IMG/VR virus record: IMGVR_UViG_3300024259_000083
Location: 1 to 38,751 of that record
DNA from: a virus
DNA length: 38,751 nt
Direction: 5' to 3' (one strand)
Of this stretch, positions 1 through 38,751 are shown piece after piece. How positions within the stretch are numbered: position 1 is the stretch's first letter; every line of letters starts with the position of its first letter. Made by a program: the position numbers and the translations under genes. The notes below the pieces were generated by a model. That model made no database searches, was not told the origin of the DNA, and worked only from the letters and a program-made list of their open reading frames with translations.

Positions 1-124
1 GTGTTTTTTATAATCTAGACGAAGAAAAGGAAAAAGAACTGAATATCAGGTTAAATAAGAACTTGGGTGAGTGGGATTATGACTTGCTGCATAGCTTTGA
101 CTTGGATTTATTAACTGATATTGG
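1..124. repeat. Left identical edge of the terminal methyltransferase repeat
   Basis: Bases 1-124 are identical to 37732-37855. The first difference is base 125 (c) against base 37856 (a). It forms the left edge of a roughly 1-kb repeated locus whose middle has diverged, and the reading frame of the methyltransferase gene is the same in both copies. Confidence 0.95.
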
Positions 125-932
125 CTTTGATGAAAAGGAATTATCTAAGGAGTTTGATAAGTTGCTAGAGCCGGTGGAAGATGAAGTGCCAGAAGTAGAT
201 AATAAGAAGAAACCGGATAGCAAAATCGGATGTGTATATGAACTAGGTAGGCATAGACTGATGTGTGGTGATAGCACCAAAAAGGAAGATGTAGAGAAGC
301 TGATGGATGGAAACAAAGCAGATATGGTATTTACTGACCCACCTTATTTAATGGAGTTTAGTGGTAATGTACACGCAGATGGTTCTAAGAGTCATAATGC
401 TAAGTTTGGTGGGATACTTAATGATGACCTAAGTGATGACGAAAAGGGCGAATTTATAGATAGTTTTATTAAAATAATAATGGAGTACTGTAAAGGGGCT
501 TATTATGTCTGTTGGTATAGACTAGGATTAGATAAAATTTTGCCAATACTATCTGACTATAAAGCGTTGCTGATATGGGATAAAGGAAACCACACGTTAA
601 GTAATTCTGATTATCAGAGTAAGTATGAGCCGATTATTTATGGGTGGGTTGAGGAGCATAGCTTTTATGGTGGTAGAAGTGAGTTTGACCTTTGGGACGT
701 AACAAGAACAGTTAAGAATGAGTTACACCCCACAATGAAACCACTAGAGCTATGTACAAAAGCTATAAAGAATAGTAGTAAGCAAGACGATATAGTATTA
801 GATTTATTTGGCGGTAGTGGTAGTACACTTATTGCAGCGGAACAAACAAAGAGAATATGTTATATGATGGAGTTAGACCCTAAATATTGTGATGTAATAA
901 GGAAACGATACGATACTTTTAACAATAAATAA
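3..932 (+). CDS. DNA methyltransferase with ParB-like N-terminus, allele A (5' truncated)
   Basis: This is a 5'-truncated gene: the frame is open from base 3, and the TTG at 63 is only an internal codon. It aligns with the full-length gene at 37497-38675. Visible are the catalytic DPPY motif (motif IV), a central variable part, and a C-terminal SAM-binding motif (DLFGGSGST). That IV-then-I order fits beta-class N4-cytosine/N6-adenine methylases. Compared with the other copy it is 4 codons shorter, in the segment just before DYKAL, and has DPPYL in place of DPPYG. The ParB-like N-terminal domain lies outside the window on this copy. No cognate restriction enzyme is adjacent, so an orphan, anti-restriction type role is inferred. 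I read this as an allele of the same locus, not a second gene. Confidence 0.9.
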   Translation, partial: VFYNLDEEKEKELNIRLNKNLGEWDYDLLHSFDLDLLTDIGFDEKELSKEFDKLLEPVEDEVPEVDNKKKPDSKIGCVYELGRHRLMCGDSTKKEDVEKLMDGNKADMVFTDPPYLMEFSGNVHADGSKSHNAKFGGILNDDLSDDEKGEFIDSFIKIIMEYCKGAYYVCWYRLGLDKILPILSDYKALLIWDKGNHTLSNSDYQSKYEPIIYGWVEEHSFYGGRSEFDLWDVTRTVKNELHPTMKPLELCTKAIKNSSKQDDIVLDLFGGSGSTLIAAEQTKRICYMMELDPKYCDVIRKRYDTFNNK

Positions 933-1008
933 CTATGCCATTCACAACAGGAGATCCGAATATAAACAGAGAAGGAAGACCTAAAGGTTCTGGGATTTCT
1001 ATTACAAC
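882..1008. repeat. Right identical edge of the terminal methyltransferase repeat (127 bp)
   Basis: Bases 882-1008 are identical to the last 127 bases of the window, 38625-38751. The segment covers the end of the methyltransferase gene and the first codons of the next gene. An exact 127-base terminal overlap is what a de Bruijn assembly with word length 127 would leave when a circle is broken at a variant bubble. Confidence 0.95.
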
Positions 1009-1282
1009 AGAGATAAAAAACAAGTTAAAAGACATACCTGACAACCAGAAGAAATCATACCTAGAACTTCTAATTGATAGAATAATGAAACAAGCAATAG
1101 CAGATGGGGATCAACAAATGATTAAACAGATTTGGAACTACGTAGATGGAATGCCAAAGCAATCAATAGAACATACTGGATCAGTACCAGTAACTGATAT
1201 ATTATCAAAAGACAATGCAGAAGAATCACATAGCAACAAAGAGGAAAGTGGAGAATCATCTACTGATAGAGAACAAGCATAG
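935..1282 (+). CDS. Probable small terminase subunit-like protein (DUF5681-like)
   Basis: 115 aa. The N-terminus reads GDPNINREGRPKGSG, matching the Gly-Arg-Pro-Lys-Gly signature of DUF5681-type phage proteins, which often sit just upstream of the large terminase. A helical middle (about residues 35-75) and an acidic, Ser/Glu-rich tail follow. The gene starts 2 nt after the methyltransferase stop and its 3' end overlaps the large terminase ORF by 68 nt. DNA recognition for packaging is inferred from position and the GRPKG motif; I see no certain helix-turn-helix. There is no Shine-Dalgarno site, so translation may depend on the upstream gene. Its first 74 bases recur at the right end of the window. 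Confidence 0.6.
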   Translation: MPFTTGDPNINREGRPKGSGISITTEIKNKLKDIPDNQKKSYLELLIDRIMKQAIADGDQQMIKQIWNYVDGMPKQSIEHTGSVPVTDILSKDNAEESHSNKEESGESSTDREQA

Positions 1283-2789
1283 GAAGCTAGTTAAGTTCAA
1301 GCTAAATTCAGTACAGGATAAATACAATAAAGATAAAACTGGCAGGGATATAATACTGAAAGCTAGACAGCAAGGATTCTCATCATTTATACTGGCACTA
1401 TTTACTTTGGAATGTTTGGAAGTACCAAATACTAGAGCAGTTGTTATCTCCCATGAGAAGGAAGCAACACAGAAGATGCTTGATAAAGTAAAGATGTATG
1501 TTAAAAGATTCTATGATGGGGAATTTCTAGTAGATATACCAACAGAGACAGAGAATAAGAATGAGATCAGGTTTAAGGAAAACAATAGCACTTTTTATAT
1601 AGGTACTGCTGGAGCAAAAACATTTGGACGTGGAGATACAATCCACTTATTACATTTATCAGAGTATGCCTTTTATGAAAAACCAGATGATATCGTAATG
1701 GGAGTAATGCAGGCAGTACCTGATGATGGAACTATAATTATTGAAACAACAGCAAATGGATACAATCATTTACGCAAACTCTGGTACGACTCTAAAGCAG
1801 GGAGTACAGAATACAAAACTCATTTCTTCGGATGGCAAGACCATGACGAATATATCATCAATGATTCCGAACCAATCACAGATTATACAGAAGACGAAAA
1901 GGATATTAAAAAGAACTTCCCAAACATATCCGACCAGCGTTTACAGTGGCGCAGGAAGAAACTAAGATCTATGCATGGGGATCTCAAGAAGTTCAATCAA
2001 GAGTACCCAATGACAGATTCAGAAGCGTTTGTATCATCTGGTAACAACGTATTTAATACTACAGCTCTTAATCAGCTACTAAAGGAAACAGTAAAAGAAC
2101 CAATAACTACAGGTAATATCAGTGTAGATGGTAAGTTTAGTACAGATGGTGAAGGATTTATGAAGGTTTGGTGTGTACCAGATAGAACTAAGACATACAT
2201 AATTGGAGCAGATCCAGCAGAAGGACTGGCAGATAGTGATTACTCATCAGCTCATATAATAGACTTTGAAACAGCAGAAACAGTAGCAATATGGCATGGG
2301 AGAGTACCAGCAGATGTATTTGGAGAGATGTTAGTAGGTATGGGAATGTATTATCAGGATGCTTTAATAGGTTGTGAAGCCAATAATCATGGACTGGCTA
2401 CCAATATCAAAATGAGGGATCTGGGCTATGGCAACATATATACTAGAACATCCTTTGATAAAATGAGTGAGACCACTACTCAATCACTGGGCTGGAAGAC
2501 TGATATGAAGTCTAAACCAGTAATGATTAATGAGTTATCTACCTTTATAAGAGAGCAAGCGATACCAATTTATGATGAATCCACGATAATAGAGATGCTT
2601 TCTTTTCAAGAATATGCTAAACTTAACCCAAATAGCAATTATAAAAAGATGGGAGCTAGTGTTGGAGAGCATGATGATCGTGTTATTTCGCTAGCAATAG
2701 CCCTACAAATGAGGAAATTCACTACGCCAGTGGTTAAAGACCTGAACGTAAAGACTAATTATAAGGAATTTCTCAATGCCGAAAGATAA
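1215..2789 (+). CDS. terL: Terminase large subunit
   Basis: 524 aa, a usual length for the family. This is the packaging motor ATPase and headful nuclease. An N-terminal ATPase shows a Walker A-like KARQQGFSS (about residues 49-57), a Walker B-like LLHLSEY (about 145-151) and a coupling-type ETTANG (about 176-181). The C-terminal RNase H-fold nuclease shows GADPAEG (about 333-339), CEANNHG and a closing HDDRVISLAIAL, where acidic metal ligands are expected. The start at 1215 lies inside the preceding gene and has no strong ribosome site, so the exact N-terminus is uncertain. Its end overlaps the portal gene by 14 nt. The product probably acts at the procapsid portal together with the preceding small protein. 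Confidence 0.93.
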   Translation: MQKNHIATKRKVENHLLIENKHRKLVKFKLNSVQDKYNKDKTGRDIILKARQQGFSSFILALFTLECLEVPNTRAVVISHEKEATQKMLDKVKMYVKRFYDGEFLVDIPTETENKNEIRFKENNSTFYIGTAGAKTFGRGDTIHLLHLSEYAFYEKPDDIVMGVMQAVPDDGTIIIETTANGYNHLRKLWYDSKAGSTEYKTHFFGWQDHDEYIINDSEPITDYTEDEKDIKKNFPNISDQRLQWRRKKLRSMHGDLKKFNQEYPMTDSEAFVSSGNNVFNTTALNQLLKETVKEPITTGNISVDGKFSTDGEGFMKVWCVPDRTKTYIIGADPAEGLADSDYSSAHIIDFETAETVAIWHGRVPADVFGEMLVGMGMYYQDALIGCEANNHGLATNIKMRDLGYGNIYTRTSFDKMSETTTQSLGWKTDMKSKPVMINELSTFIREQAIPIYDESTIIEMLSFQEYAKLNPNSNYKKMGASVGEHDDRVISLAIALQMRKFTTPVVKDLNVKTNYKEFLNAER

Positions 2790-4821
2790 ATTAGAACTCA
2801 AAAAAGATGAAGAAACTGCAACAAAAGAATCAATACCAGAGATAAGTGATGACGAAGTACTAGATTTAATACTAGATAAGGTCAAATCGGCTGACGTACA
2901 ATATAGATCAAACAAAGAAATCTATGAAAGACTAGAGAATCTTTATTTTGGGAACGTAGCACTGGATTCACCAGTGAAGGAGCTTGAGACGCAAATATCT
3001 ACTGGTCAAGCATTACAAACAGTTGAAACAATCACGCCTAGACTAACTGCTGGAAGAATTAGAGTTGATTTTACAGAGACTAAGGCATCTGACAAATCTA
3101 ATGCAGATCTGGCAGAGAAGTTAGTAAACCTACAAATAGAATCAGATAATCTAGAAGAAACTCTAGAACTCTGGATACGTCAGGCAGTTAAGACTCATGG
3201 TGCATTAAAGGTTGATTTCAAACTGGAAGAAGTGAAGTTCATGCGTAAGCAGAAAGAGAAGCAACTGCGTATTCCTATGACAAAGAAAGTGATAGGTATT
3301 GGTAAAACTGTAGAAGTAGAAGAAGTAGAGGAGATATTCAAACATACACTAGAGATAGTTTCATATGAAGATCTAATTATTCCACCAGCAAGAGACTACA
3401 ACGATCTACCATTTATTGGTCAGAACGTAGAGAAGACTATATTTGATATGGAACAGGATGATAGATACCATAATTTAGAAAATCTAGCAGAATACTTGGT
3501 GAAGAACTCACCTAACAAAGATAATGATGAGTTTTCACTGTCGCGAAATACAGCACAGGATCTAGATAATGATGCACTACGCTCATATACAATCGGAGCA
3601 TCCATTCCATTAAGAGAAATCTACTACAAGAAAGATAAATATATGTATGTAGTGGAGTACCATGAAGAATCTGGAACAGTTGTAAGAAATGAAGGACTAC
3701 GATACTGGCATGGACTATTACCTATTAGACCTTTATCAATTATTCCAGTAGAGAATCAAGTAATTGGACTTTCACCACTACAAACAGCAGAACATCAGAT
3801 TGATACACTAGATATTCAACACAACACAATCCTAACTACTAGCCTATTTGACTTACAAAGACCTTTGGTTTTTGATCCTAGATTTGCTGGTGTTAACTGG
3901 CAGAAGAATCCACCAGTATATAAAGCTGGTATGAGTTATCCTATGAAGGATGGAGCGAAGACTATGACAGTACTACCTGCTCCTAAAGTTGATGGTTCAC
4001 ACTTACAGATGTATGGCATATCCAAACAAGTCATTCAAAATATTACTGGAGTTACTGACTACATTTCAGGTGGTGAACAAATTGACGGAGATAAGACACT
4101 GGGAGAAGTTAAACTAAAAACAGCTCAATCTAACAAGAGATTTGAAGGAGTAGCAAAGATAATCAGACGTGCATTGACTGATGTATTTATTATGATGAAC
4201 TCTAACAATCAACAGTTCTTACCTGAAGGGTATGAAGGTAGGATATTTGGTGAAGCTGGATTCAAGCACCAGAGATTCTCACCTGAATCTATACAAGGTA
4301 AGTTTGATGTTCGGATCAAAGGATTTGAAGATATCTTTATTAATGAAGCAGAGAAGGTAAACAAGTATCAGGCTATGATTGCAGATGGTCTCAAAGTAAA
4401 TCAAGCTATAGGTAAACCAGTAGTGGATATTCCATATTTAGTAAGTAAACTTTATTCAGAAGGTTACAAAGTAGATGAAATGGATAAGGTAATCATTCCT
4501 ATAGAAGATACCAATAAACAAGAAGATGGTGGGAAGCAAGCAGAAGCTAAACGTGCAGATGCAGAAAATAAGAATCCTGAAACAGCAATGCTCCGACCTG
4601 ATGAAGATATGTCAGTACATCTTGACGTACATGAAGCATTCATTCAATCACCAGCGTATAAGCAACTACCTAAAAAGAAACAGATGATACTGGCACGTCA
4701 TGTTGGCAATACTAGAAAAGCAATGGCAGGACAACAGGAGAATCAAGCGCCGGTAGAAGGACAAGTGCCAGCAATGAGACCTAAAGATCAGAAGTTACAA
4801 CCACCTAACCCTCAACAATAA
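2776..4821 (+). CDS. Portal protein
   Basis: 681 aa, in the size range of the large P22-type portals of podoviruses. It follows directly after the large terminase and precedes scaffold and capsid, the canonical place. The acidic N-terminus is followed by a long mixed alpha/beta core with a helical segment rich in Gln/Asp (QTAEHQIDTLDIQHN, about residues 335-350). A hydrophilic C-terminus rich in Lys, Glu, Gln and Pro (about 570-681) could form the barrel/crown part. It would form the dodecameric DNA channel at one capsid vertex. AAGGAA lies 7 nt before the ATG. The last base of its stop codon is shared with the next ATG (TAATG). The family call rests on context and size, since portal sequences diverge strongly. 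Confidence 0.85.
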   Translation: MPKDKLELKKDEETATKESIPEISDDEVLDLILDKVKSADVQYRSNKEIYERLENLYFGNVALDSPVKELETQISTGQALQTVETITPRLTAGRIRVDFTETKASDKSNADLAEKLVNLQIESDNLEETLELWIRQAVKTHGALKVDFKLEEVKFMRKQKEKQLRIPMTKKVIGIGKTVEVEEVEEIFKHTLEIVSYEDLIIPPARDYNDLPFIGQNVEKTIFDMEQDDRYHNLENLAEYLVKNSPNKDNDEFSLSRNTAQDLDNDALRSYTIGASIPLREIYYKKDKYMYVVEYHEESGTVVRNEGLRYWHGLLPIRPLSIIPVENQVIGLSPLQTAEHQIDTLDIQHNTILTTSLFDLQRPLVFDPRFAGVNWQKNPPVYKAGMSYPMKDGAKTMTVLPAPKVDGSHLQMYGISKQVIQNITGVTDYISGGEQIDGDKTLGEVKLKTAQSNKRFEGVAKIIRRALTDVFIMMNSNNQQFLPEGYEGRIFGEAGFKHQRFSPESIQGKFDVRIKGFEDIFINEAEKVNKYQAMIADGLKVNQAIGKPVVDIPYLVSKLYSEGYKVDEMDKVIIPIEDTNKQEDGGKQAEAKRADAENKNPETAMLRPDEDMSVHLDVHEAFIQSPAYKQLPKKKQMILARHVGNTRKAMAGQQENQAPVEGQVPAMRPKDQKLQPPNPQQ

Positions 4822-5033
4822 TGGCACAAGTTTTCTCACAATCACTAGAATATGATAAACTGAAGGAAGACTGGGAGTTAAAGAAGCAAGATATCATGGA
4901 ACAGTTAAGAGATCTTAAGATTGGAGATTCAGATAGAGTGTTAGCAGGTAAAGTAAGGGCGTTAGTAGCAAACTTGAATGCAATAGTAGAAGCAGAGGAA
5001 TCATTTAGTAAGTACTTTGATAACAAGGAGTAA
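4821..5033 (+). CDS. Small helical protein between portal and scaffold
   Basis: 70 aa, start overlapping the portal stop (TAATG). The protein is strongly helical and charged, with heptad-like leucines and Lys/Glu pairs through about residues 12-65, so a coiled coil is likely. It has no Cys, membrane segment or signal peptide. The coupling to portal suggests a virion-assembly role, for example a portal-associated or scaffold-accessory protein, but I do not recognise the family. It is followed by the hairpin-rich gap 5034-5171. Confidence 0.7.
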   Translation: MAQVFSQSLEYDKLKEDWELKKQDIMEQLRDLKIGDSDRVLAGKVRALVANLNAIVEAEESFSKYFDNKE

Positions 5034-5047
5034 CATATTGTTGCTCT

Positions 5048-5099
5048 AGTGGGATCGTCAAGCAAGGTTTTCGCAGTGTCTTTCCTTGCTGATCCCACT
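5048..5099 (+). promoter_or_regulatory. Long hairpin upstream of the scaffold-capsid pair
   Basis: AGTGGGATC (5048-5056) pairs with GATCCCACT (5091-5099), and AGCAAGG (5061-5067) pairs with CCTTGCT (5084-5090). This gives 16 bp with a 4-nt bulge (5057-5060) and a 16-nt loop. No T-run follows, so it does not look like a simple terminator. An RNA-processing or mRNA-stability element is inferred. Confidence 0.75.
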
Positions 5100-5129
5100 G
5101 GGGTAGTAATATCCCTATCTAATCAGTCA

Positions 5130-5152
5130 TATCGGAGTTAGTCTCTCCGATA
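5130..5152 (+). promoter_or_regulatory. Second hairpin just before the scaffold gene
   Basis: TATCGGAG (5130-5137) and CTCCGATA (5145-5152) form an 8-bp stem with a 7-nt loop. It sits 19 nt before the scaffold ATG and is followed by an A-rich leader. It could be a 5' stabilising hairpin of a processed scaffold-capsid mRNA. No long T-tract follows. Confidence 0.65.
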
Positions 5153-5171
5153 ATAAAAGACGAAAAAAAAT

Positions 5172-5813
5172 ATGACAGAAGATATAACTGACGAAAAAGA
5201 GTCGGACACTTTGCTAGATGATAGCGAAGAATCTGATACTACCACGTCAAGTAGTGAAGAAAATCCTGAAGGATCTGACGATTCTGATGGTGGAGAAGGA
5301 CAAGAGGATGATGTTGAGCAAAGTAAAACGCAAGCTCTTAAGGCAGAGCGTATATTGCGTAAGCAAGCTCAAAAGAAAGTCAAGGATTTAGAAGCTGAAG
5401 CAGAGCAAAAAGCTAAAGACACTCCAGAGAGTAAAGCGAATAAAAGTCGCAGAGAATCTTTGGAGACCAATGCGAGAGTTGCTCTAATACAATTACAACT
5501 TGACGATCCAACATTCAAAGAGCGTGCACCTGAAGTAAAAAAAGTGTTATTCAAAGATCATCCAGAGCTTCTACTTAAAGGAGCAAAGGGTATCCAAATG
5601 GCGGATGACATAGCAAAAGGTCGCTTAATAACTTCTTCTGAAGATCAAGAGACTAAAGACATGCCAAATAATCAAACAACGCCAGCGCAAGCTAAGCGTA
5701 AGGAAGTAAAGAAGTCTGTATCCCAAAAGGAATACAATAACATGAGTTCAGATGAACGAAATGATTATGAGGAAGCTGAAATACTTAAACACGCTGAAAA
5801 ACTAAAGAAGTAA
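5172..5813 (+). CDS. Scaffolding protein
   Basis: 213 aa. The first 55 residues or so are extremely acidic and Ser/Asp/Glu-rich. A coiled-coil stretch (about 55-100) rich in Ala, Lys, Glu and Gln follows, then a lysine-rich basic C-terminal helix (ending ILKHAEKLKK). This charge layout, and the place between portal and major capsid protein, is typical of phage scaffolds, whose basic C-terminal helix binds coat protein. The product would guide procapsid assembly and then leave. The leader is AAAAGACGAAAAAAAAT with no clear Shine-Dalgarno. The motif TAAAAGACG occurs both before (5154) and immediately after (5811) this gene. Confidence 0.8.
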   Translation: MTEDITDEKESDTLLDDSEESDTTTSSSEENPEGSDDSDGGEGQEDDVEQSKTQALKAERILRKQAQKKVKDLEAEAEQKAKDTPESKANKSRRESLETNARVALIQLQLDDPTFKERAPEVKKVLFKDHPELLLKGAKGIQMADDIAKGRLITSSEDQETKDMPNNQTTPAQAKRKEVKKSVSQKEYNNMSSDERNDYEEAEILKHAEKLKK

Positions 5814-5850
5814 AAGACGTTGCCTAGCAATGGTATAACGACAACAACCA

Positions 5851-6723
5851 ATGGGTTTAGGCACAAATCACCAGACTACCACAAGCCATGCGATATTTAT
5901 TCCAGAGATATGGGCTAAACATTCGCAGAGGGCTAAAGAAAAAGCATTGCATCTCGCTAACTTCGTTTATCGCAGAGATGATGAAGTAAGTGCATTCGGA
6001 GATGTTCTTCACACTGAAACCATCTCAAACTTGTCAGCAAATGACAAAGCAATAAACACTCAAGTTACTCTACAAACTCCTTCCGAATCTGACGTAGATC
6101 TAACAATCAACAAGCACAAAGAAGCATCATTCTTGATTGAAGATAACTTGTCTCAAAAGGCAATGTTAAACCTCATGCGAGAATATGTAGGAAAAGGTTC
6201 TTATGGAGTCGGCGCACAAGTTGACACAGACCTATTCGCACTTTACAGCTCACTTACAACCACTGATGTAGGAACAGCAGGGTCAGCACTGACTCAATCC
6301 ACTGTTGCATCAGCGTGGGAAACACTATCAACAGCAGATGTACCTGAAGAAGATAGATGTTGGTTCTTCCATCCTTCAGCTTATGCTGATCTTCTATTAA
6401 TTTCTGCTTTCACAAGCATTGATTTCAAAGAAGCAGTCGGACAAGTTGCAAAGAGTGGAATGAATGGATTAGTAGTAGGATATATGTATGGATCACCAGT
6501 TAAGATCTCTACCAATGTACCTGCAACTACCGAAGGTTCTCCAGCAGTAGCTTCCAGAGCAAATCTATATTTGCACAAAGAAGCCTTCCAGTTGGGAATG
6601 CAAAAGGAAAATAGAATCCAAAGTGATTACATCCTAGAATATCTCGGTTTCTTAACAGTAATTGATGCTATCTACGGTGTTGCCACTTATAGAGCAGACC
6701 ACGGTGTACAGGTTCTAAACTAG
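5851..6723 (+). CDS. Major capsid protein
   Basis: 290 aa. The N-terminal pattern FIPEIWA, then FVYRRDDE and GDVLHTETI, followed by a helical region (EDNLSQKAMLNLMREYV), fits HK97-fold major capsid proteins of podovirus type, where FIPE-hW and a GD-h-h strand mark the N-arm and E-loop. The C-terminal half contains strand-rich P-domain/A-domain-like sequence ending in VATYRADHGVQVLN. It directly follows the scaffold gene. No protease gene or long cleaved N-terminus is evident. It lacks a Shine-Dalgarno: the leader is a CA-rich ACGACAACAACCA. Downstream is a very stable hairpin (6741-6768), which may protect or delimit this highly expressed mRNA. Confidence 0.88.
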   Translation: MGLGTNHQTTTSHAIFIPEIWAKHSQRAKEKALHLANFVYRRDDEVSAFGDVLHTETISNLSANDKAINTQVTLQTPSESDVDLTINKHKEASFLIEDNLSQKAMLNLMREYVGKGSYGVGAQVDTDLFALYSSLTTTDVGTAGSALTQSTVASAWETLSTADVPEEDRCWFFHPSAYADLLLISAFTSIDFKEAVGQVAKSGMNGLVVGYMYGSPVKISTNVPATTEGSPAVASRANLYLHKEAFQLGMQKENRIQSDYILEYLGFLTVIDAIYGVATYRADHGVQVLN

Positions 6724-6740
6724 AATCAACCACCACGTTA

Positions 6741-6768
6741 CCATCTCCCACCGCAAGGTGGGGGGTGG
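6741..6768 (+). promoter_or_regulatory. GNRA-capped 12-bp hairpin after the capsid gene
   Basis: CCATCTCCCACC (6741-6752), a GCAA tetraloop (6753-6756) and GGTGGGGGGTGG (6757-6768) form a 12-bp GC-rich stem including two G-U pairs. It starts 17 nt after the capsid stop. ATAACAATAAG follows rather than a T-run, so a partial terminator or an mRNA 3'-stabilising element is more likely than a full intrinsic terminator. Confidence 0.8.
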
Positions 6769-6795
6769 ATAACAATAAGTATTAAGAAAAAAGAT

Positions 6796-6996
6796 ATGAA
6801 AATGTATAGATGCCCGAAGTGTTCAAAGTACGCCAAAGGACATGAGAGATGTTCTGCATGCGGTACTTGGACTGTAGGTCATGTAATACCTCAAGGGAAA
6901 CTCAATGAGCAACATGATAAGAGCTATGACATGATGAAAAAAGAACAAGGTCAAGCTATGGCAGAACGCCAACATAAAAGACCAAAAGCATATTAA
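6796..6996 (+). CDS. Small zinc-ribbon protein
   Basis: 66 aa. Two CxxC knuckles (C6/C9 and C19/C22, in CPKC and CSAC) form a compact zinc ribbon, followed by a Lys/Gln/His-rich basic tail. It sits right after the capsid gene and 12 nt before a second Cys-rich small gene. Candidate roles are a capsid-associated or nucleic-acid-binding accessory protein; nothing specific can be assigned. The leader is A-rich with only a weak ribosome site. Confidence 0.75.
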   Translation: MKMYRCPKCSKYAKGHERCSACGTWTVGHVIPQGKLNEQHDKSYDMMKKEQGQAMAERQHKRPKAY

Positions 6997-7008
6997 AGAA
7001 AGGACACT

Positions 7009-7227
7009 ATGGCTATCAAATGTAATGATTGTGGCACTGCATATCCCAACTCTACGAAAGTACAGCTGAAGGGATGCAGATGTGGGAGCAGGAATCTTGC
7101 TTCGGTAAGTAATCCATTTGCACCAACTAAACCACAACAGAAGATCAACATAATTCAACCTACAGTACCAGTAGAAACTCAACCAGTAGCTGAACAACCA
7201 CCGATTAAACCAGTAACAGAGGAATAA
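7009..7227 (+). CDS. Small Cys-rich protein with Pro/Gln-rich tail
   Basis: 72 aa. CNDC (C5/C8) and CRC (C23/C25) make a likely zinc-binding head. About residues 35-72 are Pro/Gln/Val-rich and probably disordered. GAAAGGA lies a short distance before the ATG, one of the few virion-block genes with a ribosome site. It is the second of two consecutive zinc-knuckle genes between capsid and adaptor. The function is unknown. The repeated TAAAAGACG motif follows at 7225. Confidence 0.75.
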   Translation: MAIKCNDCGTAYPNSTKVQLKGCRCGSRNLASVSNPFAPTKPQQKINIIQPTVPVETQPVAEQPPIKPVTEE

Positions 7228-7262
7228 AAGACGACTGCTATAAGAAATTAAATTAGAAACTT

Positions 7263-7931
7263 ATGGCATGGAACTACGGAGATCTTAAAACCGAAATCTC
7301 AAAGGAAGTAGATGACGATACTACTGATGCATTAACTGTTATCGGACAATTAATAAATGATGTATGTGAAGACATATGGTATTACGCCACATGGTCTTTT
7401 CGTTCTACAAGCACGCAATTCAATTCAGTATCAGGCACAGCATCATATGATTTATCGTCAGAGATATCAGATTTGAATAAGATACTCACCGTTGGGTATA
7501 AGGGAGAAAATGATACAGAGTTCCGGCTTATCAGAGAGATTGATATGCAAACTTATAATGCAATAAGTTCAGATACCAATACATCCACTCCTAGCAGATT
7601 TGCTTATTACAATAATAATTTATTACTAGATCCAATACCTAACTATAGTGGCACGAATAACATTGAAGTTTATTACGATAAAATATTTACTACCTTATCA
7701 TCAGATTCAGATGTTCCTGAAATTCCATCTAAGTATAAGAGAGTAGTCAAATCTGGAGTCAAAACTCTATTTTGGAACTATGATGATGATTTGAGAGAGA
7801 CGATTGAGGAACGTAGATATCAAGGGGGACTAGGTTGGATGATGGAGAATGATATGGATAGAACGATCCCACCTCAAAGTGGTAAATTAATTGTGGCAGG
7901 TACGCCACGTTCAAGACGTTATAACCGATAA
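7263..7931 (+). CDS. Head-tail adaptor protein (SU10/gp4-like)
   Basis: 222 aa. The N-terminal helices (YGDLKTEISKEVDDDT, then IGQLINDVCEDIW) followed by a beta-rich insert (SGTASYDLSSEI and DLNKILTVGYKG) and C-terminal helices match podovirus adaptor proteins that dock under the portal. Size and position, after capsid and before the nozzle-like gene, agree. It would form the first ring of the short tail. No Shine-Dalgarno is seen; the leader is A-rich. The last residues are basic (PRSRRYNR). Confidence 0.78.
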   Translation: MAWNYGDLKTEISKEVDDDTTDALTVIGQLINDVCEDIWYYATWSFRSTSTQFNSVSGTASYDLSSEISDLNKILTVGYKGENDTEFRLIREIDMQTYNAISSDTNTSTPSRFAYYNNNLLLDPIPNYSGTNNIEVYYDKIFTTLSSDSDVPEIPSKYKRVVKSGVKTLFWNYDDDLRETIEERRYQGGLGWMMENDMDRTIPPQSGKLIVAGTPRSRRYNR

Positions 7932-7934
7932 TCA

Positions 7935-9452
7935 ATGCCTACAAGAAGACAAAGACCAATTAGCCAAGTAAGACTCCCTCTTTATGGGATGAACGATCAA
8001 GATGAAACCTATGTTATCAATGATTTTGAAGCATCCTACATGCAGAACATGGAGATTCAGGAGAATGTTTTAGTATCCAGACTGGGTTTTAATTCCATAG
8101 ATGATGCTACTGCTTCTGGTGCAATACTGAATATGTATGAATATAGGAAATCAGATGGAAATAATTACTTCCTAAGACAACGTGGAGCAGTCATAGAAGA
8201 ATACAACGAGGGTACTAATGCATGGGATGCTCTATCTCTTGCTATTAGTATCAGTGCTACGAAGAAAATCAGCTTTGCTACATTAAATAATCTATGTATT
8301 TTCTCTAATGGAGAGGATAATGACCAGAAATATGATGGCACTACAGTAACAGAACTAGCATCAAATCCTAAAGCAGAGGTACAAATAGTATTCCAGAACA
8401 GGCTAGTGAAACTAGATTTTACTTCTTCTAAGCTATCTTTTAGTAATATAAATGATCCAGAGACCTTTGGAGCAAGTGATTTTCACCTCATAGATCCAAA
8501 TAATGCTTCGCTGGGAGCTGGTGTGGGTGAACTAAACGGACAAGTTGTAGTATTTAAGGAAAATAAGAAGTATATAGTAACTCAATTAGTGGGAGCTACC
8601 ATCTATCCTTTAGATGGAGAGCAGTCTACAGTATCGCATTATTCTATAGCATCTACCGGATCATCACTGATATTTTTAGATTATTCCGGATGGTATGAGT
8701 TAAGGGGTGGAGTAACGAGATTGATATCAGATCATATCAAAATGAGTAATCTAGACGCTTCAAGACTTGGTAATGCTCATGCCATTTACTTTGATAACAA
8801 ATACAGATGCTTTGTAACAGAGTCAGCCTTCGGGTATAATAATAGGGAGTACGTTATCAATACAAATGTTCCAACCATCTTTCCCGAGAATCCTTTTGCA
8901 ATAACCATGAACCTTATCAATGGTAATTGTTATTCTACAAGGATCACTGGTAGTAATCAGAAGTTATACTTTGGAGATTCAAGACCCAATGCAGGTTCTC
9001 CGGTATCCACCTATGGCAAGACTTACCTGATGGATTCTACAATGGCAGATGATGGCGCTACTATTCCAGCATTTTGGGAGACGAAACTATTTGATGGTGG
9101 CACTCCATTCTATTCCAAGAAGTATAAGAAAGCTCATGTAAGACTAGAAAATCAAGCAGGGTTGGTAGCATATGTGGCATACAGGTTTAATTCATCAGGC
9201 GGTTGGTCAGAGACTGCTATAACTGTCAATAGTTCATTATTGACTTGGATTATGGATGATGCAAGTGAAATTACTACATGGTCGGAAGGTTATGGATTCC
9301 CATATGAAGATGTGACAGATCAGTTTATACCGATACAGAATGTAGGAAGACCTCGCACAATTCAATTTAGATATCGTAATAATGATGATGATGCACAAGC
9401 AAAGTGGATATATGCATCTTATAGGTATAGAATTAGGGACAAATATAAATAA
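7935..9452 (+). CDS. Tail nozzle/stabilisation-type beta-propeller protein
   Basis: 505 aa, starting 3 nt after the adaptor stop. The N-terminus (LPLYGMNDQDETYVINDFEA, then MQNMEIQENVLVSRLGF) is the characteristic opening of phage tail nozzle or stabilisation proteins. The rest is almost wholly beta, with repeated strand-turn blades, including FQNRLVKLDFTSSKLSFS, which resembles the blade repeats of propeller tail proteins. It probably forms the distal tail tube that closes the DNA channel. No transmembrane segment or catalytic motif is seen. Confidence 0.75.
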   Translation: MPTRRQRPISQVRLPLYGMNDQDETYVINDFEASYMQNMEIQENVLVSRLGFNSIDDATASGAILNMYEYRKSDGNNYFLRQRGAVIEEYNEGTNAWDALSLAISISATKKISFATLNNLCIFSNGEDNDQKYDGTTVTELASNPKAEVQIVFQNRLVKLDFTSSKLSFSNINDPETFGASDFHLIDPNNASLGAGVGELNGQVVVFKENKKYIVTQLVGATIYPLDGEQSTVSHYSIASTGSSLIFLDYSGWYELRGGVTRLISDHIKMSNLDASRLGNAHAIYFDNKYRCFVTESAFGYNNREYVINTNVPTIFPENPFAITMNLINGNCYSTRITGSNQKLYFGDSRPNAGSPVSTYGKTYLMDSTMADDGATIPAFWETKLFDGGTPFYSKKYKKAHVRLENQAGLVAYVAYRFNSSGGWSETAITVNSSLLTWIMDDASEITTWSEGYGFPYEDVTDQFIPIQNVGRPRTIQFRYRNNDDDAQAKWIYASYRYRIRDKYK

Positions 9453-9468
9453 TCAATAGGAAACAACA

Positions 9469-10038
9469 ATGAGTACAATAAACTTATCATTCCCAGATCA
9501 ATCATATTCAGATAGTAATAAACCTTCTGTTACTACTCTTAAGTCTGATTTAACTACCATAGAGACTGCAACAAATGCACTAGATAATGAAAATATTGCA
9601 TCTGATGCAGACATAGCAATATCAAAGACTACTTTAGGAACATTTACAGATTGGACAGATCATGTTCCAACATTTGCAGGATTTTCGGCTGACCCAACAT
9701 ATCACATATCTCGTTATATGCAACTAGGTAAACTTATGATTTATAAGTATGTTGGAAATGCAGACGGAACTTCTGACGGAACTACGTTTACCATGACAAT
9801 TCCTGGCACTCCAGTTTTAACTGGTGGTCGTATAGATTTTGAAGGATTCATGGTTAATAATGATGTTGGTGGTTCTGGTGGAACATATATGTGTAATGCA
9901 ACAGTTACATCTGGTAGTACACTTAATCTTTATAGAATTACTGGAACCTTCCCTATATTAGCTAGATCTCAGGCGTTTACTAATGTAAATGGTAAAGGAA
10001 TTGCAGGTTCTATGACTCTTATATACGAAGTATCATAA
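9469..10038 (+). CDS. Small tail fibre/spike-like protein
   Basis: 189 aa. The N-terminal helix-like part (SFPDQSYSDSNKPSVTTLKS, then an Asn/Ala-rich stretch ending DADIAISKTTL) resembles virion-anchoring segments of phage fibres. About residues 60-189 are Gly/Thr/Ser-rich beta structure. It could be a short fibre, tail-tip needle or head decoration. It lies between the nozzle gene and the lysis cassette. Its leader has AGGAAA then CAACAATG. Confidence 0.6.
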   Translation: MSTINLSFPDQSYSDSNKPSVTTLKSDLTTIETATNALDNENIASDADIAISKTTLGTFTDWTDHVPTFAGFSADPTYHISRYMQLGKLMIYKYVGNADGTSDGTTFTMTIPGTPVLTGGRIDFEGFMVNNDVGGSGGTYMCNATVTSGSTLNLYRITGTFPILARSQAFTNVNGKGIAGSMTLIYEVS

Positions 10039-10042
10039 ATAT

Positions 10043-10384
10043 ATGCCAGAACAAGCAAGACAATTAAAAGTAGCCGAGGATATAGCATCACTCAATGTTG
10101 AGGTTAAACATATCAAAGAACAACAAGATCAGAACCATGCTGAACTCAAGAGTGGACAGGCAAAGAACCACAAGGAAATTATGATGTCTTTTAATAGTCT
10201 AAAGAGTAAAGTCAACGAAGAAATGGAAACAATGCAAACTACTATATCTGGTATGCAGAATCTAATTAAATTTCAATGGAAGAAGATTATAAGATTCACT
10301 ATAGTAGCATTATTGGTAGGCTCATTCTTATGGGTTAAAGAGTCGCGAGATTGGATACTTTCTAATATATTCCGCATTCTATGA
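10043..10384 (+). CDS. Coiled-coil protein with C-terminal membrane anchor (lysis accessory, holin-like)
   Basis: 113 aa. A long coiled coil (about residues 5-80, regular Ile/Leu/Met heptads) is followed by a basic stretch (KWKK-like), one hydrophobic segment (about 85-102, FTIVALLVGSFLWV) and a short amphipathic end. It overlaps the endolysin start by 4 nt (ATGA). This arrangement recalls XhlA/hemolysin-type lysis accessory proteins. Holin function is inferred from its position beside an M23 enzyme and a second small membrane protein. Confidence 0.65.
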   Translation: MPEQARQLKVAEDIASLNVEVKHIKEQQDQNHAELKSGQAKNHKEIMMSFNSLKSKVNEEMETMQTTISGMQNLIKFQWKKIIRFTIVALLVGSFLWVKESRDWILSNIFRIL

Positions 10385-10992
10385 TATATCCAGTCAACAA
10401 AATATTTGAGACTCAAGGATATGGTGGTCAACATAAAGGTGTGGATCTCCGTACAGCGCATGGAATGTCACATGATATACTAGCGATAGCCAACGGAATA
10501 ATTATTAAGACTTCATACGATAAAGATGGATACGGATACTACTATGATATAAGTCATGATAACGGATGTTACTCAAGGTCAGCTCATTTAATCAAGAATA
10601 CACTGCAAGTTGGAGATGTCGTGGGAGAAGGTCAGGTGATAACTCATACTACTAATGATCCTGAAATCTGGGGCAGATCCACTGGGGAACACTTACACTT
10701 TGAAATCTTTGCAACTCAAGAAGACTACTACAACAAAATCAGAACAAATCCACTTAAATATATAAATAACCAAAATAACGAAGTTAAAATGCTATTAGAC
10801 AAAATCACAGGACAGAACATTAAGTACATACAAGATCAATTAGAAGGTAAGGTAGGGTACTTCAGATCAGGAGAGAAGTGGTATATGGTCAAAGATAGCA
10901 AAATACAAAAAGAATATAATTCACCACAAGAGATGATATCAGACAATATGTGTCTGGGATTATCCGAAGAAGATAAGAATAAACTAATATAA
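10381..10992 (+). CDS. M23 peptidase endolysin
   Basis: 203 aa. The LytM/M23 metallopeptidase domain occupies about residues 1-125: zinc ligands H18 and D22 (HKGVD), H69, and the HLHFE motif with H104/H106. This would cleave peptide cross-bridges of peptidoglycan. There is no signal peptide, so export needs a holin. The C-terminal 65 residues are a small extra domain with IKYIQDQLEGKVGYFRSGEK, possibly wall-binding. Translation is coupled to the upstream membrane protein (ATGA), and a second membrane protein follows after 5 nt, giving a compact lysis cassette inside the virion block. Confidence 0.88.
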   Translation: MIYPVNKIFETQGYGGQHKGVDLRTAHGMSHDILAIANGIIIKTSYDKDGYGYYYDISHDNGCYSRSAHLIKNTLQVGDVVGEGQVITHTTNDPEIWGRSTGEHLHFEIFATQEDYYNKIRTNPLKYINNQNNEVKMLLDKITGQNIKYIQDQLEGKVGYFRSGEKWYMVKDSKIQKEYNSPQEMISDNMCLGLSEEDKNKLI

Positions 10993-10997
10993 CAACA

Positions 10998-11207
10998 ATG
11001 ACAGATATATATAATTGGTTCATAGCAAATTGGGATGAGGTAGTAAATGTAATTGCAGGAATAATTGCAGTTGCTTCTATTATCGTGAAGTGGACTCCTA
11101 CTATTAAAGATGACAACATCCTATTATCAATAATTAAATTTCTATCTAAGTATATAGCACTCAATAGGACTGTAGATGATGAAAAGGCTAGAAAAAAGCT
11201 AAAATAA
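10998..11207 (+). CDS. Small single-span membrane protein, holin candidate
   Basis: 69 aa. One hydrophobic segment at about residues 14-31 (VVNVIAGIIAVASIIVKW) and a lysine-rich C-terminus (KARKKLK) are typical of small phage holins. It directly follows the M23 endolysin. The leader is ATAACAACAATG without a Shine-Dalgarno. Two membrane proteins flank the endolysin, so which one is the holin and which the antiholin or spanin-like partner is unclear. Confidence 0.65.
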   Translation: MTDIYNWFIANWDEVVNVIAGIIAVASIIVKWTPTIKDDNILLSIIKFLSKYIALNRTVDDEKARKKLK

Positions 11208-11225
11208 TAACATAAGAACAAGAAA

Positions 11226-12122
11226 ATGCCAGACGAGCCAACATATTACAATCCAGACACTGATTCCGTTTTTGATCCAGAGGGTTATGAAGCATATTGG
11301 AGAACTAAATTAGAATCCGAATATGATCCGTTTTCTGGTGTTTTAGGAGATTATACAACGCAAGCACAGGAAGAAATTGATCCTTTGTATCAGTCTGTTT
11401 ATGATCAGTTGTCTTCTATGGAAACACAGCAAAGAGCAGATACGTCAGATACCTATGATGATCTATTAGTTAATTTACAAGAAGGATATAACCAACGTGG
11501 AACATTTTTCTCCGGTGAAGCTATGGTTGGTGAAGCAGACTTGGGTAAAGAGCGTGGTAGAGCAATGACTAATATTGGCAGTTATTTCGCTACTCAAAAG
11601 AGTGCAACAGCTTTAGACCAGCAGACTAAGATACAGGATAGGGCTGAAACGCTCCAAACGAACGCCTACAACGATTATCTCTCTACAAGGACAAATGCCA
11701 TCAATACCAAATTATTTGATGCTATGAAGGAGTTTTACCCTCATTATCAAGAGAGACTACAACAACAACTAGATGACGAAAATGCACTCTGGATAGATAT
11801 ACCTATTGAACCTGAAGCATTAGAAGCAGAAGTTGTTACAGATGCAGTAGAAGCACCACCAACAGGTCAACCTAGAAATCAAGCAGAAGAACAGAAGCGA
11901 CTTGGTGATTTTGGAGCATTGTATGGTAGAAATCCATCCAGTCAACAAGACTGGAACTTCATTAATATAGCAACCTACGGATATGATGGTGAACGTAATC
12001 AAGATTCAGAAAGAAAAGCACTACAGATATTTCAAGACAAGTTCGGAAGAAATCCAGACTTCTCTAATAATGTAGATGAAAATATAATCCACGCTATAGC
12101 TTATAGTGGGGCTTCAAAATAA
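11226..12122 (+). CDS. Internal virion (ejection) protein candidate with GRNP repeats
   Basis: 298 aa. The protein is hydrophilic and largely helical, rich in Gln/Tyr/Asp, with a long coiled-coil-like middle (about 45-165). Near the C-terminus two units of about 40 residues repeat the pattern F..(L/K)(Y/F)GRNP followed by AxxY-G/S (about residues 225-255 and 265-296). It heads a block of three genes ending in a giant protein, the usual podovirus order for ejection proteins (compare T7 gp14-gp15-gp16). The role is inferred from order and helical content; there is no enzyme motif. Confidence 0.6.
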   Translation: MPDEPTYYNPDTDSVFDPEGYEAYWRTKLESEYDPFSGVLGDYTTQAQEEIDPLYQSVYDQLSSMETQQRADTSDTYDDLLVNLQEGYNQRGTFFSGEAMVGEADLGKERGRAMTNIGSYFATQKSATALDQQTKIQDRAETLQTNAYNDYLSTRTNAINTKLFDAMKEFYPHYQERLQQQLDDENALWIDIPIEPEALEAEVVTDAVEAPPTGQPRNQAEEQKRLGDFGALYGRNPSSQQDWNFINIATYGYDGERNQDSERKALQIFQDKFGRNPDFSNNVDENIIHAIAYSGASK

Positions 12123-12138
12123 ATAAAGGATAACAACT

Positions 12139-13239
12139 ATGGCAAAACAAGCAACACTCATCAAAGACGGCATAAAAGAAGTAGTTGATGTAGGCAGTCA
12201 GGAAGCAAGTAAAATGTTATCTTCAGGTTGGAAGATATTTAGAGGTGAAGCAGGTTCTCCTGAAGCTGTTACTCCGACTGGGGATACTGGTGGGGGGTAT
12301 GCTGGTTCAGAGATAGGAAGTTTTCTTACTGGAGTTGGATATAATTACGATCCTAATATAGATGAAGAAGCTCAAATGTGGCAGTATATGTCAGGTGGAG
12401 ATATGGAAGAAAATCCTTACATGGCTTACATGAGACCTAGAGAACATACAGACGAAGATGGTAATAGATTCTTACGAATACCAAAGAATCAGCACTTACA
12501 GGATTTAGCAACATTCTACAATGACTATCAAGGTGAAAAACTAGGACAGCGTGGAGACTTGGGTTCAGACTTTCTAAAATATCAGGATGATAAATTCAAT
12601 CAGGATTTAGATATAGATAAATATGCTCTTGATGTAGCGAAGGAAGAATGGGATCAAGGGATGGATGTCGCTAAGTATGAATTAGATGTAGCAAAGGCAA
12701 ATAAACCTAGTGGTGGTGCAGGCAAGACTGTAGGTATGTCAGAATGGGCTTCTAAATTGGGCATTGTAGGCATGAGTTTAGCAGATGGTCAACAGATTGC
12801 TAATCAGTATCAAATCAATAAGAATAATTACGTTAGTCAATTTGAAGCTGGATTTGCAATGCCACAGGAAGTACTAGACATGATGGTCTATACTAATGGT
12901 GGTGGAATCATTCCTGATGTTCAAGAATCCATGCAGGCATTCGCTGATCAGCAAGTAGAAAAAGCTGGTACTAAAAATGTATGGATGATGCCACAAAGAA
13001 ACTATGAAGGCGGATCAAATGGATGGACTTTCTATAGAGGACTTACTCCAATTACTCGTGAAACATTCCGAAGTGAATATCAAATAGAAACTGGATCAGA
13101 GTTAAGTGATAGTATTAAAGATGGTGGAATGGGTAAGGCTTATAAGGAAATATTCCCAGAAGATATGTCATTCTTTGGCAACTGGGGGAGTCCCTCTGGT
13201 GATGTGAATTGGAATCCTCTAAGCGCATTACCTTTTTAG
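12139..13239 (+). CDS. Internal virion (ejection) protein candidate, middle subunit
   Basis: 366 aa. The N-terminal about 35 residues (IKDGIKEVVDVGSQEA then LSSGW) resemble a short beta module seen at the start of some phage virion proteins. About residues 150-190 form a charged helical repeat (DIDKYALDVAKEEW, then MDVAKYELDVAKA). The rest is Gly-rich. No catalytic motif is seen. It lies between the GRNP-repeat protein and the 1691-aa protein, so a role in the internal core or ejection channel is likely but inferred. AAAGGA lies 14 nt upstream of the ATG. Confidence 0.55.
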   Translation: MAKQATLIKDGIKEVVDVGSQEASKMLSSGWKIFRGEAGSPEAVTPTGDTGGGYAGSEIGSFLTGVGYNYDPNIDEEAQMWQYMSGGDMEENPYMAYMRPREHTDEDGNRFLRIPKNQHLQDLATFYNDYQGEKLGQRGDLGSDFLKYQDDKFNQDLDIDKYALDVAKEEWDQGMDVAKYELDVAKANKPSGGAGKTVGMSEWASKLGIVGMSLADGQQIANQYQINKNNYVSQFEAGFAMPQEVLDMMVYTNGGGIIPDVQESMQAFADQQVEKAGTKNVWMMPQRNYEGGSNGWTFYRGLTPITRETFRSEYQIETGSELSDSIKDGGMGKAYKEIFPEDMSFFGNWGSPSGDVNWNPLSALPF

Positions 13240-13266
13240 AGAAATAATGAGTAATCAAAATATAGA

Positions 13267-16200
13267 ATGCCGATTCAATGGAAACCAATTAATGCAGATG
13301 ATGTTGAACCTACCACAGAACAGTTAACCAGTTGGAGACCACCAACTCTTTCAGAAATACAAGCTAGAGAAAAGACCAGTCAACAGATCATAGATAATCT
13401 ACTCGGGGGTAAACCTGTGGGTGGTTTTACGTTTGATCCCAAAAGATATACTGAAGAAGGTGAAAAGATATATCCAAAAAGATCAGGGTGGAAGAAGACT
13501 ATGGATTTTGGTGGGTTGGTTGTTGCACAATCAGAAAAGAATCTAGCTGATGCTTGGAATTTTACAACTGAATTTATAGTTAGGGAATCACCATCAGTAC
13601 TTTTAGGTGATCGTGATAATGATATGTTACAGGGTGCTTTAGAAGCTATATCACAAACGCCAGAAGAAAAAGAAGCTGTTACAAAGAAGTTTGAAATAGG
13701 TCAAGAAAAGGTAGATAGGTGGGTAAGGGAGTATAAGTTTGAATACGATTATATGAAGGAGAAAGGTTCTATTATACAGGACAACATGTTCTTCTTACCT
13801 AATTTAACGCAGAAAGCAGTTGAAGCTACAGAAATGATGGTAGAAGCGAATCAGCCAGACTGGTACAAAGACAAAGACTGGGAAAATATGTCGTTACAGC
13901 AGAAGTTTTCGTCAGAAGGTATTATGAAAACTCTATATGCTACAAGTAATGGTCTTCTAGCATCTTTGGCAACTATGTTAGTTACTCGTGGTGCTACTGG
14001 CGGTACTTTACTTGGTACTTCTATTATTGGTGCTTCTACAGCAGAAGATATTAAGAATTCTGCTATATTACATGGAGTAGATCGTAGCGAAGCCAATAGA
14101 CTTGGTTTAGCTGGTGGTCTTCCAGTAATGCTTTTAGAAAAACTTGGTTGGGATAATATATTAGGAAATACTTTATTAAAGAAATGGGGAGTATCATTTT
14201 TCTCAAAGATTTTAGGTAAGAGAGTTGGAGCTGGTGTATCAGGAACTCTAACAGCAACAGCTATTGAGACTGCAACAGAAGTAACACAGGAAGAAGTCCA
14301 GATGTTTGCTGAATCAGCATTTAGAGATATTGGTTTAGATGAAAGAAAGACAAGAGATATAATGGCTGGATTCGGTGGATTCTTGAATGGTTTGTTTGTA
14401 GGTGGTGGAACAATTAGTTTCAATACAATGACTGCAAATCCAGATGGTATTCAAACCATGACTACAGAACAAATTATAAGTCATGAGATGAACTCAAAGC
14501 CAGCACTAAGACAGATGGTAGATACTGGAATGGATAGATCTTTTGAAGGCGAAGTACTATCAGATGACTTTGCGAATGGTGTTATTGATGATGTGGAAAT
14601 ACAGGTTGGTTATTATAATGGTAAACACAAAGTAGAAGTGATGGAGAATTTTGAAGCATTGCGGAATCAGAAATATAGATCATTAAGAGATTTAGTACAT
14701 GCAGTTAATCAATCTTTACCAAAGAGAGTGGATTTAGCATCTAGAAAACTATATGTAGAACAGGCATTCCAGAGAGCTATAGTGTTAAGTGATGAATCTG
14801 ATCCAGATGTCATTGCCGGCGCTTTTGTGAAAGGAGAAGAAGATAGTAAAGTTTTGGGTGTTCAAATTAAGAAAGCGCCAACAGTATATGCTCCGAATCC
14901 AAATGCTTTGCCAGTATCCAAGATTATGGATGTACCTAGACCACAACAGGCAGAGTTAGAGGATATGGCGGTTCAAAATTCTGTACCAGCAGTTATTCAA
15001 GGAATACAAATGGCAGATGCTATTGTGGGAGACAATACTACCACTGAAGAATATCAGGCGTATATTAGAGATCATAAACTGGAAGGACTTGAGTTTAAGA
15101 AAGAAATGGTGGATGCAAAAATGTTAATGAAGATGAATCAGGATAACAAATCCAAAGATAAATATTCTGATAGTCCAATTCTAGCAGTAGATCATAATGG
15201 TCAGGTGATTAGTGGATACAATATATTAGTTGATACTGTTCAAGCTGGGAATACTAAAGTGGCAGTCTATGCTTCTAAGCCCATAGAAGGTGCTGATCTA
15301 TCTCAATATCCTAGAACAGCTATGGAAGAATCAAAGATGGCACAGCTTGACTATACAAGAGAACAGGAAGCCAGACAGCGTAATGAGCAGGAAGTACAAC
15401 TAGAACAGGAAATTGAAGGAGCAAGAAAAGCTCTGGAAGAATTAGTATATACAGATTCACAGAGGGAATTAGACTACCAGAACTTTAAGAAGTTGGCTAA
15501 AAAGAAACCAGCAGTACTTGATGCATCTACAGACTTTGAGGGTATGAGGATTATGTTCAAAGATGAGAACTTGGATCAGTCTATTGCTAACAGTGCAACT
15601 GATGTAACTAATGATGAATTACTTGATATGTTCAAGGAGCGTTTCAATACAGAGATGGAGTTAAGGGAATTAAGTAAACAGAAGACTCCTTCAGAACTTG
15701 CTAAATTACAAACTATAAAAGCAGAGAAGGTTATTAGAAAAGCTACAGTTAGAGGTGAGAAAGAAAAGCAAAAGGTAATAAAGATGACGGAGAAAACAGC
15801 GTTGAAAAATAAACTCCGTACTTTACTGCGTGGTATTAGAGAAGGTCAGAAGATGACTAAGGAGCAGATTAAGGAAGTGCAATCTAAGTTAGTTGCAATT
15901 ATAAAAGAATCTGGGATAGAAGCTAAAGATCAGGCAAAGTTTTTATCAGTTGTCAAAAATACTCAAACTCAAGCTCAACTAGCAAAGTTACTACCTAAAC
16001 TGGAGCAAAGATTGGGTGATCTTACGGATACTAAACTAAAGAATCAATTAGATAAACAGATTAAGAGAGAACTTAAAGGAATTAAACCTAAAAAGATTGG
16101 AAGTAAGAGAGTTGCTAAATATAGTTATGAAGAAAACAAGTTTTTAGAATCTATTAGGTCTATGAATGGTTACAATCAAGAGAAGGCACAGGAAGAGCTA

Positions 16201-18342
16201 GAGAAGTTACCAACAGAAGGTTTAACAGAACAAGAAGTCATTTCAGCTCGGTTCTTATCGTTGAAAGCAAATGGTAAACAATCATCAGTACAACTTTATG
16301 ATTCAGTACTAGCAGACATTCAAACAATTAAAGCTATTGGTGAGCAATCTAAGAGTGAAGAAGACTTTAATAAAAAACTTGAGAGAGCAAAGGAAGTAGA
16401 TAAAGTATCCAAAGAAATAGATAGAATGAAGGGTGATCAAGACAGCCTTATTACTAAAATGGAGAATACTTATAGGCTTGGATTTACCAATATCTATTCC
16501 ATAATGAACTCCATAGTTGGTAAGAAGTTAGCAAAAGAACTAGATCCTACAGTATCCGAGAATAGAAAAGATACAGCTATATATTATAAGACTCGGGAAA
16601 TTATTGATAATGCTAAACGTATTTTTGGTTCAGACAGTAATCACGATATGACCAAAAGAATCAATGATATGGCTGAAGCTAAGCATAAGATTATTGATAG
16701 TGGTGGTAGATCTATTGATATTAGTACAATGGAATTAATTGATATGTATAACTCTGTTAAGAATGAATTACTGAATGAAAGATACGATAATGAGTTTGGT
16801 GCAGATCAGGTAAACTCCTTACTTGCTAACATGACTGTAGAAGAAACGAATTTCGCAGATATGCTCATGGATACAGTTCAGGAATACAAAGATGTACTCA
16901 ATGATAGAACTATTGAAATCACTGGTAGAGATATGGGTTCGGTAGATAATTATTGGATGGCAACATCCAAGACCAAGCCAGACTTCTATGATGATATCAA
17001 AATGCAGGGAGAAACTGTTGGTGCTACAAAGAATAGGGTTATGAATGCAAAGGTAGTACCAGTACCCACTAATGCATGGATCAAATCCTTGAAACATATT
17101 ACAGAAGCAGAGCATGTGAATCATTTAAGTAGAAGTTATGAAAACCTTAAAAGGACATTTTCTGATGAGAATGTTAAGTATCAAATCGTAGAGAAGTTTG
17201 GTCAGAAGGTTTATGACAGCATGATGAATCATATAGAATATATCTCTCTCAATAAGACTATTCAACAGACAGACGCTATTGCAAATGTATATGGTAAGGC
17301 ATTGAATAATTGGGTTAGGGCAAAGATTGCATCACCTACTATTTTCGTTAGACAATTAGGTTCTATATTGAACTACACCGAAGATATGAAGACTGGGGAA
17401 TGGGGTAAATACTTTGTTAAAGGTATTTCTTCTCCTCAAGCTACATTTGAATTTATGTGGGAAAATGTACCATTCTTGAGAGCTAGATATAATCGTGGAT
17501 TTAATGAAGCTATGAAAGAAGCTATGACTGGTGCTAATGGTTTGAAACAGAACATGGGTAGTTTTGCAAATGCAATTACTTCTCTTACGAGATCTGGAGA
17601 TGTTACAGCAATTATTTATGGTGGATATCCAGTAATACAAGCTGAACTGGTGAAGGGTAAGAGCATGCAAGAAGCAGTGGATGAATTTGAGAGAAGAACA
17701 TTACAAGCACAGCAATATGGTGGATCAACTGGTTTGTCGCATTTCCAGAATCAACCCAATGCGTTTGCGAAGACGTTATTAAGGTTTAAGAATACTCTGA
17801 ATCAGTATTTGAGAAAACAAGCTGATGCAGTTATTAGTTATAGGAATAAAGATATTAGCGCTGGTCATTTAGCAAAGACTACAGCGATTTATACAGTTTT
17901 GAATCCAATGCTATATGTATCACTGGGTTGGGCAGTTAATACTGCATTCAAAGGAGCATTTGGAGCGTATGATCCTGATGATGATGAAATTAGAGAAGAT
18001 ATCATGATGCAACTGGCAATCAATCCATTTCAAGCAATACCAATACTTGATGGCATATCTGAATATGTTTACAGAAGACTAAGGGGTAGAAAAACTTACG
18101 GAGTATTTTCAACTCCAATGCTTGATGAAGTGGAAACTGCATTCTTTAAGATATCTAAGCAAGAACCAACATTCCTTGATATTATTGAAGCGTTAAGTGC
18201 ATTACAAGAACCAGTAACAGGAATACCAACTCAAACCATTCTCAGATATTACAAGTACACTCAACCTGATAGTGGTAAAAGTAAGAAGGGTAAAGCAACA
18301 GATGATGATGAGATTATCAGAGCAAGATTTAACATGAACTAA
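13267..18342 (+). CDS. Giant internal virion/ejection protein (1691 aa) with embedded ParB-like fold
   Basis: 1691 aa, the largest gene. Visible regions in order: a soluble N-terminus; Gly/Ala-rich hydrophobic segments at about residues 225-260 and 320-385 that could insert in membranes; a segment at about 630-680 with PILAVDHNGQVISGY, resembling the ParB-like pattern PI-V-x-G-xVIxGxxR but lacking the usual HHR; long charged coiled coils at about 690-1080; helical middle domains; and another hydrophobic stretch at about 1535-1560. Such size, helicity and position after two smaller virion proteins match ejection proteins that build a trans-envelope channel, like T7 gp16. No lytic transglycosylase motif is obvious. 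It ends overlapping the fibre gene by 1 nt (TAATGG). Confidence 0.7.
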   Translation: MPIQWKPINADDVEPTTEQLTSWRPPTLSEIQAREKTSQQIIDNLLGGKPVGGFTFDPKRYTEEGEKIYPKRSGWKKTMDFGGLVVAQSEKNLADAWNFTTEFIVRESPSVLLGDRDNDMLQGALEAISQTPEEKEAVTKKFEIGQEKVDRWVREYKFEYDYMKEKGSIIQDNMFFLPNLTQKAVEATEMMVEANQPDWYKDKDWENMSLQQKFSSEGIMKTLYATSNGLLASLATMLVTRGATGGTLLGTSIIGASTAEDIKNSAILHGVDRSEANRLGLAGGLPVMLLEKLGWDNILGNTLLKKWGVSFFSKILGKRVGAGVSGTLTATAIETATEVTQEEVQMFAESAFRDIGLDERKTRDIMAGFGGFLNGLFVGGGTISFNTMTANPDGIQTMTTEQIISHEMNSKPALRQMVDTGMDRSFEGEVLSDDFANGVIDDVEIQVGYYNGKHKVEVMENFEALRNQKYRSLRDLVHAVNQSLPKRVDLASRKLYVEQAFQRAIVLSDESDPDVIAGAFVKGEEDSKVLGVQIKKAPTVYAPNPNALPVSKIMDVPRPQQAELEDMAVQNSVPAVIQGIQMADAIVGDNTTTEEYQAYIRDHKLEGLEFKKEMVDAKMLMKMNQDNKSKDKYSDSPILAVDHNGQVISGYNILVDTVQAGNTKVAVYASKPIEGADLSQYPRTAMEESKMAQLDYTREQEARQRNEQEVQLEQEIEGARKALEELVYTDSQRELDYQNFKKLAKKKPAVLDASTDFEGMRIMFKDENLDQSIANSATDVTNDELLDMFKERFNTEMELRELSKQKTPSELAKLQTIKAEKVIRKATVRGEKEKQKVIKMTEKTALKNKLRTLLRGIREGQKMTKEQIKEVQSKLVAIIKESGIEAKDQAKFLSVVKNTQTQAQLAKLLPKLEQRLGDLTDTKLKNQLDKQIKRELKGIKPKKIGSKRVAKYSYEENKFLESIRSMNGYNQEKAQEELEKLPTEGLTEQEVISARFLSLKANGKQSSVQLYDSVLADIQTIKAIGEQSKSEEDFNKKLERAKEVDKVSKEIDRMKGDQDSLITKMENTYRLGFTNIYSIMNSIVGKKLAKELDPTVSENRKDTAIYYKTREIIDNAKRIFGSDSNHDMTKRINDMAEAKHKIIDSGGRSIDISTMELIDMYNSVKNELLNERYDNEFGADQVNSLLANMTVEETNFADMLMDTVQEYKDVLNDRTIEITGRDMGSVDNYWMATSKTKPDFYDDIKMQGETVGATKNRVMNAKVVPVPTNAWIKSLKHITEAEHVNHLSRSYENLKRTFSDENVKYQIVEKFGQKVYDSMMNHIEYISLNKTIQQTDAIANVYGKALNNWVRAKIASPTIFVRQLGSILNYTEDMKTGEWGKYFVKGISSPQATFEFMWENVPFLRARYNRGFNEAMKEAMTGANGLKQNMGSFANAITSLTRSGDVTAIIYGGYPVIQAELVKGKSMQEAVDEFERRTLQAQQYGGSTGLSHFQNQPNAFAKTLLRFKNTLNQYLRKQADAVISYRNKDISAGHLAKTTAIYTVLNPMLYVSLGWAVNTAFKGAFGAYDPDDDEIREDIMMQLAINPFQAIPILDGISEYVYRRLRGRKTYGVFSTPMLDEVETAFFKISKQEPTFLDIIEALSALQEPVTGIPTQTILRYYKYTQPDSGKSKKGKATDDDEIIRARFNMN

Positions 18343-20552
18343 TGGATATAACAGAATTATATAATAATCAGAAAGCCATCTGGGATATAGTCCAACAGGG
18401 CATAACCTATAAGTCTATTCGTATTGGTGATTTTACCAGCTTTCTGGATAATACTGATACTCCTAGTAGTTATTCCGGACAAGCTACAAAGGCAGTGGTG
18501 GTTAAATCTGATGAAACTGGATTAGAGTTTGCTACTATTGCAGTTACAGATGTCAAGGTGGGTATAGATGCTGGTGCTACCGCCGGCTATTTAGGTGCAA
18601 GTAGTGGAGATGGTGTGATTAGGACTGGTGCATTGCTCACTTATACAGATGGTGGAGATTTCATCACTATAGCTGTTGATGAAGCTAGTATAGATCATGG
18701 TGCTATCACTGGACTTGGTGATGATGATCACACGCAGTATATTAAACATGCACTAGCGACTGCTACAAATGATTTCCTTGTAGCTTCTGGTAGTGGTGCG
18801 TATATTAAAAAAACACTAGCTGAAACTGGTGCAATACTAGAAGGAGATATAGATCATGGAAATATACAAGGACTTGGAGATGGTTCTGATCATAGCTTTA
18901 TAGATCAGGATGTTACTTCAGGTTCAACTCCTACATTTACTGGAACAAACTTCACAGGAATCCCAGTAGCAGGAACTGCACTGGTAGCAGGAACTAATAT
19001 CACACTCGCAACAAATACATTAAACGTGGATGATGCATTTCTTATAAATGATGGTGATGATGTTACTACTGGAAAGATTGAGATGGCATCTTTAGAGATT
19101 ACTGCATCTATCAATCATACTGTGACAGATTCATCTGATGACTTGCTTTTTATCAACCCAAATTCTAACGGAAATTTTGTATTTAGAGTTAATAGTGCTG
19201 GTACAAATCATGATTTCTTAACAGTAGACGCTTCTGTACCTAGATTACTTCTTCAAACAGATTCTGAAGAACCAATTGGGACAAATGGATTGTTTTCAAT
19301 TACTGGCCCTATTAGAGCTTCTATTATTGGTGCTTGTATGAATTTTAGTCCAACCGTAACTGGCGCTTCTTTTGTAGCTGTTGTAGCTGGTCCTACTATG
19401 GATACTTCATCAGTAGTACAGGCATTTAGATTATTACCCAACTGGACTGCTGGAAGTAAACATTATATGCAAGCCATGTTTGTCGCCCCACAAACACATG
19501 AGGTGAATAATGATGATGACTTTACTGCGGTAACTGAAAGTGGTATTTTTAGAAATGTTAATGCAGTATTCTTTGATGATGCTTCTAATATTGATTATAA
19601 TTGGTTAATCTTTGGTGGAGCGGTTAGTCTTATAGATATTGGTGCTACAGTAAATGCTGATTATGAAGAGAATATACTTACCATGACTGGTGGTGCTACA
19701 AGACCACTAGGTGTATTGGGTAGTGTGATACAACGTGGTCTTAAAATGCGTGGTTGGGGAACACAAGTTGCATTGCAGGCTGGTGATTTAGTCAGGGCGT
19801 TAGATGCTGATGGTGGGATATTCGCTCATGCTTACGATTACACTGGAAGTAATAATGGCATCTTTTTTGGCACTGGTATAGACGTTGGAATGGGTTATGA
19901 TGGAACTGATTTTATAATAGATACTCAACTTGTAGGAACTGGTGCCTTAGCTCTACCTAAAACATCTACATCAGGAATTAAAGTAGATACAACAACCCCC
20001 ACTTTTGGTTGGAGAGATATAACTGGAGAAATAACAAATGCTGGTGGTGCTAACAAACCTACAAATACGACATATAGAGGGGGGATAGACCAGTTTCGCT
20101 TTTCAGCAGGTGATGAATCTATTATTAGATACCATATTCCGCATGATTATGTAGCTGGAACAGATATTCACATCCACGTTCATTGGTCGCATATTTCAGC
20201 CATAGTTACTGGTGGCACAATAACATTCACAGCAGAAAGTATTTATGCTAAAGGACACAATCAAACAGCGTTCTCTGCACCAGTCACAGGTACGTTTGTA
20301 GGTACGGCATCAACTACACAATATCAACATATAATATCTGAAACACAATATTCAGCAAGCTCACCTGCTGGGTTACAATTAGATACAGATGATTTAGAAC
20401 CAGATGGGGTTATCTTAATTAGATTAGAGATGACAACTAATAATATAACCTCTAGTGGCGCTGTTCCCGACCCCTTCATCCATGAAGTAGATATTCATTA
20501 TCAATCAACTAATATAGGAACAAAGGATAAAGCACCAGACTTTTATACTTAA
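18342..20552 (+). CDS. Large tail fibre / receptor-binding protein
   Basis: 736 aa. A short helical N-terminus (YNNQKAIWDIVQQGI) is followed by beta-rich repeats including GLGDDDHTQYI and GLGDGSDHSFI, the Gly-Leu-x-Asp-Asp-His-x-Gln-Tyr signature common in trimeric phage fibres. The middle is Gly/Thr-rich. A distinct C-terminal domain (about 560-736) with YHIPHDYVAGTDIHIHVHW is probably a jelly-roll type domain, and the end is KAPDFYT. It probably binds the host surface. It is the last large gene of the rightward block and starts on the preceding stop. No peptidase-type self-cleavage motif was seen. Confidence 0.75.
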   Translation: MDITELYNNQKAIWDIVQQGITYKSIRIGDFTSFLDNTDTPSSYSGQATKAVVVKSDETGLEFATIAVTDVKVGIDAGATAGYLGASSGDGVIRTGALLTYTDGGDFITIAVDEASIDHGAITGLGDDDHTQYIKHALATATNDFLVASGSGAYIKKTLAETGAILEGDIDHGNIQGLGDGSDHSFIDQDVTSGSTPTFTGTNFTGIPVAGTALVAGTNITLATNTLNVDDAFLINDGDDVTTGKIEMASLEITASINHTVTDSSDDLLFINPNSNGNFVFRVNSAGTNHDFLTVDASVPRLLLQTDSEEPIGTNGLFSITGPIRASIIGACMNFSPTVTGASFVAVVAGPTMDTSSVVQAFRLLPNWTAGSKHYMQAMFVAPQTHEVNNDDDFTAVTESGIFRNVNAVFFDDASNIDYNWLIFGGAVSLIDIGATVNADYEENILTMTGGATRPLGVLGSVIQRGLKMRGWGTQVALQAGDLVRALDADGGIFAHAYDYTGSNNGIFFGTGIDVGMGYDGTDFIIDTQLVGTGALALPKTSTSGIKVDTTTPTFGWRDITGEITNAGGANKPTNTTYRGGIDQFRFSAGDESIIRYHIPHDYVAGTDIHIHVHWSHISAIVTGGTITFTAESIYAKGHNQTAFSAPVTGTFVGTASTTQYQHIISETQYSASSPAGLQLDTDDLEPDGVILIRLEMTTNNITSSGAVPDPFIHEVDIHYQSTNIGTKDKAPDFYT

Positions 20553-20561
20553 TAAAAAAAT

Positions 20562-20843
20562 ATGAAAATTAAAAGAATAGGGCAAAATGAGTATGAGGTT
20601 ACTCGTACTAAAAAGATTAAAGATAAAGATAACCAACAGGTTGAAGTTTTTGATAAACCTATAACTTATGGGTTGCAGAAAGCTAAACATGAACGAGATG
20701 GATTGGTCGCACTTGCTGATGCTTTAGCTGATCCAAAAAGAGTGGCTACACAAAGACAAATACATCTAGATCATATAGCTGAACTTGATGAAATCATTAC
20801 TGCCATAGAAGGTAACTTTGATACTGAAGCTATTCTTGAATAA
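20562..20843 (+). CDS. Small conserved-looking protein after the fibre gene
   Basis: 93 aa. The N-terminal half is strand-like and basic (KIKRIGQNEYEVTRTKK); the C-terminal half is helical and acidic. There are no Cys or membrane segments. Its place directly after a fibre gene suggests a fibre assembly or attachment factor, which is inference only. It is the final rightward gene, and its last 14 nt overlap the end of the oppositely oriented glycosyltransferase gene. Confidence 0.65.
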   Translation: MKIKRIGQNEYEVTRTKKIKDKDNQQVEVFDKPITYGLQKAKHERDGLVALADALADPKRVATQRQIHLDHIAELDEIITAIEGNFDTEAILE

Positions 20844-21792
20844 CCTCTAGTAATTTATCTGTTGACTTCTCCCACGTCATGCTAAGGGATGTATGATAAC
20901 CATTTTCTGTTATTCTATTGTATTCTTCTTTATCCTGTATCAATCTACCAATACCATTCACAAGATCGGAATCGTTGTTAGACATAATACAGTTCTCTCC
21001 ATCTACACAGAACTCTGCATTTCCGCCAGAATTAGTTGTAACTACTGCGCACTTGCAAGCCATAGCTTCTAGATGAGATAAACCAAAACCTTCAAATTCA
21101 GAAGTCTTCAATAAAATATCACAGTTCTGATATGCATTCACTATAGTGATATCATTTGGATCAGTAATTTGGTGATCAAATATACTCTCGTCTTGAGGGT
21201 TTTTTGTTATCTCCCACAATTCTAAATTCTGACCATACTCATCTTTGAGTTTCTTCATGATCTGAATAGCGCGTTGTCTCCCTTTGGTTTTGTCAGCAGT
21301 GGAGGATTCAAATAGTATTCTAAAGGAAGGATGTAGCTTTGCAAATTTAGCCGGCGTAAAGAAGTTGGTATCCACTCCGTTTGGAACTATCTGAGGATCT
21401 TTACATGATTCTCCAGCCCACTTAGAAACAGAGATAAACTGATAATCCTCTCTTTGCATCTCTAGTAGGTTTTGTCTTTTGAAACTACCATCAGGATATG
21501 ATAAGTGGTCTCTACCCTGATTGAGGTGGAATATTCTCTTTGCTGGGTATTGTGTCAAATCATCAAATTGTACCCACCATAGGCTAATTAGCACATCAAC
21601 TCCCAATTCAAGGTCTGCTAGAGGGCGTATTTTGACGTTGTAACGGCTTTTCCAGTCCTCAATGGACTGTTCAGCGCTATTGGCGTAAATCTCTGCTGTA
21701 TGTCCTCTTTTGTTTAATTCTTGACAGTATTCAAATGCGACACGAATTCCCCCACATTTTATAACTTGGTTGGCTGTAAATGCTATCTTCAT
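20830..21792 (-). CDS. Glycosyltransferase, GT-B fold (GT4-like)
   Basis: 320 aa. The N-terminal Rossmann half begins AFTANQVIKCGGIRVAFEYC, with the GGxxV loop of GT4-type enzymes. The C-terminal half has the nucleotide-sugar site EFEGFGLSHLEAMAC (E-x7-E motif, about residues 232-246) and TTNSGGNAEFC. It would transfer an activated sugar to a glycan or lipid acceptor at the cytoplasmic face. It is the last gene of the leftward operon; its start overlaps the preceding gene by 4 nt (ATGA). No terminator is visible beyond its stop, where it overlaps the convergent gene. Confidence 0.85.
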   Translation of the reverse strand: MKIAFTANQVIKCGGIRVAFEYCQELNKRGHTAEIYANSAEQSIEDWKSRYNVKIRPLADLELGVDVLISLWWVQFDDLTQYPAKRIFHLNQGRDHLSYPDGSFKRQNLLEMQREDYQFISVSKWAGESCKDPQIVPNGVDTNFFTPAKFAKLHPSFRILFESSTADKTKGRQRAIQIMKKLKDEYGQNLELWEITKNPQDESIFDHQITDPNDITIVNAYQNCDILLKTSEFEGFGLSHLEAMACKCAVVTTNSGGNAEFCVDGENCIMSNNDSDLVNGIGRLIQDKEEYNRITENGYHTSLSMTWEKSTDKLLEVIQE

Positions 21793-22064
21793 AAATCTTT
21801 CTCCCTTAATGTTTTACGCATGAGCATATAGTTAAATATATCAAATAATTCTTCACCAATCTCTATATCTAATTGTTGTTCTTGCTTGAATCTCTTTTGC
21901 CAGTTACCATGTTTCTCATCTCCTTCAACCATTTTTGAAAAAGCTATTGTATAAAATTCTTCCCAATTTTCAAAAGAATCAATCTGGTTAATTAGCGCCT
22001 TAATAAACTCTTTCTTCTTAATCTTCTTTGTATCCATAAAGAATGCATTTAGATATTTCTTCAT
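21789..22064 (-). CDS. Small helical protein, unknown (weak MazG-like pattern)
   Basis: 91 aa, helical and charged. The C-terminal sequence IGEELFDIFNYMLMRK, preceded by DEKHGNWQKR, recalls the helical EExxD pattern of MazG-type nucleotide pyrophosphohydrolases, but the protein is short and only one such helix is clear. It overlaps both neighbours by 4 nt, so it is translated within the glycan operon. The function is not assigned. Confidence 0.65.
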   Translation of the reverse strand: MKKYLNAFFMDTKKIKKKEFIKALINQIDSFENWEEFYTIAFSKMVEGDEKHGNWQKRFKQEQQLDIEIGEELFDIFNYMLMRKTLREKDL

Positions 22065-22234
22065 TGTTTTTTATCTTTAAGTGATATAAATACTTTGAGT
22101 GTTTTATCGTTATCTTGTAAATCTAACTCTACCTTAATATTGTCATGCCAGAATACAAAAGCTCTACCACCACCTTTTTCTAAAGATTTGGCGTGGTTGA
22201 TTACTTCTACTCTAGTTACTTTATCTATTATCAT
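22061..22234 (-). CDS. Short ORF in glycan cassette (57 aa)
   Basis: 57 aa, beginning MIIDKVTRVEVINHAKSL. It fits exactly between its neighbours: its ATG overlaps the stop of the tandem glycosyltransferase (ATGA) and its TGA overlaps the next ATG. The central part (GGGRAFVFWHDNIKVELDLQ) alternates like beta strands. This coupling on both sides is the main evidence that it is real. The function is unknown. Confidence 0.75.
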   Translation of the reverse strand: MIIDKVTRVEVINHAKSLEKGGGRAFVFWHDNIKVELDLQDNDKTLKVFISLKDKKQ

Positions 22235-23694
22235 ATGAATTTACCATACCTTTCGTTTAATTCCTGAAATCCCTGCGCTTGATTCTCATCTAGAATATTA
22301 ATCCTTGAGAAGCCATGTTGTCTGTACTGGAATAGTGGTTCATGGATTTGCACAAAGTTATATTCTTGTTTGACAAGTAAATTTAACCAGAAATCATAAT
22401 CATCATAAACAACACTGTCATTATAACCACCAGATGTAGTGAAACATTGACGATCTACTAAAGCACAACAGGAAGGAACGCACTGGGCTGATCTCATATT
22501 TTCTAAAGTAATCTCTGGAAAGATGTGATGCTCTTGCTCCATTTCTCCGAACTGACTCATATCAGTAGCAACAACCTGAACGTCTCCCTTCATGTGAGCT
22601 AGAGTCTTTTCAATGAAGTCTTCTCTTAACTTGTCATCAGCATCAAGGCAGATAAAGTAATCACCGGTTGAATGTTCAATCCCCTTATTCCTTGAGTGGA
22701 CTACTCCAGAGTTTTCATCATTAATCAGCAGGGTTATTGGCAACTTCTTAATTATGGATACAGAGTTATCGGTACTCTTGTCATCAACTACAATAATTTC
22801 AAAAGGTTTAACAGTTTGATTCAAGCAGGAATCAATAGCATCTTTCACATATTTACTGTAGTTGTAATTAGTAATAATTATAGAGACTTTTGGATCAACA
22901 ATATTATCTATAGGAATATCATCAGGTATATCTACTTTCTCCATTTGCACCATTCCACATACCCATCCATTACCTCTGACCATCACTTCTCTGGCTTCTT
23001 CGGTTTGTTCTGGGGAGAGATTATCAACGTACTTTTTCCATTTAGTATATTCAAAGTTGTACCCTCTAGTTCTAGCAAGGTGGTAGAAGTTAGCATCTAG
23101 AAGTATTGGTTGTAGTGGATGTTCTTGAGATGTGTCTTCCATGTTGTCATATTCTAATATTCCAACTGTTCCTTTCGGTTTGTTGGGAGCAAGTAAATAT
23201 TCCTCTTTTACATGAGTCATATCAACTGGTAGAACTCCCTTATACCCCTCTACAGCTTCTCTTTTATAAAGACGATCTGGATAGTGAGGAAATCCTGATT
23301 CAGTATATCCATCTCTCCATGTTAGATTATAATAACCAACTCTAAAAGATATGGATTTCACATTGTAGTCTACGGCTTGTCTGATGTTCTTCATTGATTG
23401 TTCAGGGTAGTACTCATCTGCATCAACTTGTAAGAACCAATCAGAGGTACATTGCTCCAGAGAGTAATTCCTAACAGCTCCCATATCTACTACAGCTTGC
23501 TTTGGATAATCAAATATCTTAATCTTTGGATCATTAATAGATTGAACAATCTTATTAGTATCATCTGTTGATCCATTATCAACTACTATTACTTCATCTA
23601 CAAAAGGTAGTACTAATTCAAGAGAACCTTTTATAAATTGTTCCTCATTGTACACACAGTATAAAACACTTAATGTGGTTTTTGGTCTTCCCAT
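22231..23694 (-). CDS. Tandem GT2-family glycosyltransferase
   Basis: About 487 aa from the ATG at 23694, which has GGGAG at a suitable distance; an ATG 12 nt further upstream lacks one. There are two GT-A domains in series. Domain 1 (about 1-240) has VLYCVYNEEQF, VVDNGSTDDT and a DADE metal motif. Domain 2 (about 265-487) has SIIITNYNYSKYV, VVDDKSTDNS and a DADD motif. Two sugar-transfer activities in one chain are likely, perhaps building a disaccharide. It overlaps the LicD-like gene upstream and the 57-aa gene downstream. The enzyme probably works at the cytoplasmic membrane face. Donors cannot be predicted. Confidence 0.88.
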   Translation of the reverse strand: MGRPKTTLSVLYCVYNEEQFIKGSLELVLPFVDEVIVVDNGSTDDTNKIVQSINDPKIKIFDYPKQAVVDMGAVRNYSLEQCTSDWFLQVDADEYYPEQSMKNIRQAVDYNVKSISFRVGYYNLTWRDGYTESGFPHYPDRLYKREAVEGYKGVLPVDMTHVKEEYLLAPNKPKGTVGILEYDNMEDTSQEHPLQPILLDANFYHLARTRGYNFEYTKWKKYVDNLSPEQTEEAREVMVRGNGWVCGMVQMEKVDIPDDIPIDNIVDPKVSIIITNYNYSKYVKDAIDSCLNQTVKPFEIIVVDDKSTDNSVSIIKKLPITLLINDENSGVVHSRNKGIEHSTGDYFICLDADDKLREDFIEKTLAHMKGDVQVVATDMSQFGEMEQEHHIFPEITLENMRSAQCVPSCCALVDRQCFTTSGGYNDSVVYDDYDFWLNLLVKQEYNFVQIHEPLFQYRQHGFSRINILDENQAQGFQELNERYGKFI

Positions 23695-24173
23695 TTGTTC
23701 TCCCATCTATCAAATTTAATTTTATATATTTTAGTTTGTCCTATCTCACTTGATGGAGTTTGCCAATCAGTAAACCATTCGTGGAACAGCTGACCATAGA
23801 TAATTGGTATGTTGCACTGCACTCCGTTGAACATCTTTTTATCTAGCTTGACGTCTTGAGGTAATCTATCCTGCATCCAGTCATCTTCGCAGTAATACCG
23901 ATAATCCCCTATACGAAAAAAGCACTGGATATTAATAGGTAGATTCCCATTTGGTACAGTCCAGTACGAAGTTTGACCATTAAACATTTTTACTATTGAG
24001 TGTTCTATGTTTAAGGTTTTGATAGCCCATGCATCTTCAAAGTACATAGCGATATCAATATCCGTATCACCTTTGCAAGTTTCTCCATCTCTCACAGCAC
24101 CGAGTAGTGAACCTGATGTAAGCCACCACCGGATGCCAGAGAAATTGAGTTCATGCACTAGTGTCTTTAACAT
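23670..24173 (-). CDS. LicD-like phospho-group transferase
   Basis: 167 aa, shorter than typical LicD (about 260). The N-terminal core has WWLTSGSLLGAVRDG and DTDIDIAMY, the signature of the LicD/fukutin nucleotidyltransferase fold, which transfers phosphocholine or other phospho-polyols from a CDP carrier to a glycan. The rest has Trp/Tyr-rich strands. With the cytidylyltransferase two genes upstream it would make a minimal CDP-activation plus transfer pair. Its 3' end overlaps the tandem GT2 gene by 25 nt. The transferred group is not predictable; phosphocholine is only one option. Confidence 0.78.
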   Translation of the reverse strand: MLKTLVHELNFSGIRWWLTSGSLLGAVRDGETCKGDTDIDIAMYFEDAWAIKTLNIEHSIVKMFNGQTSYWTVPNGNLPINIQCFFRIGDYRYYCEDDWMQDRLPQDVKLDKKMFNGVQCNIPIIYGQLFHEWFTDWQTPSSEIGQTKIYKIKFDRWENKWEDQKPH

Positions 24174-24177
24174 GTCT

Positions 24178-24369
24178 TTATTTTTTTAAGAATTTATATG
24201 TTGTGTATCCAACTATGACTACTCCTGCGAATAGACAATAGCCTAAGAAATCTATCCAACCAATCATCTCTATCCACTCTATGACCTGCCAACAAGCAGG
24301 AATTAGAATTGCTAGAGCAACGATAATGGCAATAAGTACTGCCTTTAACTCGTCTTCTTCATTATTCAT
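24178..24369 (-). CDS. Small two-span membrane protein
   Basis: 63 aa. There are two hydrophobic stretches, about residues 9-30 (AVLIAIIVALAILIPACW) and 36-58 (IGWIDFLGYCLFAGVVIVGY), with an acidic N-terminus and a lysine-rich C-terminus. It sits between the cytidylyltransferase and the LicD-like gene with small gaps, so it may anchor the pathway to the membrane, or be a superinfection or envelope protein. No family is recognised. Confidence 0.7.
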   Translation of the reverse strand: MNNEEDELKAVLIAIIVALAILIPACWQVIEWIEMIGWIDFLGYCLFAGVVIVGYTTYKFLKK

Positions 24370-24393
24370 ATAAGGTTGTCAATGATTAACCTT

Positions 24394-24798
24394 TTATTTT
24401 GACTGTCTTATCTTTTCCTTTATTTTTGATGAGCTTTGTTTGTGGTAGTACGGACTAATAATTACTGTACCACCATAACTTTCTACATATTCATTTGCTG
24501 GCATTTCTTTGTGTGATGTTGATTCCATAAGTACATCTGGTTTGAACTTCTTTACATTATCAAGTGGTGAGTATGTTTTTTGTGGTACAGCTTTAGTTAC
24601 ACATTCTAAAGCTAGAATCATTGCCAATCTATCATTGAATGAAATTATGGGCTTTGCTTTCTTTTCCATTGTAGCTGAGTCTGTTAAGACTCCTACTATC
24701 AATCTACCAATTCTTGATGCCCTTTCTAGATGTATTAGATGCCCTATGTGTAACAGATCTGCTACAACGTAGGCATATACTACTTTATCTTTAGCCAT
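24394..24798 (-). CDS. Cytidylyltransferase (CTP-dependent, HxGH type)
   Basis: 134 aa, full length for a single-domain enzyme. It has HIGH at about residues 17-20, GVLTDSA, the SFNDRLAMI segment and a C-terminal SSSKIKEKI, the usual order of the GCT/ECT/phosphonate cytidylyltransferase family. Overall sequence texture (PIISF, VPQKTYSPL, KPDVLMES) most recalls cytidylyltransferase domains linked to phosphonate, phosphocholine or phosphoethanolamine activation. It would make a CDP-activated small group for the LicD-like enzyme. Its 5' end overlaps the DUF2061-like gene by 19 nt. The substrate is an inference. Confidence 0.83.
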   Translation of the reverse strand: MAKDKVVYAYVVADLLHIGHLIHLERASRIGRLIVGVLTDSATMEKKAKPIISFNDRLAMILALECVTKAVPQKTYSPLDNVKKFKPDVLMESTSHKEMPANEYVESYGGTVIISPYYHKQSSSKIKEKIRQSK

Positions 24799-25154
24799 AT
24801 TCTTTCGTATGCGAAATACATAATTAGTTTAACTGCTGTATAGGTGAGCGTGATTTCTGATACTTTACTCCAAGAACCAGTAACCATTAATACTATCAGT
24901 CCACCTAAGCCCATGCCTAGTATTATCTCATAAGTAACTGCTTTGACCAAACTCTTGCGTTTTGTTTCCTTTACCTTCATATAAATTCTCTCATGCAAAT
25001 AGAACACGACTAAGAAGGTTGCGTGATGTATTACTGTTATTAGCGAAGTAGTAATCCAGCTTCGTGTGAATAGGTAAGTGATAGTTGCTAGAACCATAAC
25101 TCCCATTACTCTCCAAATGATACTCTTGAGTGCTGATTTTGGATGTGAATCCAT
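24780..25154 (-). CDS. DUF2061-like membrane protein (two repeats)
   Basis: 124 aa, about four hydrophobic segments. Two similar halves are visible: KSALKSIIWRVMG...FLVVFYLHERIYMK, then KSLVKAVTYEIILG...IMYFAYERIWLK. Each starts with K-S-h-x-K and ends with a Y-x-(H/Y)ERI(Y/W) motif, the DUF2061 pattern. Such proteins accompany surface-polymer or sulfur-activation genes, but their activity is not established. It lies inside the glycan cassette, one base from the methyltransferase gene upstream in transcription order. Confidence 0.78.
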   Translation of the reverse strand: MDSHPKSALKSIIWRVMGVMVLATITYLFTRSWITTSLITVIHHATFLVVFYLHERIYMKVKETKRKSLVKAVTYEIILGMGLGGLIVLMVTGSWSKVSEITLTYTAVKLIMYFAYERIWLKIK

Positions 25155-25155
25155 A

Positions 25156-25605
25156 TTATTTCTCCAGTTTAATTTTAACTACATTATCCTCTACAATAGC
25201 TTTGATGCATTGTGCAAATTGAGATTGATGCATTTCTTTTCCATAAGGATTACTATAAAAGTTAACCAGTGAGTTTTCATTAAAGAATCTAACATGACCG
25301 GCAGATTCAACTGCCATTTCAGCTTTCCAATAAGGCATTTCAAAGTTTGCTATACCACCAATCTTCAATACTCTATAGATTTCATTGATTACAAAGTCAA
25401 AGTTGTCAGTAGGTTTGCAAGCTAGATGACCAGTAACGTGTTCTAGAACGTGGTGAATTTCTACCTCGTCAAATGTTTCATCAGCGAATGGTAGTCCTCT
25501 TAATATATCTCTGACAATGTCTGGATTAAATTCTGGAATGATATCAAGACCTATAACTCCGTCTTGTTTTTTCCAGTCTACTCCTGTACCAATGACCAGC
25601 TTCAT
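25156..25605 (-). CDS. SAM-dependent methyltransferase (class I), small
   Basis: 149 aa. A short class I fold: LVIGTG (motif I variant of GxGxG), an acidic residue after strand 2 (GLDIIPEFN), LPFADETFDEVEIHHVLEHV (motif IV region of Methyltransf_11-type enzymes), and VLKIGGIANFEMPYW (post-motif loop). In surface-glycan clusters these enzymes often methylate sugars or end-cap chains. It overlaps the glycosyltransferase gene upstream by 4 nt (ATGA). The acceptor is unknown. Confidence 0.78.
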   Translation of the reverse strand: MKLVIGTGVDWKKQDGVIGLDIIPEFNPDIVRDILRGLPFADETFDEVEIHHVLEHVTGHLACKPTDNFDFVINEIYRVLKIGGIANFEMPYWKAEMAVESAGHVRFFNENSLVNFYSNPYGKEMHQSQFAQCIKAIVEDNVVKIKLEK

Positions 25606-26462
25606 GTAATTAAGTTTAATAATTGTTTAGCTCTATGAATATAAGTGTTATGAGTGAGAATCTTTTTTCTTGCTCTGGCGTAAAACTTTTTACCTTCTAT
25701 TGGGTGGTGCATGTAATATTGTAGTAACTCCTGAAATTCTTCTTTACTCCCTGCTGATAGTAGTTCATCTTCTTCAAAGATTTCTTTATTAAGTGGATGT
25801 TTATCAGTAACCATGACTCCGCCCGCTCCAATAATATTAAAGAATCTTTCATTGAGTGCAAAGCCAGATGAGTTGGCTAGAGTGGATGGATCTGTAGAGA
25901 CTAAACCTTTCTGAAAATCTCCATGAATATTAGGGCATACATCAGCCCCACGATATATACCAGCTAATTCTCGGGGATGTATGGCTTTGAGTAATGTGAG
26001 TGATAAACCTTGTAACCATCCTTGATCTCTCAATGCATAATTATTTCCTAGCCATACCATACTTCCTCGTCTGGTTATTTTACCATTATCAACAGTTTTT
26101 GCGTATGCGTGTGGCAAATAAGTAGTACTATAGCCTTCTACTATTGCTCCTTTCCATGTTGAGATGAATACATGAGCTTGTATGGTTTTAGGATCTTCAT
26201 GCACAGTATCAATGAAATGACCTAAGATGCATACTTTAATACCATTAAATGCTTTCCATGTTTGGTGATTCGCCCATTCAGATTGACAAATCATAACATC
26301 ACCTTTTGTATGAGTATCTCCTAGAGCTACCATGCAAATTTGATGACCTAATGCTTTCAATGCTTGTGCGAGATGAAATAGGTAGACAGTGCCACCATTG
26401 ACTACTCCACTATCTAGCCCTAATGCAAAGTCGTGATCATGTGCAGGTAATACGAATCTCAT
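25602..26462 (-). CDS. Glycosyltransferase (GT-B type, group 1-like)
   Basis: 286 aa. The N-terminal half has a GGTVYLFHLAQALKALGH opening typical of GT-B donors/acceptor folds. The C-terminal half has RGADVCPNIHGD and LNERFFNIIGAGGVMVTDKH, matching the Glyco_trans_1_2 pattern (E-R-x-F-E/N-h-x-A/G-G-G) that holds the nucleotide sugar. It overlaps both neighbours by 4 nt, so it is firmly part of the operon. It would add a sugar to a surface or lipid-linked glycan. Donor and acceptor are not predictable. Confidence 0.82.
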   Translation of the reverse strand: MRFVLPAHDHDFALGLDSGVVNGGTVYLFHLAQALKALGHQICMVALGDTHTKGDVMICQSEWANHQTWKAFNGIKVCILGHFIDTVHEDPKTIQAHVFISTWKGAIVEGYSTTYLPHAYAKTVDNGKITRRGSMVWLGNNYALRDQGWLQGLSLTLLKAIHPRELAGIYRGADVCPNIHGDFQKGLVSTDPSTLANSSGFALNERFFNIIGAGGVMVTDKHPLNKEIFEEDELLSAGSKEEFQELLQYYMHHPIEGKKFYARARKKILTHNTYIHRAKQLLNLIT

Positions 26463-27310
26463 AGCATATTTATCTTTTTCAGTTCTTGTCTAATTTCACC
26501 TTGAGTCATTCTATCTGCTGTTTCAGATGAATATTCTTCACTCATAGCTTCATCACCCTTCTCTCCAGCACGTCTGCCTACAATTTTGATTTCATGACCA
26601 TCTGCTATAACCTCTGCTAGATCTCCCATTCTTATAGATCTCATTTTAGGAATATATGGAGTGGCATCAGAAGAATTATCTAGACAATCATAGATAGTCT
26701 GCACTGCTTCCTCTACAGTAAAGAAGAATCTAGTCATCTCGGGATCAGTTAACAGAAGTGGATCTCCTAATTCCTTCGCCCTTTTCCAAACATTGAGGAC
26801 AGAACCAGTTGATGCTAGGACATTACCATATCTAACCATGCGGTATGCAGTGCCTTTTATCTCTCTCTCGTATTGTAAAAACATGTATTCCATCAGGCTT
26901 TTTGTCATGCCATAGCAATTTATTGGGTGATATGCTTTGTCGGTTGATACCCCCAGTACCAGTTCGGGGAATGTTTCCAGCGAAGCACGAAGTATATTAA
27001 GAGATCCAATAATATTAGTTTCAATACATTGCTCACTCTGCTCTTCTGCGAGTGGTAAATGCTTGAACGCTCCAAGATGAAAAACAAAGTCTTTGTCTTC
27101 CATTGCTTGTCTGACTAGAGATGGTTTTGATATATCTCCAGTAATGATATTTACTTTATGTGTCTGTTGAGTCTTTAATAGCTGACCTTCATTCCTTGCG
27201 AAAATAGTTATTGTGTTGGGATTAACGCCCTCATTGATCATGCGAGCAATCAGAGCGTTTCCCAGAAACCCACTTCCTCCTGTCACTAATGTCTTTATGT
27301 TTTCAAACAT
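26459..27310 (-). CDS. SDR nucleotide-sugar dehydratase (PseB/CapD-like)
   Basis: 283 aa. A Rossmann N-terminus (TLVTGGSGFLGNAL), GVSTDKAYHPINCYGMTKS with the YxxxK catalytic pair, RYGNVLASTGSV and LTDPEMTRFFFT match the family of UDP-GlcNAc inverting 4,6-dehydratases (PseB/FlaA1/CapD-like). The product would be a UDP-keto-deoxy sugar feeding the glycosyltransferases downstream. The classical family has a longer C-terminal region; here it ends with a short acidic segment and a helix. It is the first enzyme gene of the glycan cassette and joins the upstream small gene by a one-base overlap. Confidence 0.87.
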   Translation of the reverse strand: MFENIKTLVTGGSGFLGNALIARMINEGVNPNTITIFARNEGQLLKTQQTHKVNIITGDISKPSLVRQAMEDKDFVFHLGAFKHLPLAEEQSEQCIETNIIGSLNILRASLETFPELVLGVSTDKAYHPINCYGMTKSLMEYMFLQYEREIKGTAYRMVRYGNVLASTGSVLNVWKRAKELGDPLLLTDPEMTRFFFTVEEAVQTIYDCLDNSSDATPYIPKMRSIRMGDLAEVIADGHEIKIVGRRAGEKGDEAMSEEYSSETADRMTQGEIRQELKKINML

Positions 27311-27501
27311 TATTTTGGTGGTTCAGGTACTTCTACCTCTGTCTTTTCATTCTCTTTTGCTTCTAGCATTCTACCTTGTAATTGTAGTGCTTCTTGAGTT
27401 TTTTGTTCTAAGAACAGTTTAGCTTTTGCGATTTGTTCTTGTGCGCCAGCTAATTGCTTCTCTAAAATTGCACTTCTTTTGTCTTCTGGTTTATTTGTCA
27501 T
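27310..27501 (-). CDS. Small coiled-coil protein
   Basis: 63 aa, almost wholly one coiled coil rich in Gln, Lys, Glu and Leu (EKQLAGAQEQIAKAKLFLEQ), ending in a Pro/Glu tail. It shares a base with each neighbour, indicating coupled translation. No function can be assigned. It separates the early small-gene block from the glycan genes. Confidence 0.7.
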   Translation of the reverse strand: MTNKPEDKRSAILEKQLAGAQEQIAKAKLFLEQKTQEALQLQGRMLEAKENEKTEVEVPEPPK

Positions 27502-27758
27502 TATATTGATCCTTCTAAATGATTAAGTATTATTTCCTCTACTATTTTGCGTTTAGCGTCTAATTGTTTACGTTCAGTTTTAACAAAACCCTCTTCTCTA
27601 CTCATGTCTCCAGTGAGTGATAATCTTCTTACTGACTTCATTGCAACATAATTATCTACTATATCATGCTTGGTTTCATGGAGTATATCTTTGAGGTATT
27701 GCTCCATTTCTTCTTCTGTAAGATCTAAGTCTTCACCTACGATTAGTTTTTTTGTCAT
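27501..27758 (-). CDS. Small acidic/helical protein
   Basis: 85 aa. The acidic N-terminus (EDLDLTEEEMEQYLKDIL) is followed by basic helices with two Arg pairs. It is predicted helical with no Cys or membrane segment. It starts one base from the stop of the 117-aa gene and overlaps the 63-aa gene by one base. The family is not recognised. Confidence 0.7.
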   Translation of the reverse strand: MTKKLIVGEDLDLTEEEMEQYLKDILHETKHDIVDNYVAMKSVRRLSLTGDMSREEGFVKTERKQLDAKRKIVEEIILNHLEGSI

Positions 27759-27759
27759 A

Positions 27760-28113
27760 TTACCATCCTTTCTCTCTTTCCAGAGATATAGTTGCTTTTT
27801 TCTTTGCTATATTAATAAACTCTTTTACCCGACCAATTTTCGCTTTAAGAGTTATATATTGTAAGTATGCAGGACTTAACTTCATCTTGTTTTTAGAAGC
27901 CGATACATTCCCCTCTGTTTGGATCATGTATTCTTCTTGTATTTTAGCAGTTTTTTGCTCTAATATACAGTATTCATCATCTAATTCTCCTTGTAAAGAT
28001 AGTAAAGAACCAGCCATATCAATCCATTTAGAAGGTGATACGTCTTGTTTGTTCTCGGCTATTGTTTTCATCCAGTCAAGAATATACTCAACTGTTATTA
28101 TTTCTTGTGTCAT
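27760..28113 (-). CDS. Helical protein of unknown function
   Basis: 117 aa, strongly helical. The N-terminal half (VEYILDWMKTIAENK and MAGSLLSLQGELDDEYCILE) suggests a helical bundle; the C-terminal half is Lys-rich. Gene overlap by one base with the upstream PD-(D/E)XK nuclease suggests a functional partner, for example a DNA-repair or recombination accessory, but this is only context. Confidence 0.65.
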   Translation of the reverse strand: MTQEIITVEYILDWMKTIAENKQDVSPSKWIDMAGSLLSLQGELDDEYCILEQKTAKIQEEYMIQTEGNVSASKNKMKLSPAYLQYITLKAKIGRVKEFINIAKKKATISLEREKGW

Positions 28114-28559
28114 TATTCTAATAGTTTTAATACTTTTTTAGCGGATGCAATCAGTGTTGTCAAAGCCCACATAGTTTCCTGATTGGCATTTGCTTGAGTC
28201 TTCGGTTCTTCCGCTCTCTTGGCTAGACGTAGGAATGTATCCAGATATAGAACGACCTTTGCATTTTCTATATTTTCACCACCTAAACTATAAACTAAAA
28301 TGGGTTCTCTACCTACCTTTTCCAACGCTTGCGTTTGTTCCCACCACTTTTTAATGTGGGGTACTTTATGGTTCTTGCATTCAATACCTACGTTTACTCC
28401 CATCAGCATCATATCCGTATCTATATCAGACTTCTCTCTAGTTCCAGATCCAGAACCTATAGAACGTCTAGCTTTACCTAGTTTGAGTCTCTCTATCTCA
28501 TTTGCAACATAAACTTCCAATAATTTCCCCTTTTGGATTGCTGATTTTGGAGTTGTCAT
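28113..28559 (-). CDS. PD-(D/E)XK nuclease, Holliday-junction-resolvase-like
   Basis: 148 aa. The N-terminal about 100 residues follow the resolvase pattern: E15 in GKLLEVYVANEIE, then SGSGTREKSDID with D45/D47, then GIECKNHK with E60 and K62 as the ExK of the active site. A Ser/Gly-rich loop before the acidic pair is typical of small phage/archaeal-type junction resolvases. The C-terminal helices may dimerise. It lies next to a second likely PD-(D/E)XK protein, overlapping it by 4 nt. DNA recombination or debranching before packaging is inferred. Confidence 0.8.
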   Translation of the reverse strand: MTTPKSAIQKGKLLEVYVANEIERLKLGKARRSIGSGSGTREKSDIDTDMMLMGVNVGIECKNHKVPHIKKWWEQTQALEKVGREPILVYSLGGENIENAKVVLYLDTFLRLAKRAEEPKTQANANQETMWALTTLIASAKKVLKLLE

Positions 28560-29011
28560 TTCCTTTTGAAATTAATTGTATGTTGCCATACCTTCCATTT
28601 ATCAGGTTTGGTTATATATCTGTAGCATGGTTTATTACAATAACCAGTTACTACTTCCTCTTGTTGCATAAATGTAGATCCAACTATAATCCATCTGGTG
28701 GGAGTTGCTTGAATATATACTCCATTGATTTCTGCCAGAGCATCTGCTTGATTTACTTTTAGATCTATATAAGTGAGTTCTACTCCAGTGAATTTTACTT
28801 CAGCAGGATACCATTTACTACCTGCATAGATGAAGTAATCTGGTTCATACTTTCCCATCTTTTTGAACTCATCATTCCCATTCACCTGATACCATCTGTA
28901 TGGGAGATTCTCCATAATTAGGGGTTCGTTGTGTTTCCCTAGATCATAATCAACTTTAACTTCATCATCAGTTCTATTATCTTTTGAGAAGTTCCAACTA
29001 TGTTCACTCAT
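28556..29011 (-). CDS. Second PD-(D/E)XK nuclease-like protein
   Basis: 151 aa. D58 in EPDYFIY and E71/K73 in PAEVKFT give a PD-x12-ExK spacing compatible with the nuclease superfamily; an upstream Glu (E29 in GKHNEPL) may complete it. IDLKVNQADAL after the ExK is the usual helix with a Lys/Gln position. Two Cys near the C-terminus (YCNKPCYR) are additional. It is translationally coupled to the resolvase-like gene. It could be a DNA nuclease or a component of host DNA breakdown. Confidence 0.72.
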   Translation of the reverse strand: MSEHSWNFSKDNRTDDEVKVDYDLGKHNEPLIMENLPYRWYQVNGNDEFKKMGKYEPDYFIYAGSKWYPAEVKFTGVELTYIDLKVNQADALAEINGVYIQATPTRWIIVGSTFMQQEEVVTGYCNKPCYRYITKPDKWKVWQHTINFKRK

Positions 29012-29013
29012 AC

Positions 29014-29463
29014 TTATTCTTTTAGTAGTTTAAGTAATCTTTTCATTAAATCGTCTATTTTTCTATGATGACACTTTGTTGGGTGGCAACCATCATTAAG
29101 ATGATGTTCTTGTTCAGTATTAAATTGTATTTCTGCTATTTTATTGGTATCTAAATCCTCAATCACCCTAGCTCTTTCTTCTTTTAGGAGTTGGGATATT
29201 ATTCTTCTGACTTTACTTTTAGTTACAGGTACAGAACAAATATCTCTAACAGCTTCTTCTAAGTTTTGTTTATCTTTTAAGGAAGTGGTTACTGTACCGT
29301 CATCTTGGATTTCAAATCCTTTCATGTTGTTTGAAGTATTATATCTGATAAATTCTTCTAATCTCTCTTTATTAACAGCACCAGAGCAATAAGTGCATTT
29401 AATAGTATCCATATCATTATAAAGAGCTGATTTATGTTCACATTTACACTCTTTCATCTTCAT
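29014..29463 (-). CDS. Cys/His-rich protein with N-terminal zinc site
   Basis: 149 aa. N-terminal CKCEHK and CTYC (C6/C8 and C23/C26) suggest a zinc ribbon. A helical middle follows, then a C-terminal DGCHPTKCHHRK motif that may bind a second metal. The start overlaps the preceding gene by 4 nt. It is one of several small Cys-rich proteins in the early arm. The function is unknown. Confidence 0.68.
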   Translation of the reverse strand: MKMKECKCEHKSALYNDMDTIKCTYCSGAVNKERLEEFIRYNTSNNMKGFEIQDDGTVTTSLKDKQNLEEAVRDICSVPVTKSKVRRIISQLLKEERARVIEDLDTNKIAEIQFNTEQEHHLNDGCHPTKCHHRKIDDLMKRLLKLLKE

Positions 29464-29648
29464 TCTCCTTTAGGGGGTTTAGGTTCTTTTATAGACCAGC
29501 TTTTAATTTCTAAAACAATCCTTGCTAAAATCTTTGTTGGTATTTTGCTGACGTAGAACATACGACTTCCACTATCAAATTGCTTGTAAGCATTTATCCA
29601 ATGCAAACCTTTTTTCTTTCCAAAATTCATTATAATATATCTACTCAT
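29460..29648 (-). CDS. Small basic protein
   Basis: 62 aa, basic and aromatic (MSRYIIMNFGKKKGLHWINA), with strand-helix texture and a Pro/Lys C-terminus. Its start lies inside the 3' end of the 57-aa cassette gene (8-nt overlap) and its end overlaps the next gene by 4 nt. A family is not recognised. Confidence 0.65.
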   Translation of the reverse strand: MSRYIIMNFGKKKGLHWINAYKQFDSGSRMFYVSKIPTKILARIVLEIKSWSIKEPKPPKGE

Positions 29649-29814
29649 AAGGGTTTATTGTTATTGGGGTTATTAAAAAGTCTTTTCTTAAATTTTTATC
29701 AATATACCAAAATCGTAAACACTCTTCTGCTTCTTTCTTGGTTCTAAAAATACATAAACCATTAAGTGTTTCTATCTTTCCCGTCTTCTTACTAACTATT
29801 GCGTAGTATTTCAT
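29641..29814 (-). CDS. Short cassette gene with MKYYAIVSK N-terminus (57 aa)
   Basis: 57 aa, MKYYAIVSKKTGKIETLNGL and onward; mixed alpha/beta with an Arg/Lys-rich middle. The start overlaps the previous stop (ATGA). Its 5' coding edge shares 25 identical bases with the gene at 30368-30535, and its 3' edge shares 15 identical bases with the same gene, while the middles are unrelated: one soluble, one with a membrane span. This makes it a good candidate for a swapped-middle cassette. Confidence 0.75.
   Translation of the reverse strand: MKYYAIVSKKTGKIETLNGLCIFRTKKEAEECLRFWYIDKNLRKDFLITPITINPYE
29787..29811 (-). repeat. 25-bp 5'-edge repeat of short cassette genes, copy 1
   Basis: The 25 bases are identical to 30502-30526 and encode K-YYAIVSK in both. 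An 18-base version also occurs at 30092-30109 inside a 7-codon mini-ORF, and the 11-base core AATACTACGCA recurs near 31080-31090. Confidence 0.9.
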
Positions 29815-30092
29815 TTGTTTAGTAATTTAGCTACTTTGATAACAGTATTGCAATATGGTTCATCTAAATCTTGTATTTCCTTTATAAGTTCATCAAATGG
29901 TTTTAATGATTTATGATTTGGTTGTGTCTTATTTTGCCAAATAGACCAAGCATCGTGGATATGTTCATTAGTGCAATCAACACCAACTGTTAAAACTAAT
30001 AACGCATAGACTTCTAATAAGCCTTCATAAATAGTACCTTTCATCTTTAATTCTTGTTCTAGTAGGTCTTTAACCTTTTGTATATAGTTCAT
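29811..30092 (-). CDS. Helical protein of unknown function (93 aa)
   Basis: 93 aa. The N-terminal helix (IQKVKDLLEQELKMKG) is followed by further helices with Leu/Val repeats and single Cys residues near C52 and C82. The ATG overlaps the stop of a 7-codon mini-ORF (ATGA), and its own stop overlaps the next ATG. No known domain is recognised. Confidence 0.68.
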   Translation of the reverse strand: MNYIQKVKDLLEQELKMKGTIYEGLLEVYALLVLTVGVDCTNEHIHDAWSIWQNKTQPNHKSLKPFDELIKEIQDLDEPYCNTVIKVAKLLNK

Positions 30093-30112
30093 ATTGCGTA
30101 GTATTTATTCAT
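30089..30112 (-). other. Seven-codon mini-ORF MNKYYAI, coupled on both sides
   Basis: The ATG (30112-30110) overlaps the stop of the 79-aa gene and the TGA (30091-30089) overlaps the ATG of the 93-aa gene. The seven residues equal the start of the short cassette genes at 29814 and 30535 (MKYYAI, MTNKYYAI). It may be a leftover edge of a lost cassette or a coupling peptide. Confidence 0.55.
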
Positions 30113-30348
30113 CTTGGTTTAGCAAAATGATAATCATTATGCCCCATTGTTCCAGTAGCATAGATAGAGCCACCCCCCATTCTCTTTTCCATACAAGCAT
30201 CACAAATATCAATTTTAACATTGTCCATATAGGGTTTTATTGTACGACCTTCGTTTTGTTCGGTGAGGAAAATAACTTGTATATCTTTTTCAACGTGATT
30301 TTCTACCTTCTTTTCACAAATGTCGCAAGTGTATGTTTCTTTTCTCAT
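30109..30348 (-). CDS. Small two-knuckle zinc protein
   Basis: 79 aa. CDIC (C8/C11) and CDAC (C49/C52) flank a beta-rich middle, the layout of a split zinc ribbon similar to phage-encoded host-interaction fingers. The tail has Gly/His residues. The function is unknown. It sits in the early arm between short cassette genes. Confidence 0.72.
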   Translation of the reverse strand: MRKETYTCDICEKKVENHVEKDIQVIFLTEQNEGRTIKPYMDNVKIDICDACMEKRMGGGSIYATGTMGHNDYHFAKPR

Positions 30349-30367
30349 CTCTTCTTTCTTTTAATTG

Positions 30368-30535
30368 TTATTGGGGTTTAATAAACTTTTCAGATAAATA
30401 ATCTACAACATAATCAAGAAATTCCATAAAGTAAACAACTGCTATCATTACCACTAAAAGAATTAAAGCTGTTGGTATCTTTTTCCATATCCTATTTAAT
30501 ATCTTACTAACTATTGCGTAGTATTTATTGGTCAT
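30368..30535 (-). CDS. Short cassette gene with membrane span (55 aa)
   Basis: 55 aa, MTNKYYAIVSKILNRIWKKI, then one hydrophobic segment at about residues 21-40 (PTALILLVVMIAVVYFMEFL) and a short soluble tail. It begins with the same KYYAIVSK edge as the 57-aa gene at 29814, but the interior is a membrane protein. The start overlaps the upstream stop (ATGA). Confidence 0.75.
   Translation of the reverse strand: MTNKYYAIVSKILNRIWKKIPTALILLVVMIAVVYFMEFLDYVVDYLSEKFIKPQ
30502..30526 (-). repeat. 25-bp 5'-edge repeat of short cassette genes, copy 2
   Basis: Identical to 29787-29811. The two genes also share ATTGTTATTGGGGTT at their 3' edges (29657-29671 and 30364-30378 on the + strand). Confidence 0.9.
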
Positions 30536-30735
30536 TGTAATACACTAGCATATTGGATAATACGTTTTTCTTCATATCTATCTCTTAAAAATTGGACTAG
30601 GCAATCTTCCGAAATACATAAATGTTTACCTCTTAGTTCAAGACAATTTATAGTATCGCCCCCAACAAACTCTCCCTCACATACATAACATTCTTTAATC
30701 TGTTGTTCGCATAGATCACATCTTTCTTTCTTCAT
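30532..30735 (-). CDS. Small Cys-rich zinc-finger protein
   Basis: 67 aa. CDLC (C6/C9), CYVC (C16/C19), plus C31, C40 and C45, suggest one or two zinc sites; this resembles treble-clef or double-ribbon arrangements. The C-terminus is helical and Arg-rich. It overlaps the membrane cassette gene by 4 nt. Role unknown; early expression is expected from the upstream promoter. Confidence 0.72.
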   Translation of the reverse strand: MKKERCDLCEQQIKECYVCEGEFVGGDTINCLELRGKHLCISEDCLVQFLRDRYEEKRIIQYASVLQ

Positions 30736-30778
30736 CTTATTTCCTTAAATTATTATAATGAGAGGTGGGTAGGTTAGG

Positions 30779-30892
30779 TTATTTCCAAAAATTATCAAAG
30801 CCAGTATCTTCTACTTCACAAATACAAATAATATCTGGTGCATCTTTCTCTTTACCGCAGTATTGGCATTTATACTTCTTTTCTTCTTCCAT
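30779..30892 (-). CDS. Tiny zinc-ribbon protein (37 aa)
   Basis: 37 aa, MEEEKKYKCQYCGKEKDAPD, with C9/C12 and a later CIC (C23/C25). GAGGAG lies 7 nt before the ATG. Its start region is nearly identical to that of the 49-aa gene just upstream (TAAACCyATrGAAGAAGAAAAGAA), indicating recent duplication of a zinc-ribbon start. Confidence 0.7.
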   Translation of the reverse strand: MEEEKKYKCQYCGKEKDAPDIICICEVEDTGFDNFWK

Positions 30893-30896
30893 AGGT

Positions 30897-31046
30897 TTAC
30901 TCCTCTCTATCTTCAGCACAAATGTGTGCACTTCCAATTATTGGTTTATTAACTCTTACTAATTTACCACAAGCCTGACACCTGTAATATATCTTTCCAT
31001 TAGTTACTATTGGTCCATTATTAGTTATTTTCTTTTCTTCTTCTAT
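30897..31046 (-). CDS. Zinc-ribbon paralogue with likely ATA start (49 aa)
   Basis: An open frame of 49 codons reads (I)EEEKKITNNGPIVTNGKIYY, with CQAC (C23/C26), then a later Cys (C43). There is no ATG, GTG or TTG in frame upstream before a stop, but the ATA at 31046-31044 sits exactly where the neighbouring paralogue (30892) has ATG. It is either an AUA-initiated gene or a gene whose start codon has decayed by one base. Confidence 0.55.
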   Translation of the reverse strand: MEEEKKITNNGPIVTNGKIYYRCQACGKLVRVNKPIIGSAHICAEDREE

Positions 31047-31050
31047 GGGT

Positions 31051-31398
31051 TTATTTGTTAAGATTTATTATATCCATTAGTGCGTAGTATTCAGGATTTA
31101 ATAATTGATTTAATCCAGCTAAGAATATTAACCCAATAATAATTAAGAATGTTGAAGTTAATGCAACAATAGCTTTACTTTCAGCATCATAATCATTTTG
31201 TTTCTTTAATCCCTTTATGAATTTGGTAACTACTATAATTACTGTGAGTATAATTATTACTCCAACAACTCCCAACATAATGCCCTCAATAATTTGTTGT
31301 CTTATCATTACACTCCATAAGTGTTCAATGGTGGTTCCAAACTTATCGCTTAATATTTGTAATATTTGTTCTATTGTTTGTGGTATTTTATCTTCTAT
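31051..31398 (-). CDS. Membrane protein with possible ATA start (115 aa)
   Basis: The safe start is ATG 31308 (85 aa: two or three hydrophobic segments, GVVGVIIILTVIIVVT and a second at about 55-70). However, the frame is open 30 more codons upstream, and the translation (EDKIPQTIEQILQILSDKFG, then TTIEHLWSV) looks protein-like and helical. The best start in that extension is ATA at 31398-31396, preceded by AAAAGGG at a short distance. Similar N-terminal helices before a membrane part occur in phage small membrane proteins. The ATG at 31308 also has no Shine-Dalgarno. Confidence 0.65.
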   Translation of the reverse strand: MEDKIPQTIEQILQILSDKFGTTIEHLWSVMIRQQIIEGIMLGVVGVIIILTVIIVVTKFIKGLKKQNDYDAESKAIVALTSTFLIIIGLIFLAGLNQLLNPEYYALMDIINLNK

Positions 31399-31405
31399 AT
31401 CCCTT

Positions 31406-31864
31406 TTAGTTAATAATTATCTCTAACTCTTGTAATCCCCAATCTACTGCTTTGTCATATCCCTCCTGTGAGTAGCCCATGAATATATCGTATCTTCCAT
31501 CATAAGTTGGGCTAGTTCTATCTTCACAAGTATATTCTATTCCTGCGATTATTACTTTAGTTCCTAATTCAATTTCACGAGGACATGCTACTGCTCCAAC
31601 GTATGCTTTTTTGCCTGAAGCCATCAAACAACTCTCTCCAGTATGGCATGAATCATACTCTGAATAAGCTGTTACCTCTACTAAGTCTGTTTCGCAATAG
31701 ACATGAGGCATTAAACATGGATCAGGAGGCTCTGTAGTGGCTTCTGGTGCGATTTCAGCTTGAATAGGTGGTTTGTTAGGTATAACTGCTATTCCTGCTA
31801 TCAGGAGAGCTAAAGCAGTAAAGTATAATACGATTGAGACTGTCTTATTTATTTCTTTAATCAT
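31406..31864 (-). CDS. 3D-domain protein (lytic-transglycosylase-like)
   Basis: 152 aa. An N-terminal membrane anchor (about 7-28, VSIVLYFTALALLIAGIAVI) is followed by a Pro/Ala/Thr linker and a 3D domain: VTAYSEYDSC, GAVACPREIELGTKVIIAG, CEDRTSPTYDGRYDIFM with the Asp residues that name the domain. Four Cys could form disulfides outside the cell. The domain cleaves or binds peptidoglycan glycan in MltA-like enzymes. Placed in the early arm, it might act at infection start or in lysis. A 2-3 nt gap separates it from neighbours. Confidence 0.82.
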   Translation of the reverse strand: MIKEINKTVSIVLYFTALALLIAGIAVIPNKPPIQAEIAPEATTEPPDPCLMPHVYCETDLVEVTAYSEYDSCHTGESCLMASGKKAYVGAVACPREIELGTKVIIAGIEYTCEDRTSPTYDGRYDIFMGYSQEGYDKAVDWGLQELEIIIN

Positions 31865-31875
31865 TTTTGTTTTGG

Positions 31876-32019
31876 TTAGTCTTTTATTTTACCTCTTATT
31901 TTGATCTTCCTACACTCCATAGAGCATATTGTTTTGATCTGGAAGGAGTGCTGTTGCTTATACTCAAACCATTTATTGCATACAGCACACACTCCAGTTT
32001 TTACTTTTCTTTCAGGCAT
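31876..32019 (-). CDS. Tiny zinc-finger protein (47 aa)
   Basis: 47 aa, MPERKVKTGVCAVCNKWFEY, with C11/C14, then CSMEC (C32/C36), and a basic C-terminus (RGKIKD). The spacing resembles small treble-clef or FLZ-like fingers. It follows the SSB-like gene closely. The function is unknown. Confidence 0.7.
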   Translation of the reverse strand: MPERKVKTGVCAVCNKWFEYKQQHSFQIKTICSMECRKIKIRGKIKD

Positions 32020-32023
32020 TGTT

Positions 32024-32635
32024 CTAGAAAGGAATTGAATCTACATCAATTTCAGGAGATCCATCATCATTTTGAGAGGGTTTAGGTTGTGAGGTTTCAT
32101 CAGATACAGATTGCTCATCATCTTTATTCTTTACTTCTGCTGATTCCTTTTCTTCGTCAGTCAGTGGAGTCATTTCATTATTGATCTTCAACCAGTCAGT
32201 AATGTTGTCGTAAGTATTATCTCCTTTAGTGGATGGTTCAACAGAGATTCTAACTTGCTTACCAATTAATCCATTGATGTAATTCTTATCCATTTTAGCT
32301 TCTTCTTCCAGAGTAAGTTCTGCTCCCAGAACAGCTTCAGTAATTCTGTATAGTTTATTCTTTCCATTCTTTCCGATATATAGATATGTTGGTACAAAAT
32401 TTGCCCAGACATTTCTACCTCTCAATTCATTATCTCCATCCTTACCCTCTAGTAATGTGAATTGGAAATTGAGTACTACTTCCATAATCTGTTCTGCTTC
32501 AGGTTTGTTTCTTGTATCGTAACTAGGTTTCTTTACTGCTGTTACGTCAAGAATTTGTGCCTGATATATATCCTTTGGAAGTGGTGGATATTCAGCCTTC
32601 TCTTTTTTCTCTATTGTTATGTCTTCTGTAAGCAT
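32024..32635 (-). CDS. SSB-like single-stranded DNA-binding protein
   Basis: 203 aa. The N-terminal about 150 residues are beta-rich with basic/aromatic patches (ELRGRNVWANFVPTYLYIG), compatible with an OB-type fold. A disordered acidic region follows, ending in the hallmark EIDVDSIPF tip, like the SSB C-terminal tail DDDIPF used to recruit host replication and repair proteins. AAAGGAAAG provides a ribosome site. It is the only replication-type protein recognised in the genome, consistent with use of host replication enzymes. Confidence 0.75.
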   Translation of the reverse strand: MLTEDITIEKKEKAEYPPLPKDIYQAQILDVTAVKKPSYDTRNKPEAEQIMEVVLNFQFTLLEGKDGDNELRGRNVWANFVPTYLYIGKNGKNKLYRITEAVLGAELTLEEEAKMDKNYINGLIGKQVRISVEPSTKGDNTYDNITDWLKINNEMTPLTDEEKESAEVKNKDDEQSVSDETSQPKPSQNDDGSPEIDVDSIPF

Positions 32636-32647
32636 TTGTTCTTTCCT

Positions 32648-32863
32648 TTAATTAATATTATATTGTCTCTTATATTTTGCTTTGATGTTGTCAGCGAAGT
32701 CTTGTGCATCTGCTGATGTTATCTGGTACTTCTGTAGGATTCCACCAACCTTTACTACTTTAGCTTTGAGTTCTCCGGAATCAATGTACTTCCTGATAGT
32801 GATTCTACTGGAGAATGGAAACCAGTCAGCTTCTACTAGATCATTGATTGTGTACTGCTTCAT
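32648..32863 (-). CDS. Excisionase/MerR-like winged-helix protein
   Basis: 71 aa. YTINDLVEADWFPFSSRITI then RKYIDSGELKA and KVGGILQKYQITSADAQDFA follow the excisionase/MerR N-terminal pattern: a helix-turn-helix with a wing. It would bind DNA as a regulator or architectural protein. No integrase gene is present, so a transcription role is more likely than excision. The start overlaps the upstream stop (ATGA). Confidence 0.75.
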   Translation of the reverse strand: MKQYTINDLVEADWFPFSSRITIRKYIDSGELKAKVVKVGGILQKYQITSADAQDFADNIKAKYKRQYNIN

Positions 32864-33027
32864 GTTTTTTCCTTTAATAATTGTGTCTTCACTGAATGTT
32901 CATATAGAATGTCAGCCATGACGAATGGATGAGATAATATTGCTGGAAATTCTATTGCTTGTTCAACAGTACTAGCCTTTAGAATGCTTTCTCTATTCTC
33001 GTTTAGTTGTTTTTTCGGAGTAATCAT
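32860..33027 (-). CDS. Small overlapping early protein (55 aa)
   Basis: 55 aa, MITPKKQLNENRESILKAST. It overlaps the end of the 152-aa gene by 35 nt and the start of the HTH gene by 4 nt. AAAGG lies upstream of the ATG. It is helical and acidic/basic mixed, with no known motif. The position in a tightly coupled chain supports reality. Confidence 0.65.
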   Translation of the reverse strand: MITPKKQLNENRESILKASTVEQAIEFPAILSHPFVMADILYEHSVKTQLLKEKT

Positions 33028-33451
33028 CTGTTTTGACCTTTCTTTTATCTTCTTTATTAGATGGTTTAGATATTGAGATATATTCTGTTTCAGTTATTTC
33101 AGTTCCATTTATCACTTCTCCAGATTTTACAACTGCTTTGGAAAATGAGTTCTTAAATAAATCATTTAACTGAACACTTGTATATTCATCACCTACTCCT
33201 AATTGTTTAAGGTGAGCAATTACTACTTTCTCATCTACGACCTTTAGAGTTTTCTTTACTGCTCTTGAAACTGTACCATGCTCAAATCTTGCAGAGTACT
33301 GACCAGATTCTTTTAGAGATTCCATGATCTCCGTTTGGAGTTTATCTTTCTTCTCTTTGAGTGGAGCTACTACCAGTTTATGAGCATCATCTAACTCATT
33401 GATTTGTTGGCGTAGTCCAATTAGTTCTTGTGATGTTTCTTTTAAGTTCAT
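32993..33451 (-). CDS. Coiled-coil protein, Gp157/Gam-like by texture
   Basis: 152 aa. A long N-terminal coiled coil (about residues 1-50) is followed by a compact alpha/beta region (FEHGTVSRAVKKTLKVVDEK and onward) and a Lys-rich tail. This texture recalls Siphovirus Gp157 or Mu Gam-type host-nuclease-inhibiting proteins of early phage operons, but no diagnostic motif is present. GAGAGGAAGAA precedes the ATG. It is the second gene behind the leftward promoter. Confidence 0.7.
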   Translation of the reverse strand: MNLKETSQELIGLRQQINELDDAHKLVVAPLKEKKDKLQTEIMESLKESGQYSARFEHGTVSRAVKKTLKVVDEKVVIAHLKQLGVGDEYTSVQLNDLFKNSFSKAVVKSGEVINGTEITETEYISISKPSNKEDKRKVKTDDYSEKTTKRE

Positions 33452-33452
33452 G

Positions 33453-33560
33453 TTATTCTTCCTCTCTATTTAATTGTTCTTGCTCTCTATAACAAACAAA
33501 ATCCATATCATCTTCTAGATATGAACTTGCTGGTTCGTATGTTGTGTCTGGATTGCTCAT
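33453..33560 (-). CDS. First gene of leftward operon (35 aa)
   Basis: 35 aa, acidic (MSNPDTTYEPASSYLEDDMD). GAGAGGAAAAAA lies upstream of the ATG, and the leftward promoter is about 50 nt upstream. Its position at the head of the operon suggests an early host-directed peptide. The function is unknown. Confidence 0.65.
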   Translation of the reverse strand: MSNPDTTYEPASSYLEDDMDFVCYREQEQLNREEE

Positions 33561-33607
33561 GTCTTTTTTCCTCTCTTTAGTTAGTGTCTTATTACTTAAC
33601 TATCTTC

Positions 33608-33636
33608 AGTATACACCTATACGGTATATATTGCAA
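33608..33636 (-). promoter_or_regulatory. Leftward sigma70-type promoter
   Basis: On the minus strand TTGCAA (33636-33631), a 17-nt spacer, then TATACT (33613-33608), ahead of the 35-aa gene. The -10 lies in GGTGTATACT, a context shared with the rightward promoter. It should drive the whole leftward arm. Confidence 0.8.
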
Positions 33637-33706
33637 CCCCCTAGAATTGGCTAAGGTTAGCACAGGTAAATCAGACGTTGAGTGTAGTACGGTAAATTCC
33701 TAGACT

Positions 33707-33715
33707 TTATCCACA
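33707..33715 (+). promoter_or_regulatory. Perfect DnaA box
   Basis: TTATCCACA matches the bacterial DnaA-box consensus exactly. It lies in the intergenic control region between the two divergent promoters. Only this single perfect box was found by eye; possible replication-origin function is an inference. Confidence 0.7.
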
Positions 33716-33744
33716 GGAGTCTTCAGACGATCTAAGACAGATAC

Positions 33745-33773
33745 TTGCATTATTTTTCAAATGGGTGTATTCT
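33745..33773 (+). promoter_or_regulatory. Rightward sigma70-type promoter
   Basis: TTGCAT (33745-33750), a 17-nt spacer, then TATTCT (33768-33773). The spacer ends GGGTG like the leftward promoter (GGTG), so the two promoters share a TTGCA-N17 design and a G(G)GTG-TAT context. It lies upstream of the attenuator-like terminator and the 64-aa gene. Confidence 0.75.
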
Positions 33774-33816
33774 AGAAACGTAATACAACGCCAATTTGCG
33801 TGATGTATTCAAGGAA

Positions 33817-33847
33817 GCCGACCAGTTGTGTTACATAGGTCGGTTTT
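33817..33847 (+). terminator. Leader terminator/attenuator
   Basis: GCCGACC (33817-33823) and GGTCGGT (33838-33844) form a 7-bp stem (last pair G-U) with a 14-nt loop, followed by a short T4 run. It lies in the leader of the 64-aa gene, just after the rightward promoter, so it could attenuate rightward transcription until antitermination. Confidence 0.7.
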
Positions 33848-33864
33848 CGTTATCTATAACAATT

Positions 33865-34059
33865 ATGGAACACAAAGTAGAAAATATGAGAGCATATAAA
33901 GTAGTAGAAGAATTTGTTGCTAGTGGTAGAAAATTAGATCCAGATGATTTATTTAATGAAGCATATATCAAATACCAGACTGGTAAACATAGATGCCCTA
34001 GTTATATTAAAGGTAAACTACGTCAGTCTATTAGTATTATATCTAGTAGATTATCGTAG
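33865..34059 (+). CDS. Small basic protein, first rightward gene (64 aa)
   Basis: 64 aa from ATG 33865. The longer frame that begins at TTG 33796 would run through the terminator stem and is less likely. It contains AYKVVEEFVASGRKLDPDDL and YQTGKHRCPSYIKGKL: helical and basic, with possible nucleic-acid binding. No Shine-Dalgarno is clear. It might be a small regulator acting on the leader terminator, but this is inference. Confidence 0.65.
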   Translation: MEHKVENMRAYKVVEEFVASGRKLDPDDLFNEAYIKYQTGKHRCPSYIKGKLRQSISIISSRLS

Positions 34060-34094
34060 TTTTAGTTTAGAATAGCGTATCACCCCGATATAAG

Positions 34095-34206
34095 TGTCTA
34101 TTGTGGAGCTGATAAGCGAGAGTGCAATCATTAGCCTGCATGGATTTCAGTAGTAACCATGTATCCGACCACTCTAACGGTAACGCCAGCTATGAAGCAA
34201 TAGACC
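34095..34206 (+). ncRNA. Candidate structured RNA (novel)
   Basis: In a gene-free stretch (34060-34479), one 112-nt region folds by eye as a nested rod. GTCTATTG (34096-34103) pairs with CAATAGAC (34198-34205), 8 bp. AGCTG (34107-34111) pairs with CAGCT (34187-34191). GCG (34116-34118) pairs with CGC (34184-34186), continuing into AGAGTG (34119-34124) with CACTCT (34170-34175). A 7-bp terminal hairpin pairs 34137-34143 with 34157-34163. An 8-nt bulge AACGGTAA lies at 34176-34183. It does not fit tRNA (no T-arm) or a hammerhead core. A 7-bp hairpin (34259-34278) and a terminator (34378-34404) follow, so the transcript could be about 330 nt. Confidence 0.6.
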
Positions 34207-34377
34207 GATTAAGAACTTTTTATTCGCCCAAAACGCCAATAAGTCCAATTTATATTCACTAATACCAAGAAGTATTAGAGAGGGCTATCAATGACGAGAA
34301 GTTTTAGATCTTAATTAGTATGAGACGAACTGGGATTGACCCTTTTACATCTACTGCATGCCAAATATATGTCATGA

Positions 34378-34404
34378 TTAGTCAGGGAGACTAAGAGTTT
34401 TTTT
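34378..34404 (+). terminator. Intrinsic terminator after the structured RNA
   Basis: TTAGTC (34378-34383) and GACTAA (34389-34394) form a 6-bp stem with loop AGGGA, then GAG and a T7 run (34398-34404). It closes the region 34060-34404 and precedes a new promoter, so it separates the RNA region from the next gene. Confidence 0.72.
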
Positions 34405-34422
34405 ATTCCAGTAAGTAGTAAT

Positions 34423-34451
34423 AAGACAATATGTGAAATTTATGATATACT
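34423..34451 (+). promoter_or_regulatory. Promoter before the 64-aa gene at 34480
   Basis: AAGACA (34423-34428), a 17-nt spacer, then TATACT (34446-34451). The -10 is a strong match; the -35 is weaker. The start codon follows 29 nt later with AAGGAG. Confidence 0.65.
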
Positions 34452-34479
34452 GAATATACAAGATCATAATAAGGAGTAT

Positions 34480-34674
34480 ATGATAGAAGCATTACAAGAA
34501 TTAAAAGACGATATCGTTGCTGGTGGGCAAGCTACAAGGCAACATATTGGAACAGCTTTAGCACTTATAGCTGGAGCAGATGCCGATAGAGATACAGAAA
34601 TTAAAGAATTACTTTCTGGCACTCTGGGCGCAGAAGATATAGATAAAGTTATAAAAGACCTCAATTCATACTAG
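34480..34674 (+). CDS. Small helical protein with own promoter and terminator
   Basis: 64 aa, MIEALQELKDDIVAGGQATR and onward; helical, Ala/Asp-rich, acidic. It has a strong ribosome site (AAGGAG), its own promoter and an intrinsic terminator that overlaps its stop codon. So it is a stand-alone unit, possibly highly expressed early. The family is not recognised. Confidence 0.75.
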   Translation: MIEALQELKDDIVAGGQATRQHIGTALALIAGADADRDTEIKELLSGTLGAEDIDKVIKDLNSY

Positions 34675-34689
34675 AATTGGGTGTTTTTT
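34660..34689 (+). terminator. Intrinsic terminator overlapping a stop codon
   Basis: CTCAATTC (34660-34667) and GAATTGGG (34674-34681) form 8 bp (one G-U pair) with loop ATACTA, followed by T-G and a T6 run (34684-34689). The TAG stop (34672-34674) lies in its loop/stem edge. Confidence 0.82.
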
Positions 34690-34693
34690 CTTG

Positions 34694-34721
34694 TAGGGGT
34701 GGTCTTCCTCTGCCACTCCTA
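34694..34721 (+). promoter_or_regulatory. Hairpin in leader of the small membrane gene
   Basis: TAGGGGTGG (34694-34702) and CCACTCCTA (34713-34721) form 9 bp with one G-U pair and a 10-nt loop. No T-run follows. It could regulate or protect the mRNA of the two genes downstream. Confidence 0.6.
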
Positions 34722-34760
34722 TGGGAATAAGCACCAGCTCTTTAACAGGAAGGAAGCGTC

Positions 34761-34883
34761 ATGCAAGAGACAATCAATTTCCTAATCATAGGATTGGGGG
34801 TGATAGCGTTAGTTATCGTGTTCGGACTTGGGGACTCTAACAGGAGGAAGAAGAATGTCTCGCAAAAAAAACCAAAGGACTAA
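34761..34883 (+). CDS. Small single-span membrane protein (40 aa)
   Basis: 40 aa: MQETINFLIIGLGVIALVIV, then FGLG and a basic cytoplasmic-looking tail (NRRKKNVSQKKPKD). AGGAAGGAAG precedes the ATG. Its 3' end overlaps the HNH-like gene by 29 nt in another frame. Possible membrane effector or superinfection factor; function unknown. Confidence 0.7.
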   Translation: MQETINFLIIGLGVIALVIVFGLGDSNRRKKNVSQKKPKD

Positions 34884-35124
34884 CAAACATCACGTTGTCC
34901 CAAGAAGTAGAGGTGGCTCATCAGCCCCTCACAACATCATCAAGGTAGACGTTCGTAAGCACGAAATCTACCACCAGATGTTCTCAAACCTCACACCGCA
35001 GGAGATATGTGCGTTGGTCAACGAATTATTCCCTCCAGGGATTAGCAACTTCATCATTGACCATCTATCAGTCCACTGGTGGAACGCACAAGAATTTAAT
35101 GGGGATATCATGTCAGGCTTCTAG
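34855..35124 (+). CDS. Small HNH-like protein
   Basis: 89 aa from ATG 34855, which has AGGAGG at the right distance; a TTG 27 nt upstream is less likely. KHHVVPRSRGGSSAPHNIIK followed by HEIYHQMF matches the beta-beta-alpha HNH-type core (H-H, N, H...H) but lacks the Cys pairs of full homing enzymes. It may nick DNA or be a degenerate HNH binding protein. It is in the accessory block near the structured RNA. Confidence 0.75.
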   Translation: MSRKKNQRTNKHHVVPRSRGGSSAPHNIIKVDVRKHEIYHQMFSNLTPQEICALVNELFPPGISNFIIDHLSVHWWNAQEFNGDIMSGF

Positions 35125-35169
35125 TAGACGCTTCCCCTTTTTATACAGCAGAGGATTAGGAGAAAATAC

Positions 35170-35838
35170 ATGAATAACGTACTTGTGGTGGGCGATCCTC
35201 ATATTCCATTTGAACATGAAGGATACCTAGACTTTTGCAAAAAGACCTACAAGAAATATAATTGCAATATAGTAGTATGTATAGGGGATTTAGTAGATAA
35301 TCACGCAATCTCATATCACGAACATGACCCTGATGGTCTCAGTCCTAGAGATGAGTTAGTATTAGCGAAAAAAAAGATACAGAAGTGGGTGAAAGCATTC
35401 CCCAAAGTAAAAATATGTCGTGGGAATCATGATTTACTCTTTCATAGAAAAGCAATAACTCATGGTATTCCTTTAGAAGCAACTAAGTCTTTTCAGGATA
35501 TATTTGAACTACCGAAGGAATGGGAGTATGAGTACTTTTATATGATAGATGATGTAAAATATGAGCATGGACTGAAGAGATCTGGTAAATACGCCCATAT
35601 CAAAGCATCCCAACAGAATATGCAATCCACTGTAATAGGACATTTACATTCAAATGCTGGAGTAGGATGGTCTGCCAATGACCTGAAAATAGTTTTTGGA
35701 ATGGCAGTAGGTTGTGGGATAGATCGCAACTCATACGCCATGAAGTATGGAACGTCTTTTGTGAGCAAACCAATTCTTTCATGCGGTATAGTACTAGATA
35801 ATGGAAAATACCCTCAAGTCATACCAATGGAACTATGA
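35170..35838 (+). CDS. Calcineurin-like metallophosphoesterase
   Basis: 222 aa, complete domain. GDPH (D9/H11), GDLVD (D40/D43), GNHD (N86/H87/D88) and GHLH (H158/H160) are the five metal-binding blocks of the family. Substrate could be a phosphodiester, nucleotide or DNA end; phage members often act in DNA metabolism or defence evasion. AGGATTAGGAG precedes the ATG. The stop overlaps the start of a tiny membrane gene (ATGA). Confidence 0.88.
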   Translation: MNNVLVVGDPHIPFEHEGYLDFCKKTYKKYNCNIVVCIGDLVDNHAISYHEHDPDGLSPRDELVLAKKKIQKWVKAFPKVKICRGNHDLLFHRKAITHGIPLEATKSFQDIFELPKEWEYEYFYMIDDVKYEHGLKRSGKYAHIKASQQNMQSTVIGHLHSNAGVGWSANDLKIVFGMAVGCGIDRNSYAMKYGTSFVSKPILSCGIVLDNGKYPQVIPMEL

Positions 35839-35948
35839 AAAACCACATTGTGAACCTAATAATCTGTATGATCACCATAGTATTGATGGTTGTAGTGATA
35901 TATTGCTATTATAAAGCTATTATGTTTTGTTGGCATTTAATGATATAA
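35835..35948 (+). CDS. Tiny membrane protein coupled to the phosphoesterase (37 aa)
   Basis: 37 aa, MKNHIVNLIICMITIVLMVV, one hydrophobic span, then Tyr/Cys-rich residues. Translation begins on the phosphoesterase stop (ATGA). Reality rests on coupling and hydrophobicity. The function is unknown. Confidence 0.6.
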   Translation: MKNHIVNLIICMITIVLMVVVIYCYYKAIMFCWHLMI

Positions 35949-35952
35949 TTAT

Positions 35953-36081
35953 ATGACATATCCATTATCAGATTGTTGCGAAGAACCAATGAAACTGGAT
36001 GATTATACAGGAGAATACACTTGTACTTATTGTGGATCAGAATGTTATTGCGACATTGACGAAGAAGTATTTTGTGATTAA
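35953..36081 (+). CDS. Tiny Cys-rich zinc-ribbon protein (42 aa)
   Basis: 42 aa. CC (C8/C9), CTYC (C24/C27), CYC (C31/C33) and C41, with an acidic C-terminus. It fits the general series of tiny metal-binding proteins in this genome. Five bases separate it from the previous gene. No family assigned. Confidence 0.65.
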   Translation: MTYPLSDCCEEPMKLDDYTGEYTCTYCGSECYCDIDEEVFCD

Positions 36082-36117
36082 ATGGCTAAAGTTAGCTAAT
36101 AATTAGAGGAAAAAGAT

Positions 36118-36480
36118 ATGAAGACAACACTGAAGCATTATAATTATTTTTGTGGGCGAGTGTCCTTTTACAAGAAGAAGTTCCATTTGGACGAATGGGA
36201 GGTTGATACTGATTTTGTAGAGCTTAGGAATGAGTTGGCGGTGGCACAGACAGGGAGGCATGAGCATGGAGGGGCTTTAATCTCCTTGAGTAAGAGTGCC
36301 GGTAGTGAGTATGATTCGGAGCAGGAGATGAAGGTTCAACTTGATCTCAATGCTAAGCATGAGATATTGCATTTGTTACTTGGTGATTTAGCTATGAAGG
36401 CTTACGATAGATGTGTTTCCGAGAAGGAAATCAATATCTCAGAGGAGCGATTAGTTAGACGACTAAGTAAATTCCTATGA
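36118..36480 (+). CDS. HExxH metallopeptidase-like protein
   Basis: 120 aa. AKHEILHLLLGDL supplies an HExxH zinc motif (H80, E81, H84 by rough count), typical of small gluzincin-like phage proteins. The N-terminal WEVDTDFVEL resembles a beta-rich entry. Codon choice looks slightly richer in G than neighbours (e.g. GGGAGG, GAGCAT), hinting at separate acquisition. AGAGGAAAAAG precedes the ATG. It overlaps the HNH gene by 4 nt. Peptidase activity is inferred from the motif only. Confidence 0.7.
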   Translation: MKTTLKHYNYFCGRVSFYKKKFHLDEWEVDTDFVELRNELAVAQTGRHEHGGALISLSKSAGSEYDSEQEMKVQLDLNAKHEILHLLLGDLAMKAYDRCVSEKEINISEERLVRRLSKFL

Positions 36481-36977
36481 CCAAAGAACAAATACTCAAA
36501 AAGGAATGTAAATACTGTGAGCAAGATATGGTTAAGAAACCTAAGTATTCCTATAAACAATGGGCTAGTAGAGAATATTGTAGTAATCTTTGTAGAGCTA
36601 AAGCTATTAGTAAATTTCAAGTTGGTCATACAATAAATGTTGGTATCCCTACTCCTCTTGAAACTAGAAGAAAAATCAGTAAAGCCTTATCTGGCAATAA
36701 AACACATCTTTGGAAAGGTGGGATTACTAAAAAGAATAAACTAATTAGAACTGGCATGGAGTTTAGAAACTGGCGTAAATTAGTATTTGAAAGAGATGAC
36801 TATACTTGTCAGGAATGTGAACTTCGTGGGGTTGAATTAAATGCACATCATATTAAATCATTTGCATTATATCCTGAACTACGATATGAGATAGACAATG
36901 GCAAAACACTATGCGTAGAATGTCATAAGGAAACACCAACTTATAAAGGTAAAATGAAAAACTATGCTTTCGTATAA
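36477..36977 (+). CDS. HNH endonuclease with NUMOD3 motif
   Basis: 166 aa. An N-terminal zinc knuckle pair (CKYCEQD, CSNLC), a NUMOD3-like DNA-binding repeat (ETRRKISKALSGNKTHLWKGG region, about residues 60-80), then HNH: CQEC, NAHHIKSFALYP and CVECHKE. Such free-standing enzymes often drive their own spread (homing). It lies 0.5 kb upstream of the methyltransferase alleles, so it could promote gene conversion there; this is inference. Confidence 0.85.
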   Translation: MTKEQILKKECKYCEQDMVKKPKYSYKQWASREYCSNLCRAKAISKFQVGHTINVGIPTPLETRRKISKALSGNKTHLWKGGITKKNKLIRTGMEFRNWRKLVFERDDYTCQECELRGVELNAHHIKSFALYPELRYEIDNGKTLCVECHKETPTYKGKMKNYAFV

Positions 36978-37338
36978 ACTAGCCAAAGAACTAAAAGATG
37001 CTGGGTGGAAACAAAATAATAAGTTTTGTGCATATTGCCATACAGAGCAAAGACATTTTTATAAAGCTGAAGATGGAACAACCACAGAAGTTGTAAAACC
37101 ATCTCTAGAAGAACTTATAGAAGCGTGTGGAGATAAGTTTGAAGTATTAAGGAATTATAATAAAGGCTGGATTGCTGTAGGAAACAGTAAAGGAGTTAGT
37201 GAGGGAGAAGCACCAGATACACATTCTGCTCCGTTAAATGAAGGAATAGAAGTATTAGATAAAACCCCCACAGAAGCAGTAGCACGTTTATATTTGAAAC
37301 TTAATGAGAAAAAAGATGGGTCAGAAGAAGGGATTTAA
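36964..37338 (+). CDS. Cys-containing protein of unknown function
   Basis: 124 aa. MLSYKLAKELKDAGWKQNNK, CAYCHTE (possible metal site, C22/C25/H26), and a helical SLEELIEACGDKFEVL segment resemble phage proteins of unknown role found in early modules. The C-terminus is acidic. It overlaps the HNH gene by 14 nt and the next small gene by 23 nt. Confidence 0.65.
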   Translation: MLSYKLAKELKDAGWKQNNKFCAYCHTEQRHFYKAEDGTTTEVVKPSLEELIEACGDKFEVLRNYNKGWIAVGNSKGVSEGEAPDTHSAPLNEGIEVLDKTPTEAVARLYLKLNEKKDGSEEGI

Positions 37339-37474
37339 GCACTCACAGAAAACTAAAGATAAGATTAGGAAAACACTTCAACGACCTAGACCAGAGTTTC
37401 GTTTAGAGAAACATCCAAATTGGACAAATGGAAATATAAATTACTGGAAATACTTAAAGAAGCTAAAAAAATAA
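37316..37474 (+). CDS. Orphan NUMOD3-like peptide (52 aa)
   Basis: 52 aa, very basic. GFKHSQKTKDKIRKTLQ is a NUMOD3-like DNA-binding pattern, and HPNWTNGN resembles the HxNWKGG that normally follows it in HNH homing enzymes; the nuclease domain itself is absent. So it looks like a remnant or a stand-alone DNA-binding peptide. It lies directly before the methyltransferase. Confidence 0.65.
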   Translation: MGQKKGFKHSQKTKDKIRKTLQRPRPEFRLEKHPNWTNGNINYWKYLKKLKK

Positions 37475-37496
37475 TAAATACATATAGTTGACTAAT

Positions 37497-38675
37497 ATGA
37501 CAAAAAAAGACATGGAAATTAAATATATTAAGGTTGATAAACTCAATCCTGCAGATTATAACCCTCGTCAAATGACAGAGAAGCAGGAGCAGGAGTTGAT
37601 AGATAGTTTACAAGCGTTCGGATTTGCAGAACCAATAGTAGTAAATAGTAATCCAAAGAGAAAGAACGTAATAATAGGAGGGCATCAGAGAGTAAATGTA
37701 GCAAAACAGATCGGAATAACTGAAATCCCTTGTGTTTTTTATAATCTAGACGAAGAAAAGGAAAAAGAACTGAATATCAGGTTAAATAAGAACTTGGGTG
37801 AGTGGGATTATGACTTGCTGCATAGCTTTGACTTGGATTTATTAACTGATATTGGATTTGATGAAACTGATTTATCTAAAGAACTAGATAAGCTGATAGA
37901 ACCAGAAGAAGATGAAGCACCAGAAGTAGATAATAAGAAGAAACCGGATAGCAAAATCGGATGTGTATATGAACTAGGTAGGCATAGACTGATGTGTGGA
38001 GATGCTACAAAGAAGGAAGATGTAGAGAAGTTAATGGATGGTAAAAAGGCAGATATGGTGTTTACTGACCCACCTTATGGAATAGATTTTACAGGAAATG
38101 TTCACGCAGATGGAAGCAAAAGTCATAATTCTAAGTTTGGTAAACTAAAAAATGATAAGTTATCAGACCAAGGGCAGATTGATTTTATTAACGATTATGT
38201 GGGTATTATAAAACAATTTACTATTGGAGCTTATTATATATGTTGGTACAGGCTAGGGTTACACCAACTGTTTAATGGTATTATAAATAATGATTTAGAT
38301 TATAAAGCTTTAATTATTTGGGATAAGGGTAATCATACTTTAAGTAATAGTGATTATCAGAGTAAGTTTGAACCAATAGTATATGGGTGGATTGATAAGC
38401 ATAATTTTTATGGCGGAAGGAGTAATTTTGATTTATGGGATATTGAGAGGACTAAAAAAAATATATTACATCCTACAATGAAACCAATCGCTCTTGTAAT
38501 AAATGCAATAAAAAACAGTAGTAAACAAGATGATATAGTATTAGACCTCTTCGGTGGTTCTGGCTCTACCCTCATCGCAGCCGAACAAACCAATAGAACT
38601 TGTTATATGATGGAACTAGACCCCAAATATTGTGATGTAATAAGGAAACGATACGATACTTTTAACAATAAATAA
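37497..38675 (+). CDS. ParB-domain DNA methyltransferase, allele B (full length)
   Basis: About 392 aa from ATG 37497 (a second ATG at 37512 is also possible; TTG 37488 is less likely). The N-terminal ParB-like nuclease domain is at about residues 8-100: VDKLNPADYNPRQM, IIGGHQRVNVAKQIGI, EIPCVFYNLDEEKEKELNIR. The methylase domain has DPPYG then, at the C-terminus, LDLFGGSGSTLIAAEQ (SAM site), in the IV-then-I order of beta-class N6-adenine/N4-cytosine enzymes. It aligns along its length with the truncated copy at the left end, with divergence concentrated in the central half. No partner restriction enzyme is near, so it is orphan. It may protect phage DNA. Confidence 0.9.
   Translation: MTKKDMEIKYIKVDKLNPADYNPRQMTEKQEQELIDSLQAFGFAEPIVVNSNPKRKNVIIGGHQRVNVAKQIGITEIPCVFYNLDEEKEKELNIRLNKNLGEWDYDLLHSFDLDLLTDIGFDETDLSKELDKLIEPEEDEAPEVDNKKKPDSKIGCVYELGRHRLMCGDATKKEDVEKLMDGKKADMVFTDPPYGIDFTGNVHADGSKSHNSKFGKLKNDKLSDQGQIDFINDYVGIIKQFTIGAYYICWYRLGLHQLFNGIINNDLDYKALIIWDKGNHTLSNSDYQSKFEPIVYGWIDKHNFYGGRSNFDLWDIERTKKNILHPTMKPIALVINAIKNSSKQDDIVLDLFGGSGSTLIAAEQTNRTCYMMELDPKYCDVIRKRYDTFNNK
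37732..37855. repeat. Left edge repeat, right-end copy
   Basis: Identical to 1-124. It lies inside the methyltransferase gene, about 240 bases after its start, so both copies share exact sequence up to codons around 120 of this allele. Confidence 0.95.
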
Positions 38676-38751
38676 CTATGCCATTCACAACAGGAGATCC
38701 GAATATAAACAGAGAAGGAAGACCTAAAGGTTCTGGGATTTCTATTACAAC
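38625..38751. repeat. Right edge repeat, right-end copy (127 bp)
   Basis: Identical to 882-1008 and ending exactly at the window end. It includes the methyltransferase stop and the first 74 bases of the small terminase-like gene, so the sequence continues into the same gene found at 935. Confidence 0.95.
38678..38751 (+). CDS. Start of the small terminase-like gene (3' truncated by window end)
   Basis: The first 74 bases equal 935-1008 (MPFTTGDPNINREGRPKGSG and onward). This is the same gene reached again around the circle, not an extra copy. Confidence 0.85.
   Translation, partial: MPFTTGDPNINREGRPKGSGISIT

Follow-up and report, generated by a model that had tools for sequence, protein, structure and literature searches.

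A long hairpin resembling an mRNA-processing site borders a gene-free spacer in an uncultured podovirus-like phage

The gene-free stretch at 34060-34479 of the window (the whole 38,751-nucleotide stretch of viral DNA analyzed here, IMG/VR record IMGVR_UViG_3300024259_000083) is most likely an ordinary kind of feature, an mRNA-processing spacer, within an unusual phage. An earlier note had described positions 34060-34404 as a candidate new structured RNA. Our analysis finds one statistically strong RNA structure here, a 28-bp hairpin at 34001-34076 on the plus strand; most of it falls upstream of that interval, and it has the look of a site at which mRNA is processed. The earlier note missed this hairpin, and its interval start at 34060 cuts through the hairpin's 3' arm. 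The real RNA structure is thus relocated from the rod of the spacer to a hairpin across a stop codon. We propose, with a probability of roughly 0.45, that the interval is an untranslated spacer in a rightward early transcription unit that is cut at this hairpin, and that a new promoter probably precedes the gene that follows.

The window represents almost the whole genome of an uncultured podovirus-like phage. Its ends (1-1008 and 37732-38751) overlap by about 1 kb, imperfectly, in a methyltransferase gene, and both are covered by a sibling contig (L009), which suggests a genome of about 37.7 kb that is circular or terminally redundant. Recognizable phage genes include a terminase, a portal, a P22-type coat and a DNA methyltransferase. 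The terminase is about 30-42% identical to those of the nearest phages, and the capsid protein is 67% identical in one 5.7-kb contig (L093). Leftward-running genes begin at 33.5 kb and rightward-running ones at 33.9 kb.

The sibling contig is near-identical overall and identical to the window across 34060-34479, a very short divergence. Besides this contig, no homologue of the region is found by blastn against phage and plasmid records, by scanning viral and genome contigs for exact 18-mers, or via both flanking proteins and the terminase and capsid alignments; the region is absent from the 171 loci that these searches gathered. Four other contigs have the metallophosphoesterase gene in common with the window (40-48%), and none of them shows similarity to 34060-34479. 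A weak blastn match to Pelagibacter phages (query 118-167, E 0.06) falls in the segment of the open reading frame (ORF) at 33865 and is dismissed.

The gene-free status of 34060-34479 is clear. As the earlier note had stated, there is no plausible ORF: none of at least 60 amino acids occurs, a model of codon usage that was trained on long genes of this phage gives no coding signal in any of the six frames, and a protein frame, which the earlier note had listed as a point to check, is not seen there. The only longer start-to-stop frame, 40 amino acids at 34140-34262, is rejected (codon score -0.17, no Shine-Dalgarno sequence). The flanking ORFs at 33865-34059 and 34480-34674 score 0.28 and 0.51 per codon, respectively, and true genes 0.30 +/- 0.13. 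At 420 nucleotides this is, as described, the longest gap between accepted genes of the genome; real gaps elsewhere mostly measure about 130-160 nucleotides, and the longer 'gaps' in the gap list are artefacts of start choice within long ORFs. Base composition is near background, with no break at the interval.

The 28-bp hairpin is strong by every measure applied. It consists of 5 bp, a 1x1 loop, 5 bp, a 3x3 loop, 8 bp, a 2x2 loop and 10 bp closed by an 8-nucleotide apical loop, so that all its internal loops are symmetric, and the stop codon of the 64-residue gene at 33865-34059 falls within it. The plus-strand window 33961-34080 ranks second of 1288 in a genome-wide folding scan (z -6.4, 0/200 shuffles), and the pair probabilities are 0.84-1.0 in all contexts. 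The signal is strand-specific, with z of -6.4 on the plus strand versus -1.1 on the minus strand for the 120-nucleotide window, and -5.0 versus -3.5 for a window restricted to the hairpin. Only one of 500 synonymous recodings, and none of 500 permutations of the gene's own codons, is as stable, so the hairpin is not a by-product of protein coding; its strength exceeds what coding needs.

An RNase III processing hairpin like R1.1 of phage T7 is expected to contain, within a single stem, about two turns or more of double-stranded RNA, with no interruptions other than small internal loops or bulges. The 28 pairs of 34001-34076 provide such a stem, and its interruptions are small (1x1, 3x3 and 2x2). 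In phage T7, long imperfect stems between early genes, of which R1.1 is the best described, are RNase III targets and drive the maturation of T7 mRNA (PMC8708148). Like the R1.1-type sites, 34001-34076 is a long imperfect hairpin, probably between early genes of one transcript, that has symmetric loops, is strand-specific and is not a terminator; unlike them, it covers the last codons of a reading frame, and the likeness is a structural one, with cleavage predicted. We therefore propose 34001-34076 as a putative RNase III-type processing site, which on the inferred transcript lies over the stop codon of 33865-34059 and ahead of the spacer.

The surroundings of the hairpin are consistent with an early transcription unit. 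A probable rightward early promoter, TTGCAT-17-TATTCT at 33745-33773 on the plus strand, mirrors a probable divergent leftward promoter, TTGCAA-17-TATACT at 33608-33636 on the minus strand, the two forming a 29-nucleotide inverted repeat (I2). The leftward promoter is identified by promoter scan, inverted repeat and pattern match, and across the genome TTGCA-N15-GTGTATNCT is matched perfectly at these two sites and nowhere else. The rightward transcript would begin with two hairpins, at 33782-33848 on the plus strand (z -4.0, 0/200 shuffles). The second of these, GGAAGCCGACC/GGTCGGTTTTC, has a long loop and is terminator- or attenuator-like; the pair is a possible attenuator or antitermination leader. 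The plus-strand gene that follows, 33865-34059, encodes a 64-residue protein of unknown function with no Pfam, PHROG or tblastn relative. Beyond the spacer, the plus-strand gene 34480-34674, also of 64 codons, has an AAGGAG ribosome-binding site and no relatives beyond the sibling contig. Upstream of it, at 34423-34451 on the plus strand, the promoter scan reports a promoter-like site, AAGACA-17-TATACT with an extended -10; TATACTGAATATA of this site resembles TATACTGAAGATA of the leftward promoter (inverted repeat I6). Near these two promoter-like sites is also a 15-nucleotide inverted near-match, TAGTGTCTTATTACT at 33582-33596 and AGTAATAAGACAATA at 34417-34431, a possible shared operator. 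Folding also exceeds expectation at 34501-34620, within gene 34480, but less so when judged against synonymous recoding (28/300 as stable), and this candidate is set aside.

From these features we infer transcription, promoter use and cleavage at the spacer locus as follows. Rightward transcription would begin at the divergent promoter near 33745-33773 and run through the two-hairpin leader and then the 64-residue gene at 33865-34059. Host RNase III may then cut the long symmetric hairpin, so that the message of 33865-34059 would be parted from the RNA that follows it, much as in T7 early RNA processing. Positions 34077-34404 would be left as a folded, weakly constrained 3' fragment, and gene 34480 would be expressed either from the promoter-like site at 34423-34451 or via read-through. 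Because long imperfect stems are known RNase III targets in T7, the interval is read here as the untranslated piece 3' of a processing hairpin. In favor of a spacer, the promoter scan finds no plus-strand promoter-like site between 33865 and 34400 and one at 34423; against it, a simple spacer in this genome would be expected to be shorter than 420 nucleotides, and 34201-34320 folds somewhat above chance.

The length and the folding of the interval bear on the first alternative, that 34077-34404 is a trans-acting non-coding RNA of about 330 nucleotides, freed by the hairpin cut or made from a promoter of its own and serving an early regulatory or host-takeover role. We consider this somewhat unlikely. 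Apart from occupying the longest gene-free stretch of the genome, such an RNA would have well defined helices. The rod that the earlier note described is the minimum-energy fold (ViennaRNA) at 34097-34204 on the plus strand, with 8-bp closing, 5-bp, 9-bp (with a AACGGTAA bulge) and 7-bp terminal helices, and its separate 7-bp hairpin is predicted at 34258-34278; both persist when more flanking sequence is folded with them. Across all contexts tried, pairs in the rod's closing, 5-bp and terminal helices form with a probability of at least about 0.9, those in its middle helix with 0.4-0.9. The 7-bp hairpin sits inside a second domain, 34207-34312 on the plus strand, in which an outer helix of the AAGAACUUUU/GAGAAGUUUU type surrounds it, and the fold window 34201-34320 is moderately unusual (z -2.55, 2/200 shuffles). 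In addition, the rod's joint span and count of high-probability pairs is reached by 1.25% of shuffles, a measure picked post hoc, when the fold had already been seen.

The energies, however, tell against a dedicated RNA. Against dinucleotide shuffles the rod has a z of -1.65 (14/200 as stable) in one test and -1.07 (15/100) in another, and 9% of 400 shuffles are as stable in a third, so that its stability is not clearly beyond that of shuffled sequence. For the whole 345-nucleotide interval 34060-34404, z is -0.54 and 27-30% of shuffles are as stable. Greater stability than composition-matched shuffles, a property that supports a structured RNA without strictly defining it, is thus found neither for the rod nor for the interval. 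The proposed 3' end is also poor. The element at 34378-34404 on the plus strand, TTAGTC-AGGGA-GACTAA followed by GAG and seven T residues, had been taken for an intrinsic terminator, and it resembles a rho-independent terminator in having a hairpin and then a T-run. It differs in that the stem is not G+C-rich (6 bp, 2 of them G-C) and is separated from the T-run by the 3-nucleotide GAG gap instead of being joined directly to it; with about -5 to -6 kcal/mol and a z of -0.18, it is weak, and the terminator scan does not report it. A promoter of the RNA's own is not found in the promoter scan.

Database searches are negative as well. The lack of resemblance to known RNAs, previously judged by eye, holds up, with zero Rfam, tRNA or tmRNA matches, and the Rfam search that the earlier note had suggested gives 0 matches at the gathering threshold and chance ones only when relaxed to E 10. 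The spacer shares with the curated phage small RNAs and ribozymes of Rfam 15 that it is phage-borne, untranslated and in an early region, but matches none of them at gathering or relaxed thresholds, and a trans-acting RNA would be without a homologue in the collections searched. What stands of the candidate structured RNA is a gene-free, foldable interval with its rod and 7-bp hairpin as predicted structures; the claim of a new RNA otherwise rests on a rod near the shuffle level, a poor terminator and an argument from space. In its fuller version this alternative posits a new class of non-coding RNA that phages make early, about 330 nucleotides long, 5'-released at the 28-bp hairpin and trans-acting in a deeply isolated podovirus lineage; this is more doubtful still.

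That the folding and composition of the interval are close to background would also suit a decayed or replaced gene, leftover DNA that no longer has a function and that the HNH homing-type endonuclease genes nearby (34828 and 36477) may have scarred. This origin appears improbable, since residual coding periodicity is absent in any frame and phages usually delete functionless remnant DNA; the identity of the sibling contig in this region also speaks against decay, although that divergence is very short. With regard to these neighbors, the 98-residue frame at 34828-35124 matches a PHROG homing-endonuclease family and has a non-coding-like codon score, and is probably a recently acquired gene; the HNH gene is at 36477-36977. 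A DNA-level element (a replication origin, a packaging or recombination site, or an operator region between transcription units) is very unlikely: the interval adjoins the divergent early promoters, and the 15-nucleotide inverted match joins 33582-33596 and 34417-34431, but neither iterons nor other direct-repeat arrays are found and there is no composition break at the interval. Finally, the interval could be a leader or riboswitch-like element that controls gene 34480 from its 5' untranslated region. This would account for structured domains immediately ahead of that gene, but is hardly credible given the intervening promoter-like site (34423-34451) and weak terminator, the lack of any riboswitch match and a gene unrelated to anything known.

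The preferred reading, a spacer 3' of a processing hairpin, gains a wider setting from the capsid region of the genome, as long intercistronic hairpins recur in the clade of this phage. The strongest fold of the entire window (z -6.7) is a hairpin at 5035-5112, in the gap that leads into the probable scaffold gene. That gene, which comes just before the capsid gene, is assigned on its position and size rather than on a family match. In eleven distantly related podovirus contigs with inspected gene maps, selected from contigs with a strong hairpin, a non-terminator hairpin of 20-28 bp occurs in or at the edge of the same pre-scaffold gap, ahead of an ORF of 230-280 amino acids lying before the capsid gene; the stem sequences are mostly unrelated. 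The hairpin of L093 is at 3793-3845, and the 70-nucleotide windows that hold the others start at 5918 (L096), 9047 (L098), 8810 (L100), 8352 (L102), 5047 (L104), 3710 (L106), 2696 (L115), 4191 (L123), 9127 (L126) and 6010 (L139). In a blind ranking of 42 loci, the single strongest window falls in the pre-scaffold zone in 8, versus 3.9 expected, and the second-strongest does so in several more. Because of this modest excess, and because the inspected contigs had been picked for strong hairpins, the enrichment is suggestive only.

The pre-scaffold hairpins possibly serve RNase III processing of the late operon. Long intercistronic hairpins would then be a recurrent device in this uncultured phage clade, one of them at a shared pre-scaffold position and, if confirmed, they would mean that RNA is processed in the manner of T7 in unrelated environmental podoviruses too. 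One or more base pairs are exchanged in compensatory fashion between the hairpins of L102 and L106 (C-G to T-A in GTGCCCGTC/GGCGGGCAC). Also, a GGGCAG motif is shared by L093, L104, L105, L115 and L123, where it lies within the apical loop or close to it.
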